DNA from: a virus
Length of the DNA stretch: 44,443 bases
Virus record (IMG/VR): IMGVR_UViG_3300050821_002947
Location: 1 to 44,443 of that record
Direction: 5' to 3' (one strand)
The first letter of the stretch is position 1; each line of letters starts with the position of its first letter. The notes below the pieces were generated by a model, which searched no databases, was not told the origin of the DNA, and worked only from the letters and a program-made list of their open reading frames with translations. The translations under genes were made by a program, and so were the position numbers. This document shows, piece after piece, positions 1 to 44,443 of the stretch.

Positions 1-23
1 AGAGGCCAACCGGAGCAAGCTTT

Positions 24-380
24 TTAGACCGGAAGTGGAATCTTACGAGCTGCCCTCATAATTCTTTGAGCAGTAGATTCTAACGCCCGACCTCTTTTGA
101 GGTTTTCGCTTCTCGTCACTACCTCCAGGTGCTCTGGATTTACACAGTGACGTACTCTGCATTTATGGTCAAGGTCCATCCCGTAAGGAATTTTTCCTTT
201 GATTTCTTCGTAAGAATATCGATGGGCGTATACAGTTGAACCGTTCATTCCAGAGCCGGGAACGTGAAAGTTTCCGTATCCGTTTTTGGCTCTGGAACCT
301 TTCCAAAGCCAACAACTTTCAGTTTTTTCGACATAAAACCAAAAGCCCTTTGACCTTTTCACGAAGTCCTCACTTTGCAA
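24..380 (-). CDS. HNH homing-type endonuclease
   Basis: Small free-standing HNH endonuclease of 118 residues that would nick or cut DNA. The N-terminal CWLWKG segment (residues 23-28) and AHR (52-54) are typical of phage HNH proteins. The catalytic core is at residues 70-85: D71-H72 with C74 and C79, then N81-P-E-H84, which gives the HNH triad and nearby zinc cysteines. The start overlaps the end of the SSB-like gene by 11 bases. It is the last gene of the leftward block in the window, and only 23 bases remain to the edge. Such genes are often mobile insertions between replication genes, so a role in the phage cycle is not certain. The family call is firm; the biological role is inferred. Confidence 0.9.
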   Translation of the reverse strand: MQSEDFVKRSKGFWFYVEKTESCWLWKGSRAKNGYGNFHVPGSGMNGSTVYAHRYSYEEIKGKIPYGMDLDHKCRVRHCVNPEHLEVVTRSENLKRGRALESTAQRIMRAARKIPLPV

Positions 381-846
381 GATTTGAACTATGTTTGTCT
401 ACACATCCGGCGATTTTGCACACATAGAATTTCACTTTGTTGTTCACACCGCCCTTACCGTTGTCTCCTTGGATGATGTAAAGCTGAGCCTGTTGGCCGA
501 GGAGTGGTCCAGAATACTGCCAGGTCGAAGGGTCGCTTTCATTGACACCCTCGCCCCACTGTCCAGGAAACTCGAAGTCCCCGGCAGCATCTGCGACCAT
601 CGGTACTCCGAAGGCGTGGCAGAAATCCGTCCACACCCACTTTCCCTTCGTGTTGAGGTTCTCGAATACTGAGCGGTCGTTGTACTCGGCGTGGTTGATG
701 ATTTTCATGATGGGATTCAGGTTCACCGAATCCTTGTTCTTCGACAACTGAGGCTTAAAGCCGTCAAGTCGAACGGTCACCATGCCTTCCTGCATCAAGG
801 GCAAGCCCTTGACTTCATCTTTGTTTGCTGTAAGACGTAGTCCCAT
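370..846 (-). CDS. Probable single-strand DNA-binding protein
   Basis: A 158-residue protein with alternating beta-type segments and no signal peptide or membrane helix. Its size, its place directly after a Sak4-like recombination ATPase and its general pattern suggest a phage single-strand DNA-binding or recombination-mediator protein with an OB-like fold. The C-terminus contains two cysteines and a histidine (CKIAGCVDKH) and is not the acidic tail of a classical SSB. A good ribosome site (AAAGGAG, about 6 bases upstream) fixes the start. Function is inferred mainly from context. A generic DUF669-like phage protein is the main alternative. Confidence 0.55.
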   Translation of the reverse strand: MGLRLTANKDEVKGLPLMQEGMVTVRLDGFKPQLSKNKDSVNLNPIMKIINHAEYNDRSVFENLNTKGKWVWTDFCHAFGVPMVADAAGDFEFPGQWGEGVNESDPSTWQYSGPLLGQQAQLYIIQGDNGKGGVNNKVKFYVCKIAGCVDKHSSNLAK

Positions 847-857
847 TTTGTTCTCCT

Positions 858-1727
858 TTAGAGTTTCAACCCCGCGGGGAGTTGCTTCGGTGCTCCGTTT
901 TGGAGCTGAAGGCCGTTTTGCTTCAAGCGTTGCTCGTGCTTCGCAATCATCTCGACGATGCTTGGGTTTTCTTCTTGGTCAAGGAGCAACGCCGTCGCGC
1001 TGTCAAATTCGTAGTTCGGAAAAGGGAACACCTTCGGTAGATAGACAAGCTTTTGGTTGACGGTTTGCTGTACGAGCTTGACACGCCATAGCTCGTTAAA
1101 GTATTTGATGAGTCGTTGATAACGAACTGGGAACACACCGACACGTCCGCTGAAGCGAGGCTTCTCCGAGGTACTGTCGGCGGTTTCCTCAGCTGTTTCA
1201 TGAAGAACGATGATGGTGTCGGTCGGCAGCGCCAAGGTACGCAGAACGCAATTTTCCACAGGGACCATCTCAGCATTCCAAGCGTCCCAACCACCTGGAA
1301 GGAACACCTTCATTCCACCGAAGGTAATCTCACGACGAATGTCTTTCTGTCCGTACAGCGCATAGTTCTGAAAGGCTTTGCCAAAGGTCTGGATAGAGTC
1401 AATAACGTTCGTACCGACGAGCGTTCCCTTCGGGCACTTAAATCCAAGGGCGTGAAGGTCCAACGAATCTTCAAGCTTTGCAAGATTGTCCAAGAACTTT
1501 TGAGCCGCTTCGGGCTGTTTCGGCCATTGTGGTTCGACGTAAGAAATAACGTAGACACCCTTTCGGCCTTGCAAAGCTTCGGCACGGTTGTCGAAGTCAT
1601 GCACAAGGACGTTCGGTCGGCCTGTTGAGGCTAGACGGGACTTGCCGTTTTTCTCCTTCCCCACCAAAGCGATTTTTAGCTTCGCTACTGGTGGCTCTTC
1701 GGCCATAATACGCATTTCTGTTGGCAT
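858..1727 (-). CDS. Sak4-like RecA-fold ATPase (AAA_24 type)
   Basis: A 289-residue P-loop ATPase. Walker A is G-K-E-K-N-G-K-S-R at residues 23-31, followed by VLVHDFDNRAE, typical of the phage AAA_24/Sak4 group in which the protein reports a target DNA or single-strand annealing state. A hydrophobic strand before HETAEET (about residues 170-180) fits the Walker B and sensor region. Sak4 proteins act in single-strand annealing recombination together with an SSB, and the next gene is SSB-like. The start codon shares one base with the stop of the 59-residue gene upstream (TAATG), indicating translational coupling. The family call is good; the recombination role follows from family and neighbours. 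Confidence 0.8.
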   Translation of the reverse strand: MPTEMRIMAEEPPVAKLKIALVGKEKNGKSRLASTGRPNVLVHDFDNRAEALQGRKGVYVISYVEPQWPKQPEAAQKFLDNLAKLEDSLDLHALGFKCPKGTLVGTNVIDSIQTFGKAFQNYALYGQKDIRREITFGGMKVFLPGGWDAWNAEMVPVENCVLRTLALPTDTIIVLHETAEETADSTSEKPRFSGRVGVFPVRYQRLIKYFNELWRVKLVQQTVNQKLVYLPKVFPFPNYEFDSATALLLDQEENPSIVEMIAKHEQRLKQNGLQLQNGAPKQLPAGLKL

Positions 1728-1906
1728 TAATCCTCTTTTTTGACACAGGATTGCAAACTCTTTTCAGCTATCTTGTTGATGGTACAAGCCGAAGGAATCG
1801 GCTGCTCTTTGAAATGCCTTTCACAGAGCGAAAAAGGCTCTCCGAACATACTACGCTCCGTGTTGTAAAAACGATACATCGCGACTGGTCCTTCGCAGTT
1901 TGACAT
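1727..1906 (-). CDS. Small Cys/His protein (59 aa)
   Basis: This short gene was found by reading the gap between the nuclease and Sak4-like genes. It encodes 59 residues beginning MSNCEGPVAMYRFYN. A cysteine at residue 4 and a C-E-R-H group at residues 28-31 could bind a metal, but the pattern is incomplete. It begins directly next to the stop codon of the nuclease gene and its own stop shares a base with the Sak4-like start, so it fits the tight operon exactly. No family is recognised. Perfect operon fit supports a real gene. Confidence 0.7.
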   Translation of the reverse strand: MSNCEGPVAMYRFYNTERSMFGEPFSLCERHFKEQPIPSACTINKIAEKSLQSCVKKED

Positions 1907-2923
1907 TTAATCTTCTACCTCCTTCGACGGTTCGTAGGGCTTCCAAGGACGCCCTTCTGCAAAATCGGCTGCGAGGATGATATCTCGCGAAGATGGCGTC
2001 GCGCTGTGAAGCTTTAGATAGTCGCAAGGCCTCATGTAAAAATTGTGGCACGACGTCTCCATCCAAGTCCATTCATTCGAGCGAAGATTCTGCGCTATCC
2101 GCTCGCAGATTCCGACGACGTTACGTCTCCACTCCTCGATTTCCTCACGAGTGAAGTTAGGGTAAGCTCGAATAAAGCGAGGTCTTTTCTGGCCACTTCG
2201 AGGTTTGTCAGTAGGTCTCGCGCGAGAACAGATATTAACGATGCACCTATCGACTCTAACTCCGTAACCAAGGGATTTTGCGATGACTTCGCATGAATAT
2301 GTGTACCCAGACATTTGAGTAGATGGTTTGTAACGACTTGTTGTAAAGCCGTCGATTCGTGAGACAGTTTTGTGGTCGACAGGAGTAAGTCGTTCGTTCT
2401 CGACAACAACAAGATCAGGTCGACCGACCCAATAGACAACGACCCTTGGTGTTTCTCCAATGAACACCTCTTTCTTCAATCCAAACCCCTCTTCAACCGA
2501 CACGACCTTCCAGTTGTGCTTGTCGATAAGGTATTGAGATTCGTAGTAGTCTTTGAGCATCAGAACAGCGCCGGCGATGTCACCAAACTGAGCAAACTTA
2601 TCAGGCTCCGCTAGAGCGCAAGCTTCCAAACCGTTTGAGGCCCAAGCTTGGAGCGCAATGTCTTGTATGTCTTGTAAACCAAGCTCACGCTTGTCGCGCA
2701 GCGAGTTGTAGAAAGCCTCCATAACATCAGACCACCAAGAGCCTATAGCCATCGGGAAGGGTTTGGTAATCACTGTTCCTTTTTGTCGAATGTTTTTGAC
2801 GTGCTTGAGATAGAAATACGCCTCGCAATGAGAGAAGCTTTTCAGCAAGCTGGCGTCAACGAAAAACAAAATCTTGCCGTTTGGCTGAATCTCGTAAAAC
2901 GAGAAGGGTTTTGGTTCGCTCAT
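1907..2923 (-). CDS. PD-(D/E)XK nuclease, Cas4/RecB-like
   Basis: A 338-residue nuclease. Catalytic pattern: E145 in SVEEGF, D170 in V-G-R-P-D, then D183-H-K185 in TPVDHKT, followed by a Q-x-x-x-Y element near residue 205 (STQMSGYTY). This is the PDDEXK_1/Cas4-like arrangement. Phage members of the group serve in recombination or end resection, which fits the Sak4-like and SSB-like genes downstream. The start at 2923 is chosen because it has an AAGGA ribosome site about 8 bases upstream and an ATGA overlap with the previous gene; a longer reading to 3094 would run through the lipoprotein gene. The four cysteines of a Cas4 iron-sulfur cluster are not evident. Confidence 0.85.
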   Translation of the reverse strand: MSEPKPFSFYEIQPNGKILFFVDASLLKSFSHCEAYFYLKHVKNIRQKGTVITKPFPMAIGSWWSDVMEAFYNSLRDKRELGLQDIQDIALQAWASNGLEACALAEPDKFAQFGDIAGAVLMLKDYYESQYLIDKHNWKVVSVEEGFGLKKEVFIGETPRVVVYWVGRPDLVVVENERLTPVDHKTVSRIDGFTTSRYKPSTQMSGYTYSCEVIAKSLGYGVRVDRCIVNICSRARPTDKPRSGQKRPRFIRAYPNFTREEIEEWRRNVVGICERIAQNLRSNEWTWMETSCHNFYMRPCDYLKLHSATPSSRDIILAADFAEGRPWKPYEPSKEVED

Positions 2924-3243
2924 CGACAATCCTTCGTGCAATACGGCTTCCTCCACTTGCTCTCCGGCCAGCAGGGAGTCACCCAGGTTGAGCCGTCGGC
3001 CTGCTGGACCTCCACGCCGCATCCGTGAACGCCCTCGCTTGGATACTTCTCGCACTTCTGGCTCCAGTGGTTGTACTGCTCGCCGATCGCACACTTGCCT
3101 TCAAAGTTGGGTGGTGCGCTGACGAATGGTCTAGGGTATTTATGAGCGCCGCAGCCGCAGAGCAGCAAGAGAAGCGTCAACGGCAGTACCAACCATGCTA
3201 TTAGAATCAGTCTCGCTAGTTTGCTCATGCTATCTTCTGCCAT
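2920..3243 (-). CDS. Cysteine-rich lipoprotein
   Basis: A 107-residue protein with a strong signal sequence: a charged N-terminus, a Leu-rich core (about residues 11-28) and a lipobox ending L-C-G-C31. The mature part is short and has several cysteines (CAIGEQYN, KCEKYP, HGCGVEV, TPCW, YCTKDC), which suggests disulfides in the periplasm or at the outer membrane. An early-region lipoprotein could be a superinfection-exclusion factor or an unrelated envelope protein; the sequence does not decide. The start at 3243 has GAGGGAA upstream. An alternative start is at 3228. Confidence 0.75.
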   Translation of the reverse strand: MAEDSMSKLARLILIAWLVLPLTLLLLLCGCGAHKYPRPFVSAPPNFEGKCAIGEQYNHWSQKCEKYPSEGVHGCGVEVQQADGSTWVTPCWPESKWRKPYCTKDCR

Positions 3244-3256
3244 TGCGTTGCTTCCC

Positions 3257-3457
3257 TCACTCTTTTGGGCCATAGACGTATTCATATATTTGCTCGGCTT
3301 TGCGTATGACCTCTGCGGCAGAGCATTCGTCCGAGAACATAGTTGCCTGTTGAACGCACCAGCCACGACGATAAACCTCTGCCGCTTCCTTTTGGAGTTG
3401 TTCCTCAATTAACACATTCACGGCCTTTGATGATTCGTCCTTTTTGAATAGCATCAT
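3257..3457 (-). CDS. Hypothetical small protein (66 aa)
   Basis: Short protein beginning MMLFKKDESS, mostly helical in appearance, with a single cysteine pair (WCVQQ and ECSAAEV). The start is placed at 3457 because GGAAGGGGCGAG immediately precedes it and a longer reading would run into the upstream gene. It sits between the lipoprotein gene and another hypothetical gene in the same transcript. No family recognised. It has the acidic and helical make-up common in small early phage proteins. Confidence 0.6.
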   Translation of the reverse strand: MMLFKKDESSKAVNVLIEEQLQKEAAEVYRRGWCVQQATMFSDECSAAEVIRKAEQIYEYVYGPKE

Positions 3458-3474
3458 CTCGCCCCTTCCGCGTT

Positions 3475-3795
3475 TCACTTGCCCTGCGATTCCACGCCCT
3501 TCAACTTCTCCCAAATCATCGCTAGTCGCGCATCGCCACTAGAGGAATAAAACTGTTTGTCGGACTCGTCCAGCGCATCGGGATAGGCGGCGGGGAGCAA
3601 AAATTCACCATGAGGGTGCTTCAAATCTATCTTGCCGCCAGCTAATTTGTGCCACTCCCTAATCGGCTTGACATAAACAGTTCCGCCACAGTTGATTCCT
3701 ATCCCTCCGCCTTTTGTGACGTGGATGCTATCGGCGTAGTAATCGCCATCGCGTTCGCGCCAAAGTTCACGATCAGTATTCTGCATCGCTTCCAT
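3475..3795 (-). CDS. Hypothetical protein (106 aa)
   Basis: The protein begins MEAMQNTDRELWRERDGDYY and contains a glycine-rich turn (KGGGIGINCGG) followed by VYVKPIREWHKLA. No membrane segment. The start at 3795 follows a strong AGGAGGGGAG site at short spacing; 3786 is an alternative. Longer upstream readings have no ribosome site. It lies within the leftward operon. The short strand-like segments suggest a small beta domain, but no function is recognised. Confidence 0.6.
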   Translation of the reverse strand: MEAMQNTDRELWRERDGDYYADSIHVTKGGGIGINCGGTVYVKPIREWHKLAGGKIDLKHPHGEFLLPAAYPDALDESDKQFYSSSGDARLAMIWEKLKGVESQGK

Positions 3796-3860
3796 CTCCC
3801 CTCCTGTTACTGCCATTTCACCGTGCCCCACCCTTCTTCTGAGGGAGACGCCGCCGCACG

Positions 3861-4196
3861 TCAGCCCTGCGTGTAGCAATGACTATTGCCAGCATTTTCT
3901 TCCCTGCTCTTGCGTCGGTCGTCAATGATGCGCGAGGTTTCGGCTTGCAGTTCTTTCGGGTCAAGCATCATAATCGCCCGTTGAACGCCCTCCGTCCCAC
4001 GCACCGAGACTTCGATCTTCGTGATGAATTGCTTTCTAAACAGGGCCTTTAACAAATCCCACCTGCTGATAGCGATGGTTATCGTGCTATGCAGGAACGG
4101 GTCGTGAATCGGCTGTGAGCGAATCAACTTCCCATCCTGCCGGGTTTCAATCATGAATTGCTCAGTACCAGTTTCACCTAGCATTATTTCCTCCAT
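3861..4196 (-). CDS. Hypothetical protein (111 aa)
   Basis: Soluble protein with alternating hydrophobic residues in the first half (FMIETRQDGKLIRSQPIHD, ITIAISRWDLLKALF) and a charged C-terminus rich in Arg and Glu. The first methionine overlaps the end of the preceding 72-residue gene. An internal methionine at 4184 has GGAGGAAATA directly upstream and is an equally good start, giving 107 residues. No family recognised. Its place among small early genes is the only context. Confidence 0.6.
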   Translation of the reverse strand: MEEIMLGETGTEQFMIETRQDGKLIRSQPIHDPFLHSTITIAISRWDLLKALFRKQFITKIEVSVRGTEGVQRAIMMLDPKELQAETSRIIDDRRKSREENAGNSHCYTQG

Positions 4197-4392
4197 TTCC
4201 TTCCACCTTCTTAGGGAGACGCTCGACGGTCACGCGCACCACATCGTCGTAGCATTTCCGTGCCGCTCTCCGCGACTTAAACAGGTCTGCTCGCAAAACG
4301 TTGTAATCCAGATCTCGATAGAAGAAAATCTTGCCTTCTACTCTTCCGACGTAGAATTGCTGCCGCCCCGCCCCCGCTCTCTGTTTGCTCAT
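4174..4392 (-). CDS. Hypothetical basic protein (72 aa)
   Basis: Short Arg/Lys-rich protein with FYVGRVEGKIFFYRDLDYN near the N-terminus and a basic helix (KSRRAARKCYDDVVRVTVERL) at the C-terminus. The composition would suit a nucleic acid-binding protein, but no known fold is recognised. It overlaps the next gene by 11 to 23 bases depending on which start of that gene is used, so the two are probably coupled. Confidence 0.55.
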   Translation of the reverse strand: MSKQRAGAGRQQFYVGRVEGKIFFYRDLDYNVLRADLFKSRRAARKCYDDVVRVTVERLPKKVEGNGGNNAR

Positions 4393-4431
4393 GCGCTATG
4401 CTCCCGCTTGGGCCGCTTTGCTCGCGCTCGG

Positions 4432-5076
4432 TTATGCTTTCTTTCCGAGCAACGTCTTCATCTTGACAGCATCTTCATAGCTCATACTACCTATCTTCAT
4501 CAACGCAGCGATGTCTGGAGGTATCGATACTCCAGACGAAGTCATTCTGTGTTTCTTGTTGTTCAGACGAAGCGTTCCTTGCTGAAGCTTTTCGCGTCTC
4601 TTCATCGCAGCGACGTAGCGACTGTGTTGTCGGTAGCCTTTTTCGTACTCATGAGCAGCGAGGCTTATTTGGGTATAGTCTTGAGTGCGGATGGCTTGTT
4701 GGAGGGCTTTTTGAAGGTCACCGATACGGAAGTCAAGCTCTTCGTCGGAGAGGTCTTTGATAAGAAGAAGATGGTTAGGCCATCCTTCGCCTATAAGCTT
4801 GACACGCTGTCCACGGTGCTCAGTACCATCATCGTCGACGATAGCGACACGCTCGGTCGACATCTCATGGGTGATGCAGTAATGCTGAGCGCAGTATTCC
4901 TGACCACAGTGGGTGCAGATACGAAGGCTCACGCGACCACAGGTGATGCAGACGCCGCTAACGCTTTCGTTACTAAAGTTAACAGTAGCGTCAGCAGCTC
5001 GTTGCTCCTCTGCCATCGCGTCGAGGTCTTCTTGCGAAGGAAGTCCTTCTTGTTCGTGAGGTAATTCGTTTGACAT
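4432..5076 (-). CDS. Zinc-binding protein with helical C-terminus
   Basis: A 214-residue protein with an acidic N-terminus and a compact zinc module at residues 43-70: C43-x2-C46, C54-x2-C57, C62-x2-H65, C67-x2-H70. That is eight ligands, enough for two zinc ions in a B-box-like or RING-like cross-brace. The rest is helical and charged, with SDEELDFRIGDLQKAL and a C-terminal KIGSMSYEDAVKMKTLLG. It could mediate protein or nucleic acid contacts; no enzyme signature is seen. It follows the structured RNA segment 5113-5228 and has an AGAGG ribosome site. Confidence 0.7.
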   Translation of the reverse strand: MSNELPHEQEGLPSQEDLDAMAEEQRAADATVNFSNESVSGVCITCGRVSLRICTHCGQEYCAQHYCITHEMSTERVAIVDDDGTEHRGQRVKLIGEGWPNHLLLIKDLSDEELDFRIGDLQKALQQAIRTQDYTQISLAAHEYEKGYRQHSRYVAAMKRREKLQQGTLRLNNKKHRMTSSGVSIPPDIAALMKIGSMSYEDAVKMKTLLGKKA

Positions 5077-5112
5077 TTGTTGAGCCTCTTTGGTACGACT
5101 GTAAAAAGGAAA

Positions 5113-5228
5113 CCTCCCTCGTCGTGCTCACTTCGTAGGCTTTCAAGGCTTGGGAGTCGAACCCAAGAGCATGACGCTCAGCCGTCCTAGGTATAGCCTG
5201 TCTGCCAATACGAAGCAGACGAGGGAGG
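5113..5228 (-). ncRNA. Structured RNA with tRNA-like T arm
   Basis: The segment is closed by a perfect 11-bp inverted repeat (5113-5123 with 5218-5228). Inside it, on the leftward strand, CTTCGTA and TACGAAG can form a second 7-bp stem, and 5149-5167 forms a 6-bp hairpin whose loop is TTCGACT, matching the tRNA T-arm consensus. A GGCAGA segment resembles a D arm. No canonical 7-bp acceptor stem abuts the T arm and no normal anticodon arm could be placed, so this is not called as a working tRNA. It lies between two genes of the leftward operon. It could be a tRNA relic, a tRNA mimic or a leader element. Confidence 0.5.
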
Positions 5229-5235
5229 ATAAAAT

Positions 5236-5475
5236 CTATAATGTTCTTCCTTGCGTCGACAAAACCTCACTCAGTTTTTTGTGCTGAAGGACCGAGTCTT
5301 TCAAATGAGGAACCATTCGAATAAGCTTCGCAATCAACGATAAAGCCGCAACCTCGTTCTGCTCGTCCTCAAGCATTTCCATCGGAATAGACAAAGTCAC
5401 GGCGACCGCACGAATATCGAAAAGGAGGCGAACATCAACAACTCTTGGACTTACTGCGTCGAAATTCGTAATCAC
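5236..5475 (-). CDS. Hypothetical protein (79 aa), GTG start
   Basis: Small, mostly helical protein (VRLLFDIRAVAVTLSIPME, EVAALSLIAKLIRMVPHLKDSVL) with no cysteines. Translation starts at GTG, with a GTGA overlap with the stop of the ribbon-helix-helix-like gene, and GAGAGGAAA lies just upstream. The pairing of a small DNA-binding protein with a small helical partner recalls toxin-antitoxin or repressor pairs, but nothing in the sequence identifies a toxin. No family recognised. Confidence 0.65.
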   Translation of the reverse strand: MITNFDAVSPRVVDVRLLFDIRAVAVTLSIPMEMLEDEQNEVAALSLIAKLIRMVPHLKDSVLQHKKLSEVLSTQGRTL

Positions 5476-5627
5476 TTTGTTTCCTCTCGCTTAATAAACT
5501 CCTGAACAAGCTGTCTGAGCTTCTTGCTTACCTCTCCGTACTTAGGGAGTATCTTACGAAGCCTCAACGCTAAGTCACGACGAAGCTCAAAGCTGATGGT
5601 CGTGTAGTTTTGCCTTTGATTGGGCAC
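5472..5627 (-). CDS. Ribbon-helix-helix-like DNA-binding protein (51 aa)
   Basis: Short gene found by reading the gap upstream of 5475. After the GTG start it encodes PNQRQNYTTISFELRRDLAL, one strand-like segment (YTTISFEL), and then two basic helices (LRRDLALRLRKILPKYGE and SKKLRQLVQEFIKREE). This is the size and layout of an Arc/MetJ ribbon-helix-helix regulator, which binds operators as a dimer. It would be read from the promoter at 5635-5664, whose start point falls almost on the GTG, so the mRNA may be leaderless. It probably regulates itself or neighbouring genes; its targets are unknown. Confidence 0.65.
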   Translation of the reverse strand: MPNQRQNYTTISFELRRDLALRLRKILPKYGEVSKKLRQLVQEFIKREETK

Positions 5628-5634
5628 GGTGGTT

Positions 5635-5664
5635 ATAGTACCACATTTAATAAGTGCGAGTCAA
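5635..5664 (-). promoter_or_regulatory. Sigma70-like promoter, leftward
   Basis: On the leftward strand a -35 TTGACT (5659-5664) and -10 TACTAT (5635-5640) are separated by 18 bases. The expected start point is at about 5628, directly at the GTG of the ribbon-helix-helix-like gene. It would drive the genes from 5627 leftward. Confidence 0.7.
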
Positions 5665-5741
5665 CAAGTTTCTTAGTCCTTTACTATCAACAAGATACAG
5701 CCAAAAAGCGAAACAAAAGGGAAAAGACACGGATTCTAAGC

Positions 5742-5843
5742 TCAATGCCTACGCCCCTCCTCTACCATGTCTTTGATTAGCTCTTTGAAGGCTTTCTTGA
5801 AGAAAGACCACAGTCCTTTGAAGAACAGAACGAAGTTTTTCAC
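5742..5843 (-). CDS. 33-aa amphipathic peptide
   Basis: A very short gene following ftsK-like, starting at GTG with a GTGA overlap with the ftsK-like stop and an AGAGGAG site 6 bases upstream. The product is VKNFVLFFKGLWSFFKKAFK followed by ELIKDMVEEGRRH. The first two thirds form an amphipathic helix with aromatic residues on one face and lysines on the other, as in membrane-active peptides. It could be an inhibitor or a small partner of the FtsK-like protein. The coupling supports translation; the role is unknown. Confidence 0.5.
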   Translation of the reverse strand: MKNFVLFFKGLWSFFKKAFKELIKDMVEEGRRH

Positions 5844-7000
5844 GATCGGCTCCTCTGCGCTGCAAACTCAATAGCTCCTTGAATGTCTTGCGCCGTAGCG
5901 AGTGGAGCATGAACTCGCTGCAAACCCGGCTTGTTTGGGTTGATGAAGAGCATGTCTCCGCGAGAGATAAGATGCTCGGCTCCGCCTGTATCCAAAACGA
6001 CACGGCTATCTGTCTGACTCGGTAGTCGGAAGGCGAGCCTGGCAGGAAAGTTCGACTTGATATCACCTTCCAGCAGCTTCGCGCTTGGGCGTTGAGTCGC
6101 GACGATAATATGAATCCCTGAAGCCCGAGCCTTCGCAGCGAGTTTCGCAAGCTTTCCCGAGGCAATCTTGCCAGCAAGAGCATATCGAATCTTGTCGTCT
6201 CCTCCGAAGGAGGCTGCCGAAGGCTCTTCTTCGATTCGTCGACGGTCAGCAAGCAAATCTGCGATTTCGTCCACGACAACAAGAATGTAGCTGAGGCGAG
6301 ATGCCGAGCCTTGTCGGGTTTGGTTGTATTCGAGGATGTTGTGTGTTGAGCTTTGAGCAAAGAGTTTTAACCTCCGTGTCATTTCGTCGTTTAGTTCGTC
6401 GAGCCGTATGTGGGTCATGTCGATGCTGGTCGCGATAAGGCTCCGTAGATGAGGAGCATCTCTGAACTTGGAGAATTCAACACCTTCTTTGATATCACAG
6501 AGAACAAGCTCAAGGTCGCTCGGTTTGTAGTTGAGGATAAGGCCTCCGATAATGCTGTTAAGCAGCGTCGACTTACCTCCTCCTGTCGACCCCGCAACAA
6601 GCAGATGAGGCATCAGCGTAAGGTCTTCGACAACGAGCTTTCCGAGGTAGTCGATTCCAAGGATGAGGGGTATCTTGTACTTTGTAGGGTCGAGCGTACA
6701 GTGATTGTACCACTTGACCCACTGTCGTTCGCGGTTCGGCACGAACACCCCGACGGCACTTTCGCCAGGCATTCGTTTTATCATTATGTCTTCGGCACCG
6801 AGTACCACCGCAAGGTCTTGGCTCAGTCCTTCGAGGTGAGAGACCTTCGTCGAGCCTCGAGGCTGGAATCGGTAGACAGAGACGATAGGGCCTACAGAAA
6901 TTGGATCGACGAACGAAGCTGACAAGCCGAGCTGAGAGAACTTATAGCCGATAGCAAGGACGACGGCTTTTTGTTCGTCAGTTTGGGGTGTTGGTGTCAT
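5840..7000 (-). CDS. FtsK/SpoIIIE-type DNA translocase
   Basis: A 386-residue soluble motor domain of the FtsK/SpoIIIE family, which pumps double-stranded DNA using ATP. Walker A is A-G-S-T-G-G-G-K-S-T (136-145), Walker B is ILVVVDEIADLL (D244-E245), and HIIVATQRPS near residue 297 is a hallmark of the family. The N-terminal region (residues 30-70) resembles the alpha domain that precedes the motor (VGPIVSVYRFQP). There is no membrane anchor and no C-terminal winged-helix gamma domain, so DNA orientation signals may not be read. It lies in one transcript with CGIYA, VWA and J-domain genes. Roles could be DNA or plasmid transfer, host interference or genome handling. Confidence 0.92.
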   Translation of the reverse strand: MTPTPQTDEQKAVVLAIGYKFSQLGLSASFVDPISVGPIVSVYRFQPRGSTKVSHLEGLSQDLAVVLGAEDIMIKRMPGESAVGVFVPNRERQWVKWYNHCTLDPTKYKIPLILGIDYLGKLVVEDLTLMPHLLVAGSTGGGKSTLLNSIIGGLILNYKPSDLELVLCDIKEGVEFSKFRDAPHLRSLIATSIDMTHIRLDELNDEMTRRLKLFAQSSTHNILEYNQTRQGSASRLSYILVVVDEIADLLADRRRIEEEPSAASFGGDDKIRYALAGKIASGKLAKLAAKARASGIHIIVATQRPSAKLLEGDIKSNFPARLAFRLPSQTDSRVVLDTGGAEHLISRGDMLFINPNKPGLQRVHAPLATAQDIQGAIEFAAQRSRS

Positions 7001-7693
7001 TTACTCTTTACCGGAACCGGTTCCCTCTTCGTCACTGGAATTTCCTTCTTCTGAGGGAGAGGACTCCGTACTGGCTCTGCTATCCCAGTCCTCTTCTTCT
7101 GGCCGATATTCATAACCATCCTCCTCTGGATTGTAGAGCAAAACTGGTTGTTCGACGTAGATTGGAACGCGATACTCTCGTAATGGTTCGAGCAACGAAG
7201 CTTGATTGTGTCTCAAAAAGAAACATTTCGGATAGGCAAGCTGTGCTCTCCAGCCGGAATCTCCTCGATAGTAACGGCCCCATCCGTAAATTTGACCGAT
7301 GATATCGTCTTCGTCGTAATACTCTTCGGCTTCGTAACGGTCTCCTGCTGCGTAGATGCCACAAAAGCAACGCTCCGTAGGGATTGCTTCGTGAGCACAC
7401 GTCGAGCATTGCGCTTTTAGTGGAGCAAGGAACGGCCAATCACACCCTCTTGTCATCAGACGATTATTTATGAAAGACCACGACTTCCAACCAATCAAAG
7501 CCTCCATCATATTCGTTTCGTATGGAGGTTCTGGAGGAAGAACTGGTTCTTCGTATTCAATGAAAGACGGACGTGGTCTGGTCGACATCGGAATGTAAAG
7601 TCCTCCGTGAAGAGTAAAATCCGAAGGAATCGGAAGTGTCTTCTCCATTAAAGACAACAGATGCGGAGAAATGTGTGGACCTTTCTTCTTCAA
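7001..7693 (-). CDS. CGIYA-motif conserved phage protein
   Basis: A 230-residue protein. The middle holds a recognisable module: GWKSWSF (69-75), WPFLAPLKAQC (86-96), then C96, C99, H101, C109 and C111 in CFCGIYA. This Trp-rich, Cys/His-rich CGIYA pattern recurs in many phage and actinobacterial accessory proteins of unknown function and probably binds zinc. The C-terminus is very acidic (Glu/Asp/Ser-rich). The stop codon lies immediately before the FtsK-like start with no gap, and the gene overlaps the VWA gene by 4 bases. The role is unknown; the context suggests a partner of the translocase. Confidence 0.65.
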   Translation of the reverse strand: MKKKGPHISPHLLSLMEKTLPIPSDFTLHGGLYIPMSTRPRPSFIEYEEPVLPPEPPYETNMMEALIGWKSWSFINNRLMTRGCDWPFLAPLKAQCSTCAHEAIPTERCFCGIYAAGDRYEAEEYYDEDDIIGQIYGWGRYYRGDSGWRAQLAYPKCFFLRHNQASLLEPLREYRVPIYVEQPVLLYNPEEDGYEYRPEEEDWDSRASTESSPSEEGNSSDEEGTGSGKE

Positions 7694-8463
7694 CGAAGTA
7701 CCTCCTTAGCCCCAATCTGGTCCGCCGACATACGACCGTCGGTGAGCATGGCTCGGTAGCCGGGAGTGAGGTAGGCGAAGGCGCTTGCGAAGGCTTTGAC
7801 ATCCGTAAACTTGAGATAGATGCCACCTGTCTCTTTGGCAATACGCCGAAGTCGTTCCTCGCCCGACGAGCTGTCTCCGATGTGGACACAGTCGATGGGT
7901 ATTTCGGCTTGTTTGTATTTCGACAAAATCGTATCCGCCGGATGTCTTTCAGGAGACTCAACATCGTCAAAGTTATAAACAGCGTCGTACCAGTCGGTAG
8001 CTTCGCCGTCGCTGACGATGATACCGCGTGTCATGGGTATCTTTTCGAGACAACGCTCGACACACGCTTTCATCGGAGTGTTACCGCTTGCGCTCAGGCC
8101 GCTGACGCTTGAGGTAATCATTACCCCAACGCTCGTTAGAGCAAGCTCAAGCTGCGGGGGGAACGTCTCGACCGCGAGCGAGGTGTTGTTAAAATCACAT
8201 CTGTTAACAAAGTTATCAATAGCCTCACGAAGCAGGTCTATCTTCGTTTTGCTCGCGCTTCGGTCTTTGTAATCCGCGACCGAGGCCATCGACGACGAGC
8301 GGTCAAGCATTAAGCAGAGGCGGTTCGGCATCGCCGTAGCGTCGAGCTGTGAGGCTTTCGCTTGGTTTACACGAGCCTGAAATGGAGTGCTCGTTGATTT
8401 GAGCTTGCCTCCGGTGAGGCTTAGTCCTGTGGGGGGACTTGTTGGAACAATTTTATCTGTCAT
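7690..8463 (-). CDS. von Willebrand factor A (VWA) domain protein
   Basis: A 257-residue cytoplasmic VWA protein. The metal-ion-dependent adhesion site is complete: D54-x-S56-x-S58 (LDRSSSM), T129 in SGNTPM, and D152 in IVSDGEATD. VWA proteins act as metal-dependent protein-binding platforms, often with AAA or translocase partners. The first 45 residues are a low-complexity linker. The gene overlaps the CGIYA gene by 4 bases and follows the J-domain gene by 12. No signal peptide or membrane segment. Placement with an FtsK motor and a J-domain protein suggests a complex, which is inference. Confidence 0.9.
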   Translation of the reverse strand: MTDKIVPTSPPTGLSLTGGKLKSTSTPFQARVNQAKASQLDATAMPNRLCLMLDRSSSMASVADYKDRSASKTKIDLLREAIDNFVNRCDFNNTSLAVETFPPQLELALTSVGVMITSSVSGLSASGNTPMKACVERCLEKIPMTRGIIVSDGEATDWYDAVYNFDDVESPERHPADTILSKYKQAEIPIDCVHIGDSSSGEERLRRIAKETGGIYLKFTDVKAFASAFAYLTPGYRAMLTDGRMSADQIGAKEVLR

Positions 8464-8475
8464 AGCGTTTTTCTC

Positions 8476-8958
8476 CTATCTTTTGAAGTATTCCTTTTCG
8501 AGTCTGGCCCACAAATCGTTGAGCTTAGACATCTTCGTTCCGTCGCCTGACTGCTTGTCAGGATGTAGGTCCATCGCTGCTCTGCGATAAGACGCCTTCG
8601 CAGCGTCGTAGCTCAACAACGAAAAGAACGCCAAAAGCGCATCCTCCGTCGTACCACCAGAAGTGTTAAGCATCGCTCCCTGCGACGAGGTACGCTGCTG
8701 AGTGTTTTGTTGAGCTTGCTCGGCTACGGTCTTGCTCGTGAACGATACGGCGTGAATCCCAAATCCAGAAACAAAGAGGCTCCGAAGAGCCTCTCCGTAG
8801 GGTTCCTTGACGTACCACATCTTCGATTGAGGGTCCCAAGAGCGGTCGCCTGATGGGATTAGAGCCTTTAGCGTATCGACGAGCTTTTCGTTAAAAGCCA
8901 TCGACACGACGTAGGCTTGAGCGTTGGTGTCCCAGAAGATACGGGCTTTGATGGCCAT
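8476..8958 (-). CDS. J-domain protein with HARP-like N-terminus
   Basis: A 160-residue protein. The C-terminal 60 residues form a compact J domain with the diagnostic H-P-D at 132-134 (DLHPDKQ) and the preceding helix SYRRAAM; this motif stimulates Hsp70/DnaK ATPases. The N-terminus has DRSWDPQSKMWYVKEP (38-53), a W-x-P-x-x-x-x-W pattern like the small HARP repeat of SMARCAL1-type annealing helicases. A phage J-domain protein could redirect host DnaK. It sits upstream of the VWA gene and 3 bases downstream of a small basic gene. The J-domain call is firm; the HARP resemblance is tentative. Confidence 0.88.
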   Translation of the reverse strand: MAIKARIFWDTNAQAYVVSMAFNEKLVDTLKALIPSGDRSWDPQSKMWYVKEPYGEALRSLFVSGFGIHAVSFTSKTVAEQAQQNTQQRTSSQGAMLNTSGGTTEDALLAFFSLLSYDAAKASYRRAAMDLHPDKQSGDGTKMSKLNDLWARLEKEYFKR

Positions 8959-8961
8959 CGC

Positions 8962-9186
8962 TCAGAACCTGAAGACATCGGCAAGGTCATGAAGCTTGGT
9001 TTGAAGCTCCTCGTGGAATCGGAATAGCTCGTTCGACAGACGCATGAACGGGCTTTGCGGTCTTGGAGCGACGAGGTTGTCCGGCTCCATCGAAGGAACT
9101 GGATTCCTCTCCGCAGCTTTCTTTGCTTCTCGTTTTGCTTCAAAGATACGACGACGTTCTTTCGACCACTTTTTTGTTTTTGGCAT
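8962..9186 (-). CDS. Hypothetical basic protein (74 aa)
   Basis: Begins MPKTKKWSKERRRIFEAKRE, a strongly basic helix, and ends with a helical acidic/aromatic segment (RLSNELFRFHEELQTKLHDL). The start at 9186 is fixed by AAGGAGG 6 bases upstream; a longer reading would extend through the structured RNA. It is the first gene of the FtsK/VWA/J-domain operon. The basic N-terminus could touch nucleic acid; no family recognised. Confidence 0.7.
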   Translation of the reverse strand: MPKTKKWSKERRRIFEAKREAKKAAERNPVPSMEPDNLVAPRPQSPFMRLSNELFRFHEELQTKLHDLADVFRF

Positions 9187-9198
9187 TTTCTGCCTCCT

Positions 9199-9291
9199 TA
9201 TAGCTACACTCTGCTTCGCAAAAGCTGTTAGACCAAGGTCGTTGAGAAGGTCTGTACAACGACGAAGTCGCAAAGCCAGAGCGTAGCTATA
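9199..9291 (-). ncRNA. Structured leader abutting a ribosome site
   Basis: A 15-bp inverted repeat, with one G-T wobble, closes this segment (9199-9213 with 9277-9291). Inside, CTTCG/CGAAG, AGACC/GGTCT and CGTTG/CAACG complements occur, allowing a branched or pseudoknotted fold. The 3' arm ends where the AAGGAGG of the next gene begins (9193-9199), so folding could affect translation of the operon. It also lies directly after an intrinsic terminator. The fold is deduced by eye. Confidence 0.5.
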
Positions 9292-9302
9292 AAAAGACAG
9301 AT

Positions 9303-9333
9303 AAAAAGTGGGTGTGACGCAATTCACACCCAC
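9303..9333 (-). terminator. Intrinsic terminator, leftward
   Basis: On the leftward strand a perfect 9-bp stem GTGGGTGTG/CACACCCAC (9325-9333 with 9308-9316) with an 8-base loop is followed by TTTTTAT. It lies about 65 bases after the stop of the 9400-9945 gene and before the FtsK/VWA/J-domain operon. Confidence 0.9.
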
Positions 9334-9399
9334 AAGGCGCTACGGAGTAACGACGGACGCTATGACCGCCGATTGCGTTGCACGACGTCGGGAGGAGTG

Positions 9400-9945
9400 T
9401 TAAGCCGACGCCGAAGCCGTTGCGCTTGCAGCAGAGATAGACGCCAACGCAGCCCGAAGCTGTTCGGCTGTCACCGTCATACCCTGCTTCGACAGTTCCT
9501 TGAGGAACTTGTCTTCCACCGTCATCTTCGAGCGCTCGCTCTTCTGCGCGACTGCGTGAGCAAGGTCGATTGCGCCTTCCTGAGCGCTGAAGGCACTGTC
9601 GCGAATGGTGTCTGCGAATTCGTTGTGCTGCTTGAGAATCGCAGCCGTGTTGTTGTAGGTATCAAGGAACAACGTCACATCGATGTTGTTGTCCTTGATG
9701 TAGTCGTCGATCGGGCTGACGTCCACGGCGACTCCGCTAAGCCGCAAGGCTTCGCCAACCGTCTCCGCAACGCTGTACTGCGCGCTTTGGCTGACGATTA
9801 GCTCAGGGAGTGCTTCTTTGGCGTCGGTCGCCTTTTTGAGCGCTTTGTTGAACGCATCCTCGGACGTGATGTACGTCTTGAGGTTGCTGTCCTTGTCACG
9901 CTCGTTTTCGTGATAATGAACCTTTGTTGCAAGAAACGTCTTCAT
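9400..9945 (-). CDS. Hypothetical protein (181 aa)
   Basis: Soluble, mostly helical protein with an Ala/Ser-rich C-terminus (SISAASATASASA). Begins MKTFLATKVHYHENERDKDS after a TC-rich leader with AAGGAG. It stands alone between its own promoter (10050-10079) and an intrinsic terminator (9303-9333), so it is probably an independently and strongly expressed early gene. No enzyme motif or family is recognised. The helical middle could be an oligomerisation region. Confidence 0.75.
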   Translation of the reverse strand: MKTFLATKVHYHENERDKDSNLKTYITSEDAFNKALKKATDAKEALPELIVSQSAQYSVAETVGEALRLSGVAVDVSPIDDYIKDNNIDVTLFLDTYNNTAAILKQHNEFADTIRDSAFSAQEGAIDLAHAVAQKSERSKMTVEDKFLKELSKQGMTVTAEQLRAALASISAASATASASA

Positions 9946-10000
9946 ACTATGTATTCTCCTTTTGAGTTTAACTGACTGAACCTGGGGTTTGTGATGCCTC

Positions 10001-10018
10001 TGTTACTACTGTTAACAG
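10001..10018. repeat. TGTTAC-N4-GTTAACA operator-like motif
   Basis: TGTTACTACTGTTAACAG lies between the promoter at 10050-10079 and the 9400-9945 gene. CTACTGTTAACAGTAG within it is a perfect 16-base palindrome. Similar copies recur in the genome at 4969, 8202, 13016, 20758, 26218, 32313 and 41614. Confidence 0.55.
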
Positions 10019-10049
10019 TAGCTTCACAGAAGCTTTTCGGTACATTGTT

Positions 10050-10079
10050 AGGGTACCAAAACTTGTTGGTCGGAGTCAA
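10050..10079 (-). promoter_or_regulatory. Sigma70-like promoter, leftward
   Basis: On the leftward strand TTGACT (10074-10079) and TACCCT (10050-10055) are separated by 18 bases. The expected start is at about 10043, giving a 5' leader of roughly 100 bases before the 9400-9945 gene. The leader contains the palindromic motif at 10001-10018. Confidence 0.6.
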
Positions 10080-10093
10080 GCCGTAAGGTATTG

Positions 10094-10146
10094 GCTTGCA
10101 ACGACTTACGTAGGTACGAAAGTACGGCGAAACCTACGGTGCAAGC
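10094..10146 (-). other. Nested hairpin in 301-base gene gap
   Basis: The gap 9946-10246 has no gene. Upstream of the promoter it contains a nested inverted repeat: GCTTGCA/TGCAAGC (10094-10100 with 10140-10146) around CGTAGG/CCTACG (10109-10114 with 10133-10138) and GTAC-GAAA-GTAC. No U-tract follows on the leftward strand, so it is not a simple terminator. It may be a processing site, an operator or a small RNA. Confidence 0.4.
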
Positions 10147-10246
10147 GCTATCAGTACAATGTAGAAGCATATCGTACCGACAAAGCAAAGCAGAAAGACA
10201 CCTGCTTGCAGAGCGTAGTATTGACTGTTCGTTAGAGGTATCTTCG

Positions 10247-10396
10247 TCACCGAAGTCTCTTCTGTCGACGCATTGCACGCTTCGCTTCGGCTTTTTCGAT
10301 GACTTGTTGTTGCTGTGTCGTCGAAAGCCCTTGATATGGAGGCGAAGGTGGTCCCTTCCTTGGATGTGCTGCTCTAACACCAAAAGGTCTGCTCAT
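10247..10396 (-). CDS. Small basic Gln/Arg-rich protein (49 aa)
   Basis: Short gene found by reading the gap. It begins MSRPFGVRAAHPRKGPPSPP and ends with a basic helix containing VIEKAEAKRAMRRQKRLR. An AAGGAG site lies 7 bases upstream and an ATGA overlap couples it to the preceding 101-residue gene, both supporting the start. Pro-rich then helical; possibly nucleic acid-binding. Longer readings on either strand across this area lack ribosome sites and are not supported. Confidence 0.65.
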   Translation of the reverse strand: MSRPFGVRAAHPRKGPPSPPYQGLSTTQQQQVIEKAEAKRAMRRQKRLR

Positions 10397-10698
10397 TGAC
10401 GACTCCTTATCCACTCAATCCACTGTCCTCTCGAAACCGATAGGACTGATGGTGTTTCGACTGCTACTTCCTTACGAACATACCATGGTTGTAAATTCGT
10501 TTGTTCGATAGCAAAGAAAAGAGCTTCTTGACTCGTCTTAGCGTCGCGCATATCGACCATACATTCAAACGCACCGCTTACGATATGCCAATGAGTAAGG
10601 CGTTCGTCGTAAGACCGTACGACAATCGGCTTCGCCTCTGGCATCGTCACGCCGAGACGTTGCAAGGCAGCGAGTAGGTCTGGAGAGATGTCGGTCAT
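10393..10698 (-). CDS. Hypothetical protein (101 aa)
   Basis: Small soluble alpha/beta-type protein: an N-terminal helix (DLLAALQRLGV), strand-like ITHWHIV/FECMVDM segments and a C-terminal RGQWIEWIRSRQ. The start codon shares a base with the stop of the 54-residue gene upstream (TAATG) and its stop overlaps the next start (ATGA), so it is part of a coupled series. No family recognised. Confidence 0.7.
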   Translation of the reverse strand: MTDISPDLLAALQRLGVTMPEAKPIVVRSYDERLTHWHIVSGAFECMVDMRDAKTSQEALFFAIEQTNLQPWYVRKEVAVETPSVLSVSRGQWIEWIRSRQ

Positions 10699-10862
10699 TA
10701 GAAGAGAAACCTCATGATTTCGTTGTAGGCATGATTGATGATGCGCTGAAGCTTTTGATACTCCTCTGTGTTTAGTTCACGTCGTTTCATGAATCCGTCC
10801 ATGATGACGATAAAGTCCCACTCCATACAGAAACAGGCAAATCTTTCTTTTATAAGTGTCAT
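10698..10862 (-). CDS. Hypothetical small protein (54 aa)
   Basis: Short gene found by reading the gap. It begins MTLIKERFACFCMEWDFIVI and continues with a charged helical region (KRRELNTEEYQKLQRIINHA). It overlaps the upstream zinc-ribbon gene by ATGA and the downstream gene by TAATG, which is strong support for translation. Two adjacent cysteines (FACFC) are near the N-terminus. No family recognised. Confidence 0.65.
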   Translation of the reverse strand: MTLIKERFACFCMEWDFIVIMDGFMKRRELNTEEYQKLQRIINHAYNEIMRFLF

Positions 10863-11416
10863 GCTCGGCTCGCTTTAATCCAATCTTGCTCAAATTGTTT
10901 GATGCCATCTTCGACGAACTTCTCGATAGGACCGGGATGGTCGTTACGTTGACCAGCATTGAAAGCGAGAAGATGATGAAGATGCATTCGTTTTAGCTCA
11001 GTGACCATGTTGCTACGTTCATCTTCCGACAACGTCGGTGTTGGTGTTTTAATCTCTTCGAGAGGTGTTCCAGAGCGAAGTGCTTTGAGCACTGCTTCAG
11101 CCGCTACTTTCTCGGTAGGAGTAAACTCTGTTTTGCCTGCTTCATCAAGAGCTTTTGCTTTTTGCTTCGCAAGCTTTTCTCCGATAGGAGGAGCTTCGCA
11201 GAACTCTCGTTCCTCTTCGATGTATTCGTGAGCACACGTCATACAGCAATACTCCGCCTTAACGAACTTGTCAGTACCATCGAGCATTCGATGCATTCGA
11301 TTCTTGCGTGCGTAGCGACGTGTCGAGCCACAGACGGGACAGTGGACGATAGAAGCTCGTCGTCCACACTGACACTCGTCACCTTTAATACCGACGTTGT
11401 AATGAGGTACTCGCAT
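10859..11416 (-). CDS. Zinc-ribbon protein (185 aa)
   Basis: The N-terminal 65 residues carry zinc-binding pairs: C15-x-C17, C26-x2-C29, and C57/C58 with C61 and H63 (YCCMTCAHEY). The middle is a helical linker with a Pro/Thr stretch, and the C-terminus is helical with a histidine cluster (KRMHLHHLLAF). A probable DNA- or RNA-binding or adaptor protein; no catalytic motif. It is the first gene after the strong promoter at 11445-11473, with GGAGA upstream of the ATG. It may be one of the first products made after infection. Confidence 0.65.
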   Translation of the reverse strand: MRVPHYNVGIKGDECQCGRRASIVHCPVCGSTRRYARKNRMHRMLDGTDKFVKAEYCCMTCAHEYIEEEREFCEAPPIGEKLAKQKAKALDEAGKTEFTPTEKVAAEAVLKALRSGTPLEEIKTPTPTLSEDERSNMVTELKRMHLHHLLAFNAGQRNDHPGPIEKFVEDGIKQFEQDWIKASRA

Positions 11417-11431
11417 TCGGTCTCCTTGACA

Positions 11432-11454
11432 ATGCTACGCAAAAAGTGTAGCAT
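11432..11454 (-). promoter_or_regulatory. Palindrome overlapping a -10 element
   Basis: ATGCTACGC and GTGTAGCAT form a 9-bp inverted repeat (one G-T pair) around AAAAA. It covers the -10 hexamer at 11445-11450 and the expected start point, so it is well placed to be an operator, or a start-proximal hairpin. Confidence 0.5.
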
Positions 11455-11473
11455 AAACCTTTGCGCTTGTCAA
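11445..11473 (-). promoter_or_regulatory. Strong sigma70-like promoter, leftward
   Basis: On the leftward strand a consensus -35 TTGACA (11468-11473) and a -10 TACACT (11445-11450) are separated by 17 bases. The expected start is at about 11438, some 22 bases before the zinc-ribbon gene. Confidence 0.8.
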
Positions 11474-11527
11474 GCACTATAAACCTTTTGTTATCAATAG
11501 GTTGTAAAAACTACACACCGCTACGAC

Positions 11528-11645
11528 TCAACCCACTACTCTCACTCCATCTTGCGACGCTGCGCGTTCTGAGCGAGCTACGCCGCTTCGCCAGAGCTCT
11601 AGAACGTTGCTATGGAGTGAGAGTACTGAGTTGAACTCAGTACTC
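11528..11645 (-). ncRNA. Structured segment with two competing stems
   Basis: Two long arms, 11528-11550 and 11612-11634, are complementary over about 22 bases with two mismatches. The second arm also lies in a perfect 12-bp inverted repeat with a one-base centre (11621-11645). The same strand can therefore pair in two mutually exclusive ways. The interior has further stems (CGTTCT/AGAACG, GCGA/TCGC). It follows the 11637-11843 gene, overlapping its last codons, and precedes the promoter at 11445-11473. It may act as a switchable terminator or an RNA processing element. Confidence 0.5.
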
Positions 11646-11843
11646 CTCTTCGGAGAAGAGCTTCGTCCAACACTCTTCGCACATGCCACTGATGTAGTAC
11701 TCACGACGACCTGCATCAGTGACACAACGCGATAGTGCATTCGGTTTTTTACAATCGACGCAGATACCTTGCTCGATAGCTTCGGCCTTTGTTAAGCCGT
11801 GAGCCTCTCGCGAGATAGCGTCTTGGAAATCCCGTAAGGTCAT
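11637..11843 (-). CDS. Small zinc-finger phage protein (68 aa)
   Basis: An N-terminal helical part is followed by a metal-binding core: C28-V-D-C31, C40, and C55-E-E-C58 (GMCEECW). Small proteins with this ICVDCKKP...MCEECW pattern are common in phages and probably fold around one zinc ion; their function is unknown. The start at 11843 lies 4 bases downstream of the upstream gene's stop. Its final codons lie in the long palindrome at 11621-11645. Confidence 0.7.
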   Translation of the reverse strand: MTLRDFQDAISREAHGLTKAEAIEQGICVDCKKPNALSRCVTDAGRREYYISGMCEECWTKLFSEEEY

Positions 11844-11847
11844 GGAT

Positions 11848-12168
11848 TCACTCTCCTAATTGAGATAACAAATCCTTGATACGCTGCATCGCAGCGACGC
11901 GATATGCTTTGCAGTCTTCGTCATTGCGTTCGCATTCGACGCATGGAGTGTGGAGTGCACGACCATGCGCGCAGCTTCGCTCTCCATGCTCATGATGCGA
12001 AAGCTTCTCTTGTGCGATTGCATCCAAGAGAGAGACTCTCGGAGGCTCGACTATCAAGCGAGACCGACAAGACAATTGGTCATATTCATGCATCTCTCGT
12101 CGCACTAAGGCGATAGCCGCACGCTGAATAGGCGAACGCACGACCTTACGGTCGCGTCCATCCGACAT
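11848..12168 (-). CDS. Hypothetical Cys/His-containing protein (106 aa)
   Basis: Begins MSDGRDRKVVRSPIQRAAIA and contains a likely metal-binding stretch in the middle (HHEHGERSCAHGRALHTPCVECE), with two histidines near HEHG and cysteines in SCAHG and PCVEC. The start at 12168 has AAGGAGG 5 bases upstream. That ribosome site directly follows the end of the long inverted repeat at 12187-12324. The C-terminus is helical (YRVAAMQRIKDLLSQL). No known family. Confidence 0.65.
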   Translation of the reverse strand: MSDGRDRKVVRSPIQRAAIALVRREMHEYDQLSCRSRLIVEPPRVSLLDAIAQEKLSHHEHGERSCAHGRALHTPCVECERNDEDCKAYRVAAMQRIKDLLSQLGE

Positions 12169-12186
12169 AGACACCTCCTTGCACAA

Positions 12187-12324
12187 GTGTATAAAATTAC
12201 TTACGAACTACGGTTGCGAAGTCCCACAGTCTATTCTATCTGTGTAAAAAAAAATATATATACACAATTGAAGATGGGACTCAGCCCGACTTCAAGACCG
12301 TATTTCATAAGTAATTTTACACAC
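12187..12324 (-). repeat. Long imperfect inverted repeat, AT-rich centre
   Basis: The arms 12187-12225 and 12276-12324 pair over roughly 30 positions with a few mismatches and wobbles; the outer GTGT-TAAAATTACTTA blocks match almost perfectly. The centre holds a run of nine A residues and ATATATATACACA, itself flanked by TGTGTA/TACACA. The 3' arm on the leftward strand ends about 6 bases before the ribosome site of the 12168 gene. It is either a structured leader RNA or, given its AT-rich centre, an origin-like cruciform. The segment 12325-12386 holds only a weak hairpin. Confidence 0.55.
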
Positions 12325-12386
12325 GTTTGTTTGTCGTGTCAGCATCGCGCCATCTGCGAGACACGCTGTCGCGTGTTCGCTTTGTG

Positions 12387-12770
12387 TCATGAAGCTTTCG
12401 CAGTCGTGCCGTTCGGCTTCGCCTTTGCAGCGGCTTCCGCCTCGGCGCGTTGCTTCGCGAGCATGTCGAGCAATAGCTTCTTTGCGTCGGCAGGCGACAG
12501 GTTGAACTCTTTCAAGAGCGAACCTGATGCCTTGTCGACCGCGACCTTGCGTGCAGTCTTCACTTGGCGGGTTATCTCAGCGATACCACGTGTGATGATT
12601 TCGTCGAGACACCAGTCAAGCGAGTGATCTTCGAAGTAGTCCTTTCTGTAGGTCGTAACGAAGTTATAGATACGATTCGTCGGAACCTTCAGGTCTGGCA
12701 CTTCTACAATCGTGCCTGCATTTGTCGCTACTGCTGACAAACCTGCAACTACTTGACCATTAGATGACAT
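12387..12770 (-). CDS. Hypothetical protein (127 aa)
   Basis: Soluble protein. The N-terminal half has VVAGLSAVATNAGTIVEVPD and a Tyr/Phe-rich stretch (YNFVTTYRKDYFEDHSLDW). The C-terminal half is an Ala/Lys-rich helix (LLLDMLAKQRAEAEAAAKAK), like the tails of small DNA-binding or architectural proteins. It begins 8 bases inside the end of the upstream gene, with GGAGAAACG upstream. No family recognised. Confidence 0.65.
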   Translation of the reverse strand: MSSNGQVVAGLSAVATNAGTIVEVPDLKVPTNRIYNFVTTYRKDYFEDHSLDWCLDEIITRGIAEITRQVKTARKVAVDKASGSLLKEFNLSPADAKKLLLDMLAKQRAEAEAAAKAKPNGTTAKAS

Positions 12771-12996
12771 AGCGTTTCTCCTCTGAGCTTACTTCATACA
12801 ACGAAGTATGTCTCGCAGAGAGCGCGATGTGTTGTATGTACTGTCGTCGGTACGTAGCATCGGTGCGACGCCACGCTATACCGTAGTACTCATATATAGT
12901 GTTCGCTGTAACACGGAGTATCTTGCCGACCACCCAGGGCTCAAAATAAGTTCGGTGACGAGGAGGAGTATTACCATCGCAAAAAATTTTTTCCAT
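12760..12996 (-). CDS. HTH-like small protein (78 aa)
   Basis: Begins MEKIFCDGNTPPRHRTYFEP. The segment VVGKILRVTANTIYEYYGIA resembles the helix-turn-helix of MerR/excisionase-type regulators, and a basic helix follows (WRRTDATYRRQYIQH). If correct it binds DNA and could control early genes. The ATG at 12996 has only a weak GTGGAA ribosome site; a TTG at 13032 would add 12 residues. It is the first leftward gene next to the divergent control region. The HTH call is tentative. Confidence 0.5.
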   Translation of the reverse strand: MEKIFCDGNTPPRHRTYFEPWVVGKILRVTANTIYEYYGIAWRRTDATYRRQYIQHIALSARHTSLYEVSSEEKRYVI

Positions 12997-13015
12997 TTCC
13001 ACGCAACTCGTCTCT

Positions 13016-13033
13016 ATTAACAAAGGTAACAAT
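13016..13033. repeat. GTTAAC-type motif in divergent control region
   Basis: ATTAACAAAGGTAACAAT just upstream of the first leftward gene matches the dispersed motif (two GTTAAC-like halves, spacer of three). It lies in the 12997-13203 control region between the leftward and rightward blocks. That region also holds AT-rich sequence (13060-13110) in which no convincing leftward promoter could be fixed, although a TATACT is present. Confidence 0.45.
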
Positions 13034-13129
13034 AGCTTCGCTTTGTGTTACTCACGAGTCGCGATGAATTGAGTATATCGACTTATTAACATTTATCGTA
13101 AGTTGTGTGTTTGCAATTACATCCAGCCC

Positions 13130-13158
13130 TTGACACCCACGCCTGTTTGTGGTACGAT
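13130..13158 (+). promoter_or_regulatory. Strong rightward promoter for the virion block
   Basis: TTGACA (13130-13135), a 17-base spacer and TACGAT (13153-13158) give a strong sigma70-type promoter. The expected start is at about 13165, leaving a leader of about 40 bases with GGAGG before the first rightward gene. It is the only clear rightward promoter seen ahead of the packaging and virion genes. Confidence 0.8.
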
Positions 13159-13203
13159 GTGCCTAGCCTGTAGCAGAGGTGTATCAAAGCATCGGAGGTC
13201 GAT

Positions 13204-13413
13204 ATGGCGAACGAAGTTAAGAACTGTGTAGTCTGCGGAGCGGGCTCCCACCGAGAGGACTGGCAACGAAACCCGAACCCGGCCTGCGATACTCACAAGC
13301 CTCAGGAAGTTCAAGCGGCTATCGCTTCGAAGAAGCAGAACGGCCCGCAGTTGGTTCCTGCGACACCTTCAGCCCAACCGCCCGCCGCGCCGCCTGCGGC
13401 TATGACTAAGTAA
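13204..13413 (+). CDS. Small zinc-finger-like protein (69 aa)
   Basis: First rightward gene. N-terminal CVVCGAG and ACDTHK provide two Cys-Cys/Cys-His groups (residues 8-31), probably binding one zinc ion; the rest is a Pro/Ala-rich tail (PSAQPPAAPPAAMTK). GGAGG lies 6 bases before the ATG. Function unknown. It starts the transcript that continues into the terminase genes. Confidence 0.7.
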   Translation: MANEVKNCVVCGAGSHREDWQRNPNPACDTHKPQEVQAAIASKKQNGPQLVPATPSAQPPAAPPAAMTK

Positions 13414-13425
13414 CAGGCTCAGTTG

Positions 13426-13668
13426 ATGGCAGAGTTGAAGCAAGAGCGTATCAATGCGGGGCAGTCGGCTACCGATACGTTGATGAAGGCGATGGAGAAG
13501 GCCGATAGGATGCGTACTGTCGTGGTTGTGTACGATACTACAGACGAGTTTGAAAAAGCCGAAGGCATTACGGGAGGGGTTATCGTTCAAGACGATACAA
13601 AGGTCTCTTCGATCAACTGGATGATCGACCAAGCAAAGCGTTGGCTCTTGGGAGATTGCGACGACTAA
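13426..13668 (+). CDS. Hypothetical protein (80 aa)
   Basis: Begins MAELKQERINAGQSATDTLM. It has an N-terminal helix, a beta/alpha segment (TVVVVYDTTDEFEKAEGI) and a C-terminal helix ending WLLGDCDD. No strong ribosome site; translation may be coupled to the gene 12 bases upstream. A TTG at 13423 is an alternative start. Its stop shares a base with the start of the terminase small subunit (TAATG). No family recognised. Confidence 0.65.
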   Translation: MAELKQERINAGQSATDTLMKAMEKADRMRTVVVVYDTTDEFEKAEGITGGVIVQDDTKVSSINWMIDQAKRWLLGDCDD

Positions 13669-14141
13669 TGCCTTTCACCCTCAAAATTCGAAACATCAAA
13701 ATCCCGCAAATCGCTCGCTGGCGCATCGCCGGCGTCTCTGACAAGATGATTGCCCAAGAGATGCATATGACGGTGAGCGGGCTTGCTCAGCTCCTTGCAA
13801 CTCAGGAGTATCAAGACTACGAAGCAGCTTTGATGAACGGCCATCTAACGGCGATGGATGCGGCTTTGAAGGGAAAGGTAAACCTCATTCATGAAGAGCT
13901 TCGTCAAGCCGTACCTGCGGCTGTGAGGTTTCTGGTGGACGCTGTGACTCAAAGACGAGATATGCGAACGGCTTTCGCGGCTGCGAAGGAAATACTAGAC
14001 CGCGACCCCGACAGGACATTGCCCGCCACTGACAGCGAAGCTGCCGTAGCTCCGGGCGTGCCGGCGGCGGTTCTGGATGCGGCGGCTTCAGAGGGTAACA
14101 AAATCGCCTCTACTTACGTAGACAAGGCTAAGGTGAATTGA
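13668..14141 (+). CDS. Terminase small subunit-like HTH protein
   Basis: A 157-residue protein with an N-terminal helix-turn-helix: IARWRIAGVSDKMIAQEMHM (about residues 13-32), followed by VSGLAQLLATQEYQDYE. This is typical of phage terminase small subunits, which recognise the packaging site and regulate the large subunit. A helical oligomerisation region follows, then an Ala/Val-rich tail. The position one small gene and a short structured segment before the large subunit agrees. The ATG shares a base with the upstream stop. Good context support; the family is divergent. Confidence 0.75.
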   Translation: MPFTLKIRNIKIPQIARWRIAGVSDKMIAQEMHMTVSGLAQLLATQEYQDYEAALMNGHLTAMDAALKGKVNLIHEELRQAVPAAVRFLVDAVTQRRDMRTAFAAAKEILDRDPDRTLPATDSEAAVAPGVPAAVLDAAASEGNKIASTYVDKAKVN

Positions 14142-14142
14142 A

Positions 14143-14253
14143 ATGGAGCCACACTCGGTGGTGAATCTAGGCAACGTCGCTTTCCTAGCGGGGCTTGCTG
14201 ACGACCTAGTACTGCACGATCCGTTCGTGTGGCTCCTGAGCTTAACCCATTGA
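14143..14253 (+). CDS. Possible 36-aa leader peptide
   Basis: A short reading frame starting one base after the terminase small subunit stop, with AAGG about 10 bases upstream, encodes MEPHSVVNLGNVAFLAGLAD and a hydrophobic C-terminus. It coincides with the inverted repeat at 14145-14236, so either the peptide, the RNA fold, or both may be real. Could be coincidental. Confidence 0.3.
   Translation: MEPHSVVNLGNVAFLAGLADDLVLHDPFVWLLSLTH
14145..14236 (+). ncRNA. Structured segment upstream of terminase
   Basis: A perfect 10-bp inverted repeat GGAGCCACAC/GTGTGGCTCC closes a 92-base segment, with an inner CTAGG/CCTAG stem. The following bases to 14348 hold no other gene but are G/T-rich and contain GAAAGCCCC and GGGGTTTC, also complementary. 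The place between the terminase small and large subunit genes is also where packaging (pac/cos) sites are often found. Confidence 0.45.
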
Positions 14254-14348
14254 GGGGTTTTGTGGCGTGCAGGCTAGAGTGAAAGCCCCGCTGGTTTTGG
14301 GGTTGGTTTTGAAGTTGGGGTTTCAGTTTCTTTTGAAGGAGCTCTAAC

Positions 14349-14549
14349 ATGGCCGGCTTCGCATCACCGAGCGCACAACCAAAGACTCGTACTGGCAAAC
14401 CCAACCGTCCGAAGCGTTCCGGCGAAGGAGCGAACGGTTTGTCAGCCCAACCACGAGATTACCCTATAACCGACAGCTTTGCATCGAAAGAGATACCCGC
14501 AAAGCGTAGGGATGCGATGTGTCGGAGGAAGAGCTTCGCCCAACGATAA
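14349..14549 (+). CDS. Hypothetical basic protein (66 aa)
   Basis: Begins MAGFASPSAQPKTRTGKPNR. It is rich in Pro, Lys and Arg (RPKRSGEGANG, IPAKRRDAMCRRK) and lacks clear secondary structure. GAAGGAGCTC lies 5 bases upstream of the ATG. It overlaps the annotated start of the terminase large subunit by 31 bases, or by one base (TAATG) if that gene begins at 14549. A small DNA-binding packaging accessory is possible but unproven. Confidence 0.6.
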   Translation: MAGFASPSAQPKTRTGKPNRPKRSGEGANGLSAQPRDYPITDSFASKEIPAKRRDAMCRRKSFAQR

Positions 14550-16234
14550 TGCAAAGCTTCGCTCCAGTTCAGATTCTTTCGACCGACGCTAACGACGTCA
14601 AGCTGTCGAAGATGCGCATGAACGCTCTGGGTTCGCTCTTTTACTTCGTTAAGAACACGTTAGGACGTAAGCGTCTTACTGAGGGCCTTCACAAGAATTG
14701 GTGTAAATCTCTTGAGCGTGACCATCTCAAAGACGTCTACGAGCTACCACGCGACCACTTCAAATCCACGATTTGTAGTGAGGGGTTTCCCATGTGGCGC
14801 TCGTTACCCTTCGACAGTCGTGACGAAGATGTCTTTCGACAGAACGGGTACGGTGACGATTTCATCGCCTTCATGCATCGTATGCATCGACGCGATAGTC
14901 GCAACTTACTCGTAGCGGAGAATATAACGAACGCTTCGAAGCTAGGCTCAAGGATAAGTGGTCACTACGGCTCAAACGCGATTTTCCGAGTGCTCTTCCC
15001 AGAGATACTCCCTGATTCCTCTTGTACTTGGTCCAACTACTCGTTGCATCATAAACGGACGCCCGGCGCTTCTTCGCATGGCGAAGGAACCTTCGATTTC
15101 TTGGGGGTGGGTGGTGCGCTTCAGTCAAGGCACTACGACGGACTCCTTGTTCAAGACGACCTCGTTGGTCGTAAAGCCATTGAGTCAGTCAGCATCATGG
15201 AGAAAACGATAGAGTATCATCAACTCCTTGTCGGTGCGTTTGAGAATCCTTCCTCAGCGACGCACGAAAACGACGAGTTCGTTGTGGGGAATCGGTGGTC
15301 TTACACCGACCTTAACTCGCATATCCGAGAGCATGAGCCTTGGTTCAACATCGTAACCCACTCCGCGCTCGGTGGATGCTGCGAGTCCCATCCATCTGAC
15401 CAACCTATCTTTCCTGAGGAGTTCAGCTTCGAGAAGCTGATGCGTTGGAAGGCTCGCCTTCGTAATTACAATTTCTCCTGTCAGTTCCTCAATAACCCTG
15501 CCGCTCCCGAGAATGCCGACTTCAAAGAGCCTTGGCTTAATTGGTTCTATATCGAGGAGCCAAACGAGAAGAATGGCTTTAAGAAGATGATTCGGCATCA
15601 CGCAAAGGACGGAAGGGTCTTCAAAGACTTTCCTGTATCCCACCTTCGCCTCGGTATGACCGCAGATCCGAACCACTCCGGGAATCAGGGAATGGGCCGT
15701 TGCCGTCATGCAGTTCCTATCGTTGGGCTTTCAGCCGACAATAACTACTACCTCCTCGACTACTTCCTCAAAGCAAGCGGCTACGACGAGTTCTACAATG
15801 AGCTCTTTCGCCTTGCTGGAGTGTGGGGACTTCGGAAGCTCGGCTTAGAGACTATCGCCGCACAGAAGTACATCGGACACCATATCCAGACGATGGCGAA
15901 GATGAAGGGACAGTCTCTTTCTATCATCGAGCTTCGTGGTGAGGTTGAGGGGCAGGACGGAGAGCTTACTCGAAAGAAGGAGTTTCGTATTCGCAACGTC
16001 TTGGCTCCTATCTTTGAGGACGAGCGTTTCTTTGCTCAGAAGAAGCATCAAGAGTTTCTTGGAGAGTATACGACGTTTCCGAAGGGACGGTTCGTCGACT
16101 TGCTGGATGCTCTTGCTTATATGCCTCAGCTTATCAAGGCACCTCAGCGTTATGAGCAATACGCCGCGATGCTTGGTGCAAACCAGCGAGCTGCAATGCG
16201 TGTTAACTCTCCTTACTCAGTGAGGGTACATTGA
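14519..16234 (+). CDS. terL: Terminase large subunit
   Basis: A 571-residue packaging motor and nuclease. The ATPase P-loop is deviant: ELPRDHFKST at residues 75-84, as in Terminase_6/T4-like large subunits. Walker B is YDGLLVQDDLV with D213-D214. The C-terminal RNase H-like nuclease begins with LRLGMTADPNHSG (D383) and continues to NNYYLLDYFLKASGYDEF (D414). Length is usual for the family. The GTG at 14519 gives the longest form; an ATG at 14549, sharing a base with the upstream stop, would remove ten residues. It works with TerS (13668) and the portal (17275). Confidence 0.92.
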   Translation: MSEEELRPTIMQSFAPVQILSTDANDVKLSKMRMNALGSLFYFVKNTLGRKRLTEGLHKNWCKSLERDHLKDVYELPRDHFKSTICSEGFPMWRSLPFDSRDEDVFRQNGYGDDFIAFMHRMHRRDSRNLLVAENITNASKLGSRISGHYGSNAIFRVLFPEILPDSSCTWSNYSLHHKRTPGASSHGEGTFDFLGVGGALQSRHYDGLLVQDDLVGRKAIESVSIMEKTIEYHQLLVGAFENPSSATHENDEFVVGNRWSYTDLNSHIREHEPWFNIVTHSALGGCCESHPSDQPIFPEEFSFEKLMRWKARLRNYNFSCQFLNNPAAPENADFKEPWLNWFYIEEPNEKNGFKKMIRHHAKDGRVFKDFPVSHLRLGMTADPNHSGNQGMGRCRHAVPIVGLSADNNYYLLDYFLKASGYDEFYNELFRLAGVWGLRKLGLETIAAQKYIGHHIQTMAKMKGQSLSIIELRGEVEGQDGELTRKKEFRIRNVLAPIFEDERFFAQKKHQEFLGEYTTFPKGRFVDLLDALAYMPQLIKAPQRYEQYAAMLGANQRAAMRVNSPYSVRVH

Positions 16235-16296
16235 ATGTCGTTTATACACTTTTCGGACTATTCTTTCTAGTCCAATTTTTGCTTTGGAGGAAACAG

Positions 16297-16536
16297 ATGT
16301 CTACACAAGCAGAGTTGGTGGTGGTTGCAACTTCGTTGGCTTCGGCGGCGAACTCCTTAGCCGCAACCGCGACGGCAATCGAGACGTTGGTAGCTTCGCT
16401 CAAGGGTGGGGTGACGCAGATTGTGGACCAAGCGACACTTGACTCTGTAAATACCTCGCTTGCGTCTAGCCAGACGAGTATCGATGCGTCGCAAAAGGCG
16501 TTGCAAGCTCTGGTCCCTACTACACCCGGCGCCTAA
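16297..16536 (+). CDS. Small coiled-coil protein (79 aa)
   Basis: Begins MSTQAELVVVATSLASAANS and is an Ala/Ser/Thr-rich helix throughout with heptad-like spacing. The ATG at 16297 has GGAGG 6 bases upstream. A TTG at 16231, in TTGA overlap with the terminase stop and preceded by GAGGG, would add a hydrophobic segment (VVYTLFGLFFLVQFLLW) that looks like a membrane helix, so a longer, membrane-anchored form may be made. Such a protein next to a holin-like gene could be part of the lysis set, but no clear family is recognised. Confidence 0.6.
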   Translation: MSTQAELVVVATSLASAANSLAATATAIETLVASLKGGVTQIVDQATLDSVNTSLASSQTSIDASQKALQALVPTTPGA

Positions 16537-16550
16537 GGAGGCGTCAGGAA

Positions 16551-16811
16551 ATGGTTGATTTCGTTAAGGCGAAGTTCGACAACATCAGCCTCGTTATAAT
16601 CTTTTTCGTTCTAGTCGGGGTAATGATGTGGTTCCAGGAGAAACTCGACGATAAGGTCGTGGCTTGGCTTGAACAAACAATCACGACTGTTCTTGGAACT
16701 TATCTCGGTCTTACTCAGGCTCATCGTCTACTCAGTAAAAACGGAAATGGAGGAACAAATGGTTCGACGTCTAGCAGTTCTGCTTCTGCTCCCGCTACTC
16801 CTACTGCCTAG
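16551..16811 (+). CDS. Holin-like single-span membrane protein
   Basis: An 86-residue protein with one membrane helix (VIIFFVLVGVMMWFQ, about residues 15-29), a helical segment after it (VVAWLEQTITTVLGTYLGL) and a Ser/Ala/Pro-rich tail. Size and topology fit a small class III or accessory holin, which would make membrane lesions at lysis. AAGGAGG lies about 10 bases upstream. It overlaps the lipoprotein gene by 53 bases, as in phage holin/spanin clusters. The holin role is inferred from topology and context. Confidence 0.6.
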   Translation: MVDFVKAKFDNISLVIIFFVLVGVMMWFQEKLDDKVVAWLEQTITTVLGTYLGLTQAHRLLSKNGNGGTNGSTSSSSASAPATPTA

Positions 16812-17274
16812 TGGCTGTACTCTCAAGGCGTATCAACGAGCGGAACTTGTCAACAAAGTTGTTGCGAGTGTTCTTGCGATTGCCGGAGCGGAAGTCCCTC
16901 AGTTCCCTGCAAACGAACAACCAATCGTAACAGGATTCATTACAGCTGGGACGTCTATCAATAACGCTTATGGAACTTGTATCGACAACGCGAACAACGC
17001 TTTGCTAAACAAGAGTAGCAAGTTTCTTGACTGTCTTGGCGTCTTTACCAAAGCCTTGAACGACCCTCAGCTTCTTGCTCAGCTTCGTGTTCTCAATCCG
17101 TCCTCAGCGAAGAAGATTCAGCTTTGGCTTACAGGAGTGACGGTTGCGGTAAACGAAGCGATTATATGGTTTGGTGGTCAGGCTCCTTCTCCATCGACTG
17201 TTGGTCCTACAGCAACCTCGGCGGAGCTTCATCAGTTCGAGATTCAAGTACGAAGGGAACTGAACGGAAAGTAA
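16759..17274 (+). CDS. Lipoprotein, possible lysis component
   Basis: A 171-residue protein with a Sec/SPII signal: MVRRLAVLLLLPLLLLPSGC, with a lipobox L-P-S-G-C20. The mature part is helical and Asn-rich and ends in a charged helix. The start at 16759 is fixed by GGAGGAACAA just upstream; a longer reading to 16669 lacks support. It lies inside the end of the holin-like gene in another frame, an arrangement seen for outer-membrane spanins. At about 150 mature residues it is rather long for a spanin, so it may be a different envelope lipoprotein. Confidence 0.65.
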   Translation: MVRRLAVLLLLPLLLLPSGCTLKAYQRAELVNKVVASVLAIAGAEVPQFPANEQPIVTGFITAGTSINNAYGTCIDNANNALLNKSSKFLDCLGVFTKALNDPQLLAQLRVLNPSSAKKIQLWLTGVTVAVNEAIIWFGGQAPSPSTVGPTATSAELHQFEIQVRRELNGK

Positions 17275-19179
17275 GTGCCCGAAGAACTCATCGTCGCGAA
17301 GCTCTCTGAGGAGAAGAAAACGGCTTTGGCCGTCTACCTCAAACGACGGGTCTTGGAGCTTAAAGACTCGATGAGGGAGCTCTATGAGGAAAAGATAACA
17401 AAGTGGAGGATGGCCTACGAAGCGCGTCCTGCGGAGGAGCAAAGACAGTTCCCTTTCCAGAACGCTTCGAACCTTATCATCCCTCTTATCGCCATACACA
17501 CCGACACCCTCCACGCTCAGTTAATGGCTGCTATCTTCAAGACACAGCCTATCATCGTAGCCAAGATTCTTGGCGACTTTGGTACCGAGTCCGACGAGCT
17601 TAAAGAAGCCTACGAAGAATTCATGCAGTATGTCGCTATTGAGCCATCGGAGCTTGACCTCTATCGTATCTACAACGAAGGCTTTCGCGAGTGTATCAAG
17701 TACGGAACGATAACCTTTAAGTCTCCTTGGGAGCATAAGACCCGGTCCTTCCTTATTCCTGGCGGTGATGGCTCTGGCAAGCCGAAGGACTTCCTTACAA
17801 AGACCCTCTACGAAGGCCCTCGCCCTGAGAAGCTTCCGTTCGACGCTTTTTACTACCCGGTCATGGCTAAGACGCTTGAGGATATGGACATCAAGTGTCA
17901 CAAGCGTATTATGCTCCAGCATGAACTCGAAGAGCGAAAGTTCACCGACATCTACGACCGTGCAGCCGTGGACAAGGTTCTTGGCCTTCCTGACCGTACC
18001 AACCCAACGACCGTGCAGGTTGAGAAGGAAGAGACTCTAGGCGCGAAGACGACTGCGTCTTACGGTCACAAAGAGTGGGATGTTTGGGAGTGCTACGTCA
18101 CTTGGCGCTATAACGACGAGTCGTTCGCTCCTCGAATGATAGCGACCTACCACGAAAAGTCGGACACGATACTTCGCGTCGTTTACGACAACTTCGAAAG
18201 CGAATGGTTCGTCGGTGCGCGCATGGCTCACCGTGATGATATGTATCCTGGCTACGGCTTTGCCGAGGTATTGTGGATGTTCCAGGAGGGGGCGTCGGAG
18301 ACATACAACGGTTATCGTGACAACCAGACTGTCTCCAATACGAAGGTCTGGAGAATACATCCAGACTCGAAGCTACATCAAGGATATCGGATTTATCCAT
18401 CTGCAATGATCCCCGCTGATAAGGACGAGATTGAGCCGATGGCTCATGGAGACGTCAGTACCAATAACCTCGACGAACTTCGGCTCCTACTTGAGCTTGC
18501 TGAACGACGGTCTGGTGTATCTCCGCCACAACAGGGGATGGGTGCTGGTGGGCAGACGAAGCGTGGTATCTACTCAGCCATGGGAACGCTCTCGCTTTTG
18601 CAGGAAGGCAACTCGCGTAAGGATTTGAACGTCTCGGACATGCGTGATTCCCATGTTCGGTTGATGCGTTTGATTTCTCTTCAGTACGGTAAGTTCGGGA
18701 CTGACAGCAAACATCACGAAGGTCGTTTGGCTCTCTTTGGCAAGAAAGCCGAGAAGATTAAAGAAGCATTGAACCTCATCGCGACTCGTCGAATGGGATT
18801 GCCTTGTTACTCCTCGTCAGCAAGCATCAACAAAGAAGTCGAAAAGCAGAACGACATGATGCTCGTGCAGGTGATGATGCGTCATTACCAAACCGTTGCT
18901 CAGCTTCTTGGTTCGATGCAGTCGGTGATGACCCCGCCAGCGGTCAAGCAGTACTTCATCGAGGTGATGATAGCCTCAAACCTTTTGATGAAGAAGATGC
19001 TCAGGAACTTTGGTCATGACGAAGTCGATCGTCTCGTACCTGACCCTCTAAAGAACGGAGTCCCAAATGCCTCAGCCCAAGCAAGTCCGAATGGAGCTCA
19101 GCCCCAGGGAACGCCTCCTGGCGCACTCGGCGCAGGTCCTGAACTGGCTGGACGACCCGGCGGCACGCCTGTTCAATGA
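17275..19179 (+). CDS. Portal protein
   Basis: A 634-residue protein of the podovirus portal type, forming the dodecameric ring through which DNA enters and leaves the head. The N-terminus is helical (KKTALAVYLKRRVLELKDSM), followed by RQFPFQNASNLIIPLIAIHT, a common portal motif, a central alpha/beta core and a C-terminal helical barrel region (LLGSMQSVMTPPAVKQYFIE), ending in a Pro/Gly/Ala-rich tail. It starts at GTG, two bases after the lipoprotein stop. Its position after terminase and before scaffold is normal. High confidence from length, order and motifs. Confidence 0.88.
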   Translation: MPEELIVAKLSEEKKTALAVYLKRRVLELKDSMRELYEEKITKWRMAYEARPAEEQRQFPFQNASNLIIPLIAIHTDTLHAQLMAAIFKTQPIIVAKILGDFGTESDELKEAYEEFMQYVAIEPSELDLYRIYNEGFRECIKYGTITFKSPWEHKTRSFLIPGGDGSGKPKDFLTKTLYEGPRPEKLPFDAFYYPVMAKTLEDMDIKCHKRIMLQHELEERKFTDIYDRAAVDKVLGLPDRTNPTTVQVEKEETLGAKTTASYGHKEWDVWECYVTWRYNDESFAPRMIATYHEKSDTILRVVYDNFESEWFVGARMAHRDDMYPGYGFAEVLWMFQEGASETYNGYRDNQTVSNTKVWRIHPDSKLHQGYRIYPSAMIPADKDEIEPMAHGDVSTNNLDELRLLLELAERRSGVSPPQQGMGAGGQTKRGIYSAMGTLSLLQEGNSRKDLNVSDMRDSHVRLMRLISLQYGKFGTDSKHHEGRLALFGKKAEKIKEALNLIATRRMGLPCYSSSASINKEVEKQNDMMLVQVMMRHYQTVAQLLGSMQSVMTPPAVKQYFIEVMIASNLLMKKMLRNFGHDEVDRLVPDPLKNGVPNASAQASPNGAQPQGTPPGALGAGPELAGRPGGTPVQ

Positions 19180-19363
19180 GTGGATGAAGGATGTTAGGCT
19201 GAGGGAAAACAAGGCTTTGATGGAGGCTGATAGTATTGTGAAGGTGCATCGTGCTCAGGGAAGTATTGGCGTTATCGACCTTATCAACAGCCTTCGAGAC
19301 GACCTACGGCAATACGAACGTGACGTGCTCGAAGGCAAATGCGGTCCCTTAAAGGAGGAATAG
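19067..19363 (+). CDS. Hypothetical protein (98 aa) overlapping portal
   Basis: Begins MPQPKQVRMELSPRERLLAH. It is a fully helical, charged protein (VLNWLDDPAARLFNEWMKDV, SLRDDLRQYERDVLEG). It overlaps the 3' end of the portal gene by 113 bases in another frame, with CGGAG upstream of the ATG, and ends just before the scaffold gene. The non-repetitive helical composition and the fit to the next start suggest it is real. The role is unknown; small helical proteins here may be head assembly factors. Confidence 0.6.
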   Translation: MPQPKQVRMELSPRERLLAHSAQVLNWLDDPAARLFNEWMKDVRLRENKALMEADSIVKVHRAQGSIGVIDLINSLRDDLRQYERDVLEGKCGPLKEE

Positions 19364-19364
19364 A

Positions 19365-20132
19365 ATGGGTTGGCTCGATAGGATTAAAGACAAGAAGGAA
19401 CTGGAGAAGATTCCTCCCGAACTACGGGATGCTTCGCCGGAAGACATCGTCAAGAAACTTGCTGACGCTGAGAAGCTCAAGGCCGACCTTGCTGAGGCTC
19501 AAAGGAAAGCGGCTGAGCAGGACTCAAAGGTCACGGAGATTCAGAACGAGTTCGAGCAGGTTAAGACTCGACTTGCGGCTGCTGAGGCAAAGCCGAAGGG
19601 AGATAACAAACCTCCCGACCGTGTCGAAGCCACTCCAGAGAACATGCTGGAGAATCCGAAGGGTGTCCTTGACACACGCCTCGGCCCACTCGAAGCCGCA
19701 ACGATTCGCAACGGCGTGACGACCTCACGGATGCTCGCTCAGCAACAGCTCGCTAACGCTGACATGGCGTCGGGCGGTAAGACGATGGACGGTCGTTTGT
19801 TTCAGGCTTGGGGTGCTGAGGTTGATGCTGAGTCTCGTAAGTATCAGCCTACAACCCTCATGACCCCCGAAGCCTGGATCGGTATCTACTGGTACCTGAA
19901 AGGGATTCACGGTGACGAGTTGAGAGACCCTGAGGTTCGAAAGAAGAAGTATTCTTTCCTCGAACCCGCCACCTCAGGAGCGCCTGGGCCAAACGGTCCT
20001 GGAAGCGACAGTAGGCCGAAGGACGGTCCCGAATCGCTCACCGACCAAGAAAAACACGTCGCGGATAAGATGGGCGTGTCGTATGAGAATTACGCTAAGA
20101 GAAAGAAAGCGATGGTGATGGTCAATGCCTGA
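19365..20132 (+). CDS. Capsid scaffold-like protein
   Basis: A 255-residue protein with a long N-terminal coiled coil (about residues 25-80, KKLADAEKLKADLAEAQRKA), a central region and a C-terminal segment SLTDQEKHVADKMGVSYENY. The motif T-x-x-E-x-x-V-A-x-K-M-G-x-S-x-x-x-Y is seen near the end of many phage scaffold or head maturation proteins. Such proteins shape the procapsid and are removed before packaging is complete. Located between portal and capsid, as expected. GGAGG lies 7 bases upstream. Confidence 0.75.
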   Translation: MGWLDRIKDKKELEKIPPELRDASPEDIVKKLADAEKLKADLAEAQRKAAEQDSKVTEIQNEFEQVKTRLAAAEAKPKGDNKPPDRVEATPENMLENPKGVLDTRLGPLEAATIRNGVTTSRMLAQQQLANADMASGGKTMDGRLFQAWGAEVDAESRKYQPTTLMTPEAWIGIYWYLKGIHGDELRDPEVRKKKYSFLEPATSGAPGPNGPGSDSRPKDGPESLTDQEKHVADKMGVSYENYAKRKKAMVMVNA

Positions 20133-20727
20133 GCCTACGATTACCTCAAAAAGCCTTCCTCCGGCGATGCAGCCTGGAGCGGTTAAGACCTCACCGGCTG
20201 GAGCTTCAGACGCCAAGCCCGCCGTCGAGCAGCAGATTCCTTGGGAGCAGATTGAGGCGAAGCCGCTTCGCTCCCCGAACTTTCTTAACCTCAAGCCGAA
20301 GAACCCGAACCTGTCTCTATTCTTTGGCAATCGAGCGGTAGGCGAGAAGGAATCTGGGCTTCGCTACGATCAGCTCATTGCGATGGGCTTCGTGCCAGCA
20401 AAGCCTGAGGATGTTATCACTAACCTCGGACATCCTTGCCCACCGTCGCTCTGTCGCGACGGTCGCATTATGTACGGTGATTTGATCCTTCTCAAGATAG
20501 CTCGTGTCGATTACATAGGTAATCAGAAGTGGAACGAGCAAAACGCTCGTCTTCGAATGAAGAAGCCCGGTGTTACCATCGAGGGCGGAGGGAAGGAACA
20601 TCAAAACGCCGACGGACGTTTGCAACCTACTCAGGCTTTGAACGTTCCCGATGCAATCAGGAACAAAGTATCAATGTACGTACCTCCGCTCGCTGAGGTC
20701 GACGCCGCGACGAAGGACAATACTTAA
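20125..20727 (+). CDS. Hypothetical virion-block protein (200 aa)
   Basis: Begins MPEPTITSKSLPPAMQPGAV. A Pro/Ala-rich N-terminal part is followed by a folded region (PNLSLFFGNRAVGEKESGLR, IMYGDLILLKIARVDYIGNQ) and a charged C-terminus. It overlaps the scaffold gene by 8 bases. Probably a head morphogenesis or minor virion protein by position; no family recognised. Confidence 0.6.
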   Translation: MPEPTITSKSLPPAMQPGAVKTSPAGASDAKPAVEQQIPWEQIEAKPLRSPNFLNLKPKNPNLSLFFGNRAVGEKESGLRYDQLIAMGFVPAKPEDVITNLGHPCPPSLCRDGRIMYGDLILLKIARVDYIGNQKWNEQNARLRMKKPGVTIEGGGKEHQNADGRLQPTQALNVPDAIRNKVSMYVPPLAEVDAATKDNT

Positions 20728-20734
20728 ACGAGTT

Positions 20735-20756
20735 TAGTGGAGTGCCCCCTTCACTA
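20735..20756 (+). other. Short hairpin before the decoration gene
   Basis: TAGTGGAG and CTTCACTA (one G-T pair) form an 8-bp stem around TGCCCC. It is followed by ATTGTTAC, not a run of T, so it is more likely an RNA processing or stability element than a strong terminator. It lies in the 63-base gap before the 20791 gene. Confidence 0.45.
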
Positions 20757-20757
20757 T

Positions 20758-20774
20758 TGTTACAAAAGTTAACA
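20758..20774. repeat. TGTTAC-N4-GTTAACA operator-like motif
   Basis: TGTTACAAAAGTTAACA lies 16 bases before the start of the decoration-like gene, just ahead of its ribosome site. Because CTATTGTTAC precedes the centre, the copy reads well on both strands. Confidence 0.5.
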
Positions 20775-20790
20775 AAAGAAAGGAGTACGA

Positions 20791-21381
20791 ATGGCTTCAG
20801 CAGAAATCCACAGCATTCAAACTGTTTCAGGTCAACAGCCTCGAATGCGCAGACTTCCTGAAGAAGCCGGCCAGACGTTCTTGCCAGGAACTCCTGTGCA
20901 GTTGGCCGCCGGTGACGGGGGCGTTAAGGCATGGGATGGTGCTACAGTAGCGTTCGGCATTGCAGGCTTCTCAAAGGAGTTTGGTAATAACCTAGCTGCG
21001 CTCGGTGTTACGCCGACCGCTGCGGTGAACCCAACTCCTCAGCCGTCGACTGGTCAGGGTATTCCCTTCCAGCCGTTGGCAGTCTCGATATCACGACCGT
21101 TGTTCCGTGACGGTAGACAGGGCTTCGAGGTAGCGGTGGCTGACACCGTTTTCCTCGGTCAGGTCGGACCGGCTCAAGCGACGGTTGCAACCGATGTTGG
21201 TAAACAGTACGGAATGACCCTCGATGCAGACGGTCATTGGTACGTTGACCGAACAAAAATAGGGGCAAACGCTGTTGTCGAAGTTGTTCGACTTGACCCT
21301 AATGATCAGGGTGTTATTGGCGTTTCAACTCGCGGAGTGTACTTCATCGTACTTCCAGCGGCAGCTCAACTGGTGGCCTAA
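20791..21381 (+). CDS. Capsid decoration/stabilisation-like protein
   Basis: A 196-residue beta-rich protein immediately before the major capsid gene. The features EEAGQTFLPGTPVQLAAGDG and FLGQVGPAQATVATDVGKQY resemble head decoration or fibre-like proteins of the DUF2190/gpD sort, which sit on capsid hexamers and stabilise the expanded head. Its own hairpin and motif upstream suggest separate expression. AAGGAG lies 6 bases before the ATG. The role is supported by position and fold impression only. Confidence 0.6.
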   Translation: MASAEIHSIQTVSGQQPRMRRLPEEAGQTFLPGTPVQLAAGDGGVKAWDGATVAFGIAGFSKEFGNNLAALGVTPTAAVNPTPQPSTGQGIPFQPLAVSISRPLFRDGRQGFEVAVADTVFLGQVGPAQATVATDVGKQYGMTLDADGHWYVDRTKIGANAVVEVVRLDPNDQGVIGVSTRGVYFIVLPAAAQLVA

Positions 21382-21383
21382 CG

Positions 21384-22337
21384 ATGACAATGGTCCGTGG
21401 ACAGTTCGCACAACTCATGGCACCCGGTCTGCACGACGAGTTCCTTCACTGGATCGATTTGCTTCAACGTGATGAAGAATACTCTCATATCTTCCACGTT
21501 GAAACCTCGAAGATGGCTTACGAAGATGAAGTCGAGTTCGCCGGCTTGCCTCCGTTGGTGGAGAAGCCAGAAGGCGAAGCGATTTCCTACTCGGACGCTA
21601 TCCAAGGAGGCTCGAAGCGTTATCTTCACCTAACCTACGGTCTTGGGGTTCGGTGCAGCTTCGAGCTTTACGAGGATGACCAGTACAACGTCATCAACCA
21701 AGTGCCGAAAGCCCTTGCGCGCTCGGCTCACTTCGTGAAGGAGCAGCAAGCCTTCAACGTCTTTAACCTCGGCTTCGGTACGGTGACCACGACGGATGGT
21801 TTGTCTTTGTTCAATACGAGCCACCCGCTCCTCGGTGGACCGGCTGCAACGTCGGTGGCTCCTGGTATCGGTAATATCATTGCCACTCCGGGAACTTACC
21901 CGAACCGTCCTCTTGTTGACGTTGACCTTAGCTTCACCGCTATTCAGTTGATGGTCAACTTTTTCGAGCGCTTGCCGGACAGCCAAGGCTTGCCGATTAC
22001 TATCAAGCCTCGAACCGTCGTAATCCCACCAGAGCTCAAGTGGATTGCTCGTGAAATCCTTGGCTCCCCTCACAAGCCGTACACCGCAGACAATGAAATC
22101 AACGCTGTGCTTGCCGAAGATTTGCAGTACTTCGTTTGTCACTACCTCACCTCGCAGAGCGCGTGGTTCGTGCTTGCGGACAAGATGGCTCATCGCCTGA
22201 AGTTCTTTGTTCGCCATGAACTCGACGAGGACTTTGCGGATGACTTTGACACACGGTCGATCAAGCAGGTGAGCTTCATGCGCATCTCTGTCGGTGCGAC
22301 AGTTTGGGAGGGAACCTTCGGTTCGAACGGGCCGTAG
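21384..22337 (+). CDS. Major capsid protein
   Basis: A 317-residue protein, right size and place for an HK97-fold major capsid protein. Typical features: an N-terminal helix (QLMAPGLHDEFLHWIDLLQR), a middle region rich in beta strands (YLHLTYGLGVRCSFELYEDD), the SLFNTSHPLLGG loop and a C-terminal segment with RSIKQVSFMRISVGATVWEG. It resembles the Mu gpT-like capsid type, with a TIKPRTVVIPPELKWIAREI stretch. It follows the decoration-like gene by two bases, suggesting coupling; its own ribosome site is weak. Confidence 0.82.
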   Translation: MTMVRGQFAQLMAPGLHDEFLHWIDLLQRDEEYSHIFHVETSKMAYEDEVEFAGLPPLVEKPEGEAISYSDAIQGGSKRYLHLTYGLGVRCSFELYEDDQYNVINQVPKALARSAHFVKEQQAFNVFNLGFGTVTTTDGLSLFNTSHPLLGGPAATSVAPGIGNIIATPGTYPNRPLVDVDLSFTAIQLMVNFFERLPDSQGLPITIKPRTVVIPPELKWIAREILGSPHKPYTADNEINAVLAEDLQYFVCHYLTSQSAWFVLADKMAHRLKFFVRHELDEDFADDFDTRSIKQVSFMRISVGATVWEGTFGSNGP

Positions 22338-22369
22338 TTGAGGCTCGTAAAATCCAAAGGAAAGGACTA

Positions 22370-23389
22370 ATGAATATGAGAAAAAGACTCCTCCTTGCTG
22401 TTCTCGTTTTCTTCGGCTTAAACCACCTTGTTGACTGGGGTCCGTTCGACACCTTCGTGACCTTCGGTCAAGCAGGAACTTCGCAAAGCTTCACCATGAC
22501 GATTGCTACAGCGCCTCCGGCGGTTGTAGTCGGTAACGCTGTATCGACCTCAACGGCGACGGCGGCGTTTACCTCTACCACTGGTGGAGCGGTGGCGGCA
22601 GGAGCGTATCGTATTTGCGTTACGTTCTTCTCAGCCGCGAACACCGAGACACCGTGCTCGACAGACACCGCAGCGACGGCCGTCATTACGACAATCGGCT
22701 CGACCTCGACGGTTACGATTGCTCCTCCTGTCGCAGCGGGAGGCTTTGGTAGCGTAATCGGATGGCGTCCGTATGTCAGCGGCAACGCTGGCGCTTCAGG
22801 TGCTGAGACCCTTCAGACTATCAACGCAACGGTTTGCACGCTGAGTGCAAGCTCAACTCCAAGCTGTTCGTTGAACAGTCCGGCGGTGTTCACAGCTTCG
22901 ACCAACTTTACTGGAGGTTCGGGTGGTCCGGCGACCCCTGGAACGCTCCTTACCTATCCAACGTCGAACGCGGCGAACCTGTCGTTGTTTGGCAATGGTG
23001 CTTATCCGTCGTTTATTCTTAGCTGGACCCTGACAGGAACCGCTCCTTCAGCCTGTACGGTTCAGCTTCAAACCGGAGCGACAGTAGCCGCGCTTGCGAA
23101 CGTAGGTCAGTCCCTTACCTGCACCGCGACGGGGAGCTACGCTCTACCCTCGACGGCAAGGCCAAACTTCATCGCACCGAACATCACCGCTTTTACGGCT
23201 GGTGATACCACGACGTCGATGTCGTTTACCTTGACGGCGGTTCCTTATCTTCTCGTTTCTTATTGGGGACCGGCGGCTCCAACGAGTGCTTGTACGGCGT
23301 ACACAGGATTCTTCGTGGCCGCTGTCACTACTACCTCAACCATCTACACCTGCGCGGCAGGAACCTGGACAGCGGTGACGCTGCCGTGA
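22370..23389 (+). CDS. Exported Ala/Thr/Ser-rich beta protein
   Basis: A 339-residue protein beginning MNMRKRLLLAVLVFFGLNHL: a Sec-type signal peptide or anchor. The mature part is extremely rich in Ala, Thr, Ser and Gly, with beta-strand-like repeats (STATAAFTSTTGGAVAAGAY, TTSMSFTLTAVPYLLVSYWG). It could be a virion surface or fibre-like protein, but a signal peptide is not expected in a protein assembled in the cytoplasm. AAAGGAC lies close upstream; a longer reading would overlap the capsid gene. Function unknown. One of several signal-peptide proteins in the virion block. Confidence 0.65.
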   Translation: MNMRKRLLLAVLVFFGLNHLVDWGPFDTFVTFGQAGTSQSFTMTIATAPPAVVVGNAVSTSTATAAFTSTTGGAVAAGAYRICVTFFSAANTETPCSTDTAATAVITTIGSTSTVTIAPPVAAGGFGSVIGWRPYVSGNAGASGAETLQTINATVCTLSASSTPSCSLNSPAVFTASTNFTGGSGGPATPGTLLTYPTSNAANLSLFGNGAYPSFILSWTLTGTAPSACTVQLQTGATVAALANVGQSLTCTATGSYALPSTARPNFIAPNITAFTAGDTTTSMSFTLTAVPYLLVSYWGPAAPTSACTAYTGFFVAAVTTTSTIYTCAAGTWTAVTLP

Positions 23390-23568
23390 TGACGCAGGAA
23401 CAATTCGAGAAGATGCATTCGATTAAGATTATCGAGTTGGATGCATCTTCTCGTTTTTCCCACAAGGTTGAGTGTTCTTGCGGAGTGCAAGGCCATTTCT
23501 TTTCGAAAGAAGATGCTGATAGGTATGTTCAGCTTCATCTTCAAAGAAAGAGACTGTCACCACACTAA
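23389..23568 (+). CDS. Small Cys/His protein (59 aa)
   Basis: Begins MTQEQFEKMHSIKIIELDAS. It contains ECSCGVQGHF and a C-terminal YVQLHLQRK, making a possible C-x-C...H...H zinc site that resembles small zinc-finger proteins in phages. The ATG shares bases with the stop of the upstream gene (TGATG) and its stop shares a base with the next start (TAATG). Function unknown; a nucleic acid- or protein-binding accessory is possible. Confidence 0.6.
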   Translation: MTQEQFEKMHSIKIIELDASSRFSHKVECSCGVQGHFFSKEDADRYVQLHLQRKRLSPH

Positions 23569-23831
23569 TGCCTAACCAGTCACATTCAGGCATGCATGGA
23601 GATCCTTGGCACGTTTGCGACAGGTGTGGCCAGGACTACCGATGTTCGCAACTACGTCGACAGACAGGCTTGTCACGAGGCCTCCTTGTATGTCCGAAGT
23701 GTTTTGACGACCCAACTACGTTTTACCGTGATATCGTTATTCAAGACACCTTGGCCCAATCAGCCGACTTGGAAATGCAAGTAGCTGACATCTTGAAGGA
23801 ACCGATTGCGGACGATTCACCTCAGTTTTAA
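23568..23831 (+). CDS. Zinc-ribbon phage protein (87 aa)
   Basis: Contains HVCDRCGQDYRCSQLRRQTG and LLVCPKCFDDP: a C-x2-C...C-x2-C zinc ribbon typical of a small conserved phage protein found among structural genes. Its function is not established; it may serve as an assembly or binding factor. The ATG shares a base with the previous stop. A structured segment follows at 23833-23899. Confidence 0.7.
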   Translation: MPNQSHSGMHGDPWHVCDRCGQDYRCSQLRRQTGLSRGLLVCPKCFDDPTTFYRDIVIQDTLAQSADLEMQVADILKEPIADDSPQF

Positions 23832-23832
23832 T

Positions 23833-23899
23833 GGTGCCCTGTCTCCTTTGCTGAGCTTGGGGACAAAGCGATGTAGAGGGCCTCGATAAACAGGGCACC
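23833..23899 (+). ncRNA. Structured intergenic hairpin
   Basis: A perfect 10-bp inverted repeat GGTGCCCTGT/ACAGGGCACC closes a 67-base segment with an inner CTTTG/CAAAG stem. It begins just after the zinc-ribbon stop and is followed by TTCGGTTTTAGG, a weak T-rich tail. It may be a partial terminator or an RNA processing element between virion genes. Confidence 0.5.
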
Positions 23900-23952
23900 T
23901 TCGGTTTTAGGCTACTAGTCGCTGCCAAACAGCGCGACCTTTAGGAGGGTCA

Positions 23953-24621
23953 ATGCCACACACAGAATCAAGATACATGCAGAGTTTGGGATTCAATGAC
24001 GCTCGTCTCTTTGCTGGTCCTGGAGATGCGATTGCCGTAGGCTCGACGGCTGCTCCGGTGATTACAAGAAATGCCGTTGGTGATTGGTCGCTTACGAGAA
24101 CGTCGGCTGGAGCCGAGACGCTTAATATAGCGGTCAATGTTACACAGCAGATTCTTCGTCGTACAGGGTTCTTCGAGGATTTGCAGGAACAATTCGGCGG
24201 TGCTGGTATTTCTGCTTCGGCTGCGCCGCAAGGACGTCCCGATACTATCGGAGCGATGAGCACTGGTCAATGGATTACGCCACGAACAGCCTTCAAACTT
24301 AAAGGATTTAAGCTCCTTTCGGTTGATGCTGTCTATCGCGTGACCGTTGCTAACCTCACGACGAACACTTTGCGAGTCGACCAAACTCTGATGGTAAACA
24401 ACGTCGCGCCGGCGGTGACGGCTGTATTGGCTGCGACCGGTATCCCGACGGTTGTACAGGCGAACCCTTACGTAACGAACGTTCCTTTGCCGGCCGCTCA
24501 GCAAATTTACCGAATCTCTCCTGACCAGGAGCTCTGGATTGAAATGACGGTCGCGATTCCGAACACGTCGAAGCTTGACTTCTATGGGTTCGATATGCTT
24601 GTTGAGTTTAATTTCAACTAG
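23953..24621 (+). CDS. Virion-block structural protein (222 aa)
   Basis: Beta-rich protein without cysteines or a signal peptide, beginning MPHTESRYMQSLGFNDARLF. The regular alternation of hydrophobic and polar residues (VYRVTVANLTTNTLRVDQTL, QELWIEMTVAIPNTSKLDFY) suggests a jelly-roll or similar virion domain. AGGAGG lies 6 bases upstream of the ATG. By place it could be a head or neck component; no family recognised. Confidence 0.65.
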   Translation: MPHTESRYMQSLGFNDARLFAGPGDAIAVGSTAAPVITRNAVGDWSLTRTSAGAETLNIAVNVTQQILRRTGFFEDLQEQFGGAGISASAAPQGRPDTIGAMSTGQWITPRTAFKLKGFKLLSVDAVYRVTVANLTTNTLRVDQTLMVNNVAPAVTAVLAATGIPTVVQANPYVTNVPLPAAQQIYRISPDQELWIEMTVAIPNTSKLDFYGFDMLVEFNFN

Positions 24622-24631
24622 GGGAGTCGTG

Positions 24632-24844
24632 ATGCATTGGGACTTTACAATCAGCTTCGGCAATATTCTTACAATGATCACGTTCGTTTTTTTCTTGATA
24701 GGACTGAACTACAAGGTTCAGAAATGGCTCGACCATTTTTCGATCGAGCATGAAATCCTCATTCGTGATTATTGCGAGCGACATGACCTGAAAGTCACGG
24801 ACCTTCCGACGAGGTTCAGAGCGAGGATTATAAATGGCGAATGA
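24632..24844 (+). CDS. Single-span membrane protein (70 aa)
   Basis: Begins MHWDFTISFGNILTMITFVF. It has one membrane helix (ILTMITFVFFLIGLNYKVQ, about residues 12-30) and a charged cytoplasmic tail (HEILIRDYCERHDLKVTDL). AGGGGAG precedes the ATG; a GTG three bases earlier is possible. It overlaps the next gene by 11 bases. It could be a small holin or membrane accessory close to the M15 peptidase (25137). Confidence 0.6.
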   Translation: MHWDFTISFGNILTMITFVFFLIGLNYKVQKWLDHFSIEHEILIRDYCERHDLKVTDLPTRFRARIINGE

Positions 24845-25130
24845 TATTAGCTCACGTACTTGGTTTATCGACACTCCTGGAGCCTTGGTTATCTACCCTT
24901 ACCAAGTCTACATCAAATTCATCGAAGTTGTTGGCGGAGCCGCAGCCGGAGCGCAAGGAGCGGTAATGGCTGATATCCGCGACCGAAACAACAAATCGAT
25001 CGTCTTGTCGCTCTTTCAGACAGTACTCGCCGGCGAAATACAGACTTACAACCTGGAGAACTGGTTCGAGGGTCTTATCGTTGCAACACTCGGAGCCGGC
25101 CCGACAACTCTTCGGGTCCATGTGAAGTGA
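24834..25130 (+). CDS. Structural-type hypothetical protein (98 aa)
   Basis: Begins MANDISSRTWFIDTPGALVI. Mostly beta strands (KSIVLSLFQTVLAGEIQTYN, GLIVATLGAGPTTLRVHV), Gly/Ala-rich, no signal peptide. Its fold impression is like small phage virion proteins with repeated strands. It starts within the end of the membrane-protein gene and is followed after 6 bases by the M15 peptidase. The specific role is unknown. Confidence 0.6.
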   Translation: MANDISSRTWFIDTPGALVIYPYQVYIKFIEVVGGAAAGAQGAVMADIRDRNNKSIVLSLFQTVLAGEIQTYNLENWFEGLIVATLGAGPTTLRVHVK

Positions 25131-25136
25131 GGTTCT

Positions 25137-25511
25137 ATGGGAGTTGTTCGAGTTAAAGACGGTGTTCAGTTTACGAAGATAGCTCCGGGGGGCTTTCGAA
25201 TCCTCTCGACTATCGACATTTGTGCGGCTTCGCTCCCTCATGACCTTACAATTACGTCCGCGTGTGATGGAGAACATAGCGGTCCGAACGACCCTCATCA
25301 TCGAGGTGAGGCTTTTGATGTTCGTACGCACGACCTTGACCCTGATAGGAAAGACCTTATTCTTAAAAGTATTCAGGGAAACCTCGGGACTGGCTTTTAT
25401 GCTTTTCTCGAAGACCATGGAATGGACAACGAGCATTTTCACATTCAGGTAAGGAAGGGTACTGAGTATCCTCCTCAGATTCTGACGGACCCGGAGTTGT
25501 CAACAACGTGA
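25137..25511 (+). CDS. M15-family peptidase (endolysin candidate)
   Basis: A 124-residue metallopeptidase of the M15 D-Ala-D-Ala/L-Ala-D-Glu type. Zinc ligands are readable: H54-x-x-G-x-A-x-D61 (HHRGEAFDVR) and the HxH-like pair H100-F-H102 (EHFHIQV). Such enzymes cut peptidoglycan cross-bridges or stems and are a common phage endolysin. There is no signal peptide, so release would depend on the holin. It overlaps the ATP-grasp/HAD gene by 4 bases and is separate from the holin-like and lipoprotein genes at 16.5-17.3 kb. Confidence 0.85.
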   Translation: MGVVRVKDGVQFTKIAPGGFRILSTIDICAASLPHDLTITSACDGEHSGPNDPHHRGEAFDVRTHDLDPDRKDLILKSIQGNLGTGFYAFLEDHGMDNEHFHIQVRKGTEYPPQILTDPELSTT

Positions 25512-27091
25512 GTCGATTCTTAATACTCTCTGATGCAGGTGATGGTGTCGGACTCGCTTTGCGGTTGAAGCTTGAAGGCCACGACGCTAAGATTAAGATA
25601 TTCGACCACATGCACAACACTCAGGGAAAAGGACTTGTCGATTACTCGGAAGAGTATCAAATGGGCCAAATCGTCATCGCAGATTGCACCGGCTTCGGGG
25701 AAGTACTTGACTCCTTCCGCGATGCTGGCATTCCAGTCTTTGGTGGAGGCTCATTTGCCGACAAGCTAGAGGCAGACCGAAAGTTTGCCGAGGAGGTGAT
25801 GCGGAAAGCAGGAATAGAGACTCCCAAATCTGTGTCAGTTACTACCTGGAAAGACGCCGCGAAGCAGGCTGAACGGCTCGCGGAAAACACTGGGAAGGTG
25901 GTTCTGAAACCTGAAGGCGACCTTAGCGGCGTCATTCCTTCGTATGTAGCGTCGGATGTTGAGGATGCTCATACGATGTTACAGCAGATGGAGAAGGAGC
26001 ATGGTGCTGGAGATGTTGAGCTTACCGTCCAAGAGTTTGTCGAAGGAACCGCCGTGTCAACCGAGGGTTGGTTCAACGGCGAAGATTGGGTCGAAGGGAT
26101 GTTCAACCACACGATTGAGCGAAAGCAATTCCTCAACGGTGACCTTGGCCCCTCAGGAGGCTGTACCGGCAACGTCGTATGGCTTGTTGAGTCTAACGAC
26201 CCTCTAGTGAAGCAAACGTTACTTTTGTTAACAGAAGCCTTGCGTGCGCGCCGATATGTTGGTCCAATCGACGTTAACTGCGTTGTCAACAAAGGAGGTG
26301 TCTATGGCCTGGAGTTTACCCCCCGCTTCGGGTATGATGCGTTTCCTACTCTACTGCATTCTCTTTGTGATTGGGAGTTTGGTGTTTTTATCGCTGATTT
26401 GGCTTGTGGCTCTAGCAATAGCGCTCGCCTTATGGAAGGTTTTGGGGCAGGGGTTAGGCTGAGTATTCCGCCGTGGCCTAACGAAAAGTACCACAACGAG
26501 GACTGTGTCAAGCTTCAAGGTTTCGATGAAGATGCTCGTGAGTACTTTTATCCTTATGGAGTTCAGCTTGCCGAGGACGAGCTAACGAGCTCGCACGGAG
26601 TCGGTATTCTTGGAGTTATGAATTACGAAGGACGAAGTATCGGTCAAGCATTCGCTTGTGTGTATCACCAAATATCGAAACTGAAGATACCAAACCTTCA
26701 GTACCGAACCGACATGACCGAGCAATGCTTGAAGGATTACAGAGAGCTTCAGCACATTTTGACAGGTGACGAAGGTGAGTGGATTGGAGTCGACCTTGAC
26801 GGAACGCTCGCGAAGTATGGTGGTTGGAGCGAAGAAATTGGAGAACCCATTCCTCTAATGGTTCAGCGAGTAAAGCGTTGGATTCGCGATGGCAAGGAAG
26901 TCCGTATTTTAACGGCGAGGGGTTCGGTGGAAGGTTCGGAGAAGTATGTTCAGCTTATGAAGGTCTACGACTGGGTCGAGGCTTTCATCGGTGAGCCTCT
27001 CGAAGTTACGGCTCAGAAGGACCCGTTGATGCTTAAGCTCTACGACGACAGAGTCGTACAGGTTGAGGCTAATCAAGGAGTGCTCGTTTAA
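25508..27091 (+). CDS. ATP-grasp (PurD-like) and HAD fusion enzyme
   Basis: A 527-residue two-domain protein. The N-terminal about 400 residues look like PurD (phosphoribosylamine-glycine ligase) and other ATP-grasp carboxylate-amine ligases: a pre-ATP fold (SRFLILSDAGDGVGLALRLK), a nucleotide-binding region with VVLKPEGDLSG and a metal region ending in LEFTPRFG. The last about 100 residues are a HAD-type phosphatase domain: GVDLDGTLA (D429-x-D431), LTAR and DPLMLKLYDD. Joining ligase and HAD in one phage protein is unusual. It sits between a peptidase and tail genes. The reaction and substrate are unknown; amino acid or peptide ligation is the class expectation. Confidence 0.8.
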   Translation: MSRFLILSDAGDGVGLALRLKLEGHDAKIKIFDHMHNTQGKGLVDYSEEYQMGQIVIADCTGFGEVLDSFRDAGIPVFGGGSFADKLEADRKFAEEVMRKAGIETPKSVSVTTWKDAAKQAERLAENTGKVVLKPEGDLSGVIPSYVASDVEDAHTMLQQMEKEHGAGDVELTVQEFVEGTAVSTEGWFNGEDWVEGMFNHTIERKQFLNGDLGPSGGCTGNVVWLVESNDPLVKQTLLLLTEALRARRYVGPIDVNCVVNKGGVYGLEFTPRFGYDAFPTLLHSLCDWEFGVFIADLACGSSNSARLMEGFGAGVRLSIPPWPNEKYHNEDCVKLQGFDEDAREYFYPYGVQLAEDELTSSHGVGILGVMNYEGRSIGQAFACVYHQISKLKIPNLQYRTDMTEQCLKDYRELQHILTGDEGEWIGVDLDGTLAKYGGWSEEIGEPIPLMVQRVKRWIRDGKEVRILTARGSVEGSEKYVQLMKVYDWVEAFIGEPLEVTAQKDPLMLKLYDDRVVQVEANQGVLV

Positions 27092-27681
27092 TGCCTTTTC
27101 CTCCGGTATTTACAAACATCTGGGACATAACGTTCCCTCCCGACACTCAGCTCGCTAACCTGCTTGGACAGGATTTGAGGCAGCTTCGTGTCGACGTTAT
27201 GCAGCGGATGTCGTTGCTAAGCGGAACGCTCGGAAATCGTCCGACACCGGAGATTCTTAACGCAACTTGGGGCGGAGCTGGGTTTGGTCTCACTTACTAC
27301 GCAACGGACACAAATCAGCTCTTTCAGTGGAATGGGGGAGCATGGGTTCAGCTTGTCGCTGGCTTACCGACGATAGGTGGTGTTTTCATCGGACCTGTCG
27401 CTGCTCAGACGATTGTTATATGGCAAGCTCCTTTTGCGTGTACGGTAACGAATGTAAAAGGCTTTCGTAGCGGAGGTACTGGAGCTACAGTGAACGCTCA
27501 GAAGAACGGAGCGTTGAACCACCTCGCAGCTGATTTGAGCCTCGTTGCGAATAACACTTGGACGGACGGCGGGGCTGTTCAGAACACGGCCTATGCAATC
27601 GGAGATTATCTTAGCTTGATGCTTACGGGGGAGACAGGAAGTCCTTCTCAAGTAAACGTTCAAGTGAACTTTACACGCTGA
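27091..27681 (+). CDS. Tail structural protein (196 aa)
   Basis: The N-terminal half has NIWDITFPPDTQLANLLGQD and a helix; the C-terminal half is beta-rich with ACTVTNVKGFRSGGTGATVN, like a phage fibre or appendage tip domain, including WDGGAW-like turns (QWNGGAWVQLVAG). No signal peptide. It starts on the last base of the ATP-grasp gene's stop (TAATG), so it is tightly coupled. It may be a tail appendage or adaptor; the exact role is unknown. Confidence 0.6.
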   Translation: MPFPPVFTNIWDITFPPDTQLANLLGQDLRQLRVDVMQRMSLLSGTLGNRPTPEILNATWGGAGFGLTYYATDTNQLFQWNGGAWVQLVAGLPTIGGVFIGPVAAQTIVIWQAPFACTVTNVKGFRSGGTGATVNAQKNGALNHLAADLSLVANNTWTDGGAVQNTAYAIGDYLSLMLTGETGSPSQVNVQVNFTR

Positions 27682-28205
27682 TGCCAAACATAACACAAGG
27701 ACCGTTTCCCGCGTCAGTCGCAAGTGGCTGGCTGAATTCGAATAGGATATTCGTCCAGGATGGAAGCTACGCTACCTTCCCTCTTACTCACGGTCAGACA
27801 TCCAACGCTCTTATCGCTACTGGATTCGGATTCAACATACCGCTCTTCGCGACGATTTTAGGGATTTTGGCTGTTGTGGTTAGAGGAGATATTGGAGGAA
27901 CTCTATCCCTCAATAACGCTTTGGCTCAGTTGTTAAAGGCTGGAGTTGGTGTAGGCAGCAACAAAGACGGTCCGGTCGGCTCAGCTTGGGGAGTGCCCCC
28001 CGAGACAGTTAGCTACGGTTCTTCAGGTGATTTATGGGGAACTGGATGGCTCCCGGCTGATATAAACAACGCCGGGTTCGGTTTTCAGCTTCAAGTGAAA
28101 GATACAGACCCATCCGCGAGCGACACAGCCGGCGTAGATTTTGTTAGTTTGAGTGTTACTTACTCGATAAACACTTCGTTTTTCGGAGTTGTAAACACGG
28201 AGTAA
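27681..28205 (+). CDS. Tail structural protein (174 aa)
   Basis: Beta-rich protein, beginning MPNITQGPFPASVASGWLNS. Strand-rich repeats (FGFNIPLFATILGILAVVVR, VDFVSLSVTYSINTSFF) and high Gly/Asn suggest a virion appendage. The ATG shares a base with the previous stop and the next gene follows after one base. Cluster position makes it tail-related; no family recognised. Confidence 0.6.
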   Translation: MPNITQGPFPASVASGWLNSNRIFVQDGSYATFPLTHGQTSNALIATGFGFNIPLFATILGILAVVVRGDIGGTLSLNNALAQLLKAGVGVGSNKDGPVGSAWGVPPETVSYGSSGDLWGTGWLPADINNAGFGFQLQVKDTDPSASDTAGVDFVSLSVTYSINTSFFGVVNTE

Positions 28206-28206
28206 A

Positions 28207-29790
28207 ATGCCTCAGCTTCAAGACAGAAACCAAGTACGCTCTGAGGAGCAATACGAAGCCTCTTTAACCGGGCCGTTCGGAGGGACGCAGTCTGAGCTTC
28301 CTTTGACGGAGATAGAGTCTTTTGGCTTTGCTGACGTTAAGAACTTTATCTTCCGAAAAGGAGCTGCCTATGTTCGTCCTGGATGGACGGCGTTGCCTGC
28401 TTTCCCTGCTCCTGCGAATGAGCCTATTATGGCTATCGCCGATTTCTATAACATACTCGGTGCTCATATTCAGTGTGTTATCACACCGACAAGATTGCTT
28501 CAGTTTGTAAACGGGAATTGGACTGTTATTACTGGTCCGGCTTTCAGCGGGAATGCGAATCAAATTTTTTCTTGGGATGTTTTGAATTACCTCCTTTGCT
28601 TCTCGCAAGGTGTTGACAAACTTTTTACGTGGGATGGTATCGCTCCGACGTACAATCAAGTCGCCACGGCGCAGCCTTTTAAGTACATAGCTGAGGTTGG
28701 TCTACATCTTATTGGAGTGAATCCGGCTTTCCCGAACCGTTATTACTGGTCAGGAATTGGTGACCCAACCGACTGGACGAGCTTTAGCTCTGGTCTTAAC
28801 GATATAGTGAACAACCTTGGTCCTATTAACGGAGTGATAAAGCTAGGACAGTATGGCGCGGGAGTTCACCAAAACGGATTCATGCAGATTATTCCTACAG
28901 GAATAGGTCTTGCTCCCTTCAGTTTTGTTCCTATTATCAACGCGACGCAAGGAGCTATTGCCCCCTATAGTATTGACCATTTCGACGACAATGGTCGTGA
29001 GATGGAGGTTCATCTTGGTGTTGATAATGTTTACGCTTTTGACGGCTCGTCGATGCAAACAATCGGTGATATGCCAATCGACCAACGTCGTAGGCTTGGC
29101 GCTCGTTCTAGAATTCTCACCGACGTAATGTCGGTTAATCCTCAAAAGATTTTCGGCTTTCCTACCTACTCAATAAACGGACAGCCTTTTCGAGCCTACT
29201 GGCTTGTGATTCCAAACGTATCGGTGTGGGTTTACAACTTCGACGAAGGTAATTGGGCTCAGCTTACCTTCAATAAAACAATAGTGACGGTTGGAAACTT
29301 CTTCAAGAATCAAGCAATTCGTATTATTGACCTTGTCGGAACAATCCAAGCCCAAACTTGGACACCAGCTACTCTTCAGCAAAACAACCCCTTCGAGGGC
29401 TTTTTGCTTGGCTTTAGCGACGGTACTGCGGGCTATATGGATTTCTCGAACTACTCCGAGATACCCGCAAGCTTAACCTCAGGAAAGCTTATCTTCGGAG
29501 ATCGCAGGCACGAGCATCAAGTTAAGAAATTTCGTTTGTCTTTTATCGACCTCGGCCCGACGACATTTACTATTACGTTGTCGAATCAGCAGAACCAATC
29601 GAAGTCCTTTGCGTTTACGATCGGTTCAGGGAGTGGTGACGTGTTGAGCTACATCCAGGAATTCAACATGACTGGACTTCGGTTTCAGTACGTGGTGTCT
29701 GTACCGGCGTTGACGGCTACGGCTATTGTTGAGTTGTGCCCAATCTGGGATGTCGGTGGAGAACAACGTGGTGGATTGGTGGCAAATTGA
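28207..29790 (+). CDS. Tail hub protein, P22 gp10-like
   Basis: A 527-residue protein of the size and style of podovirus tail stabilisation or hub proteins (P22 gp10-like), which join the portal-connector ring to the tail needle and spikes. Typical are VKNFIFRKGAAYVRPGWTAL near the N-terminus and repeated beta-propeller-like blades with aromatic turns (FSWDVLNYLLCF, RYYWSGIGDPTDWTSF). The C-terminal third has RHEHQVKKFRLSFIDLGPTT followed by a beta domain. The next gene overlaps by a TTGA. The gp10 call rests on length and pattern. Confidence 0.65.
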   Translation: MPQLQDRNQVRSEEQYEASLTGPFGGTQSELPLTEIESFGFADVKNFIFRKGAAYVRPGWTALPAFPAPANEPIMAIADFYNILGAHIQCVITPTRLLQFVNGNWTVITGPAFSGNANQIFSWDVLNYLLCFSQGVDKLFTWDGIAPTYNQVATAQPFKYIAEVGLHLIGVNPAFPNRYYWSGIGDPTDWTSFSSGLNDIVNNLGPINGVIKLGQYGAGVHQNGFMQIIPTGIGLAPFSFVPIINATQGAIAPYSIDHFDDNGREMEVHLGVDNVYAFDGSSMQTIGDMPIDQRRRLGARSRILTDVMSVNPQKIFGFPTYSINGQPFRAYWLVIPNVSVWVYNFDEGNWAQLTFNKTIVTVGNFFKNQAIRIIDLVGTIQAQTWTPATLQQNNPFEGFLLGFSDGTAGYMDFSNYSEIPASLTSGKLIFGDRRHEHQVKKFRLSFIDLGPTTFTITLSNQQNQSKSFAFTIGSGSGDVLSYIQEFNMTGLRFQYVVSVPALTATAIVELCPIWDVGGEQRGGLVAN

Positions 29791-32291
29791 AAGCAACTCC
29801 TAATCTCGACTTTACGGCTATCGAGCCTACGAAGCCGTCTTTGGTGTCTTTCGTAGCGATGATTCGTAAGATTTATCAAAACCTTACGGACGTCATTAAT
29901 GGAAAACTCGGCTTTGGCGATGGAACAAATCGCGATAACATCGACGGTTCGTGGATCAACGTAGTTGCTCCGGCTGCTCCGAATACGGATTTTACAGTGA
30001 ACCACAACCTTGGACGTATCCCTGTAGGATATTGGATTATGATTAAAGATAGAGCTGTTGATGTTTACACTGGCTCGGTGGCCTCGACTAAAACGGCGTT
30101 GACCCTTCGTGCGACTGTGGCGAGTGCTGTAATTCGTCTTTTTGTCATAGGGCTTCTTTTGAGTATGTTCGTACCTCGAAGCGAAGCTCAAGGAGCCAAT
30201 CATACAAATATCGCTTTGGGTTCTGTACGACTTCCAGGCAACCTTGGGGTTTCCAGTCCGGTTGCACAGCCTATTCCTAACGCTGTGATTACGGTGTGTA
30301 ATGGGGCGACTCTTCCTTCACCGGGGACGGCTTGCTTGGGAACAACTCTTATCTACTCAAACGCGTCTTTGACAAGTGTACTATCGAATCCAACGAACGC
30401 TGATTCGAATGGCAACTACACTTTCTTTGCAAACGCGGGGTTTCAGTATGTTGTAAGCGTGAGTGGGACTGGGTTTTTGACGTACTCGTATGTATGGAGC
30501 GCCCCACTTCTTGGATCGTCGTCAGCTTCGTTCTCCTCCCTTATTGTCAGTGGGGCGGCGACGACGCTAAACCTTAATGACATTCTTTGGGTAGGTGCCG
30601 GAGCAGGAAGTTATAATACTGTAGCAGCGGCAGTCACAGCGGCAGGGTCGGTCAACAAAACAATCATCGCTATCCGTAGTACATTTACAGGAACATGTCC
30701 AGCCTCGACTATCGCAGGAACAAATCCCAACATCGAATTTTGGGATTTCAGTGGTACTTGCAACCCTTCGGCTCCAACGGCATCCTATGGCGGGACTAGT
30801 TACAACTTCTCCGATGGCAACGTTCTTGCCTATCAGCGCAGTTCATTCGGACCTACTAGTTTTGGAGGTACCAACGCTGCTCTTGTTACAGGATACTTCC
30901 AAACAGCCCCACTCAATTTAACTGTAGGAGCCAACGGACTTACCGTAGATGGTATTTCAGCGGAATGTGACATTTTTGGAACACTGACAGGTACGCTTGC
31001 AAGCTGCGCCGCCGCCGAGCATAACACCAGCATCCAATCCGGTGGCGGTACAGTCACATGGGCGCAAGGCATTCTTGCAGCGGCAGGCACCTTCAATTCA
31101 CCAGGGAATTGCGTTGGAACGCCTCCATGTACAGCAGTAACGAACATGGCCTCAATTCGGGCTTCGACCCTTGCTCGTAATGGCGCTACACCAACAAATT
31201 CCTATGGCGTCTACATTACTGACCAGACAGGCAAAGGTAGCAGCCGTGCTTATTCACTTGCGATGGAGAGTAAAGGACTTTTGATGTGGAGTCCTAATTC
31301 CAACACTGGTGGCTTCGATTGTGAAGATGCTTCACACATTACCCATCCGTGCATTTTCGTAGATGCTTCGGGGACGCTCAATATTCAATCGCTTCAAGCG
31401 GCGAGTGGAGCAATAGGTTCGGTAGGCGGGGTGTACCTCACAAAATCTGGAGGTTCGGCAGCTTTCAGAACTTCTGATAGTCAGGCGCAATTCAATGTGA
31501 CTCCGGTGCCGGGGACAGCGGCATCTTTCGCTCTCGGTACAAATGCTTTGCCTTGGTCAAATATTTGCTTGGGAACAGCAGCGACTAACAATATTTGTAC
31601 CAGCGTGGCGGCTATGGCAGCAGCTCGCACTGTTCAAGTTGCTGACCCTGGTGGTACAGTCAATCTCCAATTCAGAAGCGGCGCAGCAACAACTGGCGAT
31701 AGCGTCAAGTTTGATGCTAATGGTAATCTTGTAGATTCTGGCGCTCCTGCGATTGGGTTTGCTGCTGTCAATGTTTCTCCTATCACCGTCAGTGTGAACA
31801 CTTCTTCAGACCAAAACCTCATGGTAGTCACGGTTACGGCGGGAGCGCTGAATTCCGTTTCGCGCACACTTCTAATTCAGTTGGCGGGGGTCTACTCGAC
31901 GCCAGCAGCTTCGACGACGACGATCACGCATAAACTGAAACTTTGCACCGTGTCAGGCTGCGGTAGTGGAACGGTTATTACGCTCGCATCATGGACAACT
32001 TCTGCGCTCGGCGGGATTCAAGCGACGAACAACCCGTACAACTGTATCACAAACGCTTCGACGCAGACGGCGGGAGTGTCAGCTGCCTTTGAATCACACG
32101 GGAATTTAACGATTGACTTGTCGGCACTGGCTTCGGCAGCGGAATCAGTGTTTGCTGACAACAATACGGCAACGGTGGGAACGATTGACTCCACGGCGCA
32201 ACTTTTCTTGCAGCATACGATTGCATTCGGAACGGCGAGCGGAAGTAACTCTGCAACAGACAGGCAGATGATTGCAGATACAGTGGACTAA
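29787..32291 (+). CDS. Large tail-fibre-like protein with internal signal-like segment
   Basis: An 834-residue protein starting at TTG in TTGA overlap with the hub stop, with GGTGG close upstream. Residues 1 to about 110 resemble a tail-associated domain (GFGDGTN, WINVVAPAAPNTDFTVNHNL, IPVGYWIMIKDRAVDVYTGS). Then comes a hydrophobic segment like a signal peptide, AVIRLFVIGLLLSMFVP, followed by RSEAQG. The remaining about 700 residues are Ala/Gly/Ser/Thr-rich beta structure with SNPTNADSNGNYTFFANAGF, like a surface adhesin or fibre shaft. Either two genes fused or an internal start makes a secreted second product. Probably receptor-binding. Confidence 0.65.
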   Translation: MKATPNLDFTAIEPTKPSLVSFVAMIRKIYQNLTDVINGKLGFGDGTNRDNIDGSWINVVAPAAPNTDFTVNHNLGRIPVGYWIMIKDRAVDVYTGSVASTKTALTLRATVASAVIRLFVIGLLLSMFVPRSEAQGANHTNIALGSVRLPGNLGVSSPVAQPIPNAVITVCNGATLPSPGTACLGTTLIYSNASLTSVLSNPTNADSNGNYTFFANAGFQYVVSVSGTGFLTYSYVWSAPLLGSSSASFSSLIVSGAATTLNLNDILWVGAGAGSYNTVAAAVTAAGSVNKTIIAIRSTFTGTCPASTIAGTNPNIEFWDFSGTCNPSAPTASYGGTSYNFSDGNVLAYQRSSFGPTSFGGTNAALVTGYFQTAPLNLTVGANGLTVDGISAECDIFGTLTGTLASCAAAEHNTSIQSGGGTVTWAQGILAAAGTFNSPGNCVGTPPCTAVTNMASIRASTLARNGATPTNSYGVYITDQTGKGSSRAYSLAMESKGLLMWSPNSNTGGFDCEDASHITHPCIFVDASGTLNIQSLQAASGAIGSVGGVYLTKSGGSAAFRTSDSQAQFNVTPVPGTAASFALGTNALPWSNICLGTAATNNICTSVAAMAAARTVQVADPGGTVNLQFRSGAATTGDSVKFDANGNLVDSGAPAIGFAAVNVSPITVSVNTSSDQNLMVVTVTAGALNSVSRTLLIQLAGVYSTPAASTTTITHKLKLCTVSGCGSGTVITLASWTTSALGGIQATNNPYNCITNASTQTAGVSAAFESHGNLTIDLSALASAAESVFADNNTATVGTIDSTAQLFLQHTIAFGTASGSNSATDRQMIADTVD

Positions 32292-32302
32292 GGAGGTCTT
32301 TT

Positions 32303-34621
32303 TTGAAGAAACTGTTACTTTTGTTAACAATAGTGCTATTTCCAACCCTTGCCGACGCTCAGTCCACAAGCGTAACCCTGCAAGTAACCGACGCCGGTTC
32401 GCAAAGCTGGAACAACGGCTCTTACACTGTCGTGTTGAAGTCTCAGCAAGGAGCAACGAACTTCGGGCCTCCTTTTAACCTCGTAGGTGGAGGTGGGACG
32501 GTTCCGAATCAGACGCAGTCTGGAGCGCTCAGCGCGACTGGTGGAGCTTCGTTTACGCTTACTCCGAACGCTTCTGTGCTCCCTTCGCAAAGTGGATGGC
32601 AGTTTTCTGTATGTCCTCAGCAGGGAATTCCTACTCAGTGTTTCGTTCAAGCTGTTACGGTTTTCGGTGCTTCGCAGACGGTTACGTTGGTACCTCCAAC
32701 GATTTCGGTGAACTGCGGTCCTGGCGTTAATGCATATGCCGACACGGAGGTAAACTGCTCTATCGGAGGACAGTACTATAACGTAACGACTCCATCACAA
32801 AGACAATGTACGGCGTCGACAGGAACGGTGTGTAATACATGGACGGCCGCAGGCGGCAGCAGCTCGCCGTTTAGTAAGAATCTAATTGATGTAACGCAGG
32901 CTCCCTATAATGTAATACCAGGATTCACTATTCCCGATGCAACCTTCACGAATGGACAAAACACTATTTCTTGTCCAAATAATGATTGCAATTTTACAAC
33001 GGCAATGAACGGCTGGATTTGCTATGGAACGAATTTCACAGTCGATACTTCGATTATCTCTACGCCGTCAGTAATGGTGTTGCCACAAGGGACGTTTACC
33101 TTTGTCAGCGCTCAATTGGGAACCTGCTCAGGAGGGAATGCAACGGCAACAGTGACAGCGGCAGGCGTCCTCGTTATCGGCCCCGATGCGACCTCTGGTC
33201 TAACGGCAGCTTGGAATGTCGCGATCCTGAATTGTGGAATCGTGCAACTCCCTGGCGGCATCATGCCCGTACAATCGGCGCTGTTTAATACCAACAGCAC
33301 TGGCGATAAATGCATACTTGACTTGGGTTCAGGATATGGAGCTTATGGTGTCCGCAGTTTCGGCATCACTGGGCTTCTTGCACCAACGCCAAACTTCAAC
33401 GCCGCATCCTGCACTGGAACAACGAGCGCGGATGGCTGCTTTTTCGGCGCGACAGCGATATTCACGGAAAATTTGGGCATTTTTGGGGCGGGACAGGGGG
33501 CCATTGGCGCAGGCTTCAACGGCAAGGCCGCTGTTCATTATTCCGGCTCAGATGCTCTGAATAACGGCTCCAATCAGTACATCTACAACGTTCTGTTCAA
33601 CGCTTGGGGGGCCACTACCGCTGGGTTCACCGGCGTCTCGATGACCGGCAATTCCGGCATCCTTGCGGTCGGATTGCACAATGATGGAGTGGGTTCCACG
33701 GGCTGCAACGTTGTTCCCCCGGCTTTTGGGGCCATCTACATGTTCAACGTTTTCTGCGCCGTGAACAACGTAAAGAGCCTGTTTGTCGGTTGTCCTGCGG
33801 CAGGATGCGGTCAGGTATGGTCCTATGGTGGTATCTATGGATTCGGAACGGGAACAAATCAGGCGGCGGTAGAAGTTTTTAATAATGGATTCCCAGGACC
33901 TCTAACATTTTTTTCCTTCGGGGATTTTGTTCCCTACAACAGTGGTACGGGTGGAGTAGAAGTGCAATGTCATGGGACTGACGCCTCCCATATAGCCGTT
34001 TGCCATCTCTCGGGGGATTACCTTCTCAACAGCACAACAGGAGCAACGACCATTTCAGCCGGGTCATTTGCGAACGTCTATATTGAAAATTCTTCCGTCT
34101 TAAACAACGGCGGCGGTACAGCAGCGGCCATTGTTGGAGGTTTGAACCCATCCAAAATCTACGACCTTGGCGGCAATACCATCTCCAGCGCAAGCAGCAA
34201 AGCCGTGAATCTTGTGAGCTTCGGCGGCACGTTCTTCTCGAATCCTACCAGCACTTACGTCGGTACGATTACCGACATTGCGCCGACCTGTCCGACCGTC
34301 ACCGGGGCGACGGCTACTTGCGCCGCTGTAGCAGGGAGTACAAACGAGAAAGGGACTCTGCGAATCACAGTCACGGCAGCAGGCACGGCAGCAGGCACAG
34401 TGACTATGAACTTTTCCGGCCAAGCCTATACTGGTTCATCGGGAACAACACCAGCCTGTAATTTCAGTCCAGCCTTAACCGGAACAGGCGCATGGAACGC
34501 ACGCGCCACGATGATGCTCTCGACGCGTAGTAGTACGGCTCCGATTATCACTTGGGATAATAATGCGGCAGCGCTTGGAAATCTTGCTTGGGATATAGAT
34601 TACGTATGCGTGGCGAGGTAG
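32303..34621 (+). CDS. Beta-helix receptor-binding-type protein with signal peptide
   Basis: A 772-residue protein starting at TTG after AGGAGG. It begins with a signal peptide, MKKLLLLLTIVLFPTLADAQ. The next about 170 residues are a beta-rich adhesin-like region with cysteines (FSVCPQQGIPTQCFVQAV), followed by a long Asn/Gly-rich region that looks like a right-handed parallel beta helix (GIFGAGQGAIGAGFNGKAAV, GNSGILAVGLHNDGVGS) as in phage tailspikes and pectate lyase-like folds. Receptor binding or polysaccharide degradation is plausible. A signal peptide on a virion tailspike would be unusual. The first 27 bases contain the GTTAAC-type motif. Confidence 0.7.
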   Translation: MKKLLLLLTIVLFPTLADAQSTSVTLQVTDAGSQSWNNGSYTVVLKSQQGATNFGPPFNLVGGGGTVPNQTQSGALSATGGASFTLTPNASVLPSQSGWQFSVCPQQGIPTQCFVQAVTVFGASQTVTLVPPTISVNCGPGVNAYADTEVNCSIGGQYYNVTTPSQRQCTASTGTVCNTWTAAGGSSSPFSKNLIDVTQAPYNVIPGFTIPDATFTNGQNTISCPNNDCNFTTAMNGWICYGTNFTVDTSIISTPSVMVLPQGTFTFVSAQLGTCSGGNATATVTAAGVLVIGPDATSGLTAAWNVAILNCGIVQLPGGIMPVQSALFNTNSTGDKCILDLGSGYGAYGVRSFGITGLLAPTPNFNAASCTGTTSADGCFFGATAIFTENLGIFGAGQGAIGAGFNGKAAVHYSGSDALNNGSNQYIYNVLFNAWGATTAGFTGVSMTGNSGILAVGLHNDGVGSTGCNVVPPAFGAIYMFNVFCAVNNVKSLFVGCPAAGCGQVWSYGGIYGFGTGTNQAAVEVFNNGFPGPLTFFSFGDFVPYNSGTGGVEVQCHGTDASHIAVCHLSGDYLLNSTTGATTISAGSFANVYIENSSVLNNGGGTAAAIVGGLNPSKIYDLGGNTISSASSKAVNLVSFGGTFFSNPTSTYVGTITDIAPTCPTVTGATATCAAVAGSTNEKGTLRITVTAAGTAAGTVTMNFSGQAYTGSSGTTPACNFSPALTGTGAWNARATMMLSTRSSTAPIITWDNNAAALGNLAWDIDYVCVAR

Positions 34622-34625
34622 AACA

Positions 34626-35099
34626 ATGAAGAATATCATGATCTTTCTTCTTTTTGTTTCGAGTGCGATGGCCCAGAAACTACCACCTATACCCACCACT
34701 AAACCGGAACCTCTGGTTATTGCTACTTGGAAACAAGAGCCTATCGGCCACTGGAGTTGTCCTTCAGGAATGATGCCGGTGGAAGATATAAGAACGGCGA
34801 TTGCTCCGCATTGCCATAAACCTATTCCCGTACCTGGGGGATTGCGTTTCAATCCCGATACGCAAGAGTATGTCGCATTTGAAAAAGAAATCATCCTGCA
34901 CAAAGGATTGGCGAGAATCGAATGGGACTCTATGTTCGTAAAAGAGCCGGGATGCTCCATCACGGGTGACAAAAAGTTGCACATCAAGATCGTAGAGGAA
35001 AGCAAAACTAAGATGGTCATCAACGGACGCTCTGGCCAACGTATTCATTTGAGTTGCTATGGAGTTGTTCAGCGCCAAGCAGAAAGCGAGATACATTGA
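34626..35099 (+). CDS. Secreted protein (157 aa)
   Basis: Signal peptide MKNIMIFLLFVSSAMAQ with a likely cleavage after AMA. The mature part is compact with cysteines in HWSCPSG, IAPHCHK, EPGCSI and LSCYGV, suggesting two disulfide bonds, consistent with export to the periplasm or cell surface. It begins 4 bases after the preceding stop. The gene order places it with other exported proteins of the tail cluster. No family recognised; secreted phage anti-receptor or exclusion functions are possible. Confidence 0.6.
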   Translation: MKNIMIFLLFVSSAMAQKLPPIPTTKPEPLVIATWKQEPIGHWSCPSGMMPVEDIRTAIAPHCHKPIPVPGGLRFNPDTQEYVAFEKEIILHKGLARIEWDSMFVKEPGCSITGDKKLHIKIVEESKTKMVINGRSGQRIHLSCYGVVQRQAESEIH

Positions 35100-35473
35100 A
35101 AAAACTTCCCCTCGCTCTCTTGCTCTGGGCATCCACGGTCAGCGCGGGGCCGCGTGATTGGCTATCTCATCACAAACGCTTCCTGTTGATGGAAGGAGCA
35201 GCGGTCGCAGGCGCTTCGATTGACGCCGCTGGCTTGCATCACTGTCGCCGAACGAACGGCGTAGAACCTTGCACTGCTCATTACGGTGCAGCGTGGGCAA
35301 CGTTTGGCATCACGACAGGGCTGACAACGATTGTAATGCCATCAGTCGCAGAGTCTTGCTGGAAGAATGACGGCGGAAAGTTCTGCAACATCTTCGCGTA
35401 TAGCGGGAGTGCAGCGCAAGCGGCTTGGGGTGTTCACGAATGGAGGATCCGTGCGAAAACTGATACTCATTAG
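35096..35473 (+). CDS. Secreted/membrane protein (125 aa)
   Basis: Starts at TTG in TTGA overlap with the previous stop. It begins MKKLPLALLLWASTVSAG, a signal peptide, followed by a mostly hydrophobic part with LLMEGAAVAGASIDAAGLHH and TFGITTGLTTIVMPSVAE, which may form one or two membrane-associated helices, and cysteines in LHHCRR, EPCTAH and SCWKNDGGKFCN. It overlaps the next gene by 23 bases. It may act in the envelope. No family recognised. Confidence 0.55.
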   Translation: MKKLPLALLLWASTVSAGPRDWLSHHKRFLLMEGAAVAGASIDAAGLHHCRRTNGVEPCTAHYGAAWATFGITTGLTTIVMPSVAESCWKNDGGKFCNIFAYSGSAAQAAWGVHEWRIRAKTDTH

Positions 35474-36200
35474 CTTGTTGTTTGCGCTACCTGTTTGCGC
35501 ACAAGTCTCGAAGCCGCCCGACCCGCTAGCGAATCTTCCGCTCTTGAGCCAAGCGCAAGCGAATGTACAGACAGATTTGCTCGCTTACAAGGGTTGGGTT
35601 GAGTCACAAATCGCTCCAGGCGGCACGCTCGACACAGCGACTCAGCAGATTGCGACGCTCAATACATCGAACACAGCAAACACGGCGCTAATTGCTTCTC
35701 TGCAAGGACAGATAACGACTCTTCAAGCAGCTATAGCAACACAAGGCGCTCAGATAGCAACGCTTCAATCTCAAGTTGCGGCTCTATCTAACCCTCCTCC
35801 GCCGCCGCCTCCAGCGACTACGAATTTATCGCTAGTAGGGCTTCCCGTTGGCGCTCTTTCTGGCACTCAGGCTGGCATCGGGTGGGGTAGCGGACTATGG
35901 AACTCCACCGGGCAAGGTGTCGTCGCTGCTTGCGCTACAAGCGCGGGAGTGACGTGTCCAGCTAGAAATTTCACGCTGCCAGCGAATCAGACTTTGCTCT
36001 CTGTGACATTCTCTTGCGCCGTGACATGCTCGCTAACGTTCACTGACTCAGTGGGCGAGACAGTACAGAGCGGGACAGTCGTCGCAGGCAACGCCACGAC
36101 GCTACAAACAGGCTGGAGCAAGACGAGTGGAGCTGTAACGATGCAGATGCAGAACGGGCCAGCTACGGCGGTGACGCTGACGGCGTTGAGCTATAACTAA
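35451..36200 (+). CDS. Secreted coiled-coil protein with Pro linker
   Basis: A 249-residue protein starting at GTG with GGAGGATCC upstream. Signal peptide MRKLILISLLFALPVCAQ; then a coiled coil of about 70 residues with heptad repeats (IASLQGQITTLQAAIATQGA), a PPPPPPP linker and a C-terminal beta domain containing three or four cysteines (ACATSAGVTCPARNF, CAVTCSLTF). The architecture is a trimeric stalk with a head, like a fibre or adhesin. A secreted fibre is odd for a virion component; it may decorate the host cell surface. Confidence 0.65.
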   Translation: MRKLILISLLFALPVCAQVSKPPDPLANLPLLSQAQANVQTDLLAYKGWVESQIAPGGTLDTATQQIATLNTSNTANTALIASLQGQITTLQAAIATQGAQIATLQSQVAALSNPPPPPPPATTNLSLVGLPVGALSGTQAGIGWGSGLWNSTGQGVVAACATSAGVTCPARNFTLPANQTLLSVTFSCAVTCSLTFTDSVGETVQSGTVVAGNATTLQTGWSKTSGAVTMQMQNGPATAVTLTALSYN

Positions 36201-36209
36201 GGACACAAA

Positions 36210-36980
36210 ATGCCAGTTCTAGGACCAATACAGCAAGGACCACTTCCAGTTAACTTCGTTATACAACAACTGGAAAACGAGGTCTTGCTTCGTTGCGAAA
36301 ACAAGGTGAGCGATATCGGTCGTACTGATATATGGCTTCGTGATGCTTTGCTCGAAATAACGAGCAATCCTGACTTTCGTAATGAGTTCGACCTCCTTGA
36401 GGAATACGGACCTACGTTTAATCTAACACCTCCTTCTGGACAGCCTCCAACAGGAACACAGGAGTATTCCTTCAACAACATCGTGCCTGTGGGTGATTAC
36501 AACGTCGCAACCCTCGATGTGCTCATTTGGCAGGACCCTCCTACGAATTCGATTCGTAGAAAGCTTGGACAGTCTCACTATCAAAAAGCTGACAACTTCC
36601 AACCGACGTTCTCGCTACCGACAGAGTGGTATCGCTTTGCAGATACGATTGGCTTTACGCCTGTTCCAGACAAAGCATACCAAGTACAAGCTCGTTTGTT
36701 GCGTCAACACCCTATTAACGATAATCAACTTAACCAGACACAGATACTAATACCTCGCGAGTGGAACGAGATTCTTGTCTGGGCCGCGGTCGAACGTGGG
36801 TTCATGGAGTATCTCGAATACGAGAAAGCAACGAAAGTGCATCAGCTTCTTTACGGCGACCCCAAACACCCAGACCGTCCTGGCTTAATCGAAGGACGCA
36901 AGAAACGTCGCGAGATGGAAGCTCACAGAACAGAGCAAGCTTTGAGACCAGTTTACAGACGTATGATGTACGGAGCGTGA
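36210..36980 (+). CDS. Head-tail connector, P22 gp4-like
   Basis: A 256-residue cytoplasmic protein resembling podovirus adaptor or head completion proteins (gp4/tail tubular protein A type), which form the ring below the portal. Typical are the N-terminal helical region after LPVNFVIQQLENEVLLRCEN, a middle with FQPTFSLPTEWYRFADTIGF, and a C-terminal helix bundle (PREWNEILVWAAVERGFMEY) with a basic tail. It lies after the exported proteins, far from the portal gene, but before the ejection proteins, as in P22-like orders. The ribosome site is weak (GGACAC). Confidence 0.7.
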   Translation: MPVLGPIQQGPLPVNFVIQQLENEVLLRCENKVSDIGRTDIWLRDALLEITSNPDFRNEFDLLEEYGPTFNLTPPSGQPPTGTQEYSFNNIVPVGDYNVATLDVLIWQDPPTNSIRRKLGQSHYQKADNFQPTFSLPTEWYRFADTIGFTPVPDKAYQVQARLLRQHPINDNQLNQTQILIPREWNEILVWAAVERGFMEYLEYEKATKVHQLLYGDPKHPDRPGLIEGRKKRREMEAHRTEQALRPVYRRMMYGA

Positions 36981-36983
36981 GTC

Positions 36984-37943
36984 ATGTATAGCATCCCAGA
37001 TTTTGCAGGCTCAGGTGGTGCGCAGAGTGGTGGAGCTGGAGCTATCCCCAACTTCGACATGAGTAGCCTCGGAGGGATGAGTTCTACCTCGAATCAATGG
37101 ATGAACTTTCCGTCAATGACCATGCCATCGACCGGAGGTCCTCTTGACTTCGGTAGCTCGCAGATGACGAGTCCGACTGGAATGACCGACCCTGGTATTG
37201 TTCCTCCGGCTGGAGGGCCGACACCTCCGTTTCCGGGAGCAAATGCCAATCCAGGCGATTTGACAAGTACCGGCATTGGCGCGAGGCTTCCTGGCAATCA
37301 GTATCAAGCTCGTACCATCGACCCTTCTTTCACCTCACAGCTTGACGCTTGGCTTCGTAGTCAGATGGGTCAAGGAGCTACTCCTTTTAATTTGTCGGCA
37401 ATTCTTCCGTCAACAGGCGAAGCCACGGCTCCGGGTACGCTTACCGCACCGGACAATCCTATCTTGAAATCTCTTGAGGAGTTTTACACTAAAGGAACAG
37501 GCGGACCCCTCCCTGGCGTTCTACCGATGTGGCAATCTGCGATGAAGTCGATGGAGATACCCATTCAACAGCAGATGGCAAACATCAAAGAGCAATTCGG
37601 TGCTCGCGGAGCTCTTGGCTCTACAGAGATGGCTCAGGCGATGGAAACCTTTGGAGCTCAGACAGCTGCGGACCAAGAATCGCTTTTGGGGCAGCTTACA
37701 CTTCAGGCATTGCCTGGAATGGAAACCGCCGGGATGAATCAGCAAAGTCTCGATCAAAAATCGATTGACAATCTTGTTCAAGAGTTCATTCGGACGAGGC
37801 CTGAATATAGTCCCCTCCTCGGCGAAGAGTTTGGCTTTGGAACAACGTTCCCGCCGACGTACTCGAATCAAAAGGGAGTGTTTGGGACAGCCTTCCTTAG
37901 CGGTCTTGGTGGTGGTTTGAGTAGTTTGGTTACAGGACACTAA
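36984..37943 (+). CDS. Ejection/internal virion protein (319 aa)
   Basis: Begins MYSIPDFAGSGGAQSGGAGA. The first 130 residues are Gly/Ser/Pro-rich and flexible (FPSMTMPSTGGPLDFGSSQM). The rest is helical, including KSMEIPIQQQMANIKEQFGA and DQESLLGQLTLQALPGMETA, and a C-terminal GFGTTFPP/SGLGGGLSSL segment. The composition fits a short-tailed phage internal virion or DNA ejection protein that crosses the tail. It is the first of three such genes in a row. Confidence 0.65.
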   Translation: MYSIPDFAGSGGAQSGGAGAIPNFDMSSLGGMSSTSNQWMNFPSMTMPSTGGPLDFGSSQMTSPTGMTDPGIVPPAGGPTPPFPGANANPGDLTSTGIGARLPGNQYQARTIDPSFTSQLDAWLRSQMGQGATPFNLSAILPSTGEATAPGTLTAPDNPILKSLEEFYTKGTGGPLPGVLPMWQSAMKSMEIPIQQQMANIKEQFGARGALGSTEMAQAMETFGAQTAADQESLLGQLTLQALPGMETAGMNQQSLDQKSIDNLVQEFIRTRPEYSPLLGEEFGFGTTFPPTYSNQKGVFGTAFLSGLGGGLSSLVTGH

Positions 37944-37944
37944 A

Positions 37945-39402
37945 ATGGGAAACTCTCCTCAAGCTTTTCTACAGAAGTTGCAACAAACAGGTTTGCTCCC
38001 GATGTTGCTTCAGAAAATGGGAATGGCTCCTCCTAGTGGTCCCCAAGGACAACCACAAGGCCAGCCTCCGAAGTCGCCGGCACAAACACCTCCGTTCCAA
38101 GCTACGCCTCAGCAGCAAGCCCAACCGAGTGGAACGCCACCTGGAGCGGGAGGGCCCCCTCCGATTAAATACGACCCTTCGGGAGCTGGTGCGTCGATGC
38201 CTGCTCCAGTTGCACAGCCTCACGAAGCCGTGCAAAGCATCGCTGGGTTGTTGATGAATTGGAATAGTCGAAAAAAGAAGGGTGAGGAAGCCGAAGCTGC
38301 GAATATCGCGCAGAACCTCGTTCAGGCGATTCGTAACAACGATAAGGATACCATCAACGACATCTTGAACAACGACCACTCGAAGAAGATTCTCAATAAG
38401 GTCTACAAAGGATGGCTCACCCAGATGCAGGAGGCTCAAAAGCCAGGTAAAGAGAAAGACCCGACGGTGTCTGGGTTCGAGTCGGGTATTCAGAAAGCAA
38501 CTCAAGGACAACAGCAACAGCCTCCTCCGCAGGGGCAGCCTCCGGGGTCGGCTGGTGGTATAAGGCTGCCGCAGCCGAGTCAGGAGGAGCAGCTTAATGC
38601 GGCCAAGACATCAGCTCAAACACAGACCTTTAAGCAAGACCCCAACTTGATGAAGCCGACACAGCTTACATCTGATGAGGTCAGGGAAACTCAACTCGGT
38701 GCGGGACCGGCAAAGGTTAGGGCTGAAGAAGCGAAAGCTCAAGCGGCTATCGAGAAAGCTGCTTCGGATATTAAAAAAGCTCAGCTTGAGGTTCAGAAAG
38801 CTGAAGCTGAACTCAAGATTAAACAAACAGAAGGAGAGACATCCAAGACGAAAGGACAGATGTCAGCGGATGTCGAGAAGAACAAGTATTTGAAATCGCT
38901 TGTAGACCTTGACATCGCGCGCGAGCGTTTGAAGCTTTCTATTACCAAAACGAAGGCAGGTACGAACGTAACCTTCGCGACGAAGCTCAAGATGTCGGCT
39001 ATTGACAAAGCTATTCAAATCGTATCGAAGATTCAGGACGAGAAGCGTTCCTTCTCCGCCAGCGACTTCGGTGACCTTGCATCGGAGCTTCGTGCTGCGG
39101 GGGCGACGGAGCTTATCAAGAAACTCCCTACGAACTGGCTATCCGCCCATTTGCTGAGCGGGAAAAACGACGTTACGGATTTGCTCGAAGCTTTGCAGCA
39201 TTACAAAGAGTCGTATCAAACGGTCATCGACGGTCTGGGAACGAAAGACAAAACAGCATCGGGCGAGCCTGTTGGAGACGAAGGCGATGACGAGGAAACA
39301 GGCGACGCTTCGCCTGAGAAGGGCGACGAGGTTGAGTACAACGGGGCGAAGTACGTTTTTGATGGTGAGAAATACGTCAAACAAGGTGCGAAACCTGAAT
39401 GA
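37945..39402 (+). CDS. Ejection/internal virion protein (485 aa)
   Basis: Begins MGNSPQAFLQKLQQTGLLPM with a helical N-terminus. A Pro/Gln/Gly-rich region follows (PQGQPQGQPPKSPAQTPPFQ), then a charged helical domain and a long Ala/Glu/Lys coiled coil (AQAAIEKAASDIKKAQLEVQ, about residues 270-320), and an acidic tail. Low-complexity and coiled-coil segments are common in ejection proteins. It overlaps the next gene by 4 bases. No catalytic motif seen. Confidence 0.65.
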   Translation: MGNSPQAFLQKLQQTGLLPMLLQKMGMAPPSGPQGQPQGQPPKSPAQTPPFQATPQQQAQPSGTPPGAGGPPPIKYDPSGAGASMPAPVAQPHEAVQSIAGLLMNWNSRKKKGEEAEAANIAQNLVQAIRNNDKDTINDILNNDHSKKILNKVYKGWLTQMQEAQKPGKEKDPTVSGFESGIQKATQGQQQQPPPQGQPPGSAGGIRLPQPSQEEQLNAAKTSAQTQTFKQDPNLMKPTQLTSDEVRETQLGAGPAKVRAEEAKAQAAIEKAASDIKKAQLEVQKAEAELKIKQTEGETSKTKGQMSADVEKNKYLKSLVDLDIARERLKLSITKTKAGTNVTFATKLKMSAIDKAIQIVSKIQDEKRSFSASDFGDLASELRAAGATELIKKLPTNWLSAHLLSGKNDVTDLLEALQHYKESYQTVIDGLGTKDKTASGEPVGDEGDDEETGDASPEKGDEVEYNGAKYVFDGEKYVKQGAKPE

Positions 39403-41576
39403 GCACTCCAGATACATTACCGGCTGATTTCTTTACAAAGAAGAAAAAGCCCGTAGACTCGTCGAGCGAAGCTCCAGCGACGCTTCCTGCGGATTTCTTC
39501 TCTGGGAAGAAAGATAAATCGAAGGACTCGATGGCAAAAGTCGACCCTTCGAAGCTTCTCACCGACCTCAAAGGCGCTACAGCGAAGCTTGCTCCTGAGG
39601 AGCGTCCGGGAAGTCTTGCCAAGTTCGGACGAGGTGTCGAGCAATCCTTCGGATTTGACCCGGAGAAGATGTCAAAAGCTTACCACGGCAAAGACATTAC
39701 AAGCACCAGTCCATTTCGTCCTGACAAGCAAGTACATCTTGAAGGAGCAACTGCTCAGTGGCATGAAATGGCTGATGAGTTTATGACGAACCTCGGGCAC
39801 TTTGGTATGAGTGTTTTGAAGGACCCTCTTAACGCAGCTCAAATAATCGAGGCTCCGGCTTCTTCCATCGAAGAGGGTGGCAAGAAGATAGCCGAAGGGA
39901 AGGTTGCTGAAGGAGCTGGGCAAATGTTCGGTTCTATCGGGCAGGTCTTGGGTGGTGCTGAAGGGATTAAAAAGCTCCATGCTCATTCGACCGTTGTAGA
40001 CGGAAGTATCAAGGCTGCAAGTGATATAGCCAAGACAACCGGCAAGGATGTTGGCGAAGCAGCTTCAACCGCACACAAGCTTAGCACCGATGGAGTACCA
40101 AGCCGTCTTCTTAAACGACGAGCATTCGAGGACCAATACGTTCATGCAAAAGGTCTTGATGTCGCGAAGAAAGTCACGAAAGCCGTTCAAGCTGTTAGCG
40201 AAGAGGTCAAACTACATGCCTCTGGGATTGCGGAGCAAATTGATACCAAGATTCCCACGGGAGTTGTCGACGCCGGAGCCGAAGCCGCTACAATCATGAA
40301 GGAGTTTCAGGACGTCGTCAAGACTCCTGAGAAGGCTCATCCTGTTTTGGTACAGATGGTTAAGGATGCACAAGCGACAGCCCCGAAGCTTTGGTCATGG
40401 GAGAAGGCTCGGCAGTTTCGCTCGTCGGTTGGTAGAGCCATGAGTGGGGATAAGGTTGTTGGGCCTCAAAAGGTCGTGCTTACCAAAGTCTATATCGACT
40501 TGACCAAAAAGCTTGGAGGAGCTGCAAAGCAGTATGGTCTTGAGAAGTCGTGGAATCAGTATAACGAGCTTGCTTCGAAGATGGACAAGGAGTTCAGTGA
40601 TATCACCGACGACGTTAGCAGCGCCAAGTCGGGACAGGAGGTTGCATCGAAGCTTGGCAAGGATACAGCCCTAACTCTTGAGATGTCAAAGAACCTATCG
40701 AAGTACGGACTTAAGTCCGCTGAGATAAGCGAATTCATCAAGACCTCAAAGCGTATTCAGAATGCAAAGAACTTCATGAACCGTAGTATCTTCCGTCTTG
40801 TTTATGGCTCCGCCCCTGGCCTCGCCACGGCGATGACGTTACGAATGTCGGGTGCTCCGTACATCGCAGCTCTAGGCGGCGGTGCGATGGTCGGGCTGAC
40901 TTCGTCGTACCTCGTAAGCCTCGCTCGAATAATGAAGATGTCGCCTGAAGTAATCGAGCATATGATGAAGGAACGTGAGCTTCCTGGAAAGCTCAAATTC
41001 GAGCCCGGAAAGAACTTCCCCGAAGGAGAAGGTTCTCCGCAAGAACCTCCTCAACTCCCAGAGCCAAGTGCGAAAGGCCCTTCGGAGCCTATCACAGGCG
41101 AGCCTGAGTCAGAGCGAATACGTCGGCTAGGACCTGGCTCACGCGAAGCTACTCCACCAACGGCTGAGGAAATTGCGGCTCATAAAGCGAGGACTGAGAA
41201 GTCGGGGCTTGAAAAGGTTGAGGAAGCGAAGAAGAAACTCGCTGCAAGGAAAGAAACTCCCGAGGTTAAGAAAGCCGAACCTGGAGAACACGGAACCGGC
41301 AAGCTCGCTGAGCAGAGCAAAGCTCGTGAGCGTATTACGAAGAATCGAGGTCAGGCGAAGCGTACTGAGCAAGCTCGTGCTACCGAAGCCGCAGCACGAG
41401 CTCAAGCTCAGCACATGGACGTGTCGCAGCTTCAGATTCCTGAGATGGAGGAGTACCTTCGTACAAAGAATCCGAAAGCTTTGTCTGGCTTGACGAAGCT
41501 TCGCAAAGGTGGTATTCCTGACGTGGAATACATCGAGGCTTTGAAGTATCTCATCCTCGAAGACCTTGAGAAGTAA
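39399..41576 (+). CDS. Large ejection/internal virion protein (725 aa)
   Basis: The third and largest helical internal protein. It starts with two copies of a short repeat, TLPADFF (residues 5-11 and again near 28-34), known as a motif near the N-terminus of some phage internal proteins. A long helical body follows, and about residues 460-510 form a hydrophobic region (SAPGLATAMTLRMSG, PYIAALGGGAMVGLTSSYLV) that could insert in the host membrane. The C-terminal third is a charged coiled coil. It is likely the main channel component during DNA entry. Confidence 0.65.
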   Translation: MSTPDTLPADFFTKKKKPVDSSSEAPATLPADFFSGKKDKSKDSMAKVDPSKLLTDLKGATAKLAPEERPGSLAKFGRGVEQSFGFDPEKMSKAYHGKDITSTSPFRPDKQVHLEGATAQWHEMADEFMTNLGHFGMSVLKDPLNAAQIIEAPASSIEEGGKKIAEGKVAEGAGQMFGSIGQVLGGAEGIKKLHAHSTVVDGSIKAASDIAKTTGKDVGEAASTAHKLSTDGVPSRLLKRRAFEDQYVHAKGLDVAKKVTKAVQAVSEEVKLHASGIAEQIDTKIPTGVVDAGAEAATIMKEFQDVVKTPEKAHPVLVQMVKDAQATAPKLWSWEKARQFRSSVGRAMSGDKVVGPQKVVLTKVYIDLTKKLGGAAKQYGLEKSWNQYNELASKMDKEFSDITDDVSSAKSGQEVASKLGKDTALTLEMSKNLSKYGLKSAEISEFIKTSKRIQNAKNFMNRSIFRLVYGSAPGLATAMTLRMSGAPYIAALGGGAMVGLTSSYLVSLARIMKMSPEVIEHMMKERELPGKLKFEPGKNFPEGEGSPQEPPQLPEPSAKGPSEPITGEPESERIRRLGPGSREATPPTAEEIAAHKARTEKSGLEKVEEAKKKLAARKETPEVKKAEPGEHGTGKLAEQSKARERITKNRGQAKRTEQARATEAAARAQAQHMDVSQLQIPEMEEYLRTKNPKALSGLTKLRKGGIPDVEYIEALKYLILEDLEK

Positions 41577-41613
41577 CGAGTTTCGTCGTGGACGCACGGC
41601 GATTGAAGTAACC

Positions 41614-41630
41614 ATTAACTTTGTTAACAG
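41614..41630. repeat. GTTAAC-N3-GTTAAC motif
   Basis: ATTAACTTTGTTAACAG lies 12 bases before the start codon of the small gene at 41643. It shares the two GTTAAC-type halves of the dispersed motif, with a three-base spacer. Confidence 0.5.
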
Positions 41631-41642
41631 AGAGGAAACAAC

Positions 41643-41870
41643 ATGGCACACGGTTCAACAGCAAACGCAAACATCGCTACGGTGAAGTCAACCTGTGATT
41701 CGTTGGAGTGTTCACCTTCGCATCGAAGCCAAACCTCCAATGTCTATGCGCATGGAGGCAAGACTGTTAAGCAGGCTAAGGTGACCAGAGGAAAGACTCA
41801 CGCTGGTCACCGAGGCACGAAGGAGACTCCGCAGAAGCTTAGCGGAATGCATCACAAGCGCGGTCACTAG
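41643..41870 (+). CDS. Small basic protein (75 aa)
   Basis: Lys/His/Thr-rich protein with a cysteine pair (STCDSLECSPSHRS) and a very basic C-terminus (KQAKVTRGKTHAGHRGTKET). It has its own leader with the GTTAAC-type motif and a GAGAGGAAAC ribosome site, so it is probably expressed separately from the ejection genes. It ends the rightward block, sharing CTAG with the stop of the converging gene. A histone-like or DNA-packing role is possible; unproven. Confidence 0.6.
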   Translation: MAHGSTANANIATVKSTCDSLECSPSHRSQTSNVYAHGGKTVKQAKVTRGKTHAGHRGTKETPQKLSGMHHKRGH

Positions 41871-42148
41871 CCTTTGACTATCGACGGGCCGAGTCTTTCT
41901 AGCAGTTCCTCGGCTCCCGGAGTACGAAGGCTTGCCAACGACTGAAACGGAACGCCGGGCATTTGTCTAAGCGTCATGTCACAAACGATGCGAACGACAG
42001 CCGGCGTTATTCCGTTCGCGGTGTGGATTCCTCCGCTTTCCAAAGCAATTACTTTGAAGATGGGAGGAGTGTTGAACTGCACAGTTACGAAGCCATCTTT
42101 GACGAGTAGATTTCCTAGAGCGTCGTGGGGTTCTGGTACTTTGGTCAT
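41867..42148 (-). CDS. Hypothetical protein (93 aa)
   Basis: Soluble protein with a beta-rich N-terminus (GNLLVKDGFVTVQFNTPPIF) and a helical C-terminus (FQSLASLRTPGAEELLERLG). It overlaps the GroES-like gene by 4 bases and ends at the convergent CTAG. No family recognised. A partner of the GroES-like protein is conceivable because of the coupling. Confidence 0.6.
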   Translation of the reverse strand: MTKVPEPHDALGNLLVKDGFVTVQFNTPPIFKVIALESGGIHTANGITPAVVRIVCDMTLRQMPGVPFQSLASLRTPGAEELLERLGPSIVKG

Positions 42149-42528
42149 GCTCCCTCCACCGACAACACCGGCGCGTCGGCCTTGAGCTTCCCAAGAATTT
42201 CGCTATATCCCAAACAACGACAAATCGGCGTGTCCTCAAACTTGAGGAGATAGCCAGCGAACTGTGAATACAGAATACGGTCACCGACTTTGATATTGGT
42301 AATGTCGGCTGCAACAGCCACAACGATTCCCTTCGTCGGCTGTCGTTTTGCGTTTTCAGGAATGATAATCTTCCCTTTGTACTGAAAGTTATCAATCTTG
42401 ACGAGAAGATGACCGTTCAACATCTCGTCGATAAAGGAGAAGTTTTGCAAAATCTCTGCAATGCTTTCAGGACTTTGCTCCTTCCCTTCACGTTCAAGCA
42501 TCTGCTTTGCGCCTTCGAGTTGGCTCAT
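42145..42528 (-). CDS. GroES-like co-chaperonin
   Basis: A 127-residue protein whose C-terminal 85 residues resemble Cpn10: GHLLVKIDNFQYKGKIIIPE, a short mobile-loop-sized stretch, KPTKG-like turn (QPTKGIVVAVAADITNIKVG), DRILYSQFAG and a final CRCLGYSEILGKL, matching the order of strands in GroES. The N-terminal about 40 residues are helical and extra. Phage GroES homologues (for example T4 gp31) replace host GroES to fold capsid protein. The start at 42528 is supported by ATGA overlap and GGTGA. The helical N-terminal extension is unusual. Confidence 0.82.
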   Translation of the reverse strand: MSQLEGAKQMLEREGKEQSPESIAEILQNFSFIDEMLNGHLLVKIDNFQYKGKIIIPENAKRQPTKGIVVAVAADITNIKVGDRILYSQFAGYLLKFEDTPICRCLGYSEILGKLKADAPVLSVEGA

Positions 42529-43730
42529 GGTTTCACCGAATCCTTCCAATAGTAGAGTGTTTTGTTACCGACATTCTTCTCACCAATCATCCCGCTTTCG
42601 CGGAAAGTCGCTATGATTACATCAAGCTCGCTTGAGGTAAAGTGCCTCCAATTAAAGGCGAGTATATCGCCGCGCGAGGCGAACCCACGAGTCTCAAGGA
42701 AGCGTATAACCCTGTCCGACGCCGACGCCAAATCTGACTCACCTACCGCACGAAAGACTATCTTCAAATCCTTCGCCACGTCCTCGACTTTGTCGATAGC
42801 TGTTTGAAGGTCTTCTTCTTCGATGACAAGGTTGTCGCTTCTCGACATCGCTATAATCTCAGCCAGCTTACCAGCGTTCGCCCATTTGCTCGTTTTGTAG
42901 ACGGCGGATGCTTCGTCGTCAAAGTCGTTAGGGTCGCAACTGTCGTGATAAATCTTGAGTAGTTTGAGGGCGTCATTCGTCAAAGAGAACTGCCCCCGTA
43001 TTTGAGCCATGTAACGCAAATCCTCTACGAGGTCGTCTTTGTCGATGAGGGGGCGGCCGGTTGTGTCTGGGACGGTTTCTTTTTTAGTGGCGAGTACAAA
43101 ATTGACGCGGCGAGTGAAGCCTCCGCCAACAGCATCAGCAGGGACAGACTTAACAAGCCAATTTTGGGCGGAACCGCCGAGTAGAGACACAATAGGCTCA
43201 TTAATATTCCACTCACCCTTGCCACGAGTGCCATATTGGTAAATTCCTTCCTTGCTATCCCAAAGGTCCGACAAGCACGTAATAGTGAATTGGGATGCCG
43301 TGATAAACACACTGAGCTCGGTAGATACGAGCATCGCTGCTGACTCCAAGCCGAGCTTCATCCCTCCCGCTCCGTTGACCCCAGGCGACATCCTTGGAAA
43401 CCCTTTAGAGAGCTTCTCCAATACATACTCCATCGTAACGCGGTCGGACAATATGTTAGCCGTTCCTGCTTTCTTAAGCAACGAGATAGCAGGATTCATC
43501 GCAACGCCTTTGCCTATTCCAGGCCGCCCAACGAGGACAGTGTAGATATTGGGGAAGAGCTTCCACTCTTCGACGATTCTGGCAATTCCCCCAATCCATA
43601 CATTGCGCTTGATAGAGGCTGCGATTGCTGTAGCTCCCGTCCAAAAATGATATCTAGGCGGGCTGTCCGTTGTGGCGCTAAAGAGTCGTACGTATTCTTC
43701 GAGCCAAGGATATTTGAGCTTCCTGGGCAC
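42525..43730 (-). CDS. DUF3987-type replicative helicase
   Basis: A 401-residue P-loop protein resembling DUF3987 and related phage replicative helicases. Key regions: RYHFWTGATAIAASIKRNVW (about residues 26-45), Walker A VLVGRPGIGKGVAMNP (about 65-80), a Walker B-like LVSTELSVFI, and a later NEPIVSLLGGSAQNWLV. C-terminal residues form a winged-helix-like tail. It starts at GTG with AAGGGGG about 8 bases upstream. It overlaps the polymerase gene by 217 bases in another frame. Together with the polymerase it forms the replication core. Confidence 0.8.
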   Translation of the reverse strand: MPRKLKYPWLEEYVRLFSATTDSPPRYHFWTGATAIAASIKRNVWIGGIARIVEEWKLFPNIYTVLVGRPGIGKGVAMNPAISLLKKAGTANILSDRVTMEYVLEKLSKGFPRMSPGVNGAGGMKLGLESAAMLVSTELSVFITASQFTITCLSDLWDSKEGIYQYGTRGKGEWNINEPIVSLLGGSAQNWLVKSVPADAVGGGFTRRVNFVLATKKETVPDTTGRPLIDKDDLVEDLRYMAQIRGQFSLTNDALKLLKIYHDSCDPNDFDDEASAVYKTSKWANAGKLAEIIAMSRSDNLVIEEEDLQTAIDKVEDVAKDLKIVFRAVGESDLASASDRVIRFLETRGFASRGDILAFNWRHFTSSELDVIIATFRESGMIGEKNVGNKTLYYWKDSVKP

Positions 43731-44443
43731 TTCTTGAGCCCCCTTATGGAATAGCCGATGCGAAGGTCGATAGGAATCCGTACTTCGTAGCCGTTCGGAA
43801 AGCGCAGGACGCGGTTGTATGCTTGTTCGAGTAGTTTGATACCGAGTACAACAGTCAGAAGGTCGTCGGCAACTTCGAGCAGTATTGAGTCATGCCCATC
43901 CTGTAAGACATGGCCCGGAGCGTTCCTCTCGCAATGAAGGATGGCGAAGCCGTTGTTGTCGCCAATCGTTGATTGAGGGATGTATGCATAACCCTCTCGG
44001 TATATCTTTGAGTTATCACCGTAAGGTCTTAGGCCGTGAAAGATGCGTTCACGGCCTAGCGGCGTTTTTAGCAATCGTTTGGTGCGAAGCTCGTGCTCGA
44101 CGTATTTATGAAAGACTCCACGTATCTCAGGCTCTACTTGGTGGAACTTATCAAGAATCGCTTTACAGAACGACACCGGCGCTGGCTTCCCCGCAGCAGC
44201 GAGCTGTGCGGCCATCGTGTTCTCGCGCATGTCGTAGTTCCCTGCGTGCCGAACCTTCTTGCCGAGGAAATACTCTAAGCATTCTTTGTCGTTCGTCTTT
44301 TCAAGAGGAAGGCCGAAGATTTGACTGGCGAGCCTAGCGTGTCTCGAAATCCCGGAACTGATAGAGTCTTGAAGTTCTCGAATACCTCTGTCAACGCCCG
44401 AAACATCGGCAATAATGCCCCAGACGACCCATTCCTCTGCCGA
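43514..44443 (-). CDS. polA: Family A DNA polymerase, C-terminal part (partial)
   Basis: The 3' portion of a DNA polymerase I-type gene, cut at the window edge. The visible 309 residues start SAEEWVVWGI, part of motif A, whose aspartate lies just beyond the edge. Next comes the fingers helix with FLGKKVRHAGNYDM, then AYIPQSTIGDNNGF and the palm motif C GHDSILLEVADD, and the end of the palm (IDLRIGYSIRGLKK). The last about 70 residues after LKKCP are unlike the family and overlap the helicase gene in another frame. Missing: the 5' part with the exonuclease domain, if present. Confidence 0.9.
   Translation of the reverse strand, partial: SAEEWVVWGIIADVSGVDRGIRELQDSISSGISRHARLASQIFGLPLEKTNDKECLEYFLGKKVRHAGNYDMRENTMAAQLAAAGKPAPVSFCKAILDKFHQVEPEIRGVFHKYVEHELRTKRLLKTPLGRERIFHGLRPYGDNSKIYREGYAYIPQSTIGDNNGFAILHCERNAPGHVLQDGHDSILLEVADDLLTVVLGIKLLEQAYNRVLRFPNGYEVRIPIDLRIGYSIRGLKKCPGSSNILGSKNTYDSLAPQRTARLDIIFGRELQQSQPLSSAMYGLGELPESSKSGSSSPISTLSSLGGLE

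Follow-up and report, generated by a model that had tools for sequence, protein, structure and literature searches.

A viral PurD-like ATP-grasp ligase that is not PurD, fused to a HAD domain and placed behind an exchangeable lysin gene

The window, the whole stretch of DNA analysed here, comprises 44,443 bases and is classed as linear in its IMG/VR record. On its plus strand, positions 25508-27091 hold a confirmed open frame of 527 aa with a GTG start. Residues 1-415 (25508..26752) form the ATP-grasp part, assigned from Pfam and NCBIfam matches, an AlphaFold 2 model compared with Foldseek and an alignment of 85 members, and residues 425-527 (26780..27088) form a C-terminal HAD phosphatase domain. 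Upstream on the same strand lie a small protein with one hydrophobic stretch (24575..24844), a conserved 98-aa protein (24834..25130) and a putative endolysin resembling M15/Hedgehog-fold zinc peptidases (25137..25511). The small protein is holin-like by position only; it has homologues in two of the related loci (L001, L008) and a family search gave no match. The 98-aa protein, just upstream of the lysin slot, belongs to a sequence family (cluster 4) with relatives in 23 loci. Downstream, 27091..27681 (+) is a conserved gene (cluster 1) found in 31 loci, at an offset of +1 in 22 of them, and the product of 28207..29790 (+) matches phrog_3287 (E 2e-23), a virion structural protein. The late position given in the preliminary description holds.

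The end of the M15-type gene and the start of the ligase share 4 bases (GTGA), and the ligase stop shares 1 base with the start of the next gene (TAATG). Both overlaps had been described as joining the ligase to an M15 peptidase and a tail gene; the overlaps and the M15 type stand, while the tail identity of the 27091-27681 gene has no support from any family match. As also described, no purine genes were found among the window proteins scanned. Elsewhere in the window, all on the minus strand, an FtsK/SpoIIIE ATPase lies in the phage early region (5840-7000, E 6e-33), adjoining VWA-like and DnaJ-like proteins (7690-8463 and 8476-8958) have weak matches below cut-off, and a DNA polymerase I fragment recognised by eye, without a Pfam match, lies near the contig end (43514-44230). 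Because of this fragment the record is probably truncated.

Residues 1-415 are predicted to be a PurD-fold ATP-grasp ligase. The Pfam family GARS_A (PF01071) matches residues 89-275 with 42 bits against a cut-off of 27, and the NCBIfam model TIGR00877 (purD) matches residues 66-406 (E 8e-22). The AlphaFold model, computed with 54 natural sequences as input, has a mean pLDDT of 90.5 and a pTM of 0.90. Its best 15 PDB fold matches are all GAR synthetases (5vev, 2ys6, 2yw2 and 1gso among them; TMt 0.70-0.78, 16-20 % identity), with biotin carboxylase and CPS ranking after them. The whole fold is alike, including the C-terminal RxD domain, of which R400 and D402 are kept. Membership of the ATP-grasp superfamily thus follows from the Pfam match, the model fold and the invariant K134, K206, E269 and R273, with the threonine that replaces the usual ExN partner counted as a mark of the subfamily and not as a superfamily criterion. 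The viral structure library BFVD gave no full-length match to the ligase (best TMq 0.38), and PHROGs v4 holds no strong family for it, phrog_29784 alone matching weakly in 9 of 54 members.

The residues that the ligase and PurD have in common are those of ATP and metal binding (E88, K134, K206, E269, R273) and the G-P..G loop. Eight positions, K134, E204, K206, D255, N257, E269, T271 and R273, are fixed in 85/85 members of the alignment; PurD sequences there have K, D (one E), K, Y (one S), G/Q/S, E, N and R, so that D255 and N257 are new. Members from Roseomonas and Sphingomonas, found after the 85-member alignment, have N at 255 and keep N257 and T271. The R-E-H of the N-terminal PurD motif GxGxREHA, which all but one of the 11 PurD-like outgroup sequences have, is replaced across the family (GxREH becomes GDG), and PurD EFNxRFGDPE reads EFTPRFGYDA in the window ligase. 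The change of ExN to ExT occurs in every one of the 85 members, and the E of DPE becomes A, T or Q. In a QM/MM study of Aquifex PurD (PMC8880213) the glycine site comprises D212, R287 and E292, and Mg is assigned to E100 with K214; these five residues align with E204, R273, A278, E88 and K206 of the ligase, respectively. The phosphoryl-transfer machinery and part of the glycine site are thus kept, with E292 and the N-terminal REH lost. Since the ATP and metal residues are kept and both PurD substrate sites are rebuilt, the product would not be GAR. The pattern supports an active acyl-phosphate ligase with substrates other than those of PurD. A point on the other side is that ExT at the ExN position could go with a changed use of metal or with lower activity.

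The D-Ala-D-Ala and D-Ala-D-Ser ligases share with the window ligase the ATP-grasp core and an Asp in the strand that precedes the ExN/ExT pair. In DdlB, the Asp and the ExN pair are D257-E270-N272. They differ in that the window ligase has a PurD-type C-terminal domain and the PurD fold over the whole chain.

Relatives of the ligase, 95 % to 26 % identical in about 80 fetched contigs, share about 20 invariant residues. In comparisons with five relatives both domains have a dN/dS of about 0.1 where dS is computable, and still less in one pair, which shows purifying selection. The feature is therefore not a product of chance. Degenerate-pattern scans found at least 140 relatives in IMG/VR viral contigs, of which 79 loci were kept for analysis, and six contigs only in a collection of genomes from 85,000 species. 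When 11 PurD-like outgroup sequences are included in the tree, the family forms a single clade (support 0.97). By its sequences, the ligase is not PurD; it belongs to a separate, mostly viral clade with haloarchaeal and alphaproteobacterial relatives. Neither of the conditions that would have refuted the preliminary description holds: the catalytic residues of both ATP-grasp and HAD are retained, apart from a diagnostic replacement of Asn by Thr, and the gene is not cargo orthologous to a host PurD.

A purely viral family was rejected on account of the cellular members. When 100 genomes of the Halobaculum phylum were searched with a profile, about eleven had strong members, mostly at 350-456 bits and in two cases split, far above the next matches at 90 bits or less. 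Several of these members share chromosomal surroundings with a thymidine kinase, an HD domain and an MBF1-like protein, named by eye; a conserved functional operon was not found. The haloarchaeal chromosomes L144-L153 carry a conserved ExT family member, in two frames in L153. These haloarchaeal and alphaproteobacterial orphans, labelled 'phosphoribosylglycinamide synthetase C domain', belong to the same family and have ExT, and differ in a GEMGT loop instead of GC.GN, in their chromosomal or plasmid location and in having no lysis genes nearby. Plasmid members occur in Roseomonas, Sphingomonas (split) and Halarchaeum; the Roseomonas one (L172, 8944-10218) adjoins an aminotransferase, with a type III polyketide synthase nearby. 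In Chloroflexota a single contig (L082) carries a member, PurD there scoring 144 bits or less. The one GenBank phage record with a member is MW202796, itself an environmental genome, where the circular phage genome ct2os315 has an unannotated copy with an LEFTMRPGWP motif (MW202796.1 42149-43441, L166). Two UNVERIFIED 'phage' records, OR845008.1 and OR846666.1, were rejected: their matches are genuine bacterial purD, probably from host contamination. Several other weak GenBank phage matches are annotated as, or resemble, bacterial purD.

The HAD domain matches phrog_1238 and phrog_415 over residues 425-491 and has intact motifs (D429-L-D431-G-T, T of TAR, K, DDR), so that the joining of a PurD-like ATP-grasp to a C-terminal HAD in one 527-aa product, as first described, holds. 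Among 16 fused sequences passing a DLDGTL filter 15 have complete motifs, L024 having KN instead of KD. The fusion is confined to one clade (window, L001-L008, L013-L024, L030) and is absent from L009/L036, a pair nested within it, a pattern indicating that the HAD was fused once and lost in one sublineage. A separate HAD gene was not found in the fetched contigs of unfused relatives, and the HAD as an obligatory partner in trans was rejected on these grounds. It is thus an optional, lineage-specific add-on and not part of the core enzyme.

The HAD domain is 44-50 % identical to Rhizobium/Mesorhizobium phage proteins. In other phages its homologues are small proteins, as in Rhizobium phages, or neighbours of ThyX. 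The same phrog_1238 domain adjoins ThyX in Vibrio PVA7 and Cronobacter Ss1, whereas it is fused to the ligase here. In two podoviruses HAD relatives overlap thymidylate synthase genes (PQ582223.1 12169-13576, KM058087.1 27131-28520). By analogy, the homologues beside ThyX hint at a nucleotide-like phosphate substrate.

About one in two distinct viral loci has a peptidoglycan hydrolase gene directly upstream of the ligase, usually overlapping it. At least six folds occupy this slot: M15/Hedgehog-like (window, L008, L014, L015, L024, L028, L036, L044, L047, L048), a second M15 type (L004, L005, L016, L017, L023), M15_3 (L039, L062), Tlde1 (L007, L019, L054), NPGN lysozyme-like (L003, L009, L022, L027, L041, L043, L045), GH24 with a holin-like gene (L053, L059, L063) and SleB (L011, L064). 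Many of the upstream proteins are also named, independently, by Pfam and PHROGs. In L003, L005 and L023 the upstream overlaps had been hidden by over-extended ligase ORF starts. The product of the window gene carries the zinc motif H..G.A.D...H.H, with H54, G57, A59, D61 and H102 invariant in its alignment (A5). It matches Hedgehog-N by profile and by fold and LdcB and zinc DD-peptidase folds weakly, the fold matches reaching E 2e-3 at best; it is predicted to have an M15-type, MD-clan fold and is a putative murein hydrolase.

Control flanks 1-5 kb away have a lysin in 1 of 99 genes (L055, M15_3), and the downstream set has no lysin and a holin in 1 of 69 genes; the Fisher p is about 0.001 on our own count of 13 vs 1, with ORFs that are not independent. 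Profiles built from the upstream lysins gave 34 of 39 matches within 1 kb upstream, which is 8.5 % of the flank, a count that is biased towards the upstream slot and includes 4 giant virion proteins among the 34. Mapped on the ligase tree, the 32 loci need at least 20 switches of lysin type; shuffled labels give 20.8 +/- 1.3, so the real number is not below that of a random arrangement. The lysin is therefore swapped freely, and the ligase remains. A partnership specific to M15 was rejected: many lysins can take the place of the M15 gene, so the ligase is tied to a slot in a lysis cassette and not to M15 chemistry. In the largest other phage group the ligase sits between terminase and portal, often without a lysis gene, and the Roseomonas and haloarchaeal members lie in non-viral contexts without lysis genes.

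On balance we favour a cytoplasmic, late, amide-forming ligase with a substrate other than those of PurD, probably acting in lysis timing or at the envelope. Its core would use ATP to turn a carboxylate into an acyl-phosphate, which would then be joined to an amine. The enzyme would be produced late in infection in the cytoplasm, and in the window clade the fused HAD may dephosphorylate the substrate or product of the ligase. The analysis shows the fold, the clade, the residues kept and lost, the purifying selection, the lysin adjacency and a single gain and a single loss of the fusion. We infer the amide chemistry and the late expression, whereas any part in lysis, like any choice of substrate, is speculative. 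The product would probably act at the lysis or envelope stage because much of the subfamily sits in an exchangeable lysis cassette behind an endolysin. Against this, the gene directly upstream is not a recognised lysin in about half of the loci, and most members of the terminase-portal group have no lysis genes beside the ligase. The adjacency may reflect an insertion site in the late operon rather than a common function. The lysis role is thus a strong lead and not a result.

An alternative is modification of a virion protein: a peptide or amino-acid ligase would attach a residue to a structural protein made late, and the HAD would trim phosphates. In phages the ligase is always within the late gene region, one large group has it between terminase and portal, and conserved structural genes follow it in the window clade. 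However, no single structural gene is a constant neighbour across groups, the nearest fold is the small-molecule ligase PurD and not RimK/TTL, and the chromosomal haloarchaeal members have no virion genes, so we consider virion modification rather unlikely. It is also conceivable that the enzyme modifies peptidoglycan precursors in the manner of a D-Ala-D-Ala ligase, weakening or protecting the wall around lysis. The murein hydrolase directly upstream at many loci and the partial matches to VanG/Ddl models fit such a role, but the D-Ala-D-Ala/D-Ser ligase models of NCBIfam score 12-24 bits against cut-offs of 243-500, and the ligase is unchanged when the lysin switches from peptide- to glycan-cutting. 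Haloarchaea, which have no murein, carry chromosomal members, so a universal murein role is impossible, and we regard precursor modification as distinctly unlikely.

A true auxiliary purD boosting purine synthesis is very improbable: TIGR00877 does match 54/54 members and surveys list viral purD/GART as auxiliary genes (PMC11097641, PMC11360552), but the window ligase reaches 77.6 bits against the curated equivalog cut-off of 288, REH, ExN and DPE are lost throughout the family, the clade is separate and purine neighbours are absent. Equally far-fetched is a part in 7-deazaguanine DNA-base modification. Group II phages do carry FolE, QueD and a TGT-like gene, but the window-clade and terminase-portal contigs checked (about 40-48 kb) have neither FolE nor QueD, and among the contigs checked the two genes are confined to group II, apart from FolE in L057/L067. 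The group II contigs themselves (L037-L051; G012-G019, G021) carry FolE, QueD (two checked) and the TGT-like gene, a set that suggests 7-deazaguanine DNA in these phages, and giant proteins of 1.6-1.9 kaa with an NPGN lysozyme-like N-terminus.

Other phage-encoded ATP-grasp enzymes are known. LUZ24-like phages such as UFV-P2 have a 291-aa ATP-grasp in the early region with an amidoligase and a GATase (PMC3890496), in contrast to the 415 aa, PurD fold and late position beside lysins seen here; no amidoligase or glutamine amidotransferase Pfam families were found among the ligase neighbours scanned. The viral R2K ATP-grasp, proposed to conjugate peptides and sporadic in jumbo phages (PMC7824862), is a different family. 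Our literature search found no description of the PurD-like family or of an ATP-grasp in a lysis cassette.

Studies of snow (PMC11097641), oceans (PMC11360552) and vents (PMC12043954) list viral purD as an auxiliary gene; in the oceans it was virus-enriched more than 2.8-fold and commoner in viruses than in cells. These published genes may include members of the present family, which is large, unrecognised and mostly viral. A large set of PurD-like viral genes is thus not PurD, whereas surveys of ocean and snow viruses report viral purD/GART as purine-boosting; ExT plus N257, with neither REH nor DPE, provides a simple residue test to sort them. Returning to the lysis reading, we tentatively propose, as a somewhat unlikely extension of it, a hitherto unrecognised class of lysis-module enzymes widely mis-filed as purD, in which the ATP-dependent ligase would make or conjugate a small molecule late in infection that sets lysis timing or conditions the envelope, staying constant beside an endolysin that is exchanged again and again. 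The lysin-swapping cassette offers a testable case for a lysis enzyme beyond holin, endolysin and spanin.
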